From contig NC_087082.1 of the NCBI RefSeq assembly GCF_026151205.1, positions 3,748,001-3,812,000 of the forward strand: DNA of 64,000 nucleotides. The letters run 5' to 3'. Numbering within the stretch: position 1 is the stretch's first letter; each line of letters starts with the position of its first letter. Positions 1 through 64,000 of this stretch are shown one piece after another. This stretch comes from Bolinopsis microptera. Lineage: Eukaryota; Ctenophora; Tentaculata; Lobata; Bolinopsidae. The notes under the pieces were generated by a model that saw only the letters and a program-made list of their open reading frames with translations, made no database searches and had not been told where the DNA came from. Both the position numbers and the translations under genes were made by a program.

Positions 1-665
1 CCAAATATGCGCTGATGATTTTTCATAAACCAAAATTAGGAGATATATAAGAAAAATCATCATCAAAGAATTCCGAGGATATCTCTTTAAAACTCAACTC
101 CCAATACCTTTACTCAGCTGCTACAGACCTACAGAAAGAATAAATCTGATAAAAAACACGACAATCACTAGCATCAAATAAAATTCCTAAGCGTCTACTG
201 AAGTGTATCACAATACATCCACACAAACTTCGCTCGTTACATCCATACCCAAAACACATTCCCAATTCTGTACAAAAATAAAATATAACATTATATGTAA
301 AACCGGCACAGTTATAAGCCGGGAACACGCCCACGCGCGTGCACAAGTTTTTTTTAGTAAACAACGACAAATGAATTTAGTGAAAATCTACCCTCAAATA
401 CATACAATCATGACGAAAGATCAACATTCAACAATCAATGTGAAGTTTATCGGCAATTTGGTTGGAGTTTAGCCAATACTATCAAAAATTGAAACATTAT
501 CATTACAATCTATGTGAAAAAAACGTATAATTAAAGATCATTACATTATCAGAGCCTAGCAACGACCACACACACACACACCACAATTATTAATCCCCAC
601 TAATAATGGAATATACACGTGATACTACACATGGTGTACATCACTATTATTAACAGTGTAATCAC
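1..665. other. No gene recognised; probable 3' flank of NPC1
   Basis: AT-rich sequence downstream of the NPC1 stop codon on the minus strand. I see a short CA-dinucleotide tract near 570-582 and no coding frame that looks like a known protein. No clear minus-strand AATAAA was found, so the transcript end is not placed. The two short overlapping frames here have no recognisable motif. Confidence 0.4.
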
Positions 666-1717
666 TTAAACGGGGACACCATATTTAGCAGTGTTGCTAT
701 AGTCGATTTGATCGTAAACTTTAATACTCTGAGGACGATTTCTGGTACCGGTGTTGTCATTCATACTGACTACCACGCTGGCACCGCTTTTAGTGCTCTT
801 CAAGCTGCCCCCACTCCTTAGGGAGGTGGAGGGGCTTCTGGTAGCGCTGTTGTTGGGGGAGACTCTAGTTGCGTTAGCATCAATGTTCGAGTCACAGTGG
901 GTGGAGTTGTCTGTTTGCGTGACCAGCTTGTAAGATTGTAGGTTAGGGGACATGAAAGATGGGGATTCGGCTGGGTCGCAGGCGAACCGTGCTACGTTTA
1001 TCGGCGGAGAGACAGCTTCCTTGAGGTTAACACCGCTGTCTGTAGGACTGCGGTCGTTATCAGGCGTGCTGGTTTGTACTGCGTCGTACTTCGTGGAGTG
1101 AGCTTCGAAGTTATTGGTGAAGCCGATAAAGCTGAGAAGTGTGGGTAGGAAGACGAGCGAGTGAAGTGCACCCAGGATAACGATACCCAGATACATCCTA
1201 AAGTAGAAGATCTCAAATATCTGAGATTTAGCGAAGGCCAGCACGACGATTCCAACAAACTTTGTAAGTGTGATCCCACTTAGAACGGACGGACCAGTCC
1301 TAACCAGAGCATCGTAACTTTTATCCATCCTCCGATAGCCTTAGACTTGGTGAAACTTTTAACAATATGCGAGGAGAACTCCACCGAGATTCCTACACTC
1401 ATAACCAGATTTACTAAACTAACAGCGTTCAGAGTTATACCCCACAGGTACATCAGACCGAACATGTCTGCTGTGATCATAGCCACGGTAATGGTGATGA
1501 TGAGAGCAGGTCCCAGGTTGAATCCGAGGAGGATGAAGGACATGATGAAGACGGACATGATGCAGAGGAGGAGGTTAACGATTGTTTCGTCCTGGATAGT
1601 GAGGTACTGTTCGTAGAAGAGGTAGAAAACAGAGTATGGGTACACTGTCATGTTACCAACTTGGGAGGACATTTCATCTGCAATGTCTAGTGCTCGTTTG
1701 TACGCTGTTATGAAGTC
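666..1717 (-). CDS. NPC1: NPC1 last exon, with a one-base frameshift at about 1329
   Basis: Starts in phase 0 after a CAG acceptor with [16 protein letters not shown] and continues through [16 protein letters not shown] and [13 protein letters not shown]. At 1328-1330 the frame breaks: the following [18 protein letters not shown] is in another frame. One extra base there would restore exactly the spacing found in human NPC1 between SFT and the AL of EEAL (15 residues). After the break the protein reads through [15 protein letters not shown], a membrane helix, and a long serine/threonine/asparagine-rich tail to a stop at 666-668. The tail is much longer than in vertebrates and lacks a final dileucine (it ends KYGVPV). 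The break may be an assembly or sequencing indel, a polymorphism or real inactivation. Confidence 0.88.
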
Positions 1718-4700
1718 CTGAAATGATATACATAAATTAGCTATGTAAGGAGTATCAAATTAAGTAGGTATATCACACATTTAAAAACATAAATCGAAAA
1801 AATGTTTTACAGATCATGACCTTAATGACCTCAATGAAACTTCTCGAAAGTCATTAAATCCAGCACATTTTTTTGAGTAAACTTACAGCAGATTTATGAA
1901 GGGGAGTGTGGTAAGCTTGGAAGTAAGCACTCTGTATAGCGACTGGTTGATCAGAATCTTTCTGCCTTCCGTACGCGAACTCCACAGCGTCAGCGTAGAG
2001 GGCGTGGCCTCCCTTCGCGCAGTATTCAGCGTTAGGGTTATCGTTCAGGAAGGAGGGCAGGTGCTGGAAAAATAGATTCGAGGGCGGCCTTTCACCATCT
2101 GAGGAAGTAGTCCGTGTGAAAATACACATAAGACATTTGTTAAATAAATATTATTATTTAGCGCAAATGGCACTAACCACGAATAAAACTCTGCCCATTA
2201 AACTTTAATAATAAATTTCTTCTAACTAACCTGATTTCTTGAGGCAAGGATAACACGTGCTAGTTCTGTCAGTAGAAGGACAGAAAGTACCGTTGAAGTA
2301 TATCCTGCAACATTCAAATGTTGGGTCTAACCATGAGAAGTAATCGTCCAGCCATGAGTTGGGAGGGGTAGCTGAAGTGATGGGATAAGGTTAGGATTAT
2401 ATCACCACTTCACCAGCATGTCGGATTACCGAGAATTCCATTAAAATATGAGGACTTGGCACTCCCTTAGCTAACAAGACAATCGAAATTAGAGTGATTC
2501 TAACAATAGGATAACTTACCAATAGTTGAGTAGTTGCTGATCGTAGACTGTCGCTTGAGGTAATTGAGAGCGCTGGTTGCGTTACAAGATCTCCCCATGC
2601 AAATCTCATCTTGCGCTGCTCGCTTTGGGAATCTCTGCCACGTGTCACCTACGAGTCAGAGTATAAATACGGAGCAAGTTTGTACATTAAACAACATCAA
2701 ATGAATTCATTAACAAATGCATTAAATAGGGTAACGTTGGGCCACATATTTTTAATAGAACAAAATTACCTTTGTTATGAAAGACGAAGTATACAGGGGG
2801 TCCCACTCTAAGCTGACTGAATATGTCACGGTAGTAATCTCCTAGATAACTGTCGTGGGGTAGAGCCACGGTCTGGTCTAATCCTATATCTATACGGTTC
2901 ATCATCCCGATACTTGCACAGGAGATGAAGATGAAGAACGCTACAACAGCCCCTCTCAGGCATTTTGAGGAGAACAGAGCAGGGGCCCAGTATTTCTCTA
3001 TAGCAACTGAAAATTGAAAAAGGGTTAGTTCCAAATGAAATACATAGTAGTTAAACTTTCATTGCCAATACACATCACTTAAATCAAAGAATTTAAGATT
3101 TGAATTTGTTTAAAATATAGAAGTTGGTTTAAATTGGAGATGTGCCTTAAACCAATAAGGACTCACCAGCGACAACACCCTTTTTGCTAGACTTGTTTTC
3201 TACTTCTTCATTTCTTAAGCAACAGAAACAGTCGTATCTTCCACTCAACTGTCGCTTCAAATCCCAAGTGATGACCTGTAATTGGGATTTGTTAATTACA
3301 TAACATATAGTGTTGAAATGTTCCTTCAAAGAAGGCTTGTACTTTAGCTAGTGATCATTAATACTTTATAAATACATTATAGATACATTATACATTATAT
3401 ACTTTACAAGGATGGTAAATGCGTTTTGGGGAGACTACGCGTAGGTACTACGCATACGTATTTCCCGATGATAAATTACGTATTTCAAATTAAGTTGCAG
3501 TAACGCGCGAAAATCTATATATAAATATTACATTACAGTATATGGAATCGTGGCCTAATTGGTTAATACGCTAGCTCCATATCAGCAGATTGCGAGTTCG
3601 AGACTCGGATAGGATAATTTTTTCCCATACTTTTTAGCAATTATGAATAACTAATGAATAACTAAAAATACCTCTGTAATATAACTAGCAAGGTGAAATG
3701 AAATCGTCATCCGGCCGAAAAATTTATTATAGCCGTTTTAAAAGTTTATTATAGCCGTTTTTTCTTTCCAGGCTGGATTCCTAGTCACTTTTTAAACTTA
3801 TGCCACTGGGAAGTCCGTGTTAATCCGGTAACCGGTTTCAAAATTCAAGCAAGAGAGACTTGTGATCTTAGTCTGCGAATATTGTAATAGATAAAAATGC
3901 ACTGGAACTGGGTCTCGGTTGAAAGTCTATTCCTCGAGGGAGGCATAACTGCTTTATAACCTGAGAAGCTCTGCTTTGCAGCAGACTGACTGATTGGTTG
4001 GTTCAGCATAAGAATAGCAAGTCGCTGCAGCGTTTTCATTCGAGCACCGTGAAGTCTCCAAAACGACTGTCAGTATTGCTATATTAATATACCACTGGGC
4101 CAGCGACGCACGCGCAAATATCACTAATCTGTAATCACGTATTTCGAAAGAGATACGCGCGTATTTTGAAAAATTTTACCATCAAAGAATTTAAGCGCCA
4201 AATTTTGCCGTATTTCACGTATTTCTTAGAATTTTTGAATACGGCGTATTTACAGGCGATTTTTTGACGTATTTACCATCGATGATACTTTATACATACA
4301 TTATAGAGGAAAGACTAGCAATTGTAATTTTCAGTATGATTCACATATTATTATAAGTGGGTAAAATGAGGAGAACTGACCGATAGGAAAGCAGTACACT
4401 GTAACAGGAAGTTTATAAAGACTGCAAGAGCTGCGTAGAGTGAGAAGTTCTTAACAGCCGGCATAGTGGAGAGAGCACCAAGAGAGAAGGCAACTGTTTC
4501 ACAGCACCCAGATAAGAGCATACTCGGTCCTATCCTGCCAAACACTATCGAGATCTGGACAAAGGAAGGGTTAGTCTTCTAAAGTATAAAGTTCAAAGAG
4601 TTCTAATTTTAAAAATATGTTTTCCAACTGTTTGCAAGAATGCTAAATTAAGATCAAAATAAAAACCAACCTGTTGAGGAACGTTAGATACAGATTTAGG

Positions 4701-7700
4701 AGGGTCTTTTTGTAGAGCTTGTACCAGGATATAGATATTATCTACTCCAACAGCCAACACGAGGAATGGTACAACCTCAATGACGATAAGAGTAGCCTCC
4801 CATCCGAAGAAGGAGAAGATACCAAGCGAGCAAGCAACAGAGCAGAGTACGATGATAACACCAGCCAACCCAACTACTGATTTAGCTTGGATAATGTTGG
4901 AGGAGCAGGAGAATTGGAGTTTACCCAGGGTCAGCGAGACGTATCTGAGGGAGGGTGTGTTCTTATGGTGCTAGGAGTGGGGTCATAATAGTGATATTTT
5001 ATTCCAACTTAATGTTTTAATTTTTTTAATAATAATTAAACTTTAAATTATTTTGTTTTGTATTCTATGGAGGACTAGAAGTGTACAGTTGCATGTCAGT
5101 TAGGGTGGAGACTCACATGAACATGAGAACGTAACTGATAAAAACAGTATAGAGATCCTGGAAACTGCTCTCTGAGATCTCGTCTTCTATAGCCCGCTCA
5201 GCGCTGAAACTCACTTTTATCTTGTCGTTCGAGTATTTCTGCGGGTAGGAGGACGCTGGTTAACATTAGTTGCAGGGAAACAAACATGCTCATAAATTGA
5301 AACCCATTGTTCTTCGAACAAAAAGTTTTGACTCATCTTCATCACCAGAATTAAGACTATTCTTTACCTTCATGTAATTAAGAAACTCTTTCTCCCACGC
5401 CAGAGCGGCAGTATTGTTAGTCAGATGATTGTTGAGAGGTATTGTTATCAGAATACTCTCAGCTGACTCGAAGTTTTCTCCGTTGTACCCTCCGTATACC
5501 AGGTTAGTTATGGCAGGTCCTCCGAACAACCCAATACAGGGAATACCTGTGTTAGCTCCGTCCATTGGGGATAGGTAGTTCCTGAAAGGAGGAGTTGGTT
5601 AGTTGGGTCCGAGAGTTGAGATAATATTTGGAACAGCAGAAGATGTGAACTAAGATATTAAATCAAACTAAATGATTTAATTTGCCCTAAGTTTTGCTGA
5701 ATTTGTTAAGTCACGTGGTTGACATGTACCTGGCACAGTAGTACATGTGGTCCAGGTAGTTCTTACTCCCTCTCTCAATATTCAAGTTATCCTGACTGTT
5801 TTGGAACCACTGTAAAGGAGATACTATCGCACAGTTGTTGTTGTCTGGAGCTAGTGGCTTGTAACACACATCCTGAAGATAGCGAGTATTATTAGGTGAA
5901 ACGTCAAATAGTGATCGGTGAATACGTTAGTACAATTAGCAGAAACAGCTCAGAATTAAAGCAGACGGAGCATAATGAATCTAAGAAGTCCAGTCAGTCA
6001 GTTAGTCATATTAAAGACTCATTATCTGGTTACTGCAAATAGTCTGATACTTCTGAGACTTATCACAGGCCTTTTCAATGATTGTAACTTTCAAAAAATG
6101 CAAAAGGCAAACTAGTTATTACGGGCATAAGCTTATTCAAGCTTCTGAAATCAGAAAAATCAAACGATTTTCAGGTAAAAAACGAAAAGTGATATTATCT
6201 ACACACCTCTAGAGATACGGTCTGACCGTTACTTTTTGCAGTGATGTTAACAAGAATGTTCTGAAGAGTCATTGCCTCGGTTAACACTTCCTTCGAGAGC
6301 ACTGATCCAAACTTCACATTCTCATGCCGCTTTGCTGCCACTTTATACTCTTCTGGCTCTTGTCCATTTGGTTTTATCACAACCTGAGATATTATTAATT
6401 TACTACGAGTTACGTAATGGCGCTTTGAAATGGTTAAGTGCGATATATCGTAAGTGTGAAAGTGTGATATTCTTTAGCAAGTAAGGAAATAACCGTTTTG
6501 TTCAGCATCGATACCTGAATCTTGGTAGGCGAGCAGTGTGAATGGTGGAACATGAAATGTTTGAGAGCCGAGTGAGATGATGAGTGTTGATATAACCGCT
6601 ACCTGAGTAGTTCGGTAGAAGGGGGTAAAGTGGTGGTCAAAGAAGTCCTTCTGTTGGCGGGCGGTGCTGGTGGAAGAGGACCACAGTTTAACAGGGTCAG
6701 TTGTTATCTTGAAGTAGGACAGTCCCGATGTGAACACTGCAACTCCCAGTATGGAACCTGGGTATTGACGTTTAGAGGTGCCGGATAGTCTTATGACGAT
6801 TAAGCAATTCTATTTATTTTACTAAACTTGGAGCTTAACATCTGTTAACACATTCCTATGGTATCAGCACGAACGTTGCTGGACTAATGCCGGCGTTTGT
6901 AACTATCTTAGACCCAGTAAGTGGACCAACTCTGTGGACGTACGTGATGGACCTACGGGTACAAGTTTGATATGTTTAGGGTGTTACTGGACTTACCGAT
7001 CATGCACTTTCCGGGATGTCTGCAACAGATACTGGACCAGATGTGGAAGCCGTTAGCAATGATAGTGTCAATAGTCAGTCCCTTGGACACCATCTTGTGT
7101 CCTATTTTCTTGACCAGACCACGTTTAATATCACCGATACTACTGCCACTGTCCATTGAGTCAGAGTCTCCTCTCCTTACGTAACGGTTATAGGCCCATC
7201 TTACCAGGCAGTGAAGTCCTGAAAAAGGAGGAGTTTAGAAACTGGTTGTGTTTAAAGTGTTGGCCGAGAGTTTTAAAATCATAGAACGTGAAATTGCTAT
7301 TTTTTCCAAATAAGGGAAATATTAAACATGTATTTGTTTGGAGACAAAAAAATTTGTTTAATTGATGGCGCCGTGATGAGCCGATAAAACATGTCGAGAA
7401 AACATCACATAATCAGATTACGTTGATGTTTTCCTAATCTTTGTTATGACAACGCCCAACGATAATCAGCTCATTTGAAGTTCGCAACACCTTTATACGA
7501 ACACGCTATTGACTATTGCGTAATGGACCGATATAGTCACACAGCGTGCGGAGAGTATTGAGTATTGTAATGAGAGTTTAACACGCCATACGATGAGATG
7601 ATTTACTTTTGTTTCTGATAACAATGTGAGGTAGGGAGAGAGGAGGAACAAAGGTCATCGGGATCGAATAAAGTTGGAGAATCAGGCTATTGTATTTCAT

Positions 7701-10700
7701 TATGTATTGTGATGCTGGTGACAAATGACAAAGAGGTTTTAGCCATGTAAATTGATAGATTGTTGTGAATGGAGTTGGTTAATATCCAGCGTGCAACATA
7801 TTATTCCAAATAGATATGAAAGGTTGTGATAATATAGTACATGCTAACCTATAAGAAAGGCGAGGAGAAGGTATAGAGCTCCCATGATAGCAGTAATTCC
7901 GTCCAGTCCGAGGATCTGGAAGGGCTCAGTGGGGGGAGGCGCTGTTACCATCATCTCGTTCTTACAAGCCTCCGAGCAGTCGTCACACGTACATGCTTCC
8001 TCTCCCTGTAACGTGGCAACTGTTAGATCCTTTCTAGTGAGTGAGTGACATTTTGACGAGAGTTAGCCTGGGAATGCGAGATTAGCCTGGGAATGCAAGA
8101 TTAGCCTGGGAATGCGAGATTAGCCTGGGAATGCGAGATTAACCTGGGAATACGAGATCAAGTGATCAAAACTGGACACAGTTAGAATCATCTCAAGAAG
8201 TAGAAAGTCTAGTTACCTCGGGAGTTGGTTCCCAGCAGTGGGTGAGAACTTCAGCTTTGAGCGGGGTGATTTCAACTGATCTGGAGTTACCGACATAGTA
8301 ATCAGTGAAGTAGGGTGCACGGGCGCCGGTGCTGTTGTCTCCTAACGTTTTCAATAGTCGCTGCAAGCAAAATGTATGTTAGATATTAGTAGGTCAGCGG
8401 TGCTTGACAATAGAACTTTTCCATATCATGTTTTCTGGAGAATTCCAGTCGAGGAATTTACAACTGGTCATTACTCATTAGGCACTATCATAGTGGTTTT
8501 GATTTCTTCAGAATGCATAAATCACGCCATTCTGAGCATACCTCAAGATTCAATGGTCTTATTCTACTCACCACGTATGTGCAGTCCATATCAGCGCAGA
8601 TCATTCCAATAGCACTCAACCCAAAACTAGTCACTTCTCTACAACTGTCAAATAATTTGACGGCGTACTCTTTGGTAAGAGAGGTTCGGTATGATCGGGC
8701 AGCAAGTGGTCCAGCAGTTGTGGGGAAAGTTTCTGGAATCTGGGGAATACCTTTATTAAAACAATCCGTTTAGCATATTGTTTTTCTTTGGTTCAAAAGA
8801 TTTTGTTACCATTGAAACTTAATCGCCTACAATTTCAATTAGCGGACTAATGGAGTAGATCAGCAATTCTGCCGGATTAGATTGCAGAATTACGTGATGG
8901 ACAGTACACACAGAGAAATTATAAGATGTAACATTGTGATGTAATACCTCCATAAAGGTACTCTGATCAGGGCTGCACATCTGCTGACAAAGGATCGTTC
9001 TAAAGTTAGCCCAGCAAGCTGCGCAGTTAGCCAACAGATTAGCTGCCAGTTTAATTTTCTCCGCAAACTCCTTGATCTGAGTAGAGTCACAGCAAACGGG
9101 CTGGTTCTGGAACATCGGACAGAAATCCTGAAATTATGTTTAAATGAAGTCATTGGTCAAGAAATGATGTAATTGTAATGTTATCTCCTGGTATATGGGG
9201 TATTATTCATTATTATTAAATATTCCTAAGATGCATTCCGATTCAATTAGAATATTGAGATGATCCAATTTGACAAGCACAGCTCAAGTTCATTACAGAT
9301 GATCATTGACGTAGTACGTATGAATTACGAAAGGAACGCCTTGTCATAGTTAGTCACGAAACCATTCATGGCCTCATGGGCTTCTGATCTGATTTGCAAC
9401 ATCAAATTTGATCGTACGATCTATCGCGAGATATATCAGGCTTCAGAACGCGCGTAGATTGCGCGTTCAGAAAATAATGTCACTATAGACGAAACTCACC
9501 GCGCCAGCCGCATATTGAAATTGAAGATTTATAAAGTTACGAGGACGGAAAATTTCGACAAGTTGAGTATGTCATGGAGTTGCCCCACCTTAAACTTATC
9601 AGGAAAACGATCACGACTGGTTTACGGGTAGTGCCAAATTCGCAAAATGTATGTCCCACTTTCAATCAAAATCGGATTCCATTCTACCGTGTGGCAGGTA
9701 AGAATAATTGGTTAACAAGACATGTGACTTGTTTGTGTTTATTTTGCCTGCCGACACTCCACAGCGGTAATTATTAATTAGCGCCGCATTCCAGAGGACA
9801 TGGACAAATGGCATGTGCAACGAACTAATAATAATATGTTCATGTTAAAAACGGTATGGGGGAACATATTCCCCTGGAAGTTGCTGTTCTAACCTCTGCA
9901 CTAAGATTATGATAACTAATACAGTTCATGATATCGTTATGAATGACTGGTTAGTGGTTATATGCGAATGTCTTGCAGATACCATTAGCTCACGCATTAT
10001 GAGTATAATAATGCAAAAACATATATTAATCGCGTCATTGCCGATAAAAGAACTCTCTTTCTAAAGATTCAGTGCAAGCCATCTAAAGCGAGTTCATTAG
10101 CTAGGTTTCTTCTCCGGGAGAAGTTCTCCCAAGTCAATATGGAAATATTACCAAGATCACTAGCTCCAAAATTACATCCGTACAATCCCAACATGAACCG
10201 ATATATATGCATACATACTAGATTCTAAACCAGTTAAGTTTTGCTTCAGACGCTGTTATGTGTTAAATGTATCTCAACGCAACTGTTTACTGATTGACCC
10301 AGATCGACGAATGACAACATTACAAGTTTCCTCTGGCTTCAGAATTCATAAATTAAACTTAAACATAAAATTGTGTGCCTTCCTTGTCGATAATAATTGC
10401 TAGTTTATTCATTCAAGTCTACGATATTAGTTTACTTAGTATAAATCTGGTAAATCTAATAAAATAACCAGTATTTTTAACGTGAGTATATTTTCTCAGG
10501 AAAATTTGGTGCTATCACTACATTCGAACCCTAATAAGATCTTGGCAAGAGACCATTTCCTGTTCAAAATCATTACCTAAGCCCTGATAATGGTTATCTT
10601 CAGTATTCAAATTATGACCAGGTATCTTATCTAATTATGAGTACAATGGTTTCAATTTTCGGAGGAACATCAAAGTTTGTGCCAAAATTTCCTGTTATTT

Positions 10701-13700
10701 ATAATATAGGACTTGTTACAACTTGTTTATTCATCCGAGCCTACGACGTTCTATATCCAAGTACAATTCAGGCGAATTCAAGTAACGAGTAAATTTAACG
10801 AAATATTCTCAGTACTTGATAACGTCTCCCGTGTCTTATCTCCGAATTAACACGATGACCAGATATCTTATCTTCGTTTGAATGCCATGGTTCGAAAAGT
10901 CACGACCATTGTGGTGAGACTTGAAGTCTCACGGAGATTCAACACGGGCTCGACTCGATTTTAGAGTTCACAAACGGGAGAAATTCGATATCGCGATAAA
11001 ATTCTCTAGAGAGTTGAAATTCAGGTCAAACAGCGTAATATGTTGTTTACGGTTTTGATTTAACATTATTACCGATGTCATGAAATCAACCGGCCACTTT
11101 TGATTAGATTTACTTGAACACTGGTAGACTGGCACAAGTCCCTGATAAATTCGCGTCTGTACCAATCAAAAAGTCTGTCAGTATTTTCCGCAGAAAATTG
11201 ACAAAATAGCAGACATTTCTCAGCCCACACCGTACAGATCTGTCTTCCTTGACTGTCACGTGCTCATCGCAAAGCCTAATTGTTTCCTAATTAAATAATC
11301 AAAATCATACGATCCGTCACAATAGATCTGTGAGAAGCGTGAAGTACAATTTCCTCTTAAAATCAGCTGATTTTATCGCAGACGTTTTTAACGAGATAAT
11401 TTCAACTCTACGGAGTAAAAAGTGTCAAAAAATTGATAAAAAAGTCGCAGGTTTGATTGCTGTTATTATAATTACGGTACGTCTGGAAAATTTAGAGGAA
11501 ATTTAGGGAAAATTGATAAGATTCTCTACTTCTGGTTAAGTACAATGAGGTGATTTGAAGAGATATTCTGTGGAATTGAGGGTTGAGTAGTGGGAGTAGT
11601 TAGGGTTCCGCTAAATCTGGCTCAGCTCTGAATGATGACTCGATTGTGGATCGGTATGCTTTGTGTAGATGTACTGTGTACATCAGAGACAAATCCTAGA
11701 AGACAATATACCTAGATAAGAAGTTAGTGCTCAGCAGAAGGTTTGGAGCTGGTTAAATCATGGCATATTGTGCCCAGCTAGATCACTACTCAGTACCCAG
11801 CTAGATCACTACTCAGTACTCAGCTAGATCACTACTCAGTACTCAGCTAGATCACTGCACTTTATGGTTAATTAACTCAGGGGCATTCCAACAATTTCTA
11901 TTGACAGATACTAAATATGTCCAGCGCGACTCAACCTGATCAAAGTTTCCAAACCTTACAACAAAAGTGCAACCGAAGCACTTGAGCGAAGCTGTCTGAG
12001 CTCAACAGGGATAAAAAAGGTCAAGTAGCTGGTCAGTGACAGTGTAAGTGAGGAGTAAGTGACGATTGGAAGGACTTGTTAACTTACACCACCGTCCTCA
12101 GTTTACTGATTGTAACTATTCTGGTACTTATTAAGGTTTACAAGCCTCTCAACACGTCAGACCCGTTAGGGTTATAACTTTATAATGTCTTACTACTACT
12201 ATAATGGCTTTGTGCGAGAGTGTGCTAGGAGGGGAGATGTGTGATTAACTGTAACATTGTCTCTTACCATTCAACATCTAAAGTCGGGAATAATAAATCA
12301 AGGGGATATCAAGGGGATATCAATGTGGAATAATACGGTTTTTGTGTCGATGTTTGAGATATTTGCAGCATTTGTATACGATCTGTCAAGTTGAAGGCCA
12401 TAAAACTTGTGAATTCAAGTTGCTACCCGCCAGACAATACAATCATGGGATATATATTGATTGAGGCTGTCGTATTAATGTCGGTATTGGTTGGAAATCT
12501 AGAGAAAATCCAGATCTACATTAACTTTCATGTACTGTGTACGGCTGCACGAGAAAATATATAAGTCCACAAGTTGCTATGGTCTTCGAATAATGCGCAG
12601 ATGTATTTTTGTCAATTCTCTGATGTAGCATGCACTGCACATTAAAAATTTCGTATGTCTCGTTAAAACAGCAAGTGCAGAAAATTTCGGGTCAATTTGT
12701 TAAACTTTTCCAAAAACAAGACCGCCGTTTGCCGTACAGTGAGTAAGAATTCCATCAGCTTTCTACATGTACTGTTTAGGACATGTTATATGGACTACAC
12801 CACTTTCGCTTTCTTGGTCTAGAGGGAGAATTTGGAGGATAGAGCAGTGCTCTCTTATCTTACTCTCTGTAATAAGCATGCAAATGACGAGCTCTTAGTT
12901 GCTGTCAGAAGTCACATACTAATTCATAATAAAATTGAAAGGAGACCTAACAATCTAATACCCAAATTTTATACCCAAATTAATACTCAAGTCTTATGCT
13001 CAGATTTTTCAATTTGTGGCGAGATTTTGGGTGATTGGAAAGCCTAGAATTACTTATACATAATTTCAAGTTATAATTACCAAATCACGGAATCAACCAG
13101 CGTGCCGGGTAAACGCGCATGACCAATTTGTTCTTGTACAAAATATAACCACTAACCAGAACATGCTATATTCAGCACATGAAGTAGCAGGGAACAAGCA
13201 CATCCTGTACTGAGTTTAACCAATTATATCAACTAAACCAGCGGTTCTAGAGAACTACCAGTTCATAATAATGTTTACACAATAATGCGGCTACAGTGTG
13301 TGATGTGGAAATTTGGTGTTCTGTTGTTCTTAATGGTATAATATCAACTGGCCAGTTAATACTACTTCCTGTCACTCTGAAATAGAAGAAATATTGGTGC
13401 ACAGTGCACATGCTCGGTATAAGTGTTAGCATACTTTAGTCAATATTTTACTATGCCTATTTGACGGAACCAAATTAAGCAAATGTCCACACTTTATAAA
13501 TTTAGATAAATTTACAGGACATTCTTCAGAATTTGAAGGAACACAATAATCGGGTAATATTGAGTCGTTAAGAGGGCTTGCAAAGGCAGTTGTAAGGTTC
13601 AATAACTCGAATGAGACTCAGATTTAAGTGCTAAGCATACCATTGCTTATGACTGCCCTTCAATAATTCCCAACCACGTACGACTCAACAGAAACTCGTG

Positions 13701-16700
13701 CTCGAACATATCGAGCCTGGAACTTTCCAGGCTTATTGGAAATTGTACTTAAACCTTCGATGGGAGTGTTCCCCATCTGTAATAACCACTTTACTGGTCA
13801 TCGGTAGCTGGCCTGCAATCGAGCTAGACCAATTTACACCTGCTCCGCCACTCCAATAACCATTAGATCTAGTTATGGGAGTGATCTTCCGATACCCGTC
13901 TTAATAACCCCCACAAAACCCAATCCAGGTGACTAATCACAGTGCAGCAGGTAGGGTAATTTACACTAATTTTACTCCTCCAAACTGGCCCCTCACTGTT
14001 ACATCGTTAACCAGTGAGTTCTGTGTAAGTAATGGCTTTATAAATATAATGACCGTATAAAGATCGCTAATCCGAGTATAGCTTCAGCTGCAAAGCCGGG
14101 TAGATAGCTGAGTTGCTCTCTCTCTCTCTCTCAAGCTCACCCTACTATCGTACGAGTTTAGCGCTCTCTCATTGGCTGAATGGTAAACATACAGGGTCTT
14201 CTCCCATTGGCTGTGCTGACACTACTGAAAGTAACGTCACGGTTATATATTATGTGAGTAGCATGGTTTTGTTACGGAATGGTTGCCAACGCGAGGAAGT
14301 GGTGGTGCAGGAAGCAGGGGGTCGGGCGGTGCGCTCTTTAGAAACATTAGCGTCACATCTTGGTCACATACGCTGGCCACTATTAAGTGTTGACATTATG
14401 TATTTATGTTCACAATCAGGCATCAGCAGATGACACTCACATGACTCTGGTCACAAGACTCTGGTCACATGACTCTGGTCACATGACCGGTACCACATTT
14501 GACAGGGTGTGAGGGTGCAGTGTAGACAGGTATAATTAAAGTGGAGTGACAGAGCTAATTGCCGGTATTTAAAGTGGCACCATGTAGGTAGGGGGAGTTA
14601 GCACAGTGCAACAACTACTTAACAACATGTCGCATGTTGTGTGAGTTCCACCGGAGGTCCCTGTCTTAATGAGAGGGAGAATATACCAGGGTGCTGGTGT
14701 TGAAACCCGGTGAAATGGAAATAGTGAGCACTTTCCGTTTAGTTAAAATTAACACCTCGTTCCAGATGTTGGGAAATAGTCATAATTCCACGCACTAAGT
14801 ATCGGGCTTGTTGTTGTAATATTATGGGGGTGGGCCTGTGGAGAATCACAATGATACTGAGCTGCGATGACAGGATGTACCCTGCCATGTGCCGATCATA
14901 ATTAGTGTAGGGCTAGTAACTGGGCCCCACTTCAATATGCCTAGCAGTTTGAGACCTTATAAGGTCCCCAAAATATGGCTGATGGCCCAAATATGCCCAG
15001 AAGACTAATTGCTGAAAATGAGCTCTTAGTCGTCCTTACAGCTGTTCCATTGTAAGCTAATCAATGGACTGACCTGAAGGAAGGTAGATCCCATTATACT
15101 GGTTGGTTTAGTGGTGTCATTATGCCATCTTTATTGGAGCTGAAGTGGGAGGCGGGTGGACACAGTAGTGTTACACACCCGTAAATTATTGCTTTTTTGT
15201 CATGTGATCTGGTAATTAGGGAGTGGTAGAGCTTGCATGCTTGTCTGGTATTATTTGTAGAATACGATTGAGAATTGTGAGGATTTTCATGATGGATTCT
15301 ATCTATGACCTGTGTATAACTGTAGTCTGTAACTTTTTGAGACTTTTATCTGTATAGTATGGAGTATGGACGGTTTTAACAGTTCAAAAACTTTTTGATG
15401 TGGTCTGACGAGATCACGAGATGGCAGTCTAATCAGAATTAGCATACATACACAAATATGATATAATATTGTAAAATATCTACATTATGTTCAGTAAAAA
15501 TGATGTAATAACCATGATTTTATACATTTTTGCACTCTACTGGTTAACCGGAATGTTTCACGGAAGGCACACTTAAACTCATTTACCAAGATTGTTCATT
15601 TTCTGATTGTTCATTTTCTAATCACAATTAGATTACCGCGAATTACCAGAATTCCACGCAAACTCATATAAATTCCACACTAACAATGAGAATGTCGATA
15701 CCAGGTCCCACATGTAACTTCCACACAAAATATCTCTGTTGGTCTATTTCAAGCAGTGATACAATTACAATCAATAGTTCGATACACCCACAATCCACAT
15801 TCCACACGAGAGTGTAGAATCGCATTAGCACATCACAGTTATCAAGCGCATTGTTCACATTTCATTTACATTCAATAGGATTTACTTTCAGATATAAATT
15901 TATCAACAGCTCAGCCTGAATAGACATGAAACAAACCCGTAATGAAATATGTCTAGGCTCACTGCTTCAGGAAGTTAGATAGTGATACTTGGAATGTTGA
16001 TAACAGCGGGGTAAGTTATATTGTTTTAATTTCGGTGCGGCTCGTTACACAGGACTAGAGCTCAATTCTTAGTATTGAGTATAGTATTGCCACGGTATAT
16101 TATCCCCTATAATCTATATCACATACAATCTATATCACATACAATATGTTCATATGCAAGCCTCTTGATTATATACTCATGAGCTGAGCTGTGATACACT
16201 GGTAATAGCATTAATACTCCGTATCTTCGCTTGGATTAAGACGACCAATCTAGCTGGCATGAAATTTAATTTATAGCATTTCAGCTTCTTAAACAGGTAA
16301 CCAAAGTGATCTACGTCATTTTCAATCCATCCAAACAAGACACAAGATCTCAACACGTCTAGCCAACCAGGGAACACGTCAGCTGCTATTTTAAATATGA
16401 CCTGTAGGCTGTATCCAGTCTGTGCAGAGAGCTGCTGCTGTAGCCTGTAGTAACTGGTAACTGGTAACTGGTAACTGGTAACTTGTAACTGGTAACTTGT
16501 AACTTGTGTAGATTCTGTGCAGGCACACCAGCCTGTCTGCACACTGCAGACACGCTGTTCCGTAACAGTGCGATTAGATTAATTAAAGTTGTGCAGTATT
16601 TAGCACCTGATATAGAATGAGCGGATAATATCACGACTAAGAAACTGTGTTTGTTGTCGGTTGGGGAGGAAGTGGGCTTAGCTTTTATAATAACTTTTGT

Positions 16701-19700
16701 TAGGGCAAAATTTTAGAATTATTTTATTGCCATCAAACTCAATATCTTCCCAAGAGCAATCACTTCCTACATATACCTGGGATATCAGATATATATCGTT
16801 AAACTTATAAAAAATCTGATAAACCTTCTGGGAAAATTCCGTGAGATATTTCAGCGAAATTTAAACAGAAATGGGCAATTTCGGGCAGTATGAACAGCTT
16901 TTACTGAGAGAAGCAGACTGTAAAAATTACATTATCTTATTTATGGCACTTATTTTAAGTGCCCTTATCAGCGAATATAATATGTTCAAAACTTGGCACC
17001 TTTATATTTCCATACCTAATCGTCACTCTAAATTTAAACCAGTTGTTATATTTAGAAAAGTTGGCTCAAATAACAGGAACACGCTAAAAGGCACGTAGCC
17101 AAGTTGATTTGAGAACAGCATGATAACAGATGGTATTTTGTTAAAATAACGGGTGCTATTAGAGACACTTTTAACATAAGAAGTGAAAGAGGGCATTTCA
17201 CTGAAGAAAACGGAGTTGTCACGAGGGAAACTGTCGTTGTAAAGTTAACAAGTCTGCTCATTAAAGTTGGAGTATATTAGCCGTAAACTGTTAGTGTTAT
17301 CATGCTGAGTGTTAGTCCTGGTTACGGTGGTTTAAAGTTTATTTCATGTAACATCCATCTTCTGACCATAAATCAAAACAACTAGACCATCACTTTGTTC
17401 GCGGTATTTTCAAAACCCGTCGATTATAAAATGCAGTAAACGCAATAATCCAGGAATTGATATCCATTTTTATGTGGAACACTACTTAAGGGTACTCAGC
17501 CCATCCTTTAATTTTTTAAATAATCATCTATATTACGTCCGTGTTATCAGCACTTAGAATTAAACTAAACGCTGGAGTAACAATATTATATTATAGTGGA
17601 GCGGAAATATTAAATTATACATATTATAAATTATATGAGTAAACGTATTGTTTCAGTTTTCAATAATTTTAGAATTAAATTTTAACAATTGCACCTCTCT
17701 ACAGAACTAGAAGACGTACTGAAACTAATAGAGCCGAATATTAAAGTGCACGCCGGGGCGGATAGTTAAAAAGCTGCTTCACGATGCAAAACGGTAGCTC
17801 TTTTTCCGTTTATCAAGATACTATTCTTTGTCTTGATCTAATATTTCATAAATTATTACACGCGATCGAGGCAAATCACATCAAGACTGTCTTTTAAATG
17901 GATTACATTGCATTTTACCATTCCTTACACACCAATTAGCTAGCGTGGAAACGACCAGGGCCGGGCCTGGGGGTCTTCCGCGAAAATTCTTCGTAACATA
18001 GTACGTAAGTTCCTACGTATTAATAACAGCTTACGAACTATCACTAAGTACATCCACGAAACTTCATAACTTTGAGAAAATTATTAGAGAGAGTGTCTTC
18101 CGCGAACCGGAGTTTACGAACTTAGTGTCCCATCATTGATAGAATTAGCGAACCATCGTGTGTGATAATTACCACCGAATAAGGGATCCCAGAGCTCCTT
18201 GTTTGGAAGTATCAAGTTTAAAATGTTGTCTTCGCAATCTAATTTGCATTGAGATCAGGGGTTACTACATTTTGGTTCTGCCATTGTTAAGGTTTGTGTG
18301 TTATTTTCTGTATTGCAAAGGTTATATACAACGAATAAACATTTTCATTTTTTAAAATGATGTACAATGAATAGTTAATTATTGTAAACCTTTTAGTAGT
18401 CCTGATATAATATAGTCCTGGTATAATGTTATCATTCCATGCTTCAAAGTATATAAAGAATATCTATTATCTATGTATTTATAAATTGAAATTTCCTTGC
18501 GGATATTTCATCTGTAGCTTCAGTTTCATGAGCTGAACGATCTGTTTTAAATTCGCGTTCATGGTATCCTGCCGGTCTAACAATTGTTTGTACTCAGCTC
18601 TTCTGACATCACGAGTAACAGTACGGTTACTCGAAATTGGCGGCGCTCTTGCCGCACCTGCATTAGAACGAGCACCAGTATTTATACCAGCACTTGTACC
18701 AGCACATGTACCAGCATTTGTAGCAGCACTTGTGATAGTACCAGCACCAGCACTAGTACCAGCATTAGCATCTGTGCCAGATCAGAACATTCCTTTCACG
18801 ATCGCAGCTGATATTGAGGACGACATACAAGAAGAAAATGAGGCTCGGGAGGCAGCTGCGAGACAGGGACCTTATTCGCAGCCGTCAAATAACAGCTTGT
18901 TGATGGGGTTCATGACCCGGAAATTGATTACAGATACGTATTTTAAGTGAAAGTTATTATATGCATGTATATTGTATAAATGTTTTAGTTATAATAATAG
19001 CATGACGATAGTATAATACCCTATCTAATACCAATAATGCTAATCTTAATTTTACGATTCTATTGTAGAATCATTACCTTTTATTTACTCTGATTAAAAA
19101 TGTTGAAACATACGTTCACGTTATAATCCAAAGTTGTTTAGGATAGAATTGTATTGATCGACAACGTCAGCCTGAGAATAATGACTATTTTTTCTGACTT
19201 AAGAACTAATATTTTGATCGTAAGTACACCCCAACCCGTACTTACGAACTAATCCCATTTCTATCATGTTACGTACGAACTTAAGAAGTTCGTAAACAGT
19301 TAAGTAGAAAAAAAACTCATTAGAAGTGTCACATTACTAATTATTTGTGGACTTAAGGCGAAAAATTTGGTAGTTCGTAACTGCACGCCAAAGTTCGTAA
19401 CTTTAGGAAGTCAAATGATCATAACTGTATTTCATGGATACAGATACGCATTATAAATGCAAAATCTTCGTATGTTAGTTCGTAAGTTGGACAAAGATCG
19501 TTTCGCGGAAGACCCCCAGGATCAAACAATGACCAAAAAATGAGCCCGGGAATATGCGTGTGGATTGGATTAACAGCAGTAAAAATTAGATCATCTCGGA
19601 TCCTGTGAATGTAGGATTGGAAAAATCCTAAAAATTGAAACTTTTGCACATTCTACGAGCCCTAGATACCACGGCTGATGTGATTACTGTTTAGTACGCT

Positions 19701-19939
19701 TATGATAATTTAACTGTTATTGTTAACAGTTAATTAAACACAAACTTACACAATACACAACATCAACCAAACAAACAAACAAACTGTACCTTCATGAGAG
19801 AAATAGCATTGCTGTCAGTGATTTCTTTAGGTTCCCCATTGTAAACGTTATAATGAATGTTGTTCTCACTGAACCCGTAGGTTACACATCTCCCCTTCTC
19901 GTGGACCAGAGAGTCTGCTACCTCATACTGACCACGAAC
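666..19939 (-). CDS. NPC1: NPC1 intracellular cholesterol transporter, 19 recognised exons
   Basis: Multi-pass late-endosome/lysosome protein that takes sterol from NPC2 and exports it from the lumen. Exons, 5' to 3': 19790-19939, 8948-9127, 8572-8739, 8217-8360, 7849-8005, 6997-7218, 6603-6757, 6207-6383, 5730-5872, 5368-5581, 5117-5238, 4671-4944, 4381-4554, 3167-3275, 2770-3006, 2520-2648, 2231-2371, 1887-2098, 666-1717. All have AG acceptors and GT donors and every junction keeps frame. Seen in order: cysteine-rich N-terminal sterol-binding domain ([15 protein letters not shown]), proline linker then ILGLDG before a membrane helix, [10 protein letters not shown], the sterol-sensing domain with [26 protein letters not shown], and the C-terminal membrane block with FPYSV-like [14 protein letters not shown] and [18 protein letters not shown]. 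About 1386 codons versus about 1278 in human; the excess is mostly the C-terminal tail. The upstream signal-peptide exon was not found. NPC1L1 is the alternative; a single family member cannot be assigned further from sequence alone. Confidence 0.93.
3412..4276. mobile_element. Non-autonomous TIR element in an NPC1 intron
   Basis: The left end reads GATGGTAAATGCGTTT and the right end, reverse complemented, GATGGTAAATACGTCA. Subterminal copies of ACGTATTTC lie inside both ends. This looks like a small DNA transposon in the intron between 3276 and 4380. No transposase frame is seen. The element contains the tRNA-like sequence at 3545-3615. Limits are approximate and no target duplication was confirmed. 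Confidence 0.45.
3545..3615 (+). repeat. tRNA-like sequence (pseudo-tRNA or SINE head)
   Basis: A-box-like TGGCCTAATTGG at 3551-3562 and B-box-like GAGTTCGAGAC at 3594-3604, with a four-pair T stem (CGAG/CTCG). The acceptor stem does not pair and the anticodon loop lacks the invariant T33, so I do not call a functional tRNA. It is probably a decayed tRNA-derived repeat. Confidence 0.4.
8061..8157. repeat. 19-bp minisatellite, five units
   Basis: Five tandem copies of ATTAGCCTGGGAATGCGAG with few substitutions, in the NPC1 intron between the exons at 7849-8005 and 8217-8360. Confidence 0.9.
11775..11856. repeat. About 23-bp minisatellite, four units
   Basis: Tandem copies of CAGCTAGATCACTACTCAGT followed by ACT or ACC, the last one truncated, inside the large NPC1 intron. 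Confidence 0.85.
14436..14490. repeat. 16-bp minisatellite, CACATGACTCTGGT
   Basis: Three to four tandem copies of a CACATGACTCTGGT-type unit in the large NPC1 intron. A short TC dinucleotide run lies just upstream near 14117-14132. Confidence 0.75.
16448..16507. repeat. Short tandem repeat, GGTAACT units
   Basis: Seven or more copies of an eight-base unit close to GTAACTGG or GTAACTTG. It produces artificial reading frames on the minus strand rich in VTSYQLP repeats, which I do not treat as coding. Confidence 0.85.
17966..19520. mobile_element. DNA transposon with 20-bp perfect TIRs, PIF/Harbinger-like
   Basis: The terminal inverted repeat CCTGGGGGTCTTCCGCGAAA is perfect at 17966-17985 and, inverted, at 19501-19520. 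Both subterminal regions carry many TTCGTAAG/CTTACGAA-type words, as expected of transposase-binding repeats. The plus-strand frame at 18561-18949 ends with acidic [19 protein letters not shown] then [11 protein letters not shown], which resembles the C-terminal tail of Harbinger nucleases. The middle of that frame is a degenerate ACCAGCAC minisatellite (about 18665-18775), so the element is probably inactive. No target duplication is obvious. Superfamily is a guess; the TIR boundaries are firm. Confidence 0.65.
19790..19939 (-). CDS. NPC1: NPC1 first recognised exon (N-terminal domain)
   Basis: Fifty in-frame codons between an acceptor (TTCCAACAG, minus strand) and a donor (GTACAG). The peptide carries [10 protein letters not shown] and ends SNAISLMK, which joins in phase 0 to [14 protein letters not shown] of the exon at 8948-9127. 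This matches the start of the NPC1 luminal cysteine-rich domain, just after the signal peptide. The intron that follows is 10662 bases, while most others in this gene are a few hundred. Because it begins with an acceptor, at least one 5' exon with the start codon and signal sequence must lie to the right; I could not identify it between 19940 and 26700. Confidence 0.85.
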
Positions 19940-22900
19940 CTGTTGGAAGAGAGATGTTAATTGTAATTATCAACTAATTAGCTAATTAACTAATCATTTC
20001 TGTGTGATTGTTAAGTTTTACAATTGTAGAATTGAAGTGGACTGTAACTGTAATTGTGAAGGTTTTGATAAAGTGAGTTGGGTGAGTTTCGGGTTAATAT
20101 AATGAGGATACGAAAACGTCGCTTGTAGTTGTTAGCTAACAAAAATGAAGGCTTGGCGATGTGGTGGGAGATACCGCGTGACACAACTGACAACTTGACA
20201 ATGCCGATCGTTTAGTTCATTTCTTAGAAAAATCGTAGCTTTCAACCGAACTCAGAACTGTACAGAATTTGTACACCTGTGCAGCTATGGTCACCATTTT
20301 TTATAGCAGCCAATTATACCAAATCTTTTCATGATAATCCATGGAAAAAGAAAAGGCCACAATAGAATAATGAATATTATATGCGATTTTGTATCAATTT
20401 TCCAGGAATTGGTTTTAATCATAGATTGTCGTCGCTGAGCTGATAGTGATTGAGATATCTCGGTCATAATGCCAAATCTCGTTCAATTGCTTGAGATAGT
20501 AGCCATTATTCAAAACTGATAAGGATGAACATTAAATAAATGCATCCTGTGTCCAATCTGCTGTATTGTAAATTAATAGAATTTCAGCCTGAATATTACG
20601 ATCAATCCTGTCTGATAATCCAGCAGCCCTCATGCTGACTACCACTGCACATATAACACATTATGGCTTCCCTGTGATACTGTGATAGTCTACACACACT
20701 CGCAAGAAAACAGTCTACAGAGATAATGTTGCGAAGTGTTGAAAGTGTGTGAAGATATACTAGCACTATCTCGGTGAGAGATCTCTAGACTTATCTAGAG
20801 TTATAATATCTAAGAACAATATCGGCAATAAAACCTGACAACCAGCTAGAGTTATCTAGACTTATCTAGAGGTATGTACAGTTATGTGGCATACTGTGGG
20901 AGCAATATCTGTAGAACCCAGAGCTCGACAAATGCTCTTTAATACTGACGCAGACGGAGTAGTAGTAGCAGTGTTGAAAGGTGGGCTGGGTGATGTAACG
21001 GGTCAAGATATACTCCTGACACGTACTCTGTTCCTGCCTAGGCATTACTACATAATATATGTTACCCAGTGTTATAACTATGCGGACCTGCCTTACCTTA
21101 CATCATACTATGTTGCACTTTTACCTAACGTCAATACTTCAATACGTTATGTGGCACTGGGGTGGGAGGAGTACATGTATTGGGGTACCAGTACTGGGGT
21201 GGGAGGGGTACACGTGCGTCGTACAGTGACCGGTGATTGTGATGTAATTGAGAAAAATCTAGTACAGACTCGTGTTTAATATCTTCTTTATTGGGTTCAT
21301 ACTTCATTATACTATTTGTTTGTTTTCATTTGAAAGTTCGAACAAAGGTTTTGTCAAGATCACATTAAAATTGAATTAAAGCCGGCATAAGTAACAGTTG
21401 CTACTTGCTTGGCGTTTATAATGTTGATGTAAAAGTAGTCATTATAGAACATATCTCTGTCTCTCAGTAGTGTAGACTGATTTTCAAGAACAAAAGTATA
21501 TTTACAAATACACAGGTCGTGAGGGAAACCACTGAATTTCTCTACCAATGACAGCCCACAATAATTTAAATTGAAATATTACGTAATATCTCCACTATCC
21601 TTGATATGTGTACAATGTACACACTAAGCATTATATGAGATGAGGAAATAGCGTCATAACCTATCGCTACACACTACATGCCGTGGTAATGACCTCCAGG
21701 GAAGGCTGTATATAATAAAGCTAAAGGGCAAGTGGTATTAGTTATATGAGGGACATTCTCATTGGTTAGATTGGATAAGAAAGAGTTATTTCTCATGTGG
21801 ACTACAATGGGTCGGCAATCGGCATAACACGCCGGGCCGTGTTAATGATTACACAGCCTGCTACCCTAGGATCAAATTAAGGCTCTTAGAGACCTAGGAC
21901 GACCAATACCATTAGTATAATTTATTTGTAAACTTAATTGCCCATCAATTTATTAGCTCATGAATTATTTTGTGTTTTTGGAGGAAAATACTGCTACCAA
22001 GTGACAAGCACATGAATTTCGTTAAGTTCTATTATTAGATTATTATCCTGTATTCCCATAACATACTGTACTTGAAAAGTAGGCAAAAGTAAGTTGCATG
22101 ATCATTGCTCAATAAAACAGCGGGAACTGTGTTATATATTTATATCAGTGCGTAATATAATTATAGTGCTGATATTAATATAAATGATGATAATCATGTA
22201 AATTCGATTATGAATATAGCGATAGACTAATGGCTGATAGTTTGATGTTGCTAAGGAATGATGCTAGGGATATGATGCAGACAGAGAATTTTTGTGATAC
22301 ATATAAAATATTTATGTAATATTTTCTATTCGGGCACGCTTGAAAGCATCAAGATGCAATAACTTCTGCTCGGGGAATAAAAATTATATTTTTCTGACAT
22401 TTTGAAGTGCAAATTCAAGGTACCCAAATTAACTAAATTAACCGACATGTCCAAATACGCCATATTAACCTATTCCAATCAGCCGATAAACTCCACAAGA
22501 AGTGCCACTTCCTGTGTTTTATCTCCACACCAGCCGTCATGTTAGTCTACATGTGTCATCACATCAGAGGACAGACGGGGTGACGTGTGAAGATCATTAT
22601 CTGAGGGGCTCACAAGATTATTTACCAGATCTGCTTACTTTATATCATACTAACCAGATAACATCTGTTAAATCACCGCATGTGAGTTTACACATGGTAC
22701 TTATTCAGTGATCACCGCTGGTGGTTGAAAAAGAGAACAATGGTTGATGAGTTCTGGAGAGTATTTAGGACTGTATTAAGATGTTGGATCTTAGTGGGCT
22801 GACTTGTATATGTGTGGTAGAAGTACTGAAAACTGTGTAACACATCATACTAAGCAATTAACGGACTGAATTAATAACATACTGTAAGTTAACTGTAACA

Positions 22901-25900
22901 CTGTAACAGTATGTACAGGTTTCAACATATTTTGTGAACACATCAAGGCAGACTCATTCTCTGGACGTTCCTGAGCAATTCTAACGCTACGAACCTGCTT
23001 GGGCCTATACTAACTTATTCATTTAAACTAACTACTAACGGCGTCACCTGGTAACGCTATGCTATATCCCAGTATTAACGGCAAATTGTAAGTTAAATTA
23101 TCCGAAAATGCACGTGGTGTGATTACCAGCGGACTATTGTGGTTGTTATTTATCGCACGTTTAAAAAGCTTGTTTATCCTTTTAGCGAGCAGCTACTTGA
23201 ACATACACTGCACCTGGATGTCACGGTAAGTTTTATGTTAACAGCTGATATTGCATCATTACTATATCTATATACGACTACCTACAATGCTATCTTTGAT
23301 TATTACCGCTAATTACCACAAGCCTTGCCGGCACAAGAAGTACATAAAGCAGTAAACTAGCTTGTAGCTAACGACCAGAGGGCGTGCCTTGCAACAAAGT
23401 GGTCTGCAGAATAGCCACTTGGTTCAAACCACTGTTTGTATACTGGAGTCAGTGGACGCGTTACGAGTTCAGTCTGGTCGGTATTAGCTAGCTGTTATTT
23501 CCAGTTCAGTCGGTGTTCAACAGTAGGATAATAAAACGAGGCAAGGAAAGTGCTACATGGTAATTGCTCTTTTATCTGGCCATTAAGATATAGAATTCAG
23601 ACTCTGTAGCGAAGCTCATTTAACGCGTATCTGGATGCTGCACTGTGAAGATGTCATATAACCGACATAGAAAAGACGGCACAGGTGTCAGTGGTAAGCA
23701 AGAAGCATGCACTTATGAGAACTTGCAGTCAAGCGCATGGAAAATAATAATCATTAACAGTACGAATATCGTCAAAGACGCACGAACTACAGTACACGAG
23801 TTGATGCCCAGATAGAAAATGCAACCCAAAAGAAACTTTCAACTGTACTGATAGGTTTTTTAAAATCAAGATTGATGTTCCAGTGGAGGGAACTTATTAT
23901 GAATTTGATGTTAACGTTTCATTTACACACTAAAATGCAAACACACTCTTAAATATTGCTGCTATTGTGCCTAGGTCTATGCTACAAATATCGATATAGC
24001 TCATGTTAAAATAGTAAATGCTTGAATCACGATAGTGAAATGAATGGTAAATGATATACAAATTTGATTCCTCGTTGAGTTTTATGTTAAACTATGAGGA
24101 GTTTGTAAATATTGACTTGGAGTATGTATGGATGTTAAAACATTCAATTTGGAGGACTGAAAACCGAATAGTGTTGAAAAACGTAACACAGATCAAATGA
24201 ATTATAAAGATACGGAAGTCGGAACAACAATCAATTTGTTGTAAAAAGTAAATAAATGAGAAAACAGACTGATATTTACCTTGGCTAAGATCCCCAACGA
24301 TAAAACTAGCAAGTAAAGCTTATCGAACATTGAAACTAGGGCAAATATTTAATACTAAGCACGTTATTTAAAAAGACACAGCGTAGAACAGTTATGCTAA
24401 GAAAGCTACGTACATGCTTTTATAGACTGCGGGAATTGACAAGCCTTCAGATATCACCTCATTTCGCGCGGCTCTATATGCTCCTTTATCAAAATAAGCG
24501 CAAATGTAGTGACTTACTAAATTGCGCGGCGGCTTGAATAAAATTGCGCGTCACGGTTAGAATTTTGATTTTTCGTAAATTTAACTGCTAACACAAATGA
24601 CTACTCATATCATTTGTGAACCGGATACTGAATAAACGATATCATGAAATTTATCATTTTGCATAAATTTTAAAATCGTGTAGTTATAATTTGATTTGAT
24701 GATTGCAGATTGTGTAATTTTATAAAACTTTGGAAATTAGCCTAATCTTTACATATGCTGTACAAGCTATTCATAACGTCCAGTCTAAGCCTGTAGCTGT
24801 ATTCATTTTGAGTGTTAAACGTTAAAAATTTATTTTAGATTTGATAGTTGTTGTTATTTCAGTAAAACACTATCAATACAACATAATACACAATAAATAA
24901 TATGTTTAAAAGTTATATGGCATTTTGTTGTCATACGTTGTATGACCCGCGGCTCCCCCTGTATCGTCGAAACTCTACAGGGGTCCACTATAGTGAAGCG
25001 ACCGTGGGGGTCACCACGTGATACAAGCATTTTGACCTCCGAATATTTTTGCTTCGTAAACGCCGCGCAACAAGTCTTATTTTATTTCGTAAAAGATGTC
25101 CACAGTTAAAATCGAGCGTCACTCTGATCTAAGATTTCGATATCTCCATTGATGATACAATTTTGACTTGAACGTTTAATAGTTATAACAATGAGCAATG
25201 AGTATAAGTTAAGACGTAATTGGTCATTATGAATTCACCACATGCTGACGTACTTATAGTTATTAGTAAGTTTTGAGAAGTTCATTCTTTCATATTTGTT
25301 TCGTTGTCGTCGTTCTAAAACCAGTCTGCGTTTAGAAATAGTGAGCGACGTGATAATTTTGTCAATATCCCTTGGTAATGTATGATCGAGGTCAATTAAT
25401 TTAATCAGCAGTGAACATGAACACAGCACTGTATTTTAGTGAGAATTGACTTTTCATATACGTCACTGTCAGACTTGCACTAGTAATTCCTGGAGGCTGG
25501 AGCTGGGGAATACAATAGAAAATGACGATAAAACTTTGCTAGCAATGCATGGGTGCCTGAACTTTGACGAAAATTCCAGTGTGCTGTAATAAAATGCATT
25601 GTCTTAAATAGCTGCTGATGACGCAGTTTTGATGATGTTATTATTATTAAATCTAAAATAGCTAATAATTTAATAAATTATTAACAGGCCCCTTAACGTG
25701 GGCAATAATATACGCTTTATAAATTATATAAACAAATTGCAGTCTATTTTTCCAATGTTGTTAAGTGTCTCTTTAGATCTGTTTTGGTGTTTCGTGGGAG
25801 TTCCCACATTTGTTGGTTGAGAATGCTCAACATAACATACATGATGCTTGACTGCTTTATTGACCCGGACAGGCACCGGGGGCAGACATCCCAACACCAT

Positions 25901-26746
25901 GCCAGTGCGTTGGGACATAGTGTTGGTCTGCTTCAGGACGTGTTAGATCCTAGAGAAGCCGCCATCCCCTCTACTGCTTTAGCTCAGCGGCAGTATGAGC
26001 CCTGGTTTCCTGCCACATTGGTACCTCTGAAAGTACAGAAAAGTGGTGGATTTCGGGGTCCAGGATCCTCCCTCTTTATTCTTTACGGTGGTATTATTTC
26101 TCTGAGATGTTTGCAGAGTCTTTATTTTATGATCTTTCTAGTTTAGTTGGATAAATCCTGGAGAGCATCATTTTGTCCCCAAAGAAATTCGACTCTTCTA
26201 ATGATGACTCTACAAAAGTTGTTCTGCAGGCTTTGTGACTTGAGTTCTAACCCTTTAACAGGCTTTGGAGCAGTTTTTACCTAACTTACAGTTTTTAACT
26301 GGTCCAGGGATACAATTTTCACTTGATAAATGAGCTGTTTCTGTGATGCAGGATGTGTCTTGCAGTAGCCATCAATACAAAATTGCCTGTTTATAAAAGT
26401 TTTTCATATATTTTGTTTTCAGCTAAAATTCTAATGGTCATTTGATATTCTTATCTGTTCAAATCAGCATCATTTAATTATCTTGTCTTCTGTTCAGTCT
26501 CCAAGATTAAGTTCTTGAATGATAATCTGTTGATGGTTAGGCTTAGGTTTTCATTTGACATGTAATACCGAATTGAAGTGCATGTTACATGTTACATTCA
26601 TTTGTCAGTGTTAGCTTTAACAGTTTCATTTATTGTGCTGTTTTTTTACCAACAAAAATGTCTATCATAATGTTCAATTAACCACTTTAACGCCCAGCTA
26701 ATAGCTTTGCTGTAAAAACATGTCACCAGGATAAAGACAATTTAAA
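19940..26746. other. Intergenic stretch between head-to-head NPC1 and CILK1; 5' exon(s) of NPC1 not located
   Basis: No protein-like frame is convincing. The 131-codon plus frame at 20884-21279 lacks any motif. A more GC-rich, low-stop block at 25840-26090 stands out against its surroundings but resembles nothing I know. The missing NPC1 signal-peptide exon and the promoters of both genes should lie in this interval. Confidence 0.5.
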
Positions 26747-29700
26747 ATGACTGTGACAGTAGCCAACAAGTACACGCTTATGCGTGCCCTGGGAGACGGT
26801 AAGTGAATCTTACACTTGAGAGATTGGTGTTTTAGAGACTTTTTGTCAATAGTGAATGTTCAAATCGTCATGTAGGTTCAAATATTCATAACTGAAGACA
26901 TGGCTGATCAAATTATGAATCACATGTACTTTTTGTAATATGTGTATTATGTTTCGTTCCTGAGATGGCACTAATAAATTGTGTTGAACATCAATATTGT
27001 TTTATTTGAAATCATATTTCTTATCACAGGAACCTATGGGTCGGTGTGTCTAGCTAAAAATGTAGATTCCGGAGAACAAGTAGCAGTTAAAGTGTAAGTA
27101 AATTGTCAAAACGATTAATAATTGAGTGTTGATCATAGTGATCATACTTTTTATTTTGAAATATGTTTTCTTCTGACCTATATTTTTGTATAGCCTGTCA
27201 ACTTTGATATTGATATCATTACAATTGAACTCCTTATGTTTTTTTATTCAGAATGAAACGAAAGTATAAATCATGGCAAGAAGCTATGGATCTCAGAGAA
27301 GTAAAAGTAAGGAAAACTTTTGCTCGATAAACGTTAAATCTGATTTAATTAAGTCAGTCCTTCGAATGGGGAACGGAAGGAACCCAGGAAATTAGGCAAC
27401 ATTATATTATAAACAGTATACACACATGTGTTGGACTGGTTGAATCTATTTTGCTTTTGTTGATTACTTTAAAAACCACTTCCAACCAGAGATTGTTTTC
27501 AGTCCCTAAAGAAATTAAATCATGCCAATATCGTGAAGCTGAAAGAAGTCATCAGAGAAAACGACACCTTGTATTTTATATTTGAATTTATGAAAGAGAA
27601 TTTATATCAGATGATGAAAGCCAGATACGAAAAGTAAGTACGACGACATTATCCTCACCGAAGCCATACTATTTTCACCATTTCAAATACAACTTTATTT
27701 GTAACACACATGTATAATGTATATGTATAATATTTATGGACGCTAGTAAATTTGTGATCTGTAATGATAAAGAACTTCAGGAACCGGTATTTTCAAGATA
27801 ATTCGATAAGGAATATTATGTTTCAAGTGTTTCAAGGTCTTTCCTTCATGCACAAACATGGTGAGAATTAAAATATTGATAATCAACGATGCTAGAATTT
27901 TATTTATCCAGAATACCAGTGCAAGCATTTTAGATTTGATAAATTGTTACTGATTTGATCATTTTCAACGTAAAGGTTTTCATTGGCTACTTCCACATTC
28001 AGGTTATTTTCATCGGGACATAAAACCAGAAAACCTTCTGTGTAACGGTTCGGAAAACGTAAAGATAGCAGATTTTGGATTAGCACGTGAGATCAGATCC
28101 CGTCCACCGTACACTGACTACGTGTCCACAAGGTGGTACCGTGCCCCCGAGGTTCTCCTCCGCTCCACTAACTACAGTTCTCCTATTGACATATGGGCAT
28201 GTGGTGCTATTGTAGCAGAGTTATACTCTCTTAAACCACTCTTCCCTGGTAGTTCAGAGGTCAGTTATCTGTGGATTTAGGTCTCTTTGCGGATTTAGGT
28301 CTATTTACTCCTAATGTCTTACTTCTTCTGCAAAACCTACATTGATGTAACTTGCTCATTGCAAGTTATCAGTTGATTTAGGAAACTTTTCGGAAAATTA
28401 GGAGTTATGTTTCACTTCTCCAGCAGAATCTGCACGATATAATTTATTGCTAGCTCATTGTAAACGAAAACTGGTTCACTTCATCAGAAAATCTGTGACC
28501 CTGCAGATAAACGTTTGTACATAATTCAACTATTTAGATAAATTCTAAACTTATATTACTGTAACGCTATTCCCTCTGCAGGTTGATGAGATATTCAGAA
28601 TAGTCAGAGTATTAGGAACACCGTCCAAAGACGACTGGCCAGAGGGACTGAAACTAGCGCAGTCCATGAACTTCAAGTTCCCACAATGTGTTAGTTAGAA
28701 ACTAAACTCTTCCCAAATCTTTCGTTTTATACTTGAATTTTAGTTTGATCAGCAATAAGCATAAGCCTTATTCATTGATATCACGCATTACATTTTTCTA
28801 TAATTGTGGCATTAGGTCATGAGTTTTTGTGGAAAAAAACGGTCACACCTACGTTTCATAAACCAATCGCTAGACGTCAAAAAATTTCAACGATATTTTG
28901 CGAGATTTTTAACGTTTTAATATCATGCATTTATTGCATGTCTTACTTCCATCTGTTTATAAGCACTGCTAAACGCCTGAATTGTTAATTTCTCTTAAAG
29001 CCAACTACCATATTGTATATAATAATCGCTCTCAATGTTTAGTCACATTTTTAGCATAGCATGCATTCGTGTGTTATCAACTCACGCGTTGTATCAGTCC
29101 ACGTGTGCTGATCGCTGCACGTAGGTTGGTGGCAAGCAACGTATCTCAATGTTAAACACTATAGACTATTCTAGCGTCATAAGATTTCGTCACGAGACAT
29201 GCCGACATGGTAACCGTGTAACCATGTGGTGATCACCAGGTGATCTATAGTGATTATGTCACTTCCCGTGACACCATGACGAGGAGATCATATGTTAACT
29301 GTTTGGATTATTAACACCTAGTGGAGATTGTGAGAAGTTTTTAAAAAGTCTGCGGTAGACGGTAACTGTTAAAGCTTGACAAGCTTGTCAAGGCTGCACA
29401 ATTCTACATGAGACACATTACATCATTATATCATATATGATTCAGGTCAAGGGAAAATCATACGATATGATTATACATGATGATGCTTTAGACATAGACT
29501 TGCAGTTGCATCATCAGATACAATCATTACAACCTCCTTACATTTCCAGGTACCGACTCCTCTTAAGACCCTCCTCCCGAACGCCAGCGCTGAGGCTCTC
29601 CAACTCATCCAGGACTCCTTGGAATGGAACCCCAACAAGCGCCCCACCGCCGCACAGTGCCTCAAATATCCCTACTTCCAAGTTGGCGCAGATATGCCAC

Positions 29701-32700
29701 GCTCCAACTCTCAGTTCAGATCGAGGACGATGAGGCGACGCGCGAGCGGCATGCTCGGCACTATCGGACGCCGCGAGAGCAACATGTCCATGGGAGCCGA
29801 GAAACATGCCCCAGATGTATGTTTGTTTTCTTGTTTCACCTCACTTCCTTATTTGATCAAGGTATTGGGATATGGACCGTGGAGTAAGATGTTTGCAGCA
29901 CCCATGGTCCGTCTTATTGCATGATTTTGTACACAAACAATTATTCAGTGTTAGCGAATAAATAGTGATTATTGAAGATAACATTGACCTCCTCAATACT
30001 CACTTGATATATATCAGTAGGCTCTCAATATGCATGTACATGATAAAATATGATAAATATGCCAACATATTATATTTGACTAGTGCTCCAATCGCGAGAG
30101 TTTTAAGGTTTATAGTATGTACTATTTTATAGTACGTAGATGTTTACATGTTGTGTCTACCTCAAAATACACAGGTGTCTGGTGCAATTAGCTGATTGAT
30201 CACTGCATGATTTGTTGCGTGTCAAGATTATATTGACTCTGTTCTTCACCCTTCCTCCCCCTGCATTACTGTATTAGTGTTGTTCCTGGTGGTCTGAGAA
30301 CGAGAGAGAGAGAGAGATACGGTGTAATGCTTTAGAGAGACCTGTTTATTGGTTGAATACTCAGTGGTCTGTTATATTAATGGTGTTTTAGTGGGTAGTG
30401 CACGTAGTTACAGAACTTTTAAATTCAGTTGAGTGTATCTGGTCTTCTTGATTAAGGTGGTGTTTCTGATAAGACTAGGATTAGATATAACCAGGATAAG
30501 ACTTTGTGATGTGAAGCTCTCACTATACTACTATACTCACTACACTAGAGCTATCTAAAGCTCTATCTAGAGGTTATTGTTGGTTGTCTGAGTGGTCTGT
30601 AATGTTGTAATGGAGATTTAGTGGGTTATTAATATCATCTTAATAACAGAACTTTTAAATGCAGCTAAGTGTAGGTGTTGTAGGAGGTGTAACTGATAAG
30701 GAGGTGTAACTGATAACTTGATAAGGAGGCGTAACTGATAAGGAGGTGTAACTGATAAGGAGGTGTAACTGATAAGGAGGTGTAACTGATAAGGAGGTGT
30801 AACTGATAAGGAGGTGTAACTGATAAGGCTGAATTAGTTGATACAGAAATGTAGTCCCGAAGGAACCGACACGATTAACATTTACTTTATTTTCTCTGTG
30901 CCATACCATTGAACCACTGAATAGACAGTTTATTCATTGATTCAGGCGGTCAACTAGAATGGTTTTAAAATATTAGGTTACTTAACACTTCCTCTATAAA
31001 AGTCTAGATATCTAATATAATTACATAGTCTTCATCGTACTAAGCTGGTGATCACATCTTACAGATTTTGTCAATAACTGAAAAAAGACATCTGGTTATG
31101 GTTAACAAGCACCTGCTAATCCCAGGAATCGCGAACACATCAACAGAAAATATTATGCCTCGTGACCACTGATCATTAATCGTTCCTTCGAGTTACACGT
31201 GTGAGAAACCACGAGGTCGAAGCGATGCATTATTACGACATTTGATCCACCACTTAATGGATCCATAACATTTGACATTGAGCCAGCGAGCAGCCGTGTT
31301 TGCTAATTCTAGATTTATTCATGGAATAATGCTCTGTGGTTGCTATGGTTACTAATACTTGATATTCTTAAGATAGGAGATTAATCATACGGTAGGGATA
31401 TTTTAGGCATAATGAAATTCACATAAATATTAAATATATATGTGTTTTAATAGGAGTATTTGGAGGGGGTTGTGTGTTTTAATAGGAGTATTTGGAGGGG
31501 GTTGTGTGTTTTAATAGAAATATTTGGAGGGGGTTGTGTGTTTTAATAGAAATATTTGGAGGGGGTTGTGTGTTTTAATAGAAGTATTTGGAGGGGGTTG
31601 TGTGTTTTAATAGGAGTATTTGGAGGGGGTTGTGTGTTTTAATAAGAGTATTTGGAGGGGGTTGTGTGTTTTAATAGGAGTATTTGGAGGGGGTTGTGAA
31701 TCATTATGATTTATTTTATGGAGAAACTTAAATCTGCTATAATATTTTGATATGGTATCTGACTAATTAGATAGCCACACTACCATTTTATTCCAGGTTT
31801 CGTTGTTTTCATTTCCTTTCCCTGCAAACTCTTTTAATACCATCGTTCCAGACAAAGTTGTTTTCTTTTCTGAAGACTAAATTTATACCTTGATATCTTC
31901 TCTTTTCAGGCTAGAAGTTAACAACCTCTCCCCTCAGGCTAAATTAATATCACGGTTGACGGATGGTCACAATGAAAAGGTTTCCGCTCCAATCAGGCAG
32001 AATATCCTTCCAAGTATCGGAGGTTAGAAATTATTTTGTGAATAGATGCATTCCAACTGTACTAATGGTTGTTGGTTATTTTAAGTAAAGATATTTCGGA
32101 TCTGGGCAGAACTAATCAGTTAATTAAATAATTAGTCACCTTATTAATATCCTCTCTTCCTCAGTACCCTCTACAACCACGATATCGACCCAACAACGAG
32201 GCTCAGCGCGGAGAAAATGGAATGTGTCAATGAACGACAGCATCGACAAGGCACTCGACGATCTAGATGATTTGGACTTTAACGACAGTATAGTCAAGGT
32301 AAACACGTTATAATAGATCGTTCGATAAACGATCTAATTTTGTGTATTAGTAGAAATCTACATGCTTTCAAATACGAATTAGAGTTAAGAATTCTGTTAT
32401 TTTGAATGCAGAGCTGATCCATCAAATAATGATGAAATTATTTACCCGCAGGCCAAGCCAAAGACCGAGCAAGTTCAGGGTATAAAGGCGAACCAGGGTT
32501 TTCAGCCAATCGCTAGGTAAAATTCAGTTCTAACTGTCAATTTAATTTTTACAATACAATTAGGTCATTCTAGAGGTAAATCTTTGGTTTTGTCCTGTTT
32601 CTGTGTGATCCTCAAGACTAAGTTGATATTATCTCTCCAGAATAAGTTGACATCCTCTGTCCAGGCCAAGTTGATATCTTCACTCTAGGCTAAGTTGATA

Positions 32701-34844
32701 TCCCCTCTCGGATAAGTCTTATTCCAAATCAGCACTAGCATAGCATTGTTTCAAGGAGCACCCCAATGGATCTTTAAAATTTAAAAATTAATTTTGTCTA
32801 AAAAATCCAGCTATGCAACTTGATGGAGAATAGCTTCGTTTGATTTCTTTATTTTGAACGAATGTTGTTGGGACTTGAGATAAGTTAAAATAGAGTTAAA
32901 GTGGTCTGCGTATGGGTTTATTTGATGTGTTTATTATTTGATAGGTTTATTATTTGATAGGTTTATTATTTGATGGGTTTATTATTTGATGGGTTTATTA
33001 TTTGATGGGTTTATTCCCGTTCAGAATTTTGTAAATACTTTCTTTGTAATTATATGTTAATTGTTTTTGTTAAATTTATATTTGTTCTCCACTTTTTGCG
33101 TCTCATTTCCTGCATAATATTTGTTTCAAGTCAATATTTCATCATTTAGATGAATCGCCAGTTGCAGTTTAATTGAGATTTGTTTGGAAATTCTTCCCTT
33201 ATTCCTCTTTAAGTATAATCAATCAAAAACAAATCTTGTGTATAGATTCGCCTCTCGACTCCAGTCTCCATACAAAATTGATATCCTCTCCAGACTTAGT
33301 TAACATCCTCTCTCCAAACTAAGTTGTTAGTTGATATCCTCTCTCTAGACTAAGTTGATATTCTCTCTGCAGACTAAGTTGATATTATATCTAGACCAAG
33401 TTGATATGCTCTCTAGACTAAGTTGATATCCTCTCTCCAAACTGGAAATTAAATATTTGTACTCATTCCAATTAAATGATGAATAGTAGATTTTGCTCTG
33501 ATTCTGCCTCTATACAAGGCGGAGCGATAGAAGATGATAAGGGCCAAACTTTTGGCGTAAACTGAGAATTTTTTTCCTTAGAGTTCGAAGTATCGTCCCT
33601 GGAGCAAATTTAATTCACAAAATCGCAGAACTTGAGGGAATCTAAAATGTCCGTTTAAATATCAGATAATTGTCTGTGTTTTAAGAGTTTTGCTAATTCG
33701 GCTGATCTGGTTTTAAATAAACAATTTGACAAATAAAACGTTGTAAAAGTGTAAGTGTGTACTGTGTTGTGTAATGTAAATGTTGTGTATTTTTCTTCTG
33801 AATATATTTTAAATGTTGTGTTTTTTTTGCAAATTATGCGATCATATAATATAATATGTAGAACTTGTAAGTAAATATTTCGATATTTCGAATATCTCAC
33901 TTATAAGTTCGTTTAGATTCACATTCAGGACGAACCAAGCGGCAAGTGGCTTGAATATTTCCAACGCCTCAAAGTGGAGTGGGTCTAGCGGCAAATCGAC
34001 CAAACCTCTCGATGTAATTATAATTATAAAATCATTTCTTTAACAATTATCCACCTCTTTGTTATAACTATTGAAGATCTTTTCATTCAACCACAAATTG
34101 ACAATTTACCATTGTTTTATAACTTTTCACGACAGTTTAGCATGAAATAATATCCATTCATGAGCTCTTAGCGCGTGCGTATGATTGTTATCCATTGTTT
34201 TTATTTTCTTAGCATTACAAAGAAGAATCCTTTGTCAGTTGAAAACTAGTAAAGACAAGTGAATCTTCTAAATCATGTTGCTTGATTAATTAATGATTTA
34301 ATTAATTTCCACTCATGATCATCAATTGTTACATCAATGATCGTTTATACTCCCTTCATGGCCGTTTTTTTTTCTGTCACAGTATTACCGAGGACAAGCC
34401 CGTTACCGAGTGGGACAGAGCACCAATCTGAGTAACGACGGTGAACTACCTCCCCTCGCCAAGAAGCCCTCCATTTCATATTTCCCTGTATTCGGCAATA
34501 ATGCAGCTAAAAATAAAGTCGTGAGTAAAGTTATACTTGTTCAGGCGAGCTTTGGACGTTGACCACATTCTACCCTTTTTGATAAGAAAATGAAATAAAA
34601 TTTGTTGTAACTTTATAAATTGATTCGTTTTGACAAAAAGTGAAAAAACTGTATACATTTGATTAAATGTGTTCTTAAAAACTGAAACTGCATAAGTCAA
34701 CCATATCAACCGTTGAAACTCTCGCTGTTGAAAGTTGGAATCCCTCAGGCAGCGAACACAGGACCCGCACAACAGCCACAGTTTGGGCGGCGTGCTCACT
34801 TACCCGGCAGAACGGACTGGACAAGCAAATATAACCGCAGCTGA
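26747..34844 (+). CDS. CILK1: Ciliogenesis-associated kinase, ICK/MAK type (CILK1-like), 14 exons
   Basis: Ser/Thr kinase of the RCK family (ICK/MAK/MOK), known to regulate ciliary length and intraflagellar transport. Exons: 26747-26798, 27030-27093, 27252-27306, 27503-27633, 27781-27860, 28003-28259, 28582-28689, 29550-29816, 31910-32022, 32165-32298, 32452-32516, 33929-34013, 34383-34520, 34749-34844. Residues: glycine loop GDGTYGSV at 16-23, VAVK lysine 38, HRDIKPEN at 131-138, DFG at 151-153, dual TDY phospho-motif at 165-167, then [20 protein letters not shown]. The C-terminal half has the family's acidic DDLDDLDF motif after RRKW, an SGLNISN-type SSG patch, [11 protein letters not shown], and the terminal GRTDWTSKY. 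About 548 codons, shorter than human CILK1. All junctions keep frame except exon 8 to exon 9: exon 8 ends in phase 0 while exon 9 needs two preceding bases. A small exon is probably missed in 29817-31909. MAK is the close alternative. Confidence 0.94.
30683..30828. repeat. 17-bp minisatellite, GGAGGTGTAACTGATAA
   Basis: About eight near-perfect tandem copies of a 17-bp unit, interrupted once by an ACTTGATAA insertion, in the 2.1-kb CILK1 intron. Confidence 0.92.
31441..31696. repeat. 32-bp minisatellite, exactly eight units
   Basis: Eight tandem 32-bp units (256 bp), each with TGTGTTTTAATA then GGAGTATTTGGAGGGGGTTG. The units differ at one or two positions. It lies about 210 bp upstream of the CILK1 exon at 31910, in the intron where an exon is missing from the model. 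Confidence 0.94.
32915..33016. repeat. 16-bp tandem repeat, GGTTTATTATTTGATG
   Basis: Six tandem copies of a 16-bp AT-rich unit in the CILK1 intron between the exons at 32452-32516 and 33929-34013. Confidence 0.88.
33285..33445. repeat. About 22-bp intronic repeat, CTAAGTTGATATCCTCTCT
   Basis: Six or more degenerate copies of AGACTAAGTTGATATCCTCT in tandem, with four further scattered copies at 32610-32712 in the same CILK1 intron. The pyrimidine-rich end of each unit resembles a splice acceptor tract, but no exon follows. Confidence 0.75.
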
Positions 34845-34928
34845 TCAGGCGATATTATCTCATATCTCCTCAGTTGGTATTAGGGGATATCATTTCATAT
34901 CTCCCCCTATTTTGTATTGATGTGTGAA

Positions 34929-35112
34929 ATTAAAGATAACTCTTTTAATTGAATGAACGTTTCTACTCATTTTTTGAGATTTTCCACTGTTTGTCGCTGG
35001 CGAATTGTATGAATATCAGTTACGTAGGATGGTAGATATCGCATACGTAGGTTTAAGTATATTACGACTTTTATGGAATTATCAGAAATATAAATTAACC
35101 GGTAGGAATAAA
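34929..35112 (+). terminator. Candidate CILK1 polyadenylation signals
   Basis: ATTAAA at 34929-34934 and AATAAA at 35107-35112 lie 85 and 263 bases after the CILK1 stop. Either could direct 3' end formation; sequence alone does not choose between them. Confidence 0.35.
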
Positions 35113-36455
35113 TACGGTGCCGAGCTCGGAAGAAAGTGATTGTTAATTAAGTACCTTTTAGATTAATGTGAGATTCGTGACAAATCAATGATTGAAAAGG
35201 GATTAATTGATTACTTAGTTCGTAAATGATCTGAGAGGGGGGTCTATTTATTGAGACGTATTTTAATGTAAAAATATGTATATATGACTAAGTTATGTCA
35301 ACGGTTTTGGAGTGTTAAGTTATTTGCTTTATTTGTCATAACATCATACAATATACATATTAGAAGTATTCATATTAAATCACGAATAATTGTTATAAGT
35401 AATAGCTGGGTTAAGAATGACGGGGAAAGCTCTTTCCCTGTTCCTCATGGATTTTTGTAAACGATATAATATGTCATATCCAGTGCATACAATGCATCCA
35501 ACAATGCTAGATATATTATTTGATATTTCCCTATTCTTAATCTATCTTCTTTTGAAATTAATATAACTGAGAAAACGGAAGGGATTACTAATTTGGCATT
35601 CGAAAATCAGATTATTAAATTTTGTCTTATAGTTGAGACTCGGTGTGAGACAGCATTTTAGATGTGTAAAAATTGTGTTTATTGATTTTATTCACCGAAT
35701 CGACGTACTTTCTATTCGATGAGCCTCTAATTGTATTCCATTTTCAAAGCTGTACTTAAAACCCGTCGCTGAGTCTGCAAATGTTTTGAATCAGAAATTT
35801 CCCTGGAGCTGCATTTACTGCACAGTATTAGGTTGCTGGTTGTTGCGCGAGACGCGCGAAGTTTTGATAAATTTGTGTAAAAAGCAAACATTGTTAGTTC
35901 TTAGTGCGACGGAATTGTATCATTTTAATGCGCGTGTTTAGTGTCGTTATGAAACCAAATAACGATAGGTAAATAGGTTTGTACTTTTGAGTTGAAAAAA
36001 TGAGTGACAAGAGAAACTAAAATCGAAACGCCCCGAATAGAAGACAAACAGACTAGATAAAACCAGAACCGGTACATCGATGACAATTCACCAGTATACT
36101 GGCTTCCTTTGTTTTATAAACATTCGGATCTTTCTCAAGATCCCTGAGAGTTTACAGGGAAACTTTGTTAGAGAGCTGCCCTTGCAGAGGTGCCAAGCAT
36201 ATGGCTTTATCTCTGAGCGTCTTAACCTCAGATAGTTAGATGGACGTACCCACATGAGTCTAGTTATTAATATATTCCTCTGGCGAGTATTGAATTTTAA
36301 TATAGGTTTCGAAAATTATACTTTCACCGGTCACATTTTAGTATTTAATCGGGAAATGATAACCAATTTATTGAGTAACAGTTAAGATTTTGAGAGGCTC
36401 GTGTATAATTTCAACTTAATGTCTCGTATCACACCACGATCATGCACTATGCACG
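35113..36455. other. No gene recognised downstream of CILK1
   Basis: AT-rich sequence without protein-like frames or clear repeats that I can identify. Confidence 0.5.
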
Positions 36456-36963
36456 TCTCACGCTCCTTGCTTCGTCTTGGTTCTTTATCATGGCTCTTAT
36501 TATTTTTCTCGCCCAAACATTGTCACGTGATTTGGGAGCAAATTTTCATAAAACAGACTCAGATTACGTGATCAGGACAGAGGACCCTTACACAGTTTCA
36601 CCTGGGGAAAAACAACCACTATAATTTAGGATGGCTTGAAGTTATGGCTCTTACTAATTCGCTCTCCCAAAAATATTACGTGACTTTGGTTTTTATGGTT
36701 TTGCAGCCGTACAAAACGATTTTACAAATCCCAACCCTAACCCTAACCATAACCCCGAAGCTATCCAATTCCATAACCCTTACCACAACCCTAACCCTAA
36801 CCCGAGCCCTAAACAATCGAATCCATGTTTTACTAGCCTGTCACGTGACCAAAACGGTTTTTTGCCCAAAAATACACCGATTCAGATCAATTTCACAACC
36901 AAAGGGCCGTTTCACAAGAATTTTCTTAAAATTTTGGCGAGCGATTTAGTAGGAGCGTGAAGT
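36456..36963. mobile_element. Short TIR element with a telomere-like core
   Basis: The left end near 36456 (CACGCTCCT) recurs inverted at about 36950-36960 (AGGAGCGTG). Deeper TGTCACGTGAT and TCACGTGAC words are also opposed. The interior at about 36728-36812 contains runs of CCCTAA (for example AACCCTAACCCTAACC). This looks like a MITE that carries a telomere-type repeat. The ends are diverged, so the limits are approximate. Confidence 0.5.
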
Positions 36964-37482
36964 TATATATATTTATAGTATAAGTATAACTGTCTGATTA
37001 TGAGCCTGAAGTACAGAAATTGTGAATGTAACGGTATGAAATCCATCCTGTGCTCACTCACAAGAGTTCCCACACAATGTTGAAGTGAACTGTACAGTTA
37101 TACTTATAGTGCCCCTCTATAAAATTATAAAGCGGTTTTAGGATGAATAGTTTATTTGTTATTGGGGTTGGTGGAGGGGGGTTATAATTATACTTATAAA
37201 AGGCCACTTTATAGAAGGGGATTATTGCACTTCTCTTCTCGTGTCGAACTATAGTCCAGGCATCACAATAAAGTTCGACAGAATTAAGTGGTTTTTACGA
37301 CAAAAGCATTCGTTTCTTGCTGACGATTTCAGATTTGCGAGAATTGCGCGAAAAAATAATGTTGTTCCAAAATTTAGCGATCGATCGCCTTTAGCTCTAT
37401 TCAATACACTTTTGCTTTATTGCAATAATTTCAATAGATGGGGTAATACTAATAGTCAGAATTTCTTCACAATGCAGAGCTT

Positions 37483-37564
37483 GCCTGGGGACCTCAGGCT
37501 ATCATTTATTCATGATGTTCATAAAGAGATTCGGCGGAATGACAGGCCGAGCGCCGCCCAGTAA
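37483..37564 (-). mobile_element. MITE of the TTACTGGGCGGCG family (copy 1)
   Basis: Reverse-oriented copy: left end CCTGGGGACC, right end CGCCGCCCAGTAA. About 82 bp. It shares its whole length with copies at 44162, 52105 and 54821. No clean 9-bp duplication is visible at this copy. Confidence 0.75.
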
Positions 37565-37754
37565 GCTCGTACTGAAAGAGTGAATGTAACGGAGAACTAT
37601 AAAAAGAAGAAGTTGCGAGTTCAAGTCACTCTGTCAAACTCAAACAGACCTGTTGTGTTTCCTAAGTAATTCGACTACTCCGTACCGTACCTTGAATAAA
37701 ATCCTGGTCAGTGGTCACGAATCACGATCATAGGCCATCTGTACTAATAATCTC

Positions 37755-37930
37755 AAGAATCTTCTCTCTGCTCAAGATGTGTGTTTGTGCGTGTGTTCGC
37801 GTGTAATTTCCGAACGGTTGCATCAAGAAAACGGTAAAAGATATGGGACTGGATTTTTCGGTATAGTGCCAACAAAACTCTGACGAAGCCAAATGAAAAA
37901 GGTTTTTCAAATCGATCGGTGGTAAGTGGT
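37755..37930. repeat. Dispersed repeat, AATTTCCGAACGG family, copy 1
   Basis: Shares about 170 bp of mostly identical sequence with 61725-61890, including GTGTAATTTCCGA, AAGAAAACGGTAA and TTTTCGGTATAGTGCC, in the same orientation. No coding frame. The family is not recognised. Confidence 0.8.
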
Positions 37931-38094
37931 TTAATTGATCATTTTGACAAATGTGATACTATCAGTACTCTGATCTCCCTGTCTTGCTCTCTCTCCCCTC
38001 TTAACAGATTTGCTATATAATTAGGTAATTTGACAGGGGACCTCAAGATTGCCTGTCAACTACTACTTCTACTAGTACTACTACTTTGTCGGAG

Positions 38095-38905
38095 CTAAGT
38101 CCGATCTACGCCAGATAACCCTCTCCATATATCCCTGTCCCGCATCAGGGTTCGCAGTTCCTCTTTAGAGTTTGTCCCAACTTCCTTCAGTAACATAGAC
38201 AAGTAGCTTTGTCTTGGTCGGCCTTGCTGTGCTCTACCGTCCGTAGGTTCCCATAAGACTAAATCACTGGCAAGTAGCTCAGGATGTCGGATGCAGTGCC
38301 CCGCCATTTTTAATCTCCTGCTTCGTAACTTGTTTGACAGCCTTGGTAGGCTACCATACAAAGTTATATTGCTGACCTTGTCCTTCCACGAGATACCCAG
38401 CACCATACGCAACATCTTTGTGTATGTCCCGTCCAAACTTTTCTCTTGAGCCTTTGGTTTCTGATCCGTAGAGCAGTACTGATTCACAAGCCGCTATGAA
38501 CAATTTAATCTTGTTGGCTGCTTGATAAGCATCGCTTAGCTTCTGTTTGCCCTCTTGAACAGCTATTCGGTTGTCTTCTGTAGCATCTGAGTGGTATTTT
38601 ATGCTACATTCCCTCAGCTTCAGCCTGGCAATCTCAACACTTGGAGTCGCTGAGATTTTACATCTTTTCTTTTTCTCCTTTTCAGGTAGTAAAAGTCGAG
38701 AAGTTGTCATATTCGCATCAATGAAGCATTGGTACCTTTCTGTTGCTGTCTGATCATCCTATTCAAGTATGGAAAAGCGGTTTTTAACTTCCACTGTGTA
38801 CCTCTCTTGTAGAGCGATATAAGTTTTAAGTTTAGACCAGTCCAGAACCGGAGCCCTCTTCTCCGTCTTGCTTATCCGTAGACTAAGCTTTACCTTTGCT
38901 ACAAC
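38095..38905 (-). pseudogene. RTE-like LINE remnant, 5' truncated and with most of the RT deleted
   Basis: Minus strand, several frames. The first part has VVAKVKLSLRISK, PVLDWSKL and YTVEVKNRFSILE, then an in-frame TAG, then TATERYQCFIDANM and a basic region ending QKLSDAYQAAN. This is the endonuclease-to-RT linker of RTE-type LINEs. It jumps directly to IKLFIAACESVLLYGSET and, after a frameshift, to LRSRRLKMAGHCIRHPE and GRPRQSYLSMLLKEVG, the conserved C-terminal end. The catalytic RT palm (FADD-type motif) is absent, so there is an internal deletion as well as 5' truncation. An AGT-rich microsatellite near 38060-38093 may be its 3' tail. Clearly inactive. Confidence 0.82.
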
Positions 38906-39440
38906 AACTTGTCGAAACCGAATTGCTCGACGTACTTTTGTAAGCCGAACACCTTGACTCTGATAGAATTGGAGATAGAACTGGAGATTTCTAAGATGAA
39001 TCACATATGCCTTCTTTGGGAAGAAATTAGGAGCGAGCTTGGTTGAGCTGAAATCGTTACCACATCCCTTCTGAACTCGTTTCTCCCTGAAATAAATAGT
39101 ACGTGATGAATAAAGATGTGGGGTAGGCCATGAGTTCCCTAAAATGTTACTAGTGATAATTTGATTGACTTTTATAACTTATTCCCACTTATGGATGTGA
39201 TAAAACTTCAAGAACTGACCATGATTTGGGGGAAATCATATCTTTGTTGATTTCTAGCCTTTCTGGACTAAGAGGATAGTCGCTTGTTTGATCATGAATC
39301 TCTTTTGTAATTTCAAGGTCAACCTCCAGAATGTAAGAGTGTTTGGATCCAGAGCCATAATAACACTCGTGGACCAGGCGGTAGCAACATCCTCTTTTAC
39401 CCATTCAAACTCATCAATAGGTACGGGCTCAGACATGGCA
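38905..39440 (-). pseudogene. Fragment of a protein-primed type B DNA polymerase (Polinton-type element)
   Basis: Minus-strand pieces in two or more frames. The first, near 39436, reads GYAMSEPVPIDEFEWV. A second has SYILEVDLEITKEIHD then SDYPLSPERLEINKDMISP. A third, about 39080-38905, has STKLAPNFFPKKAYVIHLRN then a QSQGVRLTKVRRAIRFRQ block. These are the successive conserved blocks of the DNA_pol_B_2-type polymerases found in Polinton/Maverick and related elements. Frames are broken, and part of the gap at about 39100-39205 could be read as an intron. The frame fuses directly into the LINE remnant at about 38905. Inactive. Confidence 0.68.
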
Positions 39441-39488
39441 TATCCGTTTTGAAAGGTTGTTTATTCTATTCATCATGATTGTAGAGTA

Positions 39489-39827
39489 TTAATTAGTATG
39501 AGATCTAACTTGTAAAATGATCAGTAAAATAACAGCCTCAAGCGATCCGAGGATGGATGTTACTGACAATTTTATTGGTGAAAAATAGCAAATAATCATA
39601 TAATATATACAATAAAGAACAATGATACTTACATTTTGTCCCTCAAACTTCCTTGCTCGTCGTCTTAGCATCCTATCCCAGATGTTGTACCGCTGTACCT
39701 CCATTTTGAATGGTATAGCTGAGGCGATAGTTATCCTCATATACCCACCCACAAACTCTATTTTGGCCAACAAGCCATGGTGATCATAAGTGATGGACAT
39801 ATCAAAATTCGGAGCAGAATGAAGCAA
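39489..39827 (-). CDS. Unrecognised frame, possible exon
   Basis: A 112-codon frame with MRITIASAIPFKMEVQRYNI and RMLRRRARKFEGQN followed by a classic GTAAGT donor. I do not recognise it. It may belong to the adjacent polB-type element or be a chance frame. Low confidence. Confidence 0.2.
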   Translation of the reverse strand: MLHSAPNFDMSITYDHHGLLAKIEFVGGYMRITIASAIPFKMEVQRYNIWDRMLRRRARKFEGQNVSIIVLYCIYYMIICYFSPIKLSVTSILGSLEAVILLIILQVRSHTN

Positions 39828-40629
39828 ATGAAATGTGGTACTGAAATTTATGTTTCATCGTCCACTTTCCATATATTTACACTCACCCTCGTTAATTAGT
39901 TTTATATTTAATTATGATAAGTCTTAAATTTAATCAATCATGTTTTATATCTCATATTTGAATTAGTTTAGGATTGCATAGCAATTAAGATTTAATTTGA
40001 TAAGTTAGTTTAGTATGTGATTGTGATAAGGATTATAGTTAGGGCAAGAGTTGATTTTTCTGTGAACAAATTCGTAACAAAGGTTTGTCTACAGGAATGT
40101 GTTGTCCATAGTCCCAGGAACCACCAAAAAAAACCGTCCAGCTGAAACTTTTGGGCAAACATTTTTATAGTCATTTTTCTCCAGGAACTCATACGCCCCA
40201 CCCCTAATATTGGTTATTCGGCTCCCGAAGGTCTTGAGATCTCCACAGGGTGTGCAAAATGACCGCAATGGCCACATTATGGCAGGCGAATGATAGTTTC
40301 AGAACGATTGGGGCTTTATTTTTCGAAATAAATGGAATTTTTCGAAATTTTTCTCAATTTTATTGAAATTTCGAAAAAAAATACACCAAACTATTTTTAA
40401 CGCTTATTTATATTAGCTTTGATCATAAATGTATCCTTTAAATCAATTTATGATTGTCCTACACAATCAATTAATAGATATTAAAATTGATTAACATTGC
40501 AACCTCAGATATAAGTATAACTTAAGATATCATTTTAAATTTTGAGAACTTTAAATAAACAAAATAAAACAATGATATAAGAAAATCCCCAATGAAAGTT
40601 ATAAAATTACATCATATTCAGTCTTGTAT

Positions 40630-40710
40630 TTGTGAGATTTGAACTGATGTCTTTATAGTTCTTGCCTTGCTCAGAGAGCAGTATCTTGCACGGTGCGTTA
40701 GAAAGCAAGG
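40630..40710 (-). repeat. Possible decayed tRNA-like sequence (minus strand)
   Basis: Minus strand contains a B-box-like AGTTCAAATCTC downstream of TGCTCTCTGAGCAAGG. It does not fold into a complete tRNA. Weak. Confidence 0.2.
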
Positions 40711-40809
40711 AGAATCTTCTAAAACTGATGAAAAGGTGTCAACTTCCTTCTATTGTCAACTTCCTTCTATTGTTATATTCCCCTTTAAAATTACAAATCA
40801 TTTCTTTGG

Positions 40810-40880
40810 AAATTGTTAGCACAGTTGACTAATATACTGCATATATAGCCAGAGGTTACAAGTTCGAAACCCAGCCGGAC
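40810..40880 (+). repeat. Possible decayed tRNA-like sequence (plus strand)
   Basis: TTAGCACAGTTGA followed about 45 bases later by AAGTTCGAAACCC, spaced like Pol III A and B boxes. Stems are poor. Probably a tRNA-derived repeat. Confidence 0.3.
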
Positions 40881-41046
40881 CATCGCAAAGTGTTATAACT
40901 TATAATTGCCAATTAACTTTGAGATTGGGATCTGATTAGATGCTCATGTGATCATGTGACACACCACGTGCCACAAAATGACTACGCTAGTCACGTGAGT
41001 GAGTGAGTGAATTTTTTTACTTAAGGGGGGGGGGGGGGGGGGGGGG

Positions 41047-42309
41047 TTCACCCTGATTTTTTTGTGAAACTTGGTTTCGAGATAGCAGTTGATCAACAAA
41101 CTAGGACCGGTGACCAAACTTTTGAGGGGGTCCCGGACTCCAACCGCCAAACGGTGCTCGCGGGGCAGCCACGCCCATATTTGGTCCAAATTAGGCCCAA
41201 TTTAGCCAAATAGCTTGAACATGCCCAAAAACCAGATTTTAGGTGCTTTACGTGTATGAGCCAAAAACCATATGACCATATTTGGGCATACGCACCAAAT
41301 TTAATAGATTTTTGCCCATAAATTGGTCAAATATCAATATTTTTGAATGAAACCAACTTTATATGGAAGGTAAGCCTATACTACACATCCTCTATGATTA
41401 TCAGCTCAGTATCTACCTAACTGTGGATTCTGTGTTCAAATAATCGGAAAAATGAACAAAATCGTCCATATCTCAGTTCGCGATATTTGCGAAACTGATT
41501 TCGCTCAAAACAATAGAACTCAATAGGGTTTCAATATTTTTACATGAAATTTTCAGAATCAACGTAGAATCGCATTTCGACCTTAAGTTTTGTATTGGAA
41601 TTTTGAGTTAGGCCTTTAAAAAAATTTGGCGGCCAAATTCTGAAAAATGCCAGGCAAATTTTGGAATTTGGCCGCCAAATTTTTTTAAAGGCCTAACTCA
41701 AAATTCCAATACAAAACTTAAGGTCGAAATGCGATTCTACGTTGATTCTGAAAATTTCATGTAAAAATAATGAAACCCTATTGAGTTCTATTGTTTTGAG
41801 CGAAATCAGTTTCGCAAATATCGCGAACTGAGATATGGACGATTTTGTTCATTTTTTGCGATTATTTGAACACAGAATCCACAGATACTGAGCTGATAAT
41901 CATAGAGGATGTGTAGTATAGGCTAACCTTCCATATAAAGTTGGTTTCATTCAAAAATATTGATATTTGACCAATTTATGGGCCAAAATCTATTAAATTT
42001 GGTGCGTATGCCCAAATATGGTCATATGGTTTTTGGCTCATAACTCGGTAATTTTTTGTCCAATCTTAATTAAAATTCATATACGAGTTCAGAGGACCAC
42101 TAGCTACAAGTAAAGCACCTAAAATCTGGTTTTTGGGCATGTTCAGGCTATTTAGCTAAATTGGGCATAATTTGGACCAAATATGGGCGTGGCTGCCCCG
42201 CGGGCACCGTTTGGCGGTTGGGGTCCGGGACCCCCTCAAAAGTTTGGTCACCGGTCCTAGTTTGTTGGTCAACTGCTATCTCGAAACCAAGTTTCACAAA
42301 AAAATCAGG
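41047..42309. mobile_element. Fold-back element with about 600-bp inverted arms
   Basis: The left arm from 41047 (CCCTGATTTTTTTGTGAAAC) is repeated inverted ending at 42309. The arms meet at 41640 and 41664, leaving a 23-base spacer. They are nearly identical apart from a roughly 50-base net length difference near 42040-42110, where the right arm is longer. No long coding frame; small frames in the two arms mirror each other. This is the structure of a fold-back transposon or a long-TIR MITE. A run of 22 G residues abuts the left end (41025-41046). Confidence 0.85.
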
Positions 42310-42589
42310 TTGATTTCGAGCTCGTATTGCGAAGCCGCGAAGGGGAGGCCTGCCTTCCGAGATCGCATTACAAAGGTGAAAGGGGAACCCTCGAGTCCAA
42401 AATCGTATATCGAACTTCGAAAACCGAAAAAAATATGTTTGGCCCATAATGATCAGGGTAGCATGAAACATGAACAAAAGTAGTTTCCAAGTAAACTTTG
42501 AAAATTATTGACTTAAATAAATTTCTATTAAAAAAATCGAAACCTAAATTAAAAAGTTGGCCCTTTTTGGCCCCTTGCCCAGATTTCAT

Positions 42590-42623
42590 GGGGGGGGGGG
42601 GGGCGATGGCCCCCCCCCCCCCC
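42590..42623. repeat. Poly-G/poly-C hairpin
   Basis: Fourteen G residues (42590-42603), CGATGG, then fourteen C residues (42610-42623). It can form an all G:C stem, or a G-quadruplex and i-motif on opposite strands. Confidence 0.9.
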
Positions 42624-43070
42624 TACCTCCCCGCTTCCTACACCCCTGTGTGTTCATTGCCTTTCAGGATTTCATCAATGATGTACCGAACGCGAATTTT
42701 GTGTGCTGTTATCAATATTTTCCCATTTTTTGCCGTTGATGTTCAGAAATTATAGAATTGGTAAATAATAACTAAATATTGTTATTACTTAAAGTCTTTT
42801 TTGTCATTGTTTGTCTCGCCCTGGTCAATGATAGTAATTGCCGTAATAGTAATACGTTCCCATTATATTCCCATTATATCATTATCACTATATAGCATTG
42901 TATAGGTTAAACTGTCAATGTCAGTTGCAGAAAAAACCTTCAGTTTGAAAAAGCATTAGTGAAATACCAATGAAGTCAAATCTCCAATTTAAAATATTTT
43001 GAGAAAGTTCAAGTTATATTAAGAATTACAATTAATCGCAGATTGACCTTGATTAAGTGAGAGTACTTTT

Positions 43071-43132
43071 AATTTTCTGAAACTATTTTTGTGAAAACCG
43101 ATCGGTTTTCACAAAAATAGTTTCAGAAAATT
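43071..43132. repeat. Perfect 62-bp palindrome, no spacer
   Basis: Arms of 31 bases meet at CCGATCGG (centre 43101/43102). The outer ends are AATTTTCTGAAAC and its complement. It stops one base before the larger palindrome at 43134. Confidence 0.93.
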
Positions 43133-43133
43133 C

Positions 43134-43415
43134 TGAATGTCGAGCTGCTGATATATTATTTATAGCTGTTGCATTACACAATTCGAAATGAATTTGAAAA
43201 AGCTTAGTCATGGTTTGTCATTTCTCAGTAATGTGAAAGTTAAGTTATAATTTGATTTTCAAAATTGGTCACTCGAGTGACCAATTTTGAAAATCAAATT
43301 ATAACTTAACTTTCACATTACTGAGAAATGACAAACCATGACTAAGCTTTTTCAAATTCATTTCGAATTGTGTAATGCAACAGCTATAAATAATATATCA
43401 GCAGCTCGACATTCA
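43134..43415. repeat. Perfect 282-bp palindrome, no spacer
   Basis: Two 141-base arms meet at CTCGAG (centre 43274/43275). The outer ends are TGAATGTCGAGCTGC and its complement. I see no mismatch by eye along the arms. It can extrude as a cruciform. Confidence 0.93.
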
Positions 43416-43872
43416 TATAATGCACGTGCAGCAGCGAGAAAATTATTTACAGATAAGAATCGATCAATGTCGCTTACTAGCAGATTTTTAAAACAAAAGA
43501 AGCTCTGTCGCTGACTATATTATATGAAAATTTCAAAGAAATCATCGGTGATATCGGATTCGCTTCTTTGCAAAAAATCTATTGTCCTTCAATTCATTGC
43601 ATTTGCATCGACCAACCGCCTTTATCTGATTTGTGAATTTCAATAAGTGAATAAGAAGGTCATGTGACCCAGCGGCCAGCTTCACTATATAGCGAGGTGG
43701 CGGCGAGCAGGTTGGTAGCTCAAGTCAGTCATTTTACCAAACTGAGCTGTTTGGTAATGATATCTTGACTACTTTATTTACACTGTGCGTCTGTGCCTTG
43801 CCCTTAGTATTAGCTGGCACGCCAATCCCTGTACGCGGCGCTCTTTTCACACAGGAGGAGCTAAGTGCAAAG

Positions 43873-44088
43873 AAACTGCCACTAACTGCTACTAACTGCC
43901 ACTAACTGCCACTAACTGCCACTAACTGCCACAAACTGCCACTAACTGCTACTAACTGCCACTAACTGCCACTAACTGCCACTAACTGCTACAATCGCGC
44001 CCACGCATTTGCGCGCGACAGTAGCAGTTAGTGGCAGTTAGTGGCAGTTAGTGGCAGTTAGTAGCAGTTAGTGGCAGTTTTTATGCGC
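43873..44088. repeat. CTAACTGCCA decamer hairpin (copy A)
   Basis: About twelve tandem decamers (CTAACTGCCA, with CTAACTGCTA variants), a GC-rich spacer with CGCGCCCACGCA, then about seven decamers in reverse complement. It forms a long imperfect hairpin. Its counterpart is at 61038-61290. Confidence 0.92.
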
Positions 44089-44161
44089 GTCGGGATTTCA
44101 AATCGAGCGCTCATCAATTTTTATAATAGCAAGTCCGCAGCGTTTAGAGCTGCATTGTTGA

Positions 44162-44245
44162 TTTAATAACTGGGCCGCGCTCAGCCTGTAATTCCGCCGA
44201 ATCTCTATTCATTAATGAACATGATAGCCTGAGGTCCCCAGGTAA
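44162..44245 (+). mobile_element. MITE of the TTACTGGGCGGCG family (copy 2), 9-bp TSD
   Basis: Eighty-four bp flanked by identical CATTGTTGA at 44153-44161 and 44246-44254. The right end is GTCCCCAGGTAA. The left end reads AATAACTGGGCC, slightly extended relative to the other copies. Confidence 0.85.
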
Positions 44246-46269
44246 CATTGTTGACTAAACCAGACTGTGCACGTTACGTTGCGCTAAATGTCAATGTTGC
44301 AGATAGCGTATACGTTTTTTAAACTATGTTTTGATTTGATTTGACTTAACTTGTAGTTACTGTTAGTTTCGACACTAAATATTTTGTTCTCGCATGAGTA
44401 TATAAATGTTTGATACGAATTATGAAATGAGAAGTCGTGTATTGTGTATATTTATATCATATCCATTGAATTATAATTATATTCATGGGACCACTACCAG
44501 CAAAAGCTCACAGTTAACAGCATTTGTTTTTATTTATGATAAGATGATAAGTTCGTTATGAGCAATTTTTAATTTAGTTCGTATCAGGCTAGGAGTCTAG
44601 TAATCGAGTTTTATTTGATAATAAAAAAAAACTTCTCTACGGTATTAGGAAAACTGCTGTGATAGATCGGAGCGCAGCAAAAAATTTAATAGCTTGTCCT
44701 GGACCGAATTCTACCAAATATTATCACTACAAGTATAACACTTTTCGGATTTAGAAGGGTGCTGTCCAGACTATGAGTGTGTTAACAGTGCGCGGTGATA
44801 TGATTGAAGCTGAAGTCAGCACTAAAAATTAAAGTAGATATTATTATTAGAAAATATATGAATTTGGGACAAAATAATTTACTATCGAAGGAAATAAATA
44901 TTAACTTTTTGATAAGAAAAGCGATTACTAACTTCAGTTACACAAACACTGCATGGCAATACGATTACAAATTGTTTAAATGTTAAATCCGGGTATCGCT
45001 ATTAGTATTGTGCTATTGTGCCAAAATTACAATATTATCTGGTCAATCGTAATCATTTGCAATTTGGAAGACCCCTCTGCTGATATGTAAACGACCCCTT
45101 ATATTAACTTGATTGTAGCAAACCGCGTGATGTTTATTGATCATCAGTTCGATAGGACAATAGTTATGAGAAAAGCTACAAAACTACAATTTCCATAACC
45201 AGTTTTAGAACTAAACGCTTGATTGAGGGTTCAGAACTTTATTTGAATAACAGGGCCTCCCACGGATTAAACAGTTTTGTGCGGAGAAAGAAGTGAAGAG
45301 AGTACGAAGCCAAAGAGTTCTCCGACAATTGTTCCATCTAGCATCACCGCAGCAACGCCAACAGCAAGCAGGGACTTATCCATGCAACCTATACAACGCT
45401 GACCCAGAATGGACATGCCACGGTACCGCACTATAATATTTGATTTGATTCTCCTTGATAGCACTAGCAGTAGCAGAATTTGCTGCTTGTAATTTCTGGG
45501 CGTTGCTGAACCTGTCATTCCGCCCTATCTGCTATAGGCATATTTTTAATCGCCATAATATGTTCAATGTTAAATCAATGTGTTTAACTTAATAAATACA
45601 AAAGCCTGAGCGAGGTACCGTTCCCAGGTAAATTCATCTTTGCAAGTTGAATTTGCGTTTCTGAAACCACTCTCTGCACTGGTAATTGTATTTAAAAGGG
45701 AACACAAAATGATGTACGTGACCAAAATTATTCCCCGCGCGACGCAATTAGATTCTCTTTCAGCATTAAGTTTCAGTTTCTGGGTAATTCGCGCGTAAAA
45801 TCATATTTGCACGTGTGCGTTCCATGTTCTCAGAATTAGGCAACGGTAAGTTTAATCTTTAACTTTAACTTTTTTGAAACAGGTGTTGTTATTTCATGCT
45901 GGGAATCCCAAAAAGTGCTTGATCGGCCAGTTCATCATTGTGTCTCGCTAAATACTTGGCTTATAGTTTCATTATGCTGATCGACTGATCATCACTGTGG
46001 ATTGGGGATGGTATTCAACTGTTGAGGGCCTACTGTAACAGCCATTGATACGCTTATAGTTATCAGACAGCAACTAACTGATATCCAATGGATCTCAGCC
46101 ATAGAACAATACAGGTTCAACGGTGGCTCGGAAAAGTATAATCTTCGTGGTCTTATATATGATTTTGGTCTATTAGAACGAGTTTTAAGTGAAATATATC
46201 CTCCAGAGATGATGACTAATAAAAATAATACTTCAGTTCGTGAAACTGACTTTTTAGATATTAGTCTTA

Positions 46270-47195
46270 GGCCCGTATTCACCAACCTTTAGGTCATACT
46301 TAAACAGCGTTTTAAGTATGAGGTCGCACTTAAAAAGGAGTTTAAGTGGAAAATTTTAAAATGGTATTCACCAAATTCACGATTAAGTGTCACCCTTAAT
46401 TTTTAAGGGTGACACTTAAAATCCCTTAAATTCGGTATTCACCAAATCAACTCACGCTTAAGTTGGTACTTAAACTCACACTTAAAACGGATATTTTTAA
46501 GGTACACCTATATCAACCTTAAACTACAGACCTCCTACTTAAAATATTACTTTCACAGTTTACATACGTAGCAGTCACACATATACATCATGTGTTTGAT
46601 ATTTCCGACACGAGTTTTGATACTTTTGACCCTCACAAAAATTAAAATAGTTTGATGAGTAAATGTAATCGTTAAAATCTGTAGTTTATTATTTATTATA
46701 TACTAATACTAGTGCCGTTTGGAACAAAGAAAAACCATAGTGTTTCAAGAGTAAAAGTAGTAGTAGCGTTTAAAAACAATCTTAATAAAAATAATAAAAA
46801 TTACGATAAATCCGTTATGTCTCCATTCTCAAGCTCCGCGAGAAGGCCAGTCGAGAAAGGCAGATCGGTAGAGGTGGCCGTTGGTACCAGGTTGTCCCTG
46901 AGGGCCCTTAGAATCTCCAACCAAAGTTCGTGCCTTTCAGCCTGCTGCATTTGCATTTGCTGCATCTCAATTTGCTGAATTGCCAGAATCCCCTTCTTGC
47001 TTGATGAAGCTCTTCTGCCCGATCCTGCAACAGTTCTTCCCTATGTTTTGCCTTGGGTTGAAATGATGAGGTAGGAGAATTTCTCTGCCTCTCGTTCTTT
47101 ACCTCCAACGAGGGTTTCCTCTTTGAGCTTGCTGGGATACCGATGCTCGAACTTGTTGCTGGAGTGCTGGGGCACTCTTCCTCCTCTTCGCCTAT
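46270..47195 (-). pseudogene. Harbinger-type remnant with Myb/SANT-like accessory protein fragment
   Basis: The left edge reads GGCCCGTATTCACCAACC, followed by several further GTATTCACCAA words and TTAAGTG-type repeats up to 46500. On the minus strand, at about 47105-46816, lie EVKNERQRNSPTSSFQPK and HREELLQDRAEELHQ, a frameshift, then ILAIQQIEMQQMQMQQAERH and ELWLEILRALRDNLVPT up to a stop. This is like the C-terminal coiled-coil half of the Myb/SANT-like proteins that accompany Harbinger transposases. The frame is broken and no matching right TIR was found. Family assignment is inferred. Confidence 0.5.
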
Positions 47196-47329
47196 ACATT
47201 CAAAAACTGGTCCAGTAAACCTTATTAATATTTAGACATGATAAGTAAAAGTAACTCCAATCATTTAAATTATTCGTCTGGTGTTTGTGAGATTTTTCCT
47301 CCAAATACTTTACCGGCTGATAAACATTA

Positions 47330-48607
47330 CCGTAAATTGGGGTAAAATCGCCGTGTCGGGGAACTTCGCCACTATTTTTCAAATAATCATTTTACTGTTT
47401 TGAATTGTTAGGAGATCGAGTTTTTGTATATAATAATAGTATTGTGTTGAACAAATGGTTATAAAGGTATTCCTATTCAAAAATAAACGTTTACGATGGT
47501 AATTAAACTCAGGCAACATGAAATAATGCAATAAAGTGGCTAAAATTTCCTGCTTGCATATTTCCCATATTTTACAATTATATCCTTAATAAATTCTGTG
47601 TGACACCATTAGCATATGTCCTGTTCATTTAAGGGCGAATTTAGTTAGCCATGATGCACACAACTGATATTATAAAGTTTTCAAATTTGTGTGTGGCGAA
47701 GTTACCCTGATCTTTTGATCCCATTTGTTCGGCGAAGTTTGGCGCGAAATTCGCGCGCGGCTGGCAAAGTCACGCACGTGTATTGGCGAAGTTCGACTAC
47801 ATTTCTACTTCATCCCGGCGATGTTACCCACAGCATGCATGGCGATGTTACCCCGGCGACCAAATTGCCCATTGTAACACGCAGGCTAGAGCTAGATAAG
47901 TAAAATTGGCAGGTATACCAAGGAAATATAATTGAGTTTCGAGTGGTATGGTGAAAGTGAAAGAGAATCTAATTTGTAATTATAACATCGCGCGGGGAAT
48001 AATATTGGTCACGTACGTGTAATAGTAAAACTATACTATAAGTATACGAATACCTAACGATTCCCTTAAAAATAAGGATAATCTATAAATCACTTTGACG
48101 CGGGACTGGGAAGCTATTCTCGCACATAACTTAGGAATCCAAAATTACTAGGTCTACTAGAGAAGGTTCCAAAATCAAACCAGCAATGATAAGTTTATCT
48201 TATTGAACTTTATTTAATTTTAATTTTGAATGGGCACAAATTCAAATTGACCGCTTGAGAGTCTGAGAAGAGGCCCCAGCTAGGGCATAGCGTAGATATA
48301 TTAATATCCGTTTAACCTTAAATAGTCTGCCCATTTACGTTCAAGTCGAGTGGTATGGTGCTTAGTGCACCGAATATGGTATAGTTTCAGAATGGCGAAG
48401 TTACCCCATATTGCAGGGTAACTTCGCCCTGATTTCAGTGGAACCAATCTAGCTGACTATTTATGCCTGGCTGATGTGGTTCATACGAAAACATTTGCTT
48501 TACCAATCCTGTTCATATGAGCTATAAACTTTTTCAAGTACTCGTGTCGTATTTTCTAAATAACATGAAATAGCTGTAAAACAAGGCGAAGTTCCCCCAT
48601 TCTACGG
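47330..48607. mobile_element. TA-flanked TIR element, CCGTARAWTGGGG ends
   Basis: The left end CCGTAAATTGGGG (47330-47342) and the inverted right end CCGTAGAATGGGG (48595-48607) are each bordered by TA, suggesting Tc1/mariner-like or ISL2EU-like target use. GGCGAAGTTACC words recur inside (47693, 47813, 47839, 48394), including a hairpin at 48394-48430. No transposase frame. A 390-bp block inside (47952-48341) is also present at 50341-50861. Confidence 0.65.
47952..48341 (+). repeat. 390-bp repeated module, copy 1 (no insertion)
   Basis: Nearly identical to 50341-50861 once the 126-bp MITE and its duplication are removed from the latter. It starts GAAAGTGAAAGAGAATCTAA and ends CTGCCCATTTACGTT. 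It serves as the empty site that proves the MITE insertion. The first 70 bases also resemble the inverted duplication near 45720 and 60010. Confidence 0.9.
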
Positions 48608-48734
48608 TACTATATTTCATGTACACATCTATTTTCCAAACAGTTTAAGTTAAAGCCTAAAGTTACCGGTACGTGACCAGAACTGCATTGAGTGCACACG
48701 TGCGAATTTGATTTTACGCACGAATTAGTTTTAA

Positions 48735-48995
48735 ATGTTAGACCAATTAGAAATTTATCTAATACACAACTTTACTTCTATACACTTCAGTGATTGGGCT
48801 GATGACTCCAGTGAAAGGGCTGGTGACTCTAGCAAAAGTGCTGGTGACGATGAGAAAGACCATAAACTGCAGGGATTCCTTCGGGAGCATGTAAGATTAT
48901 ATCCAAAGTTTGTTCGCCAATGGGGTGTGTCTGGGTGTCAAAGATCTTCAAGGTGGGTGCTACTTGTGATGAACTCTAGAAGGATGGGATGGTAA
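48735..48995 (+). CDS. Unrecognised 86-codon frame
   Basis: Contains SDWADDSSERAGDSSKSAGD then LQGFLREHVRLYPKFVRQWG. The second half has a protein-like feel, but I do not recognise the family. It may be a transposon-derived fragment. Not called as a gene. Confidence 0.15.
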   Translation: MLDQLEIYLIHNFTSIHFSDWADDSSERAGDSSKSAGDDEKDHKLQGFLREHVRLYPKFVRQWGVSGCQRSSRWVLLVMNSRRMGW

Positions 48996-50340
48996 TACTC
49001 GGTCTGGCCGTCTGGAAGCCCATAGAATTCCAGTTCAGAAACTGAGTAAGGAGGTGCGGCTACTGATGAGAAGCATCCTTAAAGTTTATTTGGGTTAGAA
49101 CGACATCTGGGTCCCTACCCTCGAAGATTATTTTCAACTTTCTTGTTGTGTTCCACAACTACCAATAAGTATACTTACCTTTATGTACATGATATCTTTC
49201 TATAACATATTCTCTACACAATATTGTTTCTCCTATAATTATATATTGTACATGACAGACATAAAACTTATCCTGACTGCCATCTTCTGTGTTCTCAGTT
49301 TACAATGGTTTCCTGCGGACCCTAATTCTTTCTAACAAAAACGTAGTCTGTGCTATCAGCTAGTTATAAGTGTCCAAGCCTATAAATAATGTTTTTCTTC
49401 TATCCGCACCCCGAGATCGAGATGTAAGCCTTCTAACGAATTACCTTCAGCAGTTGCATAACTTAAGGTAGATACCATACTATACTATTTGTATCACGTC
49501 GCGATCCCCACCGACATGTCATTACTTTCTCTAAGTAGATCTTGAAGTGAAAATCGTTTCCGATTTTAGCGTTGATGTCGCTGAAAATTTCCGTGGTTGT
49601 TAGACTTGCCAAAAGCAAAAGTTCTTACTTCTTTCTGATCAAGGTATTCCATTAGCGTTGCATTACCATTAGCCTTAGGTAAAGGTATAAAATTCGATAA
49701 CTGTTTTATCGTCTTATCGGTATCCGCGTGGTTTTCTGATCTAATTCTACCGGCCGAATGGCAAAGCGATAAACATTATTTTTCATATAATAACATATAT
49801 ATATAATAACATATATAATAACACATCCACGTTTTCCAACCAGTTTAAGTTAAATAAGGTTAACGGTGACCAGTCCTATGGACAATGACATGGAGCCTAT
49901 TACCTATGACTATAAATCTATAATAATGCAATTCACAGTTGCATTTTGACGTACTTTTGGGAGTACCAAAAGCGCGCAAACTAAATATACTAGCAGGAAC
50001 CCGTCTAACCCTAAAGTGGTGTCAAGACTCGAGAGACTAAAATAATTATTACCTATTTAATTCGCGTTTTTGACACCACTTGAGAGTCCAAATTTTGGGC
50101 ACTAAAATTATTATTCCTTGGCCAATTTTTTATTTTTTCATGCTGATTTGAAGGCCATTAAAGCATTTGACCCAGTCAAAAAAGTTTCAGTTGTATATGT
50201 TTTACGGTTTTTGCGGAAAGTCGCGTTAAAGTTGATGCCGTGGTGTCAGTAAAATGGCACGGATATATACACATATATATATATCGTCTCGCTTTATATA
50301 TAGTAAGATTTTACGCGCGAATCTGTTTTTGAAGTAAACT

Positions 50341-50861
50341 GAAAGTGAAAGAGAATCTAATTTGTAATGACATCGCGCGGGGAATAATATTGGTCACGTA
50401 CGTGTTATAGTAAAACTATACTATAAGTATACGAATACCTAACGATTCCCTTAAAAATAAGGATAATCTATAAATCACTTTGACGCGGGACTGGGAAGCT
50501 ATTCTCGCACATAACTTAGGAATCCAAAATTACTAGGTCTACTAGAGAAGGTTCCAAAATCAAACCAGCAATGATAAGTTTATCTTATTGAACTTTATTT
50601 AATTTTAATTTTGAATGGGCACAAATTCAAATTGAACGCTTGAGAGTCTGTTGTAGCGCGATGCACTACTGGGTCGCGCGCGCATCAAATAATGCGTCTC
50701 GCAACCACTTAAATAATGCTTCTCGCAATCACTTAAGCAGATCGGCGAGATGCGAAGGATTGACATCGTCAATCAAGAGAGTCTGAGAAGAGGCCCCAGC
50801 TAGGGCATAGCGTACATATATTAATATCCGTTTAACCTTAAATAGTCTGCCCATTTACGTT
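50341..50861 (+). repeat. 390-bp repeated module, copy 2 (with MITE)
   Basis: Second copy of the 47952-48341 module, split by the element at 50651-50776. At its right end the sequence passes into the GTGGCAC repeat element at 50862. Confidence 0.9.
50651..50776 (+). mobile_element. 126-bp MITE, TTGTAGCGCGATGCAC family, 9-bp TSD
   Basis: Flanked by identical GAGAGTCTG at 50642-50650 and 50777-50785. The module copy at 47952-48341 has a single GAGAGTCTG and no element, so insertion is directly shown. The ends are TTGTAGCGCGATG and, inverted, TTGATTGACGATG (imperfect TIR). The 9-bp duplication suits a Mutator-like or similar transposase. Confidence 0.93.
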
Positions 50862-51060
50862 GAGCCGACCTTATTACGTAAATGTGGCACTATGGCACTT
50901 GCGGCACTAACATGTGGCATTTGCGGCACTAACATGTGGCACTTGTGGCACTTTCATATGTAGCATGCGGCACTTGCGGCACTCACATGGGGCACTTGCG
51001 GCACTTTCATATGTAGCATGCGGCACTTGCGGCACTATCATTTGATAGGATTGCTTGCGG
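50862..51060. repeat. GTGGCACTTGCGGCACT minisatellite element
   Basis: Begins GAGCCGACCTTATTACGTAA, then tandem GTGGCACT/TGCGGCACT units alternating with AACATGTG and TCATATGTAGCATG. It shares its start with the element at 57332. Confidence 0.8.
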
Positions 51061-51742
51061 AGATGTGATGTATAGATAGCCTGTGATCTATGAATGCGCG
51101 GCGCGACTGTGTTTAAATGTATATGATGCATGTAATGTATAATATTACTATTAGGTAATACGCCCAATTTGTACGTGGCACGCATAGTGTATTGATGTGT
51201 ACACGAGTATAGTTTACCTTTGCTGATAATTTCTTGAATTACAGATACAAGTTAAGTTCTACGGCAATTGAACTGAATTTCAAGTGTTTCCCGTATTTGA
51301 TGCATAATTTAACAATATTATTATCATGAAGATTGAAGGGAGCTGATTGGAGCTTATACTTAAATTTATAGTAAATGTGAAATGGAAATCTAGCGTCCGC
51401 CAAAACAAAACAACGGGCGCAATTCTTGTTATTGCAATAAATATAATAATCAATAAACTAGAATATAATCTTGTCTTCTATTCAGCTCACTCTTCTGAAA
51501 ACTCTTCCTCTACATTCTCAACCTCATCATCAACTTCATCATCTTCATCATCTTCATCATCAACATCATCACCCCTGTCTTCATCGCTTTATCATATCCC
51601 AAAACTGAATACGTTGTCAAATTTGTTTTTCTCTTTTTCTTTATTCTGATTTTTTGTAAAATTTTACTCTTAAACAAATAAAAAGAGCAAAAACTTAACA
51701 GCTGAATAGTATATAAATATTAAATATTGGCAACATAAATAT

Positions 51743-51869
51743 TTGATTCACGATGTCAATCCTTCGCAGCTCGGTGAGGCACAGTGGTGCATCTCGCCGA
51801 TCTACCGAAGTGTGGTTGCGAGAAGCATTATTTGATGCGCGCGCGACCCAGTAGTGCATCGCGCTACAA
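51743..51869 (-). mobile_element. 127-bp MITE, TTGTAGCGCGATGCAC family, second copy, 9-bp TSD
   Basis: Reverse-oriented relative to 50651-50776 and flanked by identical CATAAATAT at 51734-51742 and 51870-51878. It is inserted in the first satellite monomer. The ends are TTGATTCACGATG and GCGCTACAA. Confidence 0.93.
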
Positions 51870-52104
51870 CATAAATATTGAATAACACACAATTGATAAT
51901 ATAAAACAACTGACTAACAAAACGAACATAATAATATAAAAACTAATAATAATATAATTATACAGCAGCTTTATCATAATCATATCCAAAAACTGAGTAC
52001 GTTGTCAATTTTTTTTCTGATTTTTTGTTCAATTTTATATAACTCTCCAGCAAATACAAAATAAAAAAAGCAAAAAGTTAACAGTTGAATAGTATATAAA
52101 TATT

Positions 52105-52189
52105 TACTGGGCGGCGCTCAGCCTGTCATTCCGCAAAATTTCCATTCGGATTATGAACATAAATATAATAGCCTAGGGTCCCCAGGTTA
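52105..52189 (+). mobile_element. MITE of the TTACTGGGCGGCG family (copy 3)
   Basis: Eighty-five bp in the second satellite monomer, flanked by ATAAATATT (52096-52104) and ATAGATATT (52190-52198), a 9-bp duplication with one mismatch. Neighbouring monomers show the empty site. Confidence 0.88.
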
Positions 52190-53377
52190 ATAGATATTAG
52201 CAACATAAATATTGAACAACGTATATTCACGCAATTGATAAAAAAAACTGACTAACAAAACGGAAAATAAAAACTAATATACAGCAGCTTTATCTCATCC
52301 CAAAACTGAATACGTTGTCAACGACAATTTTTTTCTCATTTTATTTATTCTGATTTTTTGTTAAATTTTATTCTTAAGCAAAAATTTAACAGCTGAATAG
52401 TATATAAACATTAGCAACATGAATATTGAATAAAATACAATTGATAAAACAACTGACTAAAAAACAGAACTTAAAAACTAATATACAGCAGCTTTATGAT
52501 TTATCATATCCCAAAACTGAATACGTTGTCAATGTCAATTTTTTTCTCCTTTGCTTTATTCTGATTTTTGTTAAATTTTATTCTTAAGCAAATAAAAAGA
52601 GCAAAAATTTACCAGCTGAATAGTATATAAACATTAGCATCATGAATATTGAATAACACACAATTAATTAAACAACTGACTAGTAATAGTGACTAACAAA
52701 ACGGAACATAAAAACTAATATACAGCAGCTTAATCATATCCCAAAACTGAATACGTTGTAAATTTTTTTTCTTTTTCTTTACTCTGATTTTTTGTTAAAT
52801 TTTATTCTTAAGCAAATAAAAAGAGCCAAAATTCAACAGCTGAATAGTATATAATCATTAGCATAATGAATATTGAATAACACACAATTAATTAAACAAC
52901 TGACTAACAAAACGGAACATAAAAACTAATATACAGCAGCTTAATCATATCCCAAAACTGAATACGTTGCCAATTTTTTTTCTCCTTCTTTATTCTGATT
53001 TTTTGTTAAATTGATCGCTTAAATTTAAGAGTTGTTTAAATGTAAATTATCAGTGACTGTTGACCCTTCGATCGCTTACACACAAAACTAAAGGGTTGCT
53101 TAAGGATTCTTAAGCATGCTAAATGCACGAAATTATATAAGGGCCGATTATGGATTGACTACAATGAGACACAATAAGCTGCCCAATCTATGACCAAGTA
53201 ATCTACCGACGAACGGAAGTTAGGGGCGACAAGGTTTGTTATTAAATTTGGTTAATTTTCGAACTTTGTTGACAGTGACAAATTTAAACGCCGTAGTATT
53301 ATATAGGAATGTCGCCATTAGTGATCATTCGCACTGTTGTATTGATAAAGAAAAATATTTTCTTATTTTTTCATTAC

Positions 53378-53890
53378 CTGTGGAAATGAGACACATCCAG
53401 GCTGTTGAGCACAGTAGAAGACCGGAGTCTGGGTTACTGACTGCTCGGTAGTCTCCCCTCCGCAACCACACTCGTCAGTTAAGCAATCAGAGACACCATC
53501 ACAGACGTAATATACAGGGATCAAACAAGTCCAATTTGTTGTGTCCAATACTGGATATTTGTGTATCGACATGGGGCAAGCATGAATGTCTTCAGGTGAT
53601 AGAAGTAATGTGTCCATAATCTTCATTATGTTGTTATAAAATGGTCTATTGTATGTCAATGAGGTTTCATTGACATTCCGATGAAGGAAATAGTCAACAT
53701 CATCTCTGCACGTTCTTCTCGGAAAATCTGCAAGTCCTATCGAGTAAAGAGGTGGACTTTTGTACACTTCCGTAGTTATTATTACCTTTTCTTTAGACAA
53801 GGGTTCTCGTGGGTCATTGGAGCCGAGGACGAGGTCAAGGATGAAAACTTGAATTAATATTCCTATTATTAAATGGCTCCTTCTTGTCAT
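53378..53890 (-). CDS. First exon of a secreted or membrane protein with an LDL-receptor class A-like motif
   Basis: Start at the ATG of MTRRSHLIIGILIQVFILDL, which gives a basic N-terminus and a hydrophobic stretch that fits a signal peptide or anchor. The upstream extension of the frame has no further ATG. It then continues 171 codons to a GTAATG donor after FPQ. Residues about 115-145 read WTCLIPVYYVCDGVSDC then TDECGCGGE, matching the calcium-cage half of an LDLa repeat (C-IP-xxx-CDG-xx-DC-xx-DE-C). Two N-glycosylation sequons (NETS, NWTC) support a luminal protein. Downstream exons to the left (below 53378) were not found; satellite DNA begins near 52999, so the gene may be interrupted. 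Host gene is more likely than transposon; function unknown. Confidence 0.6.
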
Positions 53891-54479
53891 GACACTAATT
53901 TTCAAGGACTGCCAGAAAATTCGGTATGCACGAGTGCAGCTGTCCAACGTTCAAAGAAAGAGGAAGAAAACTCGACTGCCCTATATCTAAGATAGTTTAT
54001 TAAATACAGAATAAATACACGAATCAACGCTCGCGTTCTTGAAGATATTATTTTTAAGAAACCACTCAGCAAAATAATATAATTTGATCAATAGCAATTA
54101 TTCCATGTTTGATGCTGTATCGAAAAATAAATTTGTAAAACTAAGCACTAAGAATAAGATCCTGATCAGTAAGAGAGCGTTGATTTGTGAGAAAGCGCGA
54201 TCCGCGAGCGTTGATTCGTGGATTAATAAACATTTATTCTGTATTTAATAAATTTTTATCGTGGTGTCTGCAGTTTCTGTTGCGGCTACTGCTGCCAAGG
54301 TATAGATAAGCGTGTTTAAGTACGCTCCCAACCGGGCAACATGTAGAGATACCGCATTTTTTCCAGCCATGCCGGTATCCAGTCTTCTCCTTTTATAGCA
54401 GAGAGGTGGAACCGTACCACAGTAGGACTCCACATCGCCGACATTGTAAACATTGTATTGCAATGTCAAATTTTAATTG

Positions 54480-54690
54480 AATATGTAAAGTTTTTTGTCG
54501 CACTTTAGGTCGTGTCGCACTACAGTACAGGTATCGTACTGTAGTGCGACAGTGTCGGCCTTGAAAATTCTCTGTCGCACTACGGTACGTGTTGCACTAC
54601 GATCCAGGTAGCGTACTTTAGTGCGACAGTGTCGAACTTGAAGGTTTTGCACTAGGGTACGTGTCGCACTACAGTACGGAAACCAGGGGA
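54480..54690. repeat. GTCGCACTACAGTAC repeat with hairpin
   Basis: About six direct and inverted copies of GTCGCACTACAGTACG. One pair forms a perfect 15-bp stem (54514-54528 with 54536-54550) and a 7-nt loop. Confidence 0.88.
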
Positions 54691-54820
54691 CCAGGAGAAG
54701 ACTCATAATATCAATAACAAGGTTGGAAATGTCTCGTCCGTATATAAAAGTTTGGCATTGAAATCAGATTTACCGTGGACGATCAGAGTATTATACCCAT
54801 CAACGGATGGTACCCGTAAT

Positions 54821-54882
54821 CTTACTGGGCGGCGCTCTATGCAATTGTGAACATAAATATAATAGCCTGGGGTCCCCAGGTA
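54821..54882 (+). mobile_element. MITE of the TTACTGGGCGGCG family (copy 4, internally deleted), 9-bp TSD
   Basis: Sixty-two bp flanked by identical ACCCGTAAT at 54812-54820 and 54883-54891. It lacks about 22 bp of the family interior (the CAGCCTGTCATTCCGC part). Confidence 0.9.
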
Positions 54883-54986
54883 ACCCGTAATAAAAATGGT
54901 TAATATTTGTTTTAATTGTTCATGTTTCAGAAATTAGAACCGGCAACGAGACGCATCTCATTTTCAGCATGTTATAAACATTTAAT

Positions 54987-57029
54987 AAAGGACCAGTTAA
55001 CTGAAAAATTTGTAGTCTCCAATTTGGCTAAGATTTAAATCAGCTGTGACAAACTGGCAAAGAATCGTATCGCCGAAAGAACCAATTCTCTAGCGTACTT
55101 GTAACGCGTGTTATTGCAATAATAAGCTGTGGCCTCGTGACGTCATAAAGTCCCTCAGTGCGCGCTTGCATAGCGTAATTTACATTACAAATGTTTATCA
55201 TCGTCAATAAAACACGTGTAACTCACTCAAATTTTAGAATTATGACTATTACCCTAGTTCTCCAAAATCCTTATAGTTTTGGCTATCATTCTAACTAAAG
55301 GAATAGCTGATTGGATGTACAGTGCTCACGTCATGATTTTAAACAGTGATATAGGTTCTTGAACAGTGGCGGGTGAAGGTACGGTAAGAAAGTTTCTGCT
55401 ATTACAACTTATGTCATATGTGATAATTTTGGATTGTTTTCATTGCTTAATTACACAAGCAGCTAGGGAGACTGTACCGATTATTTTCCCCCAGTCCATG
55501 AAACTCTAACGAATTTAGAAAGGATTTAGAAAGGATAAGTAGGAGTTTGTTCAGTTCCGAGAGCAATTATATTTATAGCATAGCGAAATTTATAACTTTA
55601 ATCCGTATGTGTCAGCCAGTACAGGAGACAAGAAGTCTTGCTATTTTACGGCCGTTCCTCTGGGACCATTAGTAGAAGTAGCTTCCATCAGAACAGTGCC
55701 GTGGGAACAGAATTCCCGCCAAAATACCCGGTCTCGGGTCTACCAAATAGTAATACTGTTCGGAGTGTACGGTGTGCAGTGTGTTTTGAATTAGACTTAC
55801 GGCTTACCTAGTTGTTATCCTAATTGCATTATCATCGGTACATAACATAAATAAACTACTGGTACGTTTAAATACCAAGTGCAAACGTGTTCAGTCTATC
55901 GACCCACTGAACAATTATAGAATTTCCAAGACCCTATTATTCTCTGGCCATATATTACGGCACGATCGATTGTTAGATGGCTAAACGACCAACGTTATAA
56001 TCTATACAATTCTAAAACTATGAGCTAGCACTTTAATCTAAAAATACACTTTTAATATTACTCCTGATTTTTGCATTTCACGTAAAACATTGTCGCCACA
56101 GGTTGATCATAAACAGTAACAGCTTAATTTGAGATAAATGACTTATGAGTTTCTTTAAAGTTAACTCTTAAGTTGTGTACTCCAGTCATTTATGGACATT
56201 TATGGAAATGAACCTGCAAATGTTCAAATACTCACGAAACTTTGCACAGACCTTCCTGAAGGTATGAATAAACGATTTTCGTTTGGAGACATTTTTTTGA
56301 TCGTGGAGAAAACCCAGGAGGGCCACGCCCATATTGACCCAATAACGTAACCGACCCCTTGCTTCTGAAGGTCGTAGAGACTTCCAAATAGGCTTAAACG
56401 AAGCCACATATGCATGTTTACATAGGAGTTATTGAGCAACACATGGCCTAAAATCCTTACTTTTCGAGAAATTCGCCAAAAACCATTTTGGGCGTGGTGC
56501 TGAGCCCATTTTCGATAGGATTGTGATAGAGTCTTGAGACAGGGTGCAAAAGAACCGCAATTAGCATATTAATATATGACTTACGAACAAACATATGCCT
56601 TAAAGTGCTTACTTTTTCAGTTATTGGCGAAAAACTGATTTTCGGTTCCAGAAATCATGCAAAACTATGGGTATCTGGTAACTTGGGCTATGAAGGCCCT
56701 AAAGGCTTCTGAATGTGTGCAAATTGTGCAGAATGGCCATGTTTATATACAACTTATGAAGCAACATGTACCCTAAATTACTTACTTTTCGAGTTATTCG
56801 GGGGAAAAGATTGTATTATGTCCATTTTCTACCTGTAAAATACAGTCTCACGAGCTCTTCTGCGCGCGGGAGGGACTTTATGACGTCATCGCCAAAATAA
56901 TACAAACGCTATTTACACGCGTTAGAGAGCAGTTAGAGATTTAGGAATTTCAACTCGTTGCTTAGTTTGCTATTTGTCACAATCTGTCAAAATATGAGGA
57001 TAACTTTTTTTTCAGTTAACTGGTCCTTT
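54987..57029. mobile_element. About 2-kb TIR element with 22-bp perfect ends
   Basis: AAAGGACCAGTTAACTGAAA and two further A residues at 54987-55008 recur inverted at 57008-57029. Similarity continues inward for about 170 bases on each side (GACGTCATAAAGTCCCTC versus the inverted GAGGGACTTTATGACGTCAT). No transposase frame. The right half holds diverged repeats spaced about 155 bp (near 56445, 56600, 56770), each with AAAxxxCTTACTTTTxxAG and a GGCGAAAAAC-like word; a related block lies at about 40090-40290. Confidence 0.75.
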
Positions 57030-57331
57030 AAGTGTAAGTTCATATGCTCTGTTATGTGTTGAGTTCAGCTTTTATGGTTAAGGTTATCTAGGCTAACTTC
57101 AAGCTTACTGGTCTCTTGCTCGCTTCTCAGCAAGAAAGACTAGCAAGCTAGGTAACTATAAACTTAAACCGTATTACTCCAAACTCTGACCATAAACAGT
57201 AAAATTTGCTGTTTGCGTTTAACTGGTATTTAACGTGTCCAAAATAGCAGTGTTTTTGTTAATCAACAATAACAAATAATGAAATAAACCATTAGGGAAG
57301 CAATTTTTTATGTCATGGAGAGATTTGGAAT

Positions 57332-57967
57332 GAGCCGACCTTATCACGTAAATGTGGCACTGTGGCACTTGTGGCACTATATCATGTGGCACTTGCTGCA
57401 CTCACATGTGGCACATGTGGCACTAACATATGTAACATGTGGCACATGTAGTTGACCGATGATCACAATAGTAATACAATCATGTCATTTGTAATTCGTA
57501 ATCGTATGTAATTATGGTTCATATATATGATAAGAACACTGATCAATTCAAGCTTAACAAGCCAAATTATGATATCAATCATTAAACAAATTAATATCGT
57601 CTTGAGCGTTATTTATGATTGCTGATCGCAGTATGAATCGGGCAGAATTATATTTCACGATAATATCGTAAAAATCAATTTTATAACTTAAAGTTGAAGT
57701 AGCAACCAGTTCAGTTGACGATTCTTGCAACAACAAAAAAAGCAGTATTGTACCTAACTATGCAGCATATTGGAGCCACAAGTGCCACATGTGAGTGCCA
57801 CTAGTGCCGCATGCTGCATATGATAGTGTCGCAAGTGCCACATGTGAGTGCCACAAGTGCCACATGCTACATGATGATAGTGTCGCAAGTGCCACATGTG
57901 AGTGCCGCAAGTGCCACATGATAGTGCCACAAGTGCCACAGTGCCACATTTACGTTATAAGGTTGTC
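57332..57967. mobile_element. TIR element with GTGGCAC minisatellite ends
   Basis: The left end GCCGACCTTATCACGTAAAT passes into GTGGCACTGTGGCACTTG units. The right end is the same in reverse (AAGTGCCACAGTGCCACATT, then ACGTTATAAGGTTGTC). The middle, about 57450-57760, is unique. Minus-strand frames made of GTCGTHMWHLRH-type repeats are artefacts of this minisatellite. Confidence 0.75.
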
Positions 57968-58134
57968 TGTTTACGTTCAAGTCAACGCCCGTACGTAACG
58001 GTAAACGTTTGAATGCCTCCGGGCTCCGAGCGTTCATTTTGATGTCCGTTTTTAACTTTAAATGGATACAATGAGATAAAACAATGTTGTCGGAATTAGA
58101 CAGTAAATAAACAATAATGAATAAAAATAAGTCA

Positions 58135-58582
58135 CTAGTATAGCAATAAGCAAATAATAATGAAATTATTGCTCCTTAATTCGTGAATTTGCGTTAACAT
58201 AAATAAGGTCTCGCTGCTTGTTAACTGTGAGGCGGTTTCTTTTTTTGTAATCATCCAGTCGTACAAGCTCCAATTCGTCTCACAGGGTGAGGCTGATGTC
58301 GATTGCGACAGCGCTTTCATTGCAAAACTCTGTAGTTGCGAGTTCGGGTACCTCGCAACCGAAGTTGCTCCACCAAGAGACTGGACCGTCAGAATCTTGG
58401 CTAAAACTTGAGGCAGCGTCAGTAGAGAATAATCCCCTTTTCTCTCGGTAGAACGTGTACTGCGAAAGTATCTTCTTCTTTGTTGCGCCGTCACACCACG
58501 TGTCCATGACATCTAGAAACTCCTTCCAGACATCCTGATTCGTGTGTTGATCATATCCCTGATATATAAGCCGGGTGAACAC
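58135..58582 (-). pseudogene. hAT transposase C-terminal fragment, frameshifted
   Basis: The minus frame from 58582 has YDQHTNQDVWKEFLDVMDTW and VSWWSNFGCEVPELATTEFC. The other frame supplies ALSQSTSASPCETNWSLYDW then MITKK. Together these are the dimerisation-region motifs of hAT transposases (WW..FG...P.L, S.SASxCExNWS). A single frameshift separates them, and the N-terminal zinc-finger and catalytic parts are not seen. Inactive remnant. Confidence 0.82.
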
Positions 58583-59571
58583 AAAACCCTACTGAATGTA
58601 GTATATATATAGGGGGGAATGGAGCTCGAGCCACCTTTTGTTGGCAAGACTGACCATATCGCTTTTAGTTTTATAGTTTCAATTGCGAAAAGCAAAATTT
58701 GCTAACTTTAAGGTGAACAGATAATATTTGTAATAAATTACACCGATGAAACCAACAGGAATCTTAAGACTATTGTCTGAAATTCTATTATCGGCTCGAG
58801 AATTGAGCATAAATAGTCGACTTCTATTCAGAAACACTAGCGGAGTTTTAGGGCCTGAAACGTGCATGCATGCGCGCTAAAACTCTTTTCACTCATCTAG
58901 AACATGTAAAATTGCGGGAAACGATGGCGTGTCGACGTGTTAATATTTTAAATCTGATTAACGTTCCTTTATACATATGTTCCGAACGTTAAAATCATTT
59001 AGCGAACGCGTTCACAAACTATTTTTAGTGAACGTTCCGTACGTTCACTACAACTAAGCCGGGTGTCTATCAAAGTAAATACTCATACTGTGACAATGGC
59101 ATCAACTGTGTGGCACCCGATATCCTAAAAAGAGTAGATATTGACAATATAATCCTTAATCTGTTTAACCGTGCTACTGCTATTAGTATTGTGGATGGAG
59201 ATTGGAGATGCTCCCGCCCATTCATGCATGGCGGATTATCAATATTGTCCCAATGTCCAAAATAGGAAATCTCACAAAGGCTGACAACTACATTAAGTGG
59301 TTCACCATCATCAATTGTCAGCAAAACTCTCAACCGCATGATCCTTATCAGTTAAGTTGAGAGAGACCCGCTCGGGGTATTCTGATGAACATACTGACAG
59401 CATGCCTACGGTATCCGTATTGTATTCCAAGGCCCATAAGTTAGGCTGATTCGACACTATGGAAAAATCCATTCTTGCAGGAGTTATGCAAGGGAATACG
59501 CTACCTGTTTGTCATAACTTATATTGAAGCTGTGTTGTGCAAAAGTCATAGAAGGTCGTGATCAATTGGCT

Positions 59572-61312
59572 TCAAACTCGTTGTAATAGACCAAAATCAT
59601 ATGTCATATGTAAGACCATGAAGATTATACTTTTCCGAGCCACCGTTGAGCCTGTATTGTTCTATGGCTGAGACCCATTGGATATCAGTTAGTTGCTGTC
59701 TGATAACTATAATAAGCGTATCAATGGCTGTTACAGTAGGCCCTCAACAGTTGAATACCATCCCCAATCCACAGTGATGATCAGTCGAAGCATAATGAAA
59801 CTATATAAGCCAAGTATTTAGCGAGACACAATGATGAACTGGCCGATCAAGCACTTTTTGGGATTCCCAGCATGAAATAACAACACCTGTTTCAAAAAAG
59901 TTAAAGTTAAAGATTAAACTTACCGTTGCCTAATTCTGAGAACATGGAACGCACACGTGCAAATATGATTTTACGCGCGAATTACCCAGAAACTGAAACT
60001 TAATGCTGAAAGAGAATCTAATCACTATGACTAATTGCGTCGCGCGGGGAATAATTTTGGTCACGTACATCATTTTGTGTTTCCTTTTAAATACAATTAC
60101 CAGTGCAGAGAGTGGTTTCAGAAACGCAAATTCAACTTGCAAAGATGAATTTACCTGGGAACGGTACCTCGCTCAGGCTTTTGTATTTATTAAGTTAAAC
60201 ACATTGATTTAACATTGAACATATTATGGCGATTAAAAATATGCCTATAGCAGATAGGGCGGAATGACAGGTTCAGCAACGCCCAGGACTTACAAGCAGC
60301 AAATTCTGCTACTGCTAGTGCTATCACGGAGAATCAAAGCAAATATTATAGTGGTACCGTGGCATGTCCATTCTTGGTCAGCGTTGTATAGGTTGCATGG
60401 ATAAGTCCCTGCTTGCTGTTGGCGTTGCTGCGGTGAGGCTAGCTGGAACAATTGTCGTAGAACTTTTTGGCTTCGTACTCTCTTCACTTCTTTCTCCGCA
60501 CAAAACTGTTTAATCCGTGGGAGGCCCTGTTATTCAAATAAAGTTCTAAACCCTCAATCAAGCGTTTAGTTCTAAAACTGGTTATATTATGAAAATTGTA
60601 GTTTTGTAGCTTTTCTCATAACTATCGTCCTATCGAACTGATGATCAATAAACATCACGCGGTTTGCTACAATCAAGTTAATATAAGGGGTCGTTTACGT
60701 ATCAGCAGAGGGGTCTTCCAAATTGCAAATGATTACGATTGACCAGATAATATTGTAATTTTGGCACAATAGCACAATACTCATAGCGATACCCGGATTT
60801 AACATTTAAACAATTTGTAATCGTATTGCCATGCAGTGTTTGTGTAACTGAAGATAGTAATCGCTTTTCTTGTCAAAAAGTTAATATTTATTTCCTTCGA
60901 TGGTAAATTATTTTGTCCTAACTTCATATATTTTCTAATAATATAAAATTGGTTTAGGACCAATACAATGTCAATAAGTCATGTGGCATGTAAGGCGCCA
61001 ACGACAAATTGCTAAAAGGCGCGGCGCAACTGCTGAAAACTGCCACTAACTGTCACTAACTGCCACTAACTGCCACTAACTGCCACTAACTGCCACTAAC
61101 TGCTACAAACTGCCACTAACTGCTGCAAACGGCGCGCACAGTGCGTGGGCGCGATTGTAGCAGTTAGTGGCAGTTAGTGGCAGTTAGTAGCAGTTAGTGG
61201 CAGTTAGTAGCAGTTAGTGGCAGTTTGTGGCAGTTAGTGGCAGTTAGTGGCAGTTAGTGGCAGTTAGTAGCAGTTAGTGGCAGTTTCTTTGCACTTAGCT
61301 CCTCCTGTGTTC
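59572..61312 (-). repeat. Inverted segmental duplication, copy B
   Basis: Reverse complement of copy A (43849-46190), with a shorter middle (about 90 bases between 60947 and 61035 where A has about 740). It ends at CACAGGAGGAGC (inverted, near 61300-61312), immediately beside the hammerhead-bounded unit. Confidence 0.75.
61038..61290. repeat. CTAACTGCCA decamer hairpin (copy B)
   Basis: Forward decamers at about 61038-61130, a GC-rich spacer with GTGCGTGGGCGCGATT, then thirteen or so inverted decamers to 61290. Counterpart of 43873-44088, with different unit counts in the two arms. Confidence 0.92.
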
Positions 61313-61365
61313 AAGCTTCCTGAACATACGTGAGATCAGAACTAAGAAAGCATATATATTTTATA

Positions 61366-61413
61366 TATCCATAGACACAGTGTTTCGTCCTATTAGGACT
61401 CATCAGTAGGGCT
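61366..61413 (-). ncRNA. Hammerhead ribozyme motif B (type I)
   Basis: Core CTGATGA at 61406-61400, identical stem II and loop, GAAA at 61386-61383, then a very short stem III (ACA/TGT with a 3-nt loop) and a GTC cleavage triplet ending at 61374. Stem I has one mismatch in five pairs (CCCTA with TATGG). All core bases are present. The tiny stem III is typical of retroelement hammerheads, which often cleave as dimers. Confidence 0.9.
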
Positions 61414-61445
61414 CAAATCATCAGGGTTGATTTTTGCTGATGGCG

Positions 61446-61499
61446 GGAATCGAACCAGCAATCTTACGACTGCTGGCCCGGGACAATGCCACTGCACCA
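61446..61499 (-). promoter_or_regulatory. Internal Pol III promoter (A and B boxes) of the hammerhead unit
   Basis: TGGTGCAGTGG and GGTTCGATTCC are spaced 32 bases apart on the minus strand inside a tRNA-like segment that begins GGGCTTGGTGG (from 61507). Both boxes match the tRNA consensus closely. Confidence 0.8.
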
Positions 61500-61642
61500 C
61501 CAAGCCCTTAATGATGAGGGAAAGAAATAGGTACCAGAGTGCTCTACAGACTCATTACGAGTTAGGAGCTTTGCGTTTAAGCTAAGCGGTAGATCTATTC
61601 ATTCCCCAGAGTGCTCAAGCTTAGTAAACTAGACGAGCATAT

Positions 61643-61692
61643 TTATCCATAGAGACAGTGTTTCGTCCTATTAGGACTCATCAGTATGGCTT
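61643..61692 (-). ncRNA. Hammerhead ribozyme motif A (type I)
   Basis: Core CTGATGA at 61684-61678, stem II GTCCT-AAT-AGGAC with its closing bases, then GAAA at 61664-61661. Stem I pairs perfectly over five bases (CCATA with TATGG). The cleavage triplet reads CTC instead of the usual GTC, and stem III is disrupted by the same change, so self-cleavage of this copy is doubtful. Confidence 0.85.
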
Positions 61693-61724
61693 ATCTTAAA
61701 CAATAATCTCAGAATGTGTGTTTT

Positions 61725-61890
61725 CTGTCTGTGTGCGTGTAATTTCCGAGCGGCTTAATCAAGAAAACGGTAAGAGTTACGGGGCTGGTTTTTTCGGTAT
61801 AGTGCCGACAAAACTATGAGAAAGCCAAAGGCAAATGGTAAAGGTTTTTTTAAATCGGTCGGTGGCATGGTAAGTGGATTAATTTATGGT
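61725..61890. repeat. Dispersed repeat, AATTTCCGAGCGG family, copy 2
   Basis: Second copy of the sequence at 37755-37930, same orientation, with scattered substitutions and a few indels. It lies just right of the hammerhead element. Confidence 0.8.
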
Positions 61891-62724
61891 TTTGTACCAC
61901 AAATGTTACATAAATATCTCACATTTTCTCCCTCCTCGCTCGCTCTCCCATTACTGCATATGTAGCTGAATAAGTAGCGTTGGTACATAAATCATAATTG
62001 GGTTATCCGGGTAAGATTCGCTGTCATGTTATACTATAAGCGTATTAGGGGAGTTGTTCATATCCTGTTTGGACCGCAGAGAGAGTTCATACTTTCATAC
62101 GACAATGTTAATGTTATGCGTGTTTTCAAATATTATAATACTATTATATTTGAACCGCTTTCCATTTTTTATTTAAATCGTTTTAGAAATTAACCCTTGT
62201 TAACTCCGCACCACACCCGCCTATTATTATACACTTGTATTACACTAGTATATAATACAAGTGTATAATACACTAGTATATAATCAATAATACAATAGTA
62301 TATAGACACTTTGGCAGTCAATATTTGTAGCCTACATTCAAGTATCCGTAGATTTAACAGTATAACTATAATAGATACACCCCGGCCGGCCCAGCGCGTG
62401 GGGACACGTTTTTGCTAGTAGTAGTATAGTTGTCGTTTCAAGCATCGTTAATCTCATCATCCTAGGATAATCGTGTGTCGCACAGCACTTCATTCAGTAG
62501 CGTCAGCGAGAGTAGTCGCCTGTTTGCTATAAAATGACGTGTACGTTTCGGTCACCTATATATAGTGTGGAAAAAGGGAGTGAGATATAAAAAGTCTGAG
62601 CTGAGAGAAACCTGTTGGATAAAAGCCTTTCAGGTACATGTACTTAGCACGCCTAATATAATAAAAACGGTTATCACGTGCGCCAAACACCACTATGGGA
62701 TGCAATACAAGTTGTAGGTTTATA
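61891..62724. other. No gene recognised
   Basis: AT-rich sequence. A small AGTATATAATACA-type tandem/inverted repeat at about 62233-62305 is the only structure seen. Confidence 0.45.
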
Positions 62725-62924
62725 TTAATTTACCTCTACCACTACCAGGACGCGCGCCGTACAGAGTTGGACTCGTCGACGAAACAAATATTTTACGAGT
62801 ACAAATATTTTACGAAACAAATATTTTAAGAGTATCACTATCACCCGGCGGCCCGCACCCGTTAAAATACAAGTAAAACGATTACATTGCAGGTCAGAGG
62901 CACATATTAGGTGCGATGGGTGCG

Positions 62925-63065
62925 GGATCGCACAATTTACCGTTTTCCGCACATTTCCGCATAATTTATTGTTTTCCGCACACTTCCGCACATTTTGTAA
63001 TTTTCTGCATATTTCCGCATAATCTAGCATTTTCCGCGTAATTTCGCATAATTTTGAAATTTTCG
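62925..63065. repeat. Degenerate TTTTCCGCACATTTCCGCATAA repeat
   Basis: Four to five diverged units of about 29 bases built on TTTTCCGCA and TTTCCGCATAAT. They generate a minus-strand pseudo-frame rich in KLCGNVRK that I do not treat as coding. Confidence 0.8.
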
Positions 63066-63102
63066 CGTTAAGATTTTCGAGTGTAAAAACCAAAATTTGT
63101 TA

Positions 63103-63653
63103 AAAGTCGGGCCCTTTTAGGACCGTGACTCAGGCCCTTTTAGGACCGTGACTCAGGCCCTTTCGGGACCGTGACCCAGGCCCTTTTGGAACTCATACCT
63201 AGGCCACGTGACCCAGTTACCACGTGACCCAGGCCCTTTCGGGACCCTGACCCAGGCCCTTTCGGGACCGTGACCCAGGCCCTTTCGGGACCCTGACCCA
63301 GGCCCTTTCGGGACCGTGACCCAGGCCCTTTCGGGACCCTGACCCAGGCCCTTTCGGGACCGTGACCCAGGCCCTTTTGGAACTCATACCTAGGCCACGT
63401 GACCCAGTTACCACGTGACCCAGGCCCTTTCGGGACCCTGACCCAGGCCCTTTCGGGACTGTGACCCAGGCCCTTTTGGAACCCATGCCTAGGCCACGTG
63501 ACCCGGTTACCACGTGACCCAGGCCCTTTCGGGACCATGACCCAGGCCCTTTCGGGACCGTTACCCAGGCCCTTTCGGGACCATGACCCAGGCCCTTTCG
63601 GGACCGTTACCCAGGCCCTTTCGGGACCGTGACCCAGGCCCTTTCGGGACCGG
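63103..63653. repeat. 21-bp minisatellite, CCCAGGCCCTTTCGGGACCGT
   Basis: About 24 tandem units, with two kinds of interruption: CTTTTGGAACTCATACCTAG and CCACGTGACCCAGTTACCA, recurring in order. It is much more GC-rich than the surroundings. Open minus frames (KGPGSRS/ERAWVTVP repeats) follow from the unit length being a multiple of three. Confidence 0.93.
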
Positions 63654-64000
63654 GCGTACTAAATCACTCTACAGTCGATCTTCGAGATTGTTCTAGAAGG
63701 GCCCCCGACAGTTGAAACCAACTTCAATCGATGTATTTTCGGACGCTGATTCCGAATCACCCCCCATGACATAGGGTTAAAATGCTCCCCTGACGAGATA
63801 TAGGCGAAAAACTGTCTCGATCACGTGATATGACCGTATAAGGAATCTTGGATCAAATGGTTTACAAGTACTGACGATCAATGCCAACAAGCGTGTCACA
63901 TATTTGCGATCACGCATGGGATCTGATCGACTCTATCAAGAGGCGTCTTCAAATAACTGTCTCCTGATCTCTACCAGATCAAGTCACTGTTCTCAGATAA

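Follow-up and report, generated by a model that had tools for sequence, protein, structure and literature searches.

A probable SINE-like hammerhead retrozyme family in the ctenophore Bolinopsis microptera and its suggested Penelope-like partner

A 64,000-nt stretch of DNA of the ctenophore Bolinopsis microptera (NC_087082.1, positions 3,748,001 to 3,812,000; hereafter the window) contains two hammerhead ribozyme motifs arranged head to tail. Ctenophores are possibly sister to all other animals. A sequence-only reading of the window had taken the two motifs to be the borders of a 278-nt retrozyme-like unit. The locus raises the question of what this unit is, how its copies are inserted and which template and enzyme serve their spread. 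The explanation that we consider probable is that of a SINE-like animal retrozyme, the circular or multimeric RNA of which would be copied by the reverse transcriptase of a Penelope-like element, with an internal start at TA repeats. On this view, and with the same confidence, the window copy would be a dimer truncated at its 5' end that belongs to a family of SINE-like non-LTR retrozymes.

The window copy and its hammerheads

Both motifs were found on the minus strand with identical cores, CTGATGA-GTCCTAATAGGAC-GAAA, and the identical loop II and 278-nt distance between predicted cleavage sites that had been claimed for them (Table 1). They are contained in a 52-nt direct repeat that is 94% identical and has the same spacing. 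The description of their differences was also accurate. Motif B has a GTC site, a 3-bp stem III (A-U, C-G, A-U; loop CUG) and a weak stem I (GCCCTA against TATGG), whereas motif A has a good stem I, a CTC site and a C.C clash in stem III. The covariance-model check that had been proposed for the pair turned out well for motif B only, which exceeds the cut-off of 34 bits of Rfam model RF00163. Motif A reached no Rfam cut-off, its best listed match being to the type III model RF00008 (30.1 bits against a cut-off of 48.5). A plant-type LTR retrozyme was rejected on this score, type I (RF00163) being the model that applies instead.

Table 1. Features of the retrozyme copy and its surroundings, in window coordinates
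Feature	Position	Strand	Basis or remark
Whole retrozyme insertion	61366..61691	minus	alignment to sister copies and common 3' junction
Insertion termini	5' end AGCCATACTG at 61691; 3' end TATGGATA at 61366	minus	3' end followed by TA-rich flank
Hammerhead motif A	61645..61690	minus	predicted C17 at 61652; CUC site; stem III damaged
Hammerhead motif B	61367..61412	minus	predicted C17 at 61374; GUC site; RF00163 35.6 bits
278-nt unit from one predicted cut site to the other; predicted to be a circular or linear monomer	61374..61651	minus	GC 46%; without TTTT
A-box-like TGGTGCAGTGG (type 2 RNA polymerase III promoter)	61489..61499	minus	pattern scan against shuffles
B-box-like GGTTCGATTCC	61446..61456	minus	32 nt after the A box
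Duplicated segment (insertion and flanks)	61310..62894		second copy close to the start of this chromosome (L044)

The GTCTC of motif A is one change away from the GTGTC of most sister copies, one stem III pair being lost, and it recurs at one other place among the core matches of the genome (C4:2030972). This damage may leave the window copy poor at releasing a monomer. The window copy shares 1,606 bp at 95% identity with locus L044 (C11:24700-28200), which indicates one insertion duplicated together with its flanks. Because L044 keeps GTGTC and is free of the motif A defect, the loss in stem III probably came after this duplication.

A stem III of only 3 bp suggests that a hammerhead may be helped by its neighbour. 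In one calculation, two ACACUGUGU strands paired at -7.5 kcal/mol against 0 for a single strand, which fits the dimeric action published for amphibian and Penelope-like hammerheads (PMC7229834, PMC7761336). An isolated single hammerhead was not the energy minimum in the folding program (-6.7 vs -11.7), in which the double hammerhead, a pseudoknot, is not scorable. Selection against TTTT in the 278-nt unit was considered and rejected, since its absence is not significant: 29.6% of shuffles lack TTTT likewise and 3 of 30 units contain it.

Two other features of the window were recorded separately. A palindrome with arms of about 106 nt made of a 10-bp repeat (CCACTAACTG) adjoins the retrozyme at 61028-61286 and may be MITE-like or a foldback element; the matches to RF04141 and similar microRNA families near it arise from this palindromic repeat and stay below their cut-offs. 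At the other end of the window, an ORF at 666-1328 (minus strand) has relatives named Niemann-Pick C1.

A dispersed family with a fixed 3' end

The genome searched comprises 264.65 Mb in 232 contigs, of which 13 are large (15.2-26.2 Mb; 258.07 Mb in sum, or 97.5%). A first DNA search gave 72 matches. With a 33-nt core and at most 3 mismatches, 86 matches were obtained, 62 of them exact, against 0 for the reversed control, and core copies are present on all 13 large contigs and on C70. In parallel, at least 67 hammerheads exceeded the RF00163 cut-off, among 74 scored of 35,380 first-look candidates. A chance pair of motifs was ruled out by the 86 core matches against 0 in the control together with the genome-wide RF00163 matches. 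Copies are single or form arrays of up to 7 hammerheads, and spacing is mostly 277-278 nt in dimers and arrays alike (range 274 to 308 nt between neighbouring hammerheads in arrays), with a unit GC content of 45-46%. The retrozyme-like reading, which expected core and spacing to be kept among genome copies, is thus supported on both, as well as by motif B and by the 51 hammerheads of the first 36 sister loci (39 + 12) that pass RF00163.

Subsequent counts were made on 54 loci (36 + 18) that hold 76 of the 86 core places, or 77 with the window's two included; the remaining 9 core places were taken later and enter the junction count only, not the 5'-end, box or Penelope-like counts. With one unit per locus, and with the window copy and L025 left out, the two hammerhead regions diverge from the family consensus by 1.9% and 1.5%, and the sequence between them by 4.5% (14 loci). 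The array of L011 is made of two unit types in the order XXYYX, which are 95-96% alike between types and 98.8-100% within them, the Y units being nearer to L009 than to the X units. Copying of one monomeric circle is insufficient to give such a mixed array, which presupposes a jump between templates, a mixed multimer or recombination at a later stage. Two further disturbances of the hammerheads were seen. In L014, an element of about 3 kb with terminal inverted repeats (1407-4373) lies inside a hammerhead stem III and splits a retrozyme array. In L084, L086 and L087, TTGATCAG replaces CTGATGAG next to the same left flank, so that one core was broken identically in duplicated copies.

The 3' junctions are largely uniform. 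The alignment comprises 59 pieces, 52 of which stop 2-16 nt past the predicted cut site, nearly all with TATGGATA and then TA-rich sequence; since the alignments run on into TA letters, the true 3' end is at about position 8 past the cut site. A (TA)3 or longer run was present within 24 nt at 56 of 58 scorable terminal junctions, compared with 2.0% of random window positions. These 58 are the junctions that match a sequence pattern, L035, L036 and the first L014 piece being among those unscored. The count was 48 of 49 before the last 9 loci were added, and it is 51 of 53 without six duplicate loci and the second copy of L042; the duplicates L019/L085 and L084/L087 are still counted in the junction figures. 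By the junction score no TA run was present at L011 (ATGTATATGTATG) and L080 (ATAAATAAAAGCC), the exceptions among the 58. The unscorable L036 is exceptional as well: it stops at TCTA, followed by non-TA sequence.

The 5' ends are variable and range over unit positions 3-266 (n = 46). A TA or AT is found at the start in 17 of the 46, as read in the reference unit, against a background of 16.6% (P = 7e-4). The 46 ends are what is left of the 59 aligned pieces after 13 were excluded by hand, either as duplicates (L015, L025, L028, the second L042, L044, L050 and L057) or as broken or end-less pieces (the second L014, the minus piece of L023, L030, L031, L043 and L063).

A fixed 3' end combined with variable 5' ends is what reverse transcription leaves when it starts from one internal point and stops anywhere, and we infer from these junctions that insertion took place by reverse transcription. 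With this fixed 3' end, with 5' truncation and with copies on 13 large contigs and C70, the family consists of dispersed copies of a non-autonomous retroelement. The retrozyme flanks are mostly TA runs, from which target-site duplications are not distinguishable (the animal criterion being more than 4 bp when present). The position of the 3' end is also informative on the template: as it is past the cut site, a monomer cut there, which ends at C17, cannot be the template, and a circle or an uncut multimer can.

The same observations bear on the view that the family is plain satellite DNA, expanded by unequal exchange, with the hammerhead as a passenger and the TA runs as mere genomic context. 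Arrays do exist, L011 mixes unit types, and some copies have spread by segmental duplication, as for the window and L044 and for the further duplicates recognised by shared flanks (L010/L015/L028, L011/L025, the two L042 copies, L049/L050, L056/L057, L019/L085 and L084/L087). Nevertheless, exchange does not produce 5' truncation to various degrees together with a constant 3' end, and the presence of copies on 13 large contigs and C70 and of 56 out of 58 junctions in TA runs speaks against it too. Disfavoured by its junctions, a plain satellite is very improbable.

A few families of TA-run repeats recur as landing sites for both retrozymes and Penelope-like elements, some of them in both orientations (flanks of L010, L013, L017, L018, L021, L022, L037, L038, L041, L042, L073 and L075). 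In L059, a retrozyme and Penelope-like pieces lie head to head in one TA run, and in L032 two retrozymes lie tail to tail, each as two-sided priming might leave.

Polymerase III-like boxes, template and enzyme

A pattern scan was carried out with consensus strings that we take to represent the A and B boxes. The A-box-like and B-box-like sequences of the retrozyme form the only pair of an A and a strict B box within the 64-kb window, with 0 in 20 block shuffles. With relaxed patterns, 3 pairs were found in the window against 0.15 per shuffle, namely that of the retrozyme and two elsewhere; the latter, at 3550 and 40816 on the plus strand, are SINE candidates unrelated to the retrozyme. Among the first 36 loci, 20 contain the relaxed pattern (37 matches, two of them overlapping in L015), mostly with 32-34 nt between boxes, a distance comparable to that in tRNA genes, and many of the loci without it are truncated copies. 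The A box diverges by 4.5%, the B box by 9.5% and the interval between them by 10.6%, against 4.5% overall. The boxes are thus no better kept than the rest and retain only a relaxed pattern, so that selection on them is not supported by divergence. ARAGORN found 0 tRNA genes in the window and 36 loci, and Rfam gave no tRNA match at E<=10 in two units; a recognisable tRNA gene or tRNA head in the unit was rejected accordingly and the boxes are called polymerase III-like rather than a tRNA. A separate SINE or tRNA with the same box region was likewise rejected, all 23 matches being at retrozyme copies. Of the two hammerheads of the window copy, a single one is downstream of the boxes, so that a transcript started from that promoter could not release a monomer.

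These boxes open the way to another template, an uncut linear multimer made by polymerase III, for which the ribozyme would be dispensable in transposition and no circle would be needed. In agreement with this, 5 of the 46 5' ends, including those of the long arrays L016 and L021, lie 13-16 nt before the A box, at the expected point of transcription start. The mixture in L011 would fit transcription of a mixed parent array, and ribozyme mutants of a Penelope-like element were described as keeping their level of insertion in vitro (PMC11167929). However, the cluster of 5' ends is weak (1.5 expected in this 9-nt zone, which was set post hoc; P = 0.016 under a uniform expectation) and sits at an AT-rich spot (ATTATTAAGG). 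Moreover, the hammerheads diverge less than the remainder of the unit, and animal retrozymes are described as accumulating as circles (PMC7229834). A linear template is on balance unlikely, while being the most serious rival to the explanation that we prefer.

Concerning the enzyme, GIY-YIG gave at least 147 matches in the genome (150 of 524 candidates scored), many of which are in open frames of 800-1,043 aa. A complete copy, L076, has an 889-aa ORF with GIY-YIG (E 3.6e-7), in which RVT_1 was not detected even at E<=10, and distant relatives of this ORF bear RVT_1. These two domains, together with a tandem layout with a 3,564-bp unit, suggest that L076 is a Penelope-like element. Near the two ends of its unit, ACTTCTACGCAA at the start and TTGTGTAGAAGT at the end are almost exact reverse complements. 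The 3' end of the Penelope-like element runs into TA-rich repeats at 11 of 11 such loci, a count outside which stands a twelfth GIY-YIG locus, L064, that looks unrelated. All of the 40 3' UTR copies scored, among 295 first-look candidates, are at least 99% identical, which indicates that the element is young.

Penelope-like pieces are present in 11 of the 54 retrozyme loci (147.7 kb). The 295 copies in 264.65 Mb lead to an expectation of about 0.16, which is too low as older copies at about 80% identity may be outside the 295; the duplicated loci L015/L028 and L056/L057 also lower the independent count of 11. Neither a Penelope-like protein nor its 3' UTR was found in the window. This adjacency may reflect only a common preference for TA repeats. 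A fusion is seen in the L033/L078 chimera, where a retrozyme and a fragment of the Penelope-like ORF (unit nt 2411-2583) with the same orientation are joined without TA in between. The joint shows about 1 nt of microhomology, and the chimera is flanked on the right by the 3' UTR of another Penelope-like copy and on the left by 858 bp of unrecognised sequence. A joint of this kind would result if the reverse transcriptase had jumped from retrozyme RNA to Penelope-like mRNA, although a single case is no proof of such a jump. A hammerhead within the Penelope-like element was looked for and rejected, so that no ribozyme in common ties the element to the retrozyme: none was found in the tandem locus L076 (cmscan, E<=5), the sole hammerhead of L077 is that of its retrozyme, and a minimal-core scan of L064-L077, many of them partial, gave none.

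Mobilisation by a LINE or another non-Penelope reverse transcriptase also has to be weighed. It would find a precedent in Nematostella repeats with 15-bp LINE-like target duplications (PMC4918200), and the partner survey was confined to GIY-YIG elements. Against it stand the TA-run target, the tandem insertion and the type of 3' junction, all common to the retrozyme and the resident Penelope-like element, as well as the chimera. We regard such an enzyme as a clearly improbable one, less so than satellite exchange and more so than a linear template.

For the preferred Penelope-like partner, the following cycle can be proposed. Tandem copies would be transcribed, probably by RNA polymerase III from the A and B boxes inside each unit, and the type I hammerheads, whose cores are intact, would cut the multimer into 277-278-nt monomers. 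As suggested by published animal retrozymes, these would be circularised, probably by the host tRNA ligase RtcB. TA-repeat DNA would then be nicked by a Penelope-like reverse transcriptase with GIY-YIG endonuclease, which would begin cDNA synthesis at the internal sequence UAUGGAUA of the RNA, some 8 nt beyond the cut site. From there, synthesis would proceed backwards through the hammerhead and make one or more rounds of the unit. It would stop anywhere, often at a TA or AT step, to give 5'-truncated monomers, dimers or arrays. The junctions themselves are observed; the proposed identity of the enzyme draws on the common targets, the adjacency and the one chimera. A bolder version, to which we give somewhat less than an even chance, is that ctenophore retrozymes are true parasites of the Penelope-like element, whose enzyme would take the circular retrozyme RNA, prime on nicked TA repeats inside the opened 3' side of hammerhead stem I, some 8 nt beyond the cut site, and roll round the circle to produce tandem units, sometimes jumping onto its own mRNA.

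Place among known retrozymes

Animal non-LTR retrozymes are described as having type I hammerheads about 170-400 nt apart, in dimers to multimers, with a GC content below 50% and no LTR; their stem III is weak and may need dimers, and Penelope-like elements occur in the same genomes (PMC7229834, Cervera and de la Pena 2020). The Bolinopsis units agree with this in their 277-278 nt, GC content, intact type I core and tandem arrangement, as well as in a weak stem III, the lack of an LTR and a Penelope-like element in the genome. They differ in that their 3' end is fixed, beyond the cut site and within TA runs, and in their A- and B-like boxes. Plant LTR retrozymes have type III hammerheads in their LTRs, longer units (for example 600-979 nt), 4-bp target duplications and a Ty3-gypsy partner (PMC4918200, PMC7229834); two hammerheads that bound a unit and a circular RNA model are what the Bolinopsis family has in common with them. 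Judged by its sequence, the Bolinopsis microptera element is of the animal non-LTR type and not of the plant LTR type.

The Sm-alpha and Sj-alpha elements of schistosomes come close to it, being SINE-like with polymerase III boxes A and B and a type I hammerhead (PMC2770079, PMC2576457, PMC4918200). However, Sm-alpha is described with a tRNA-Gln-like sequence and more than 10,000 copies, whereas the Bolinopsis family has no recognised tRNA and 86 cores, and differs further in a TA-run target common with a Penelope-like element. In the case of Poseidon of Anolis, a Penelope-like element with a hammerhead, purified Penelope-like enzyme starts internally on its own RNA and prefers AT-rich DNA (PMC11167929). 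Tandem insertion, AT-rich targets and a reverse transcription start inside the RNA are thus common to Poseidon and the Bolinopsis retrozyme. Unlike Penelope-like elements, the 278-nt unit is too small for an RT/GIY-YIG ORF, which is in separate elements, and unlike Poseidon, the resident Penelope-like element is without a detected hammerhead.

Taken as a whole, the sequence evidence favours an animal retrozyme family that resembles Sm-alpha and whose clear insertion signature suggests a Penelope-like partner. The kind is a known one, the host group new as far as the literature searched shows, and the mechanistic evidence new. The main text of PMC7229834 makes no mention of ctenophores, and no earlier report of ctenophore hammerhead retrozymes was found in the literature searched, so that the family would extend retrozymes to this group. 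As regards the enzyme that copies animal retrozymes, Penelope-like elements were named in 2020 only as a strong candidate (PMC7229834). The small Bolinopsis family offers an insertion signature, adjacency and a chimera in common with a Penelope-like element as well as a precise start site. With regard to transcription, retrozymes were said to seem promoterless in a 2020 review (PMC7761336), and a promoter was later reported in a plant retrozyme (PMC9695139, PMC12029980). Polymerase III boxes are present in Sm-alpha and, as box-like sequences, in the Bolinopsis family. If the family is indeed a parasite of a Penelope-like element and is equipped with polymerase III boxes, it would represent a ribozyme-SINE in ctenophores.
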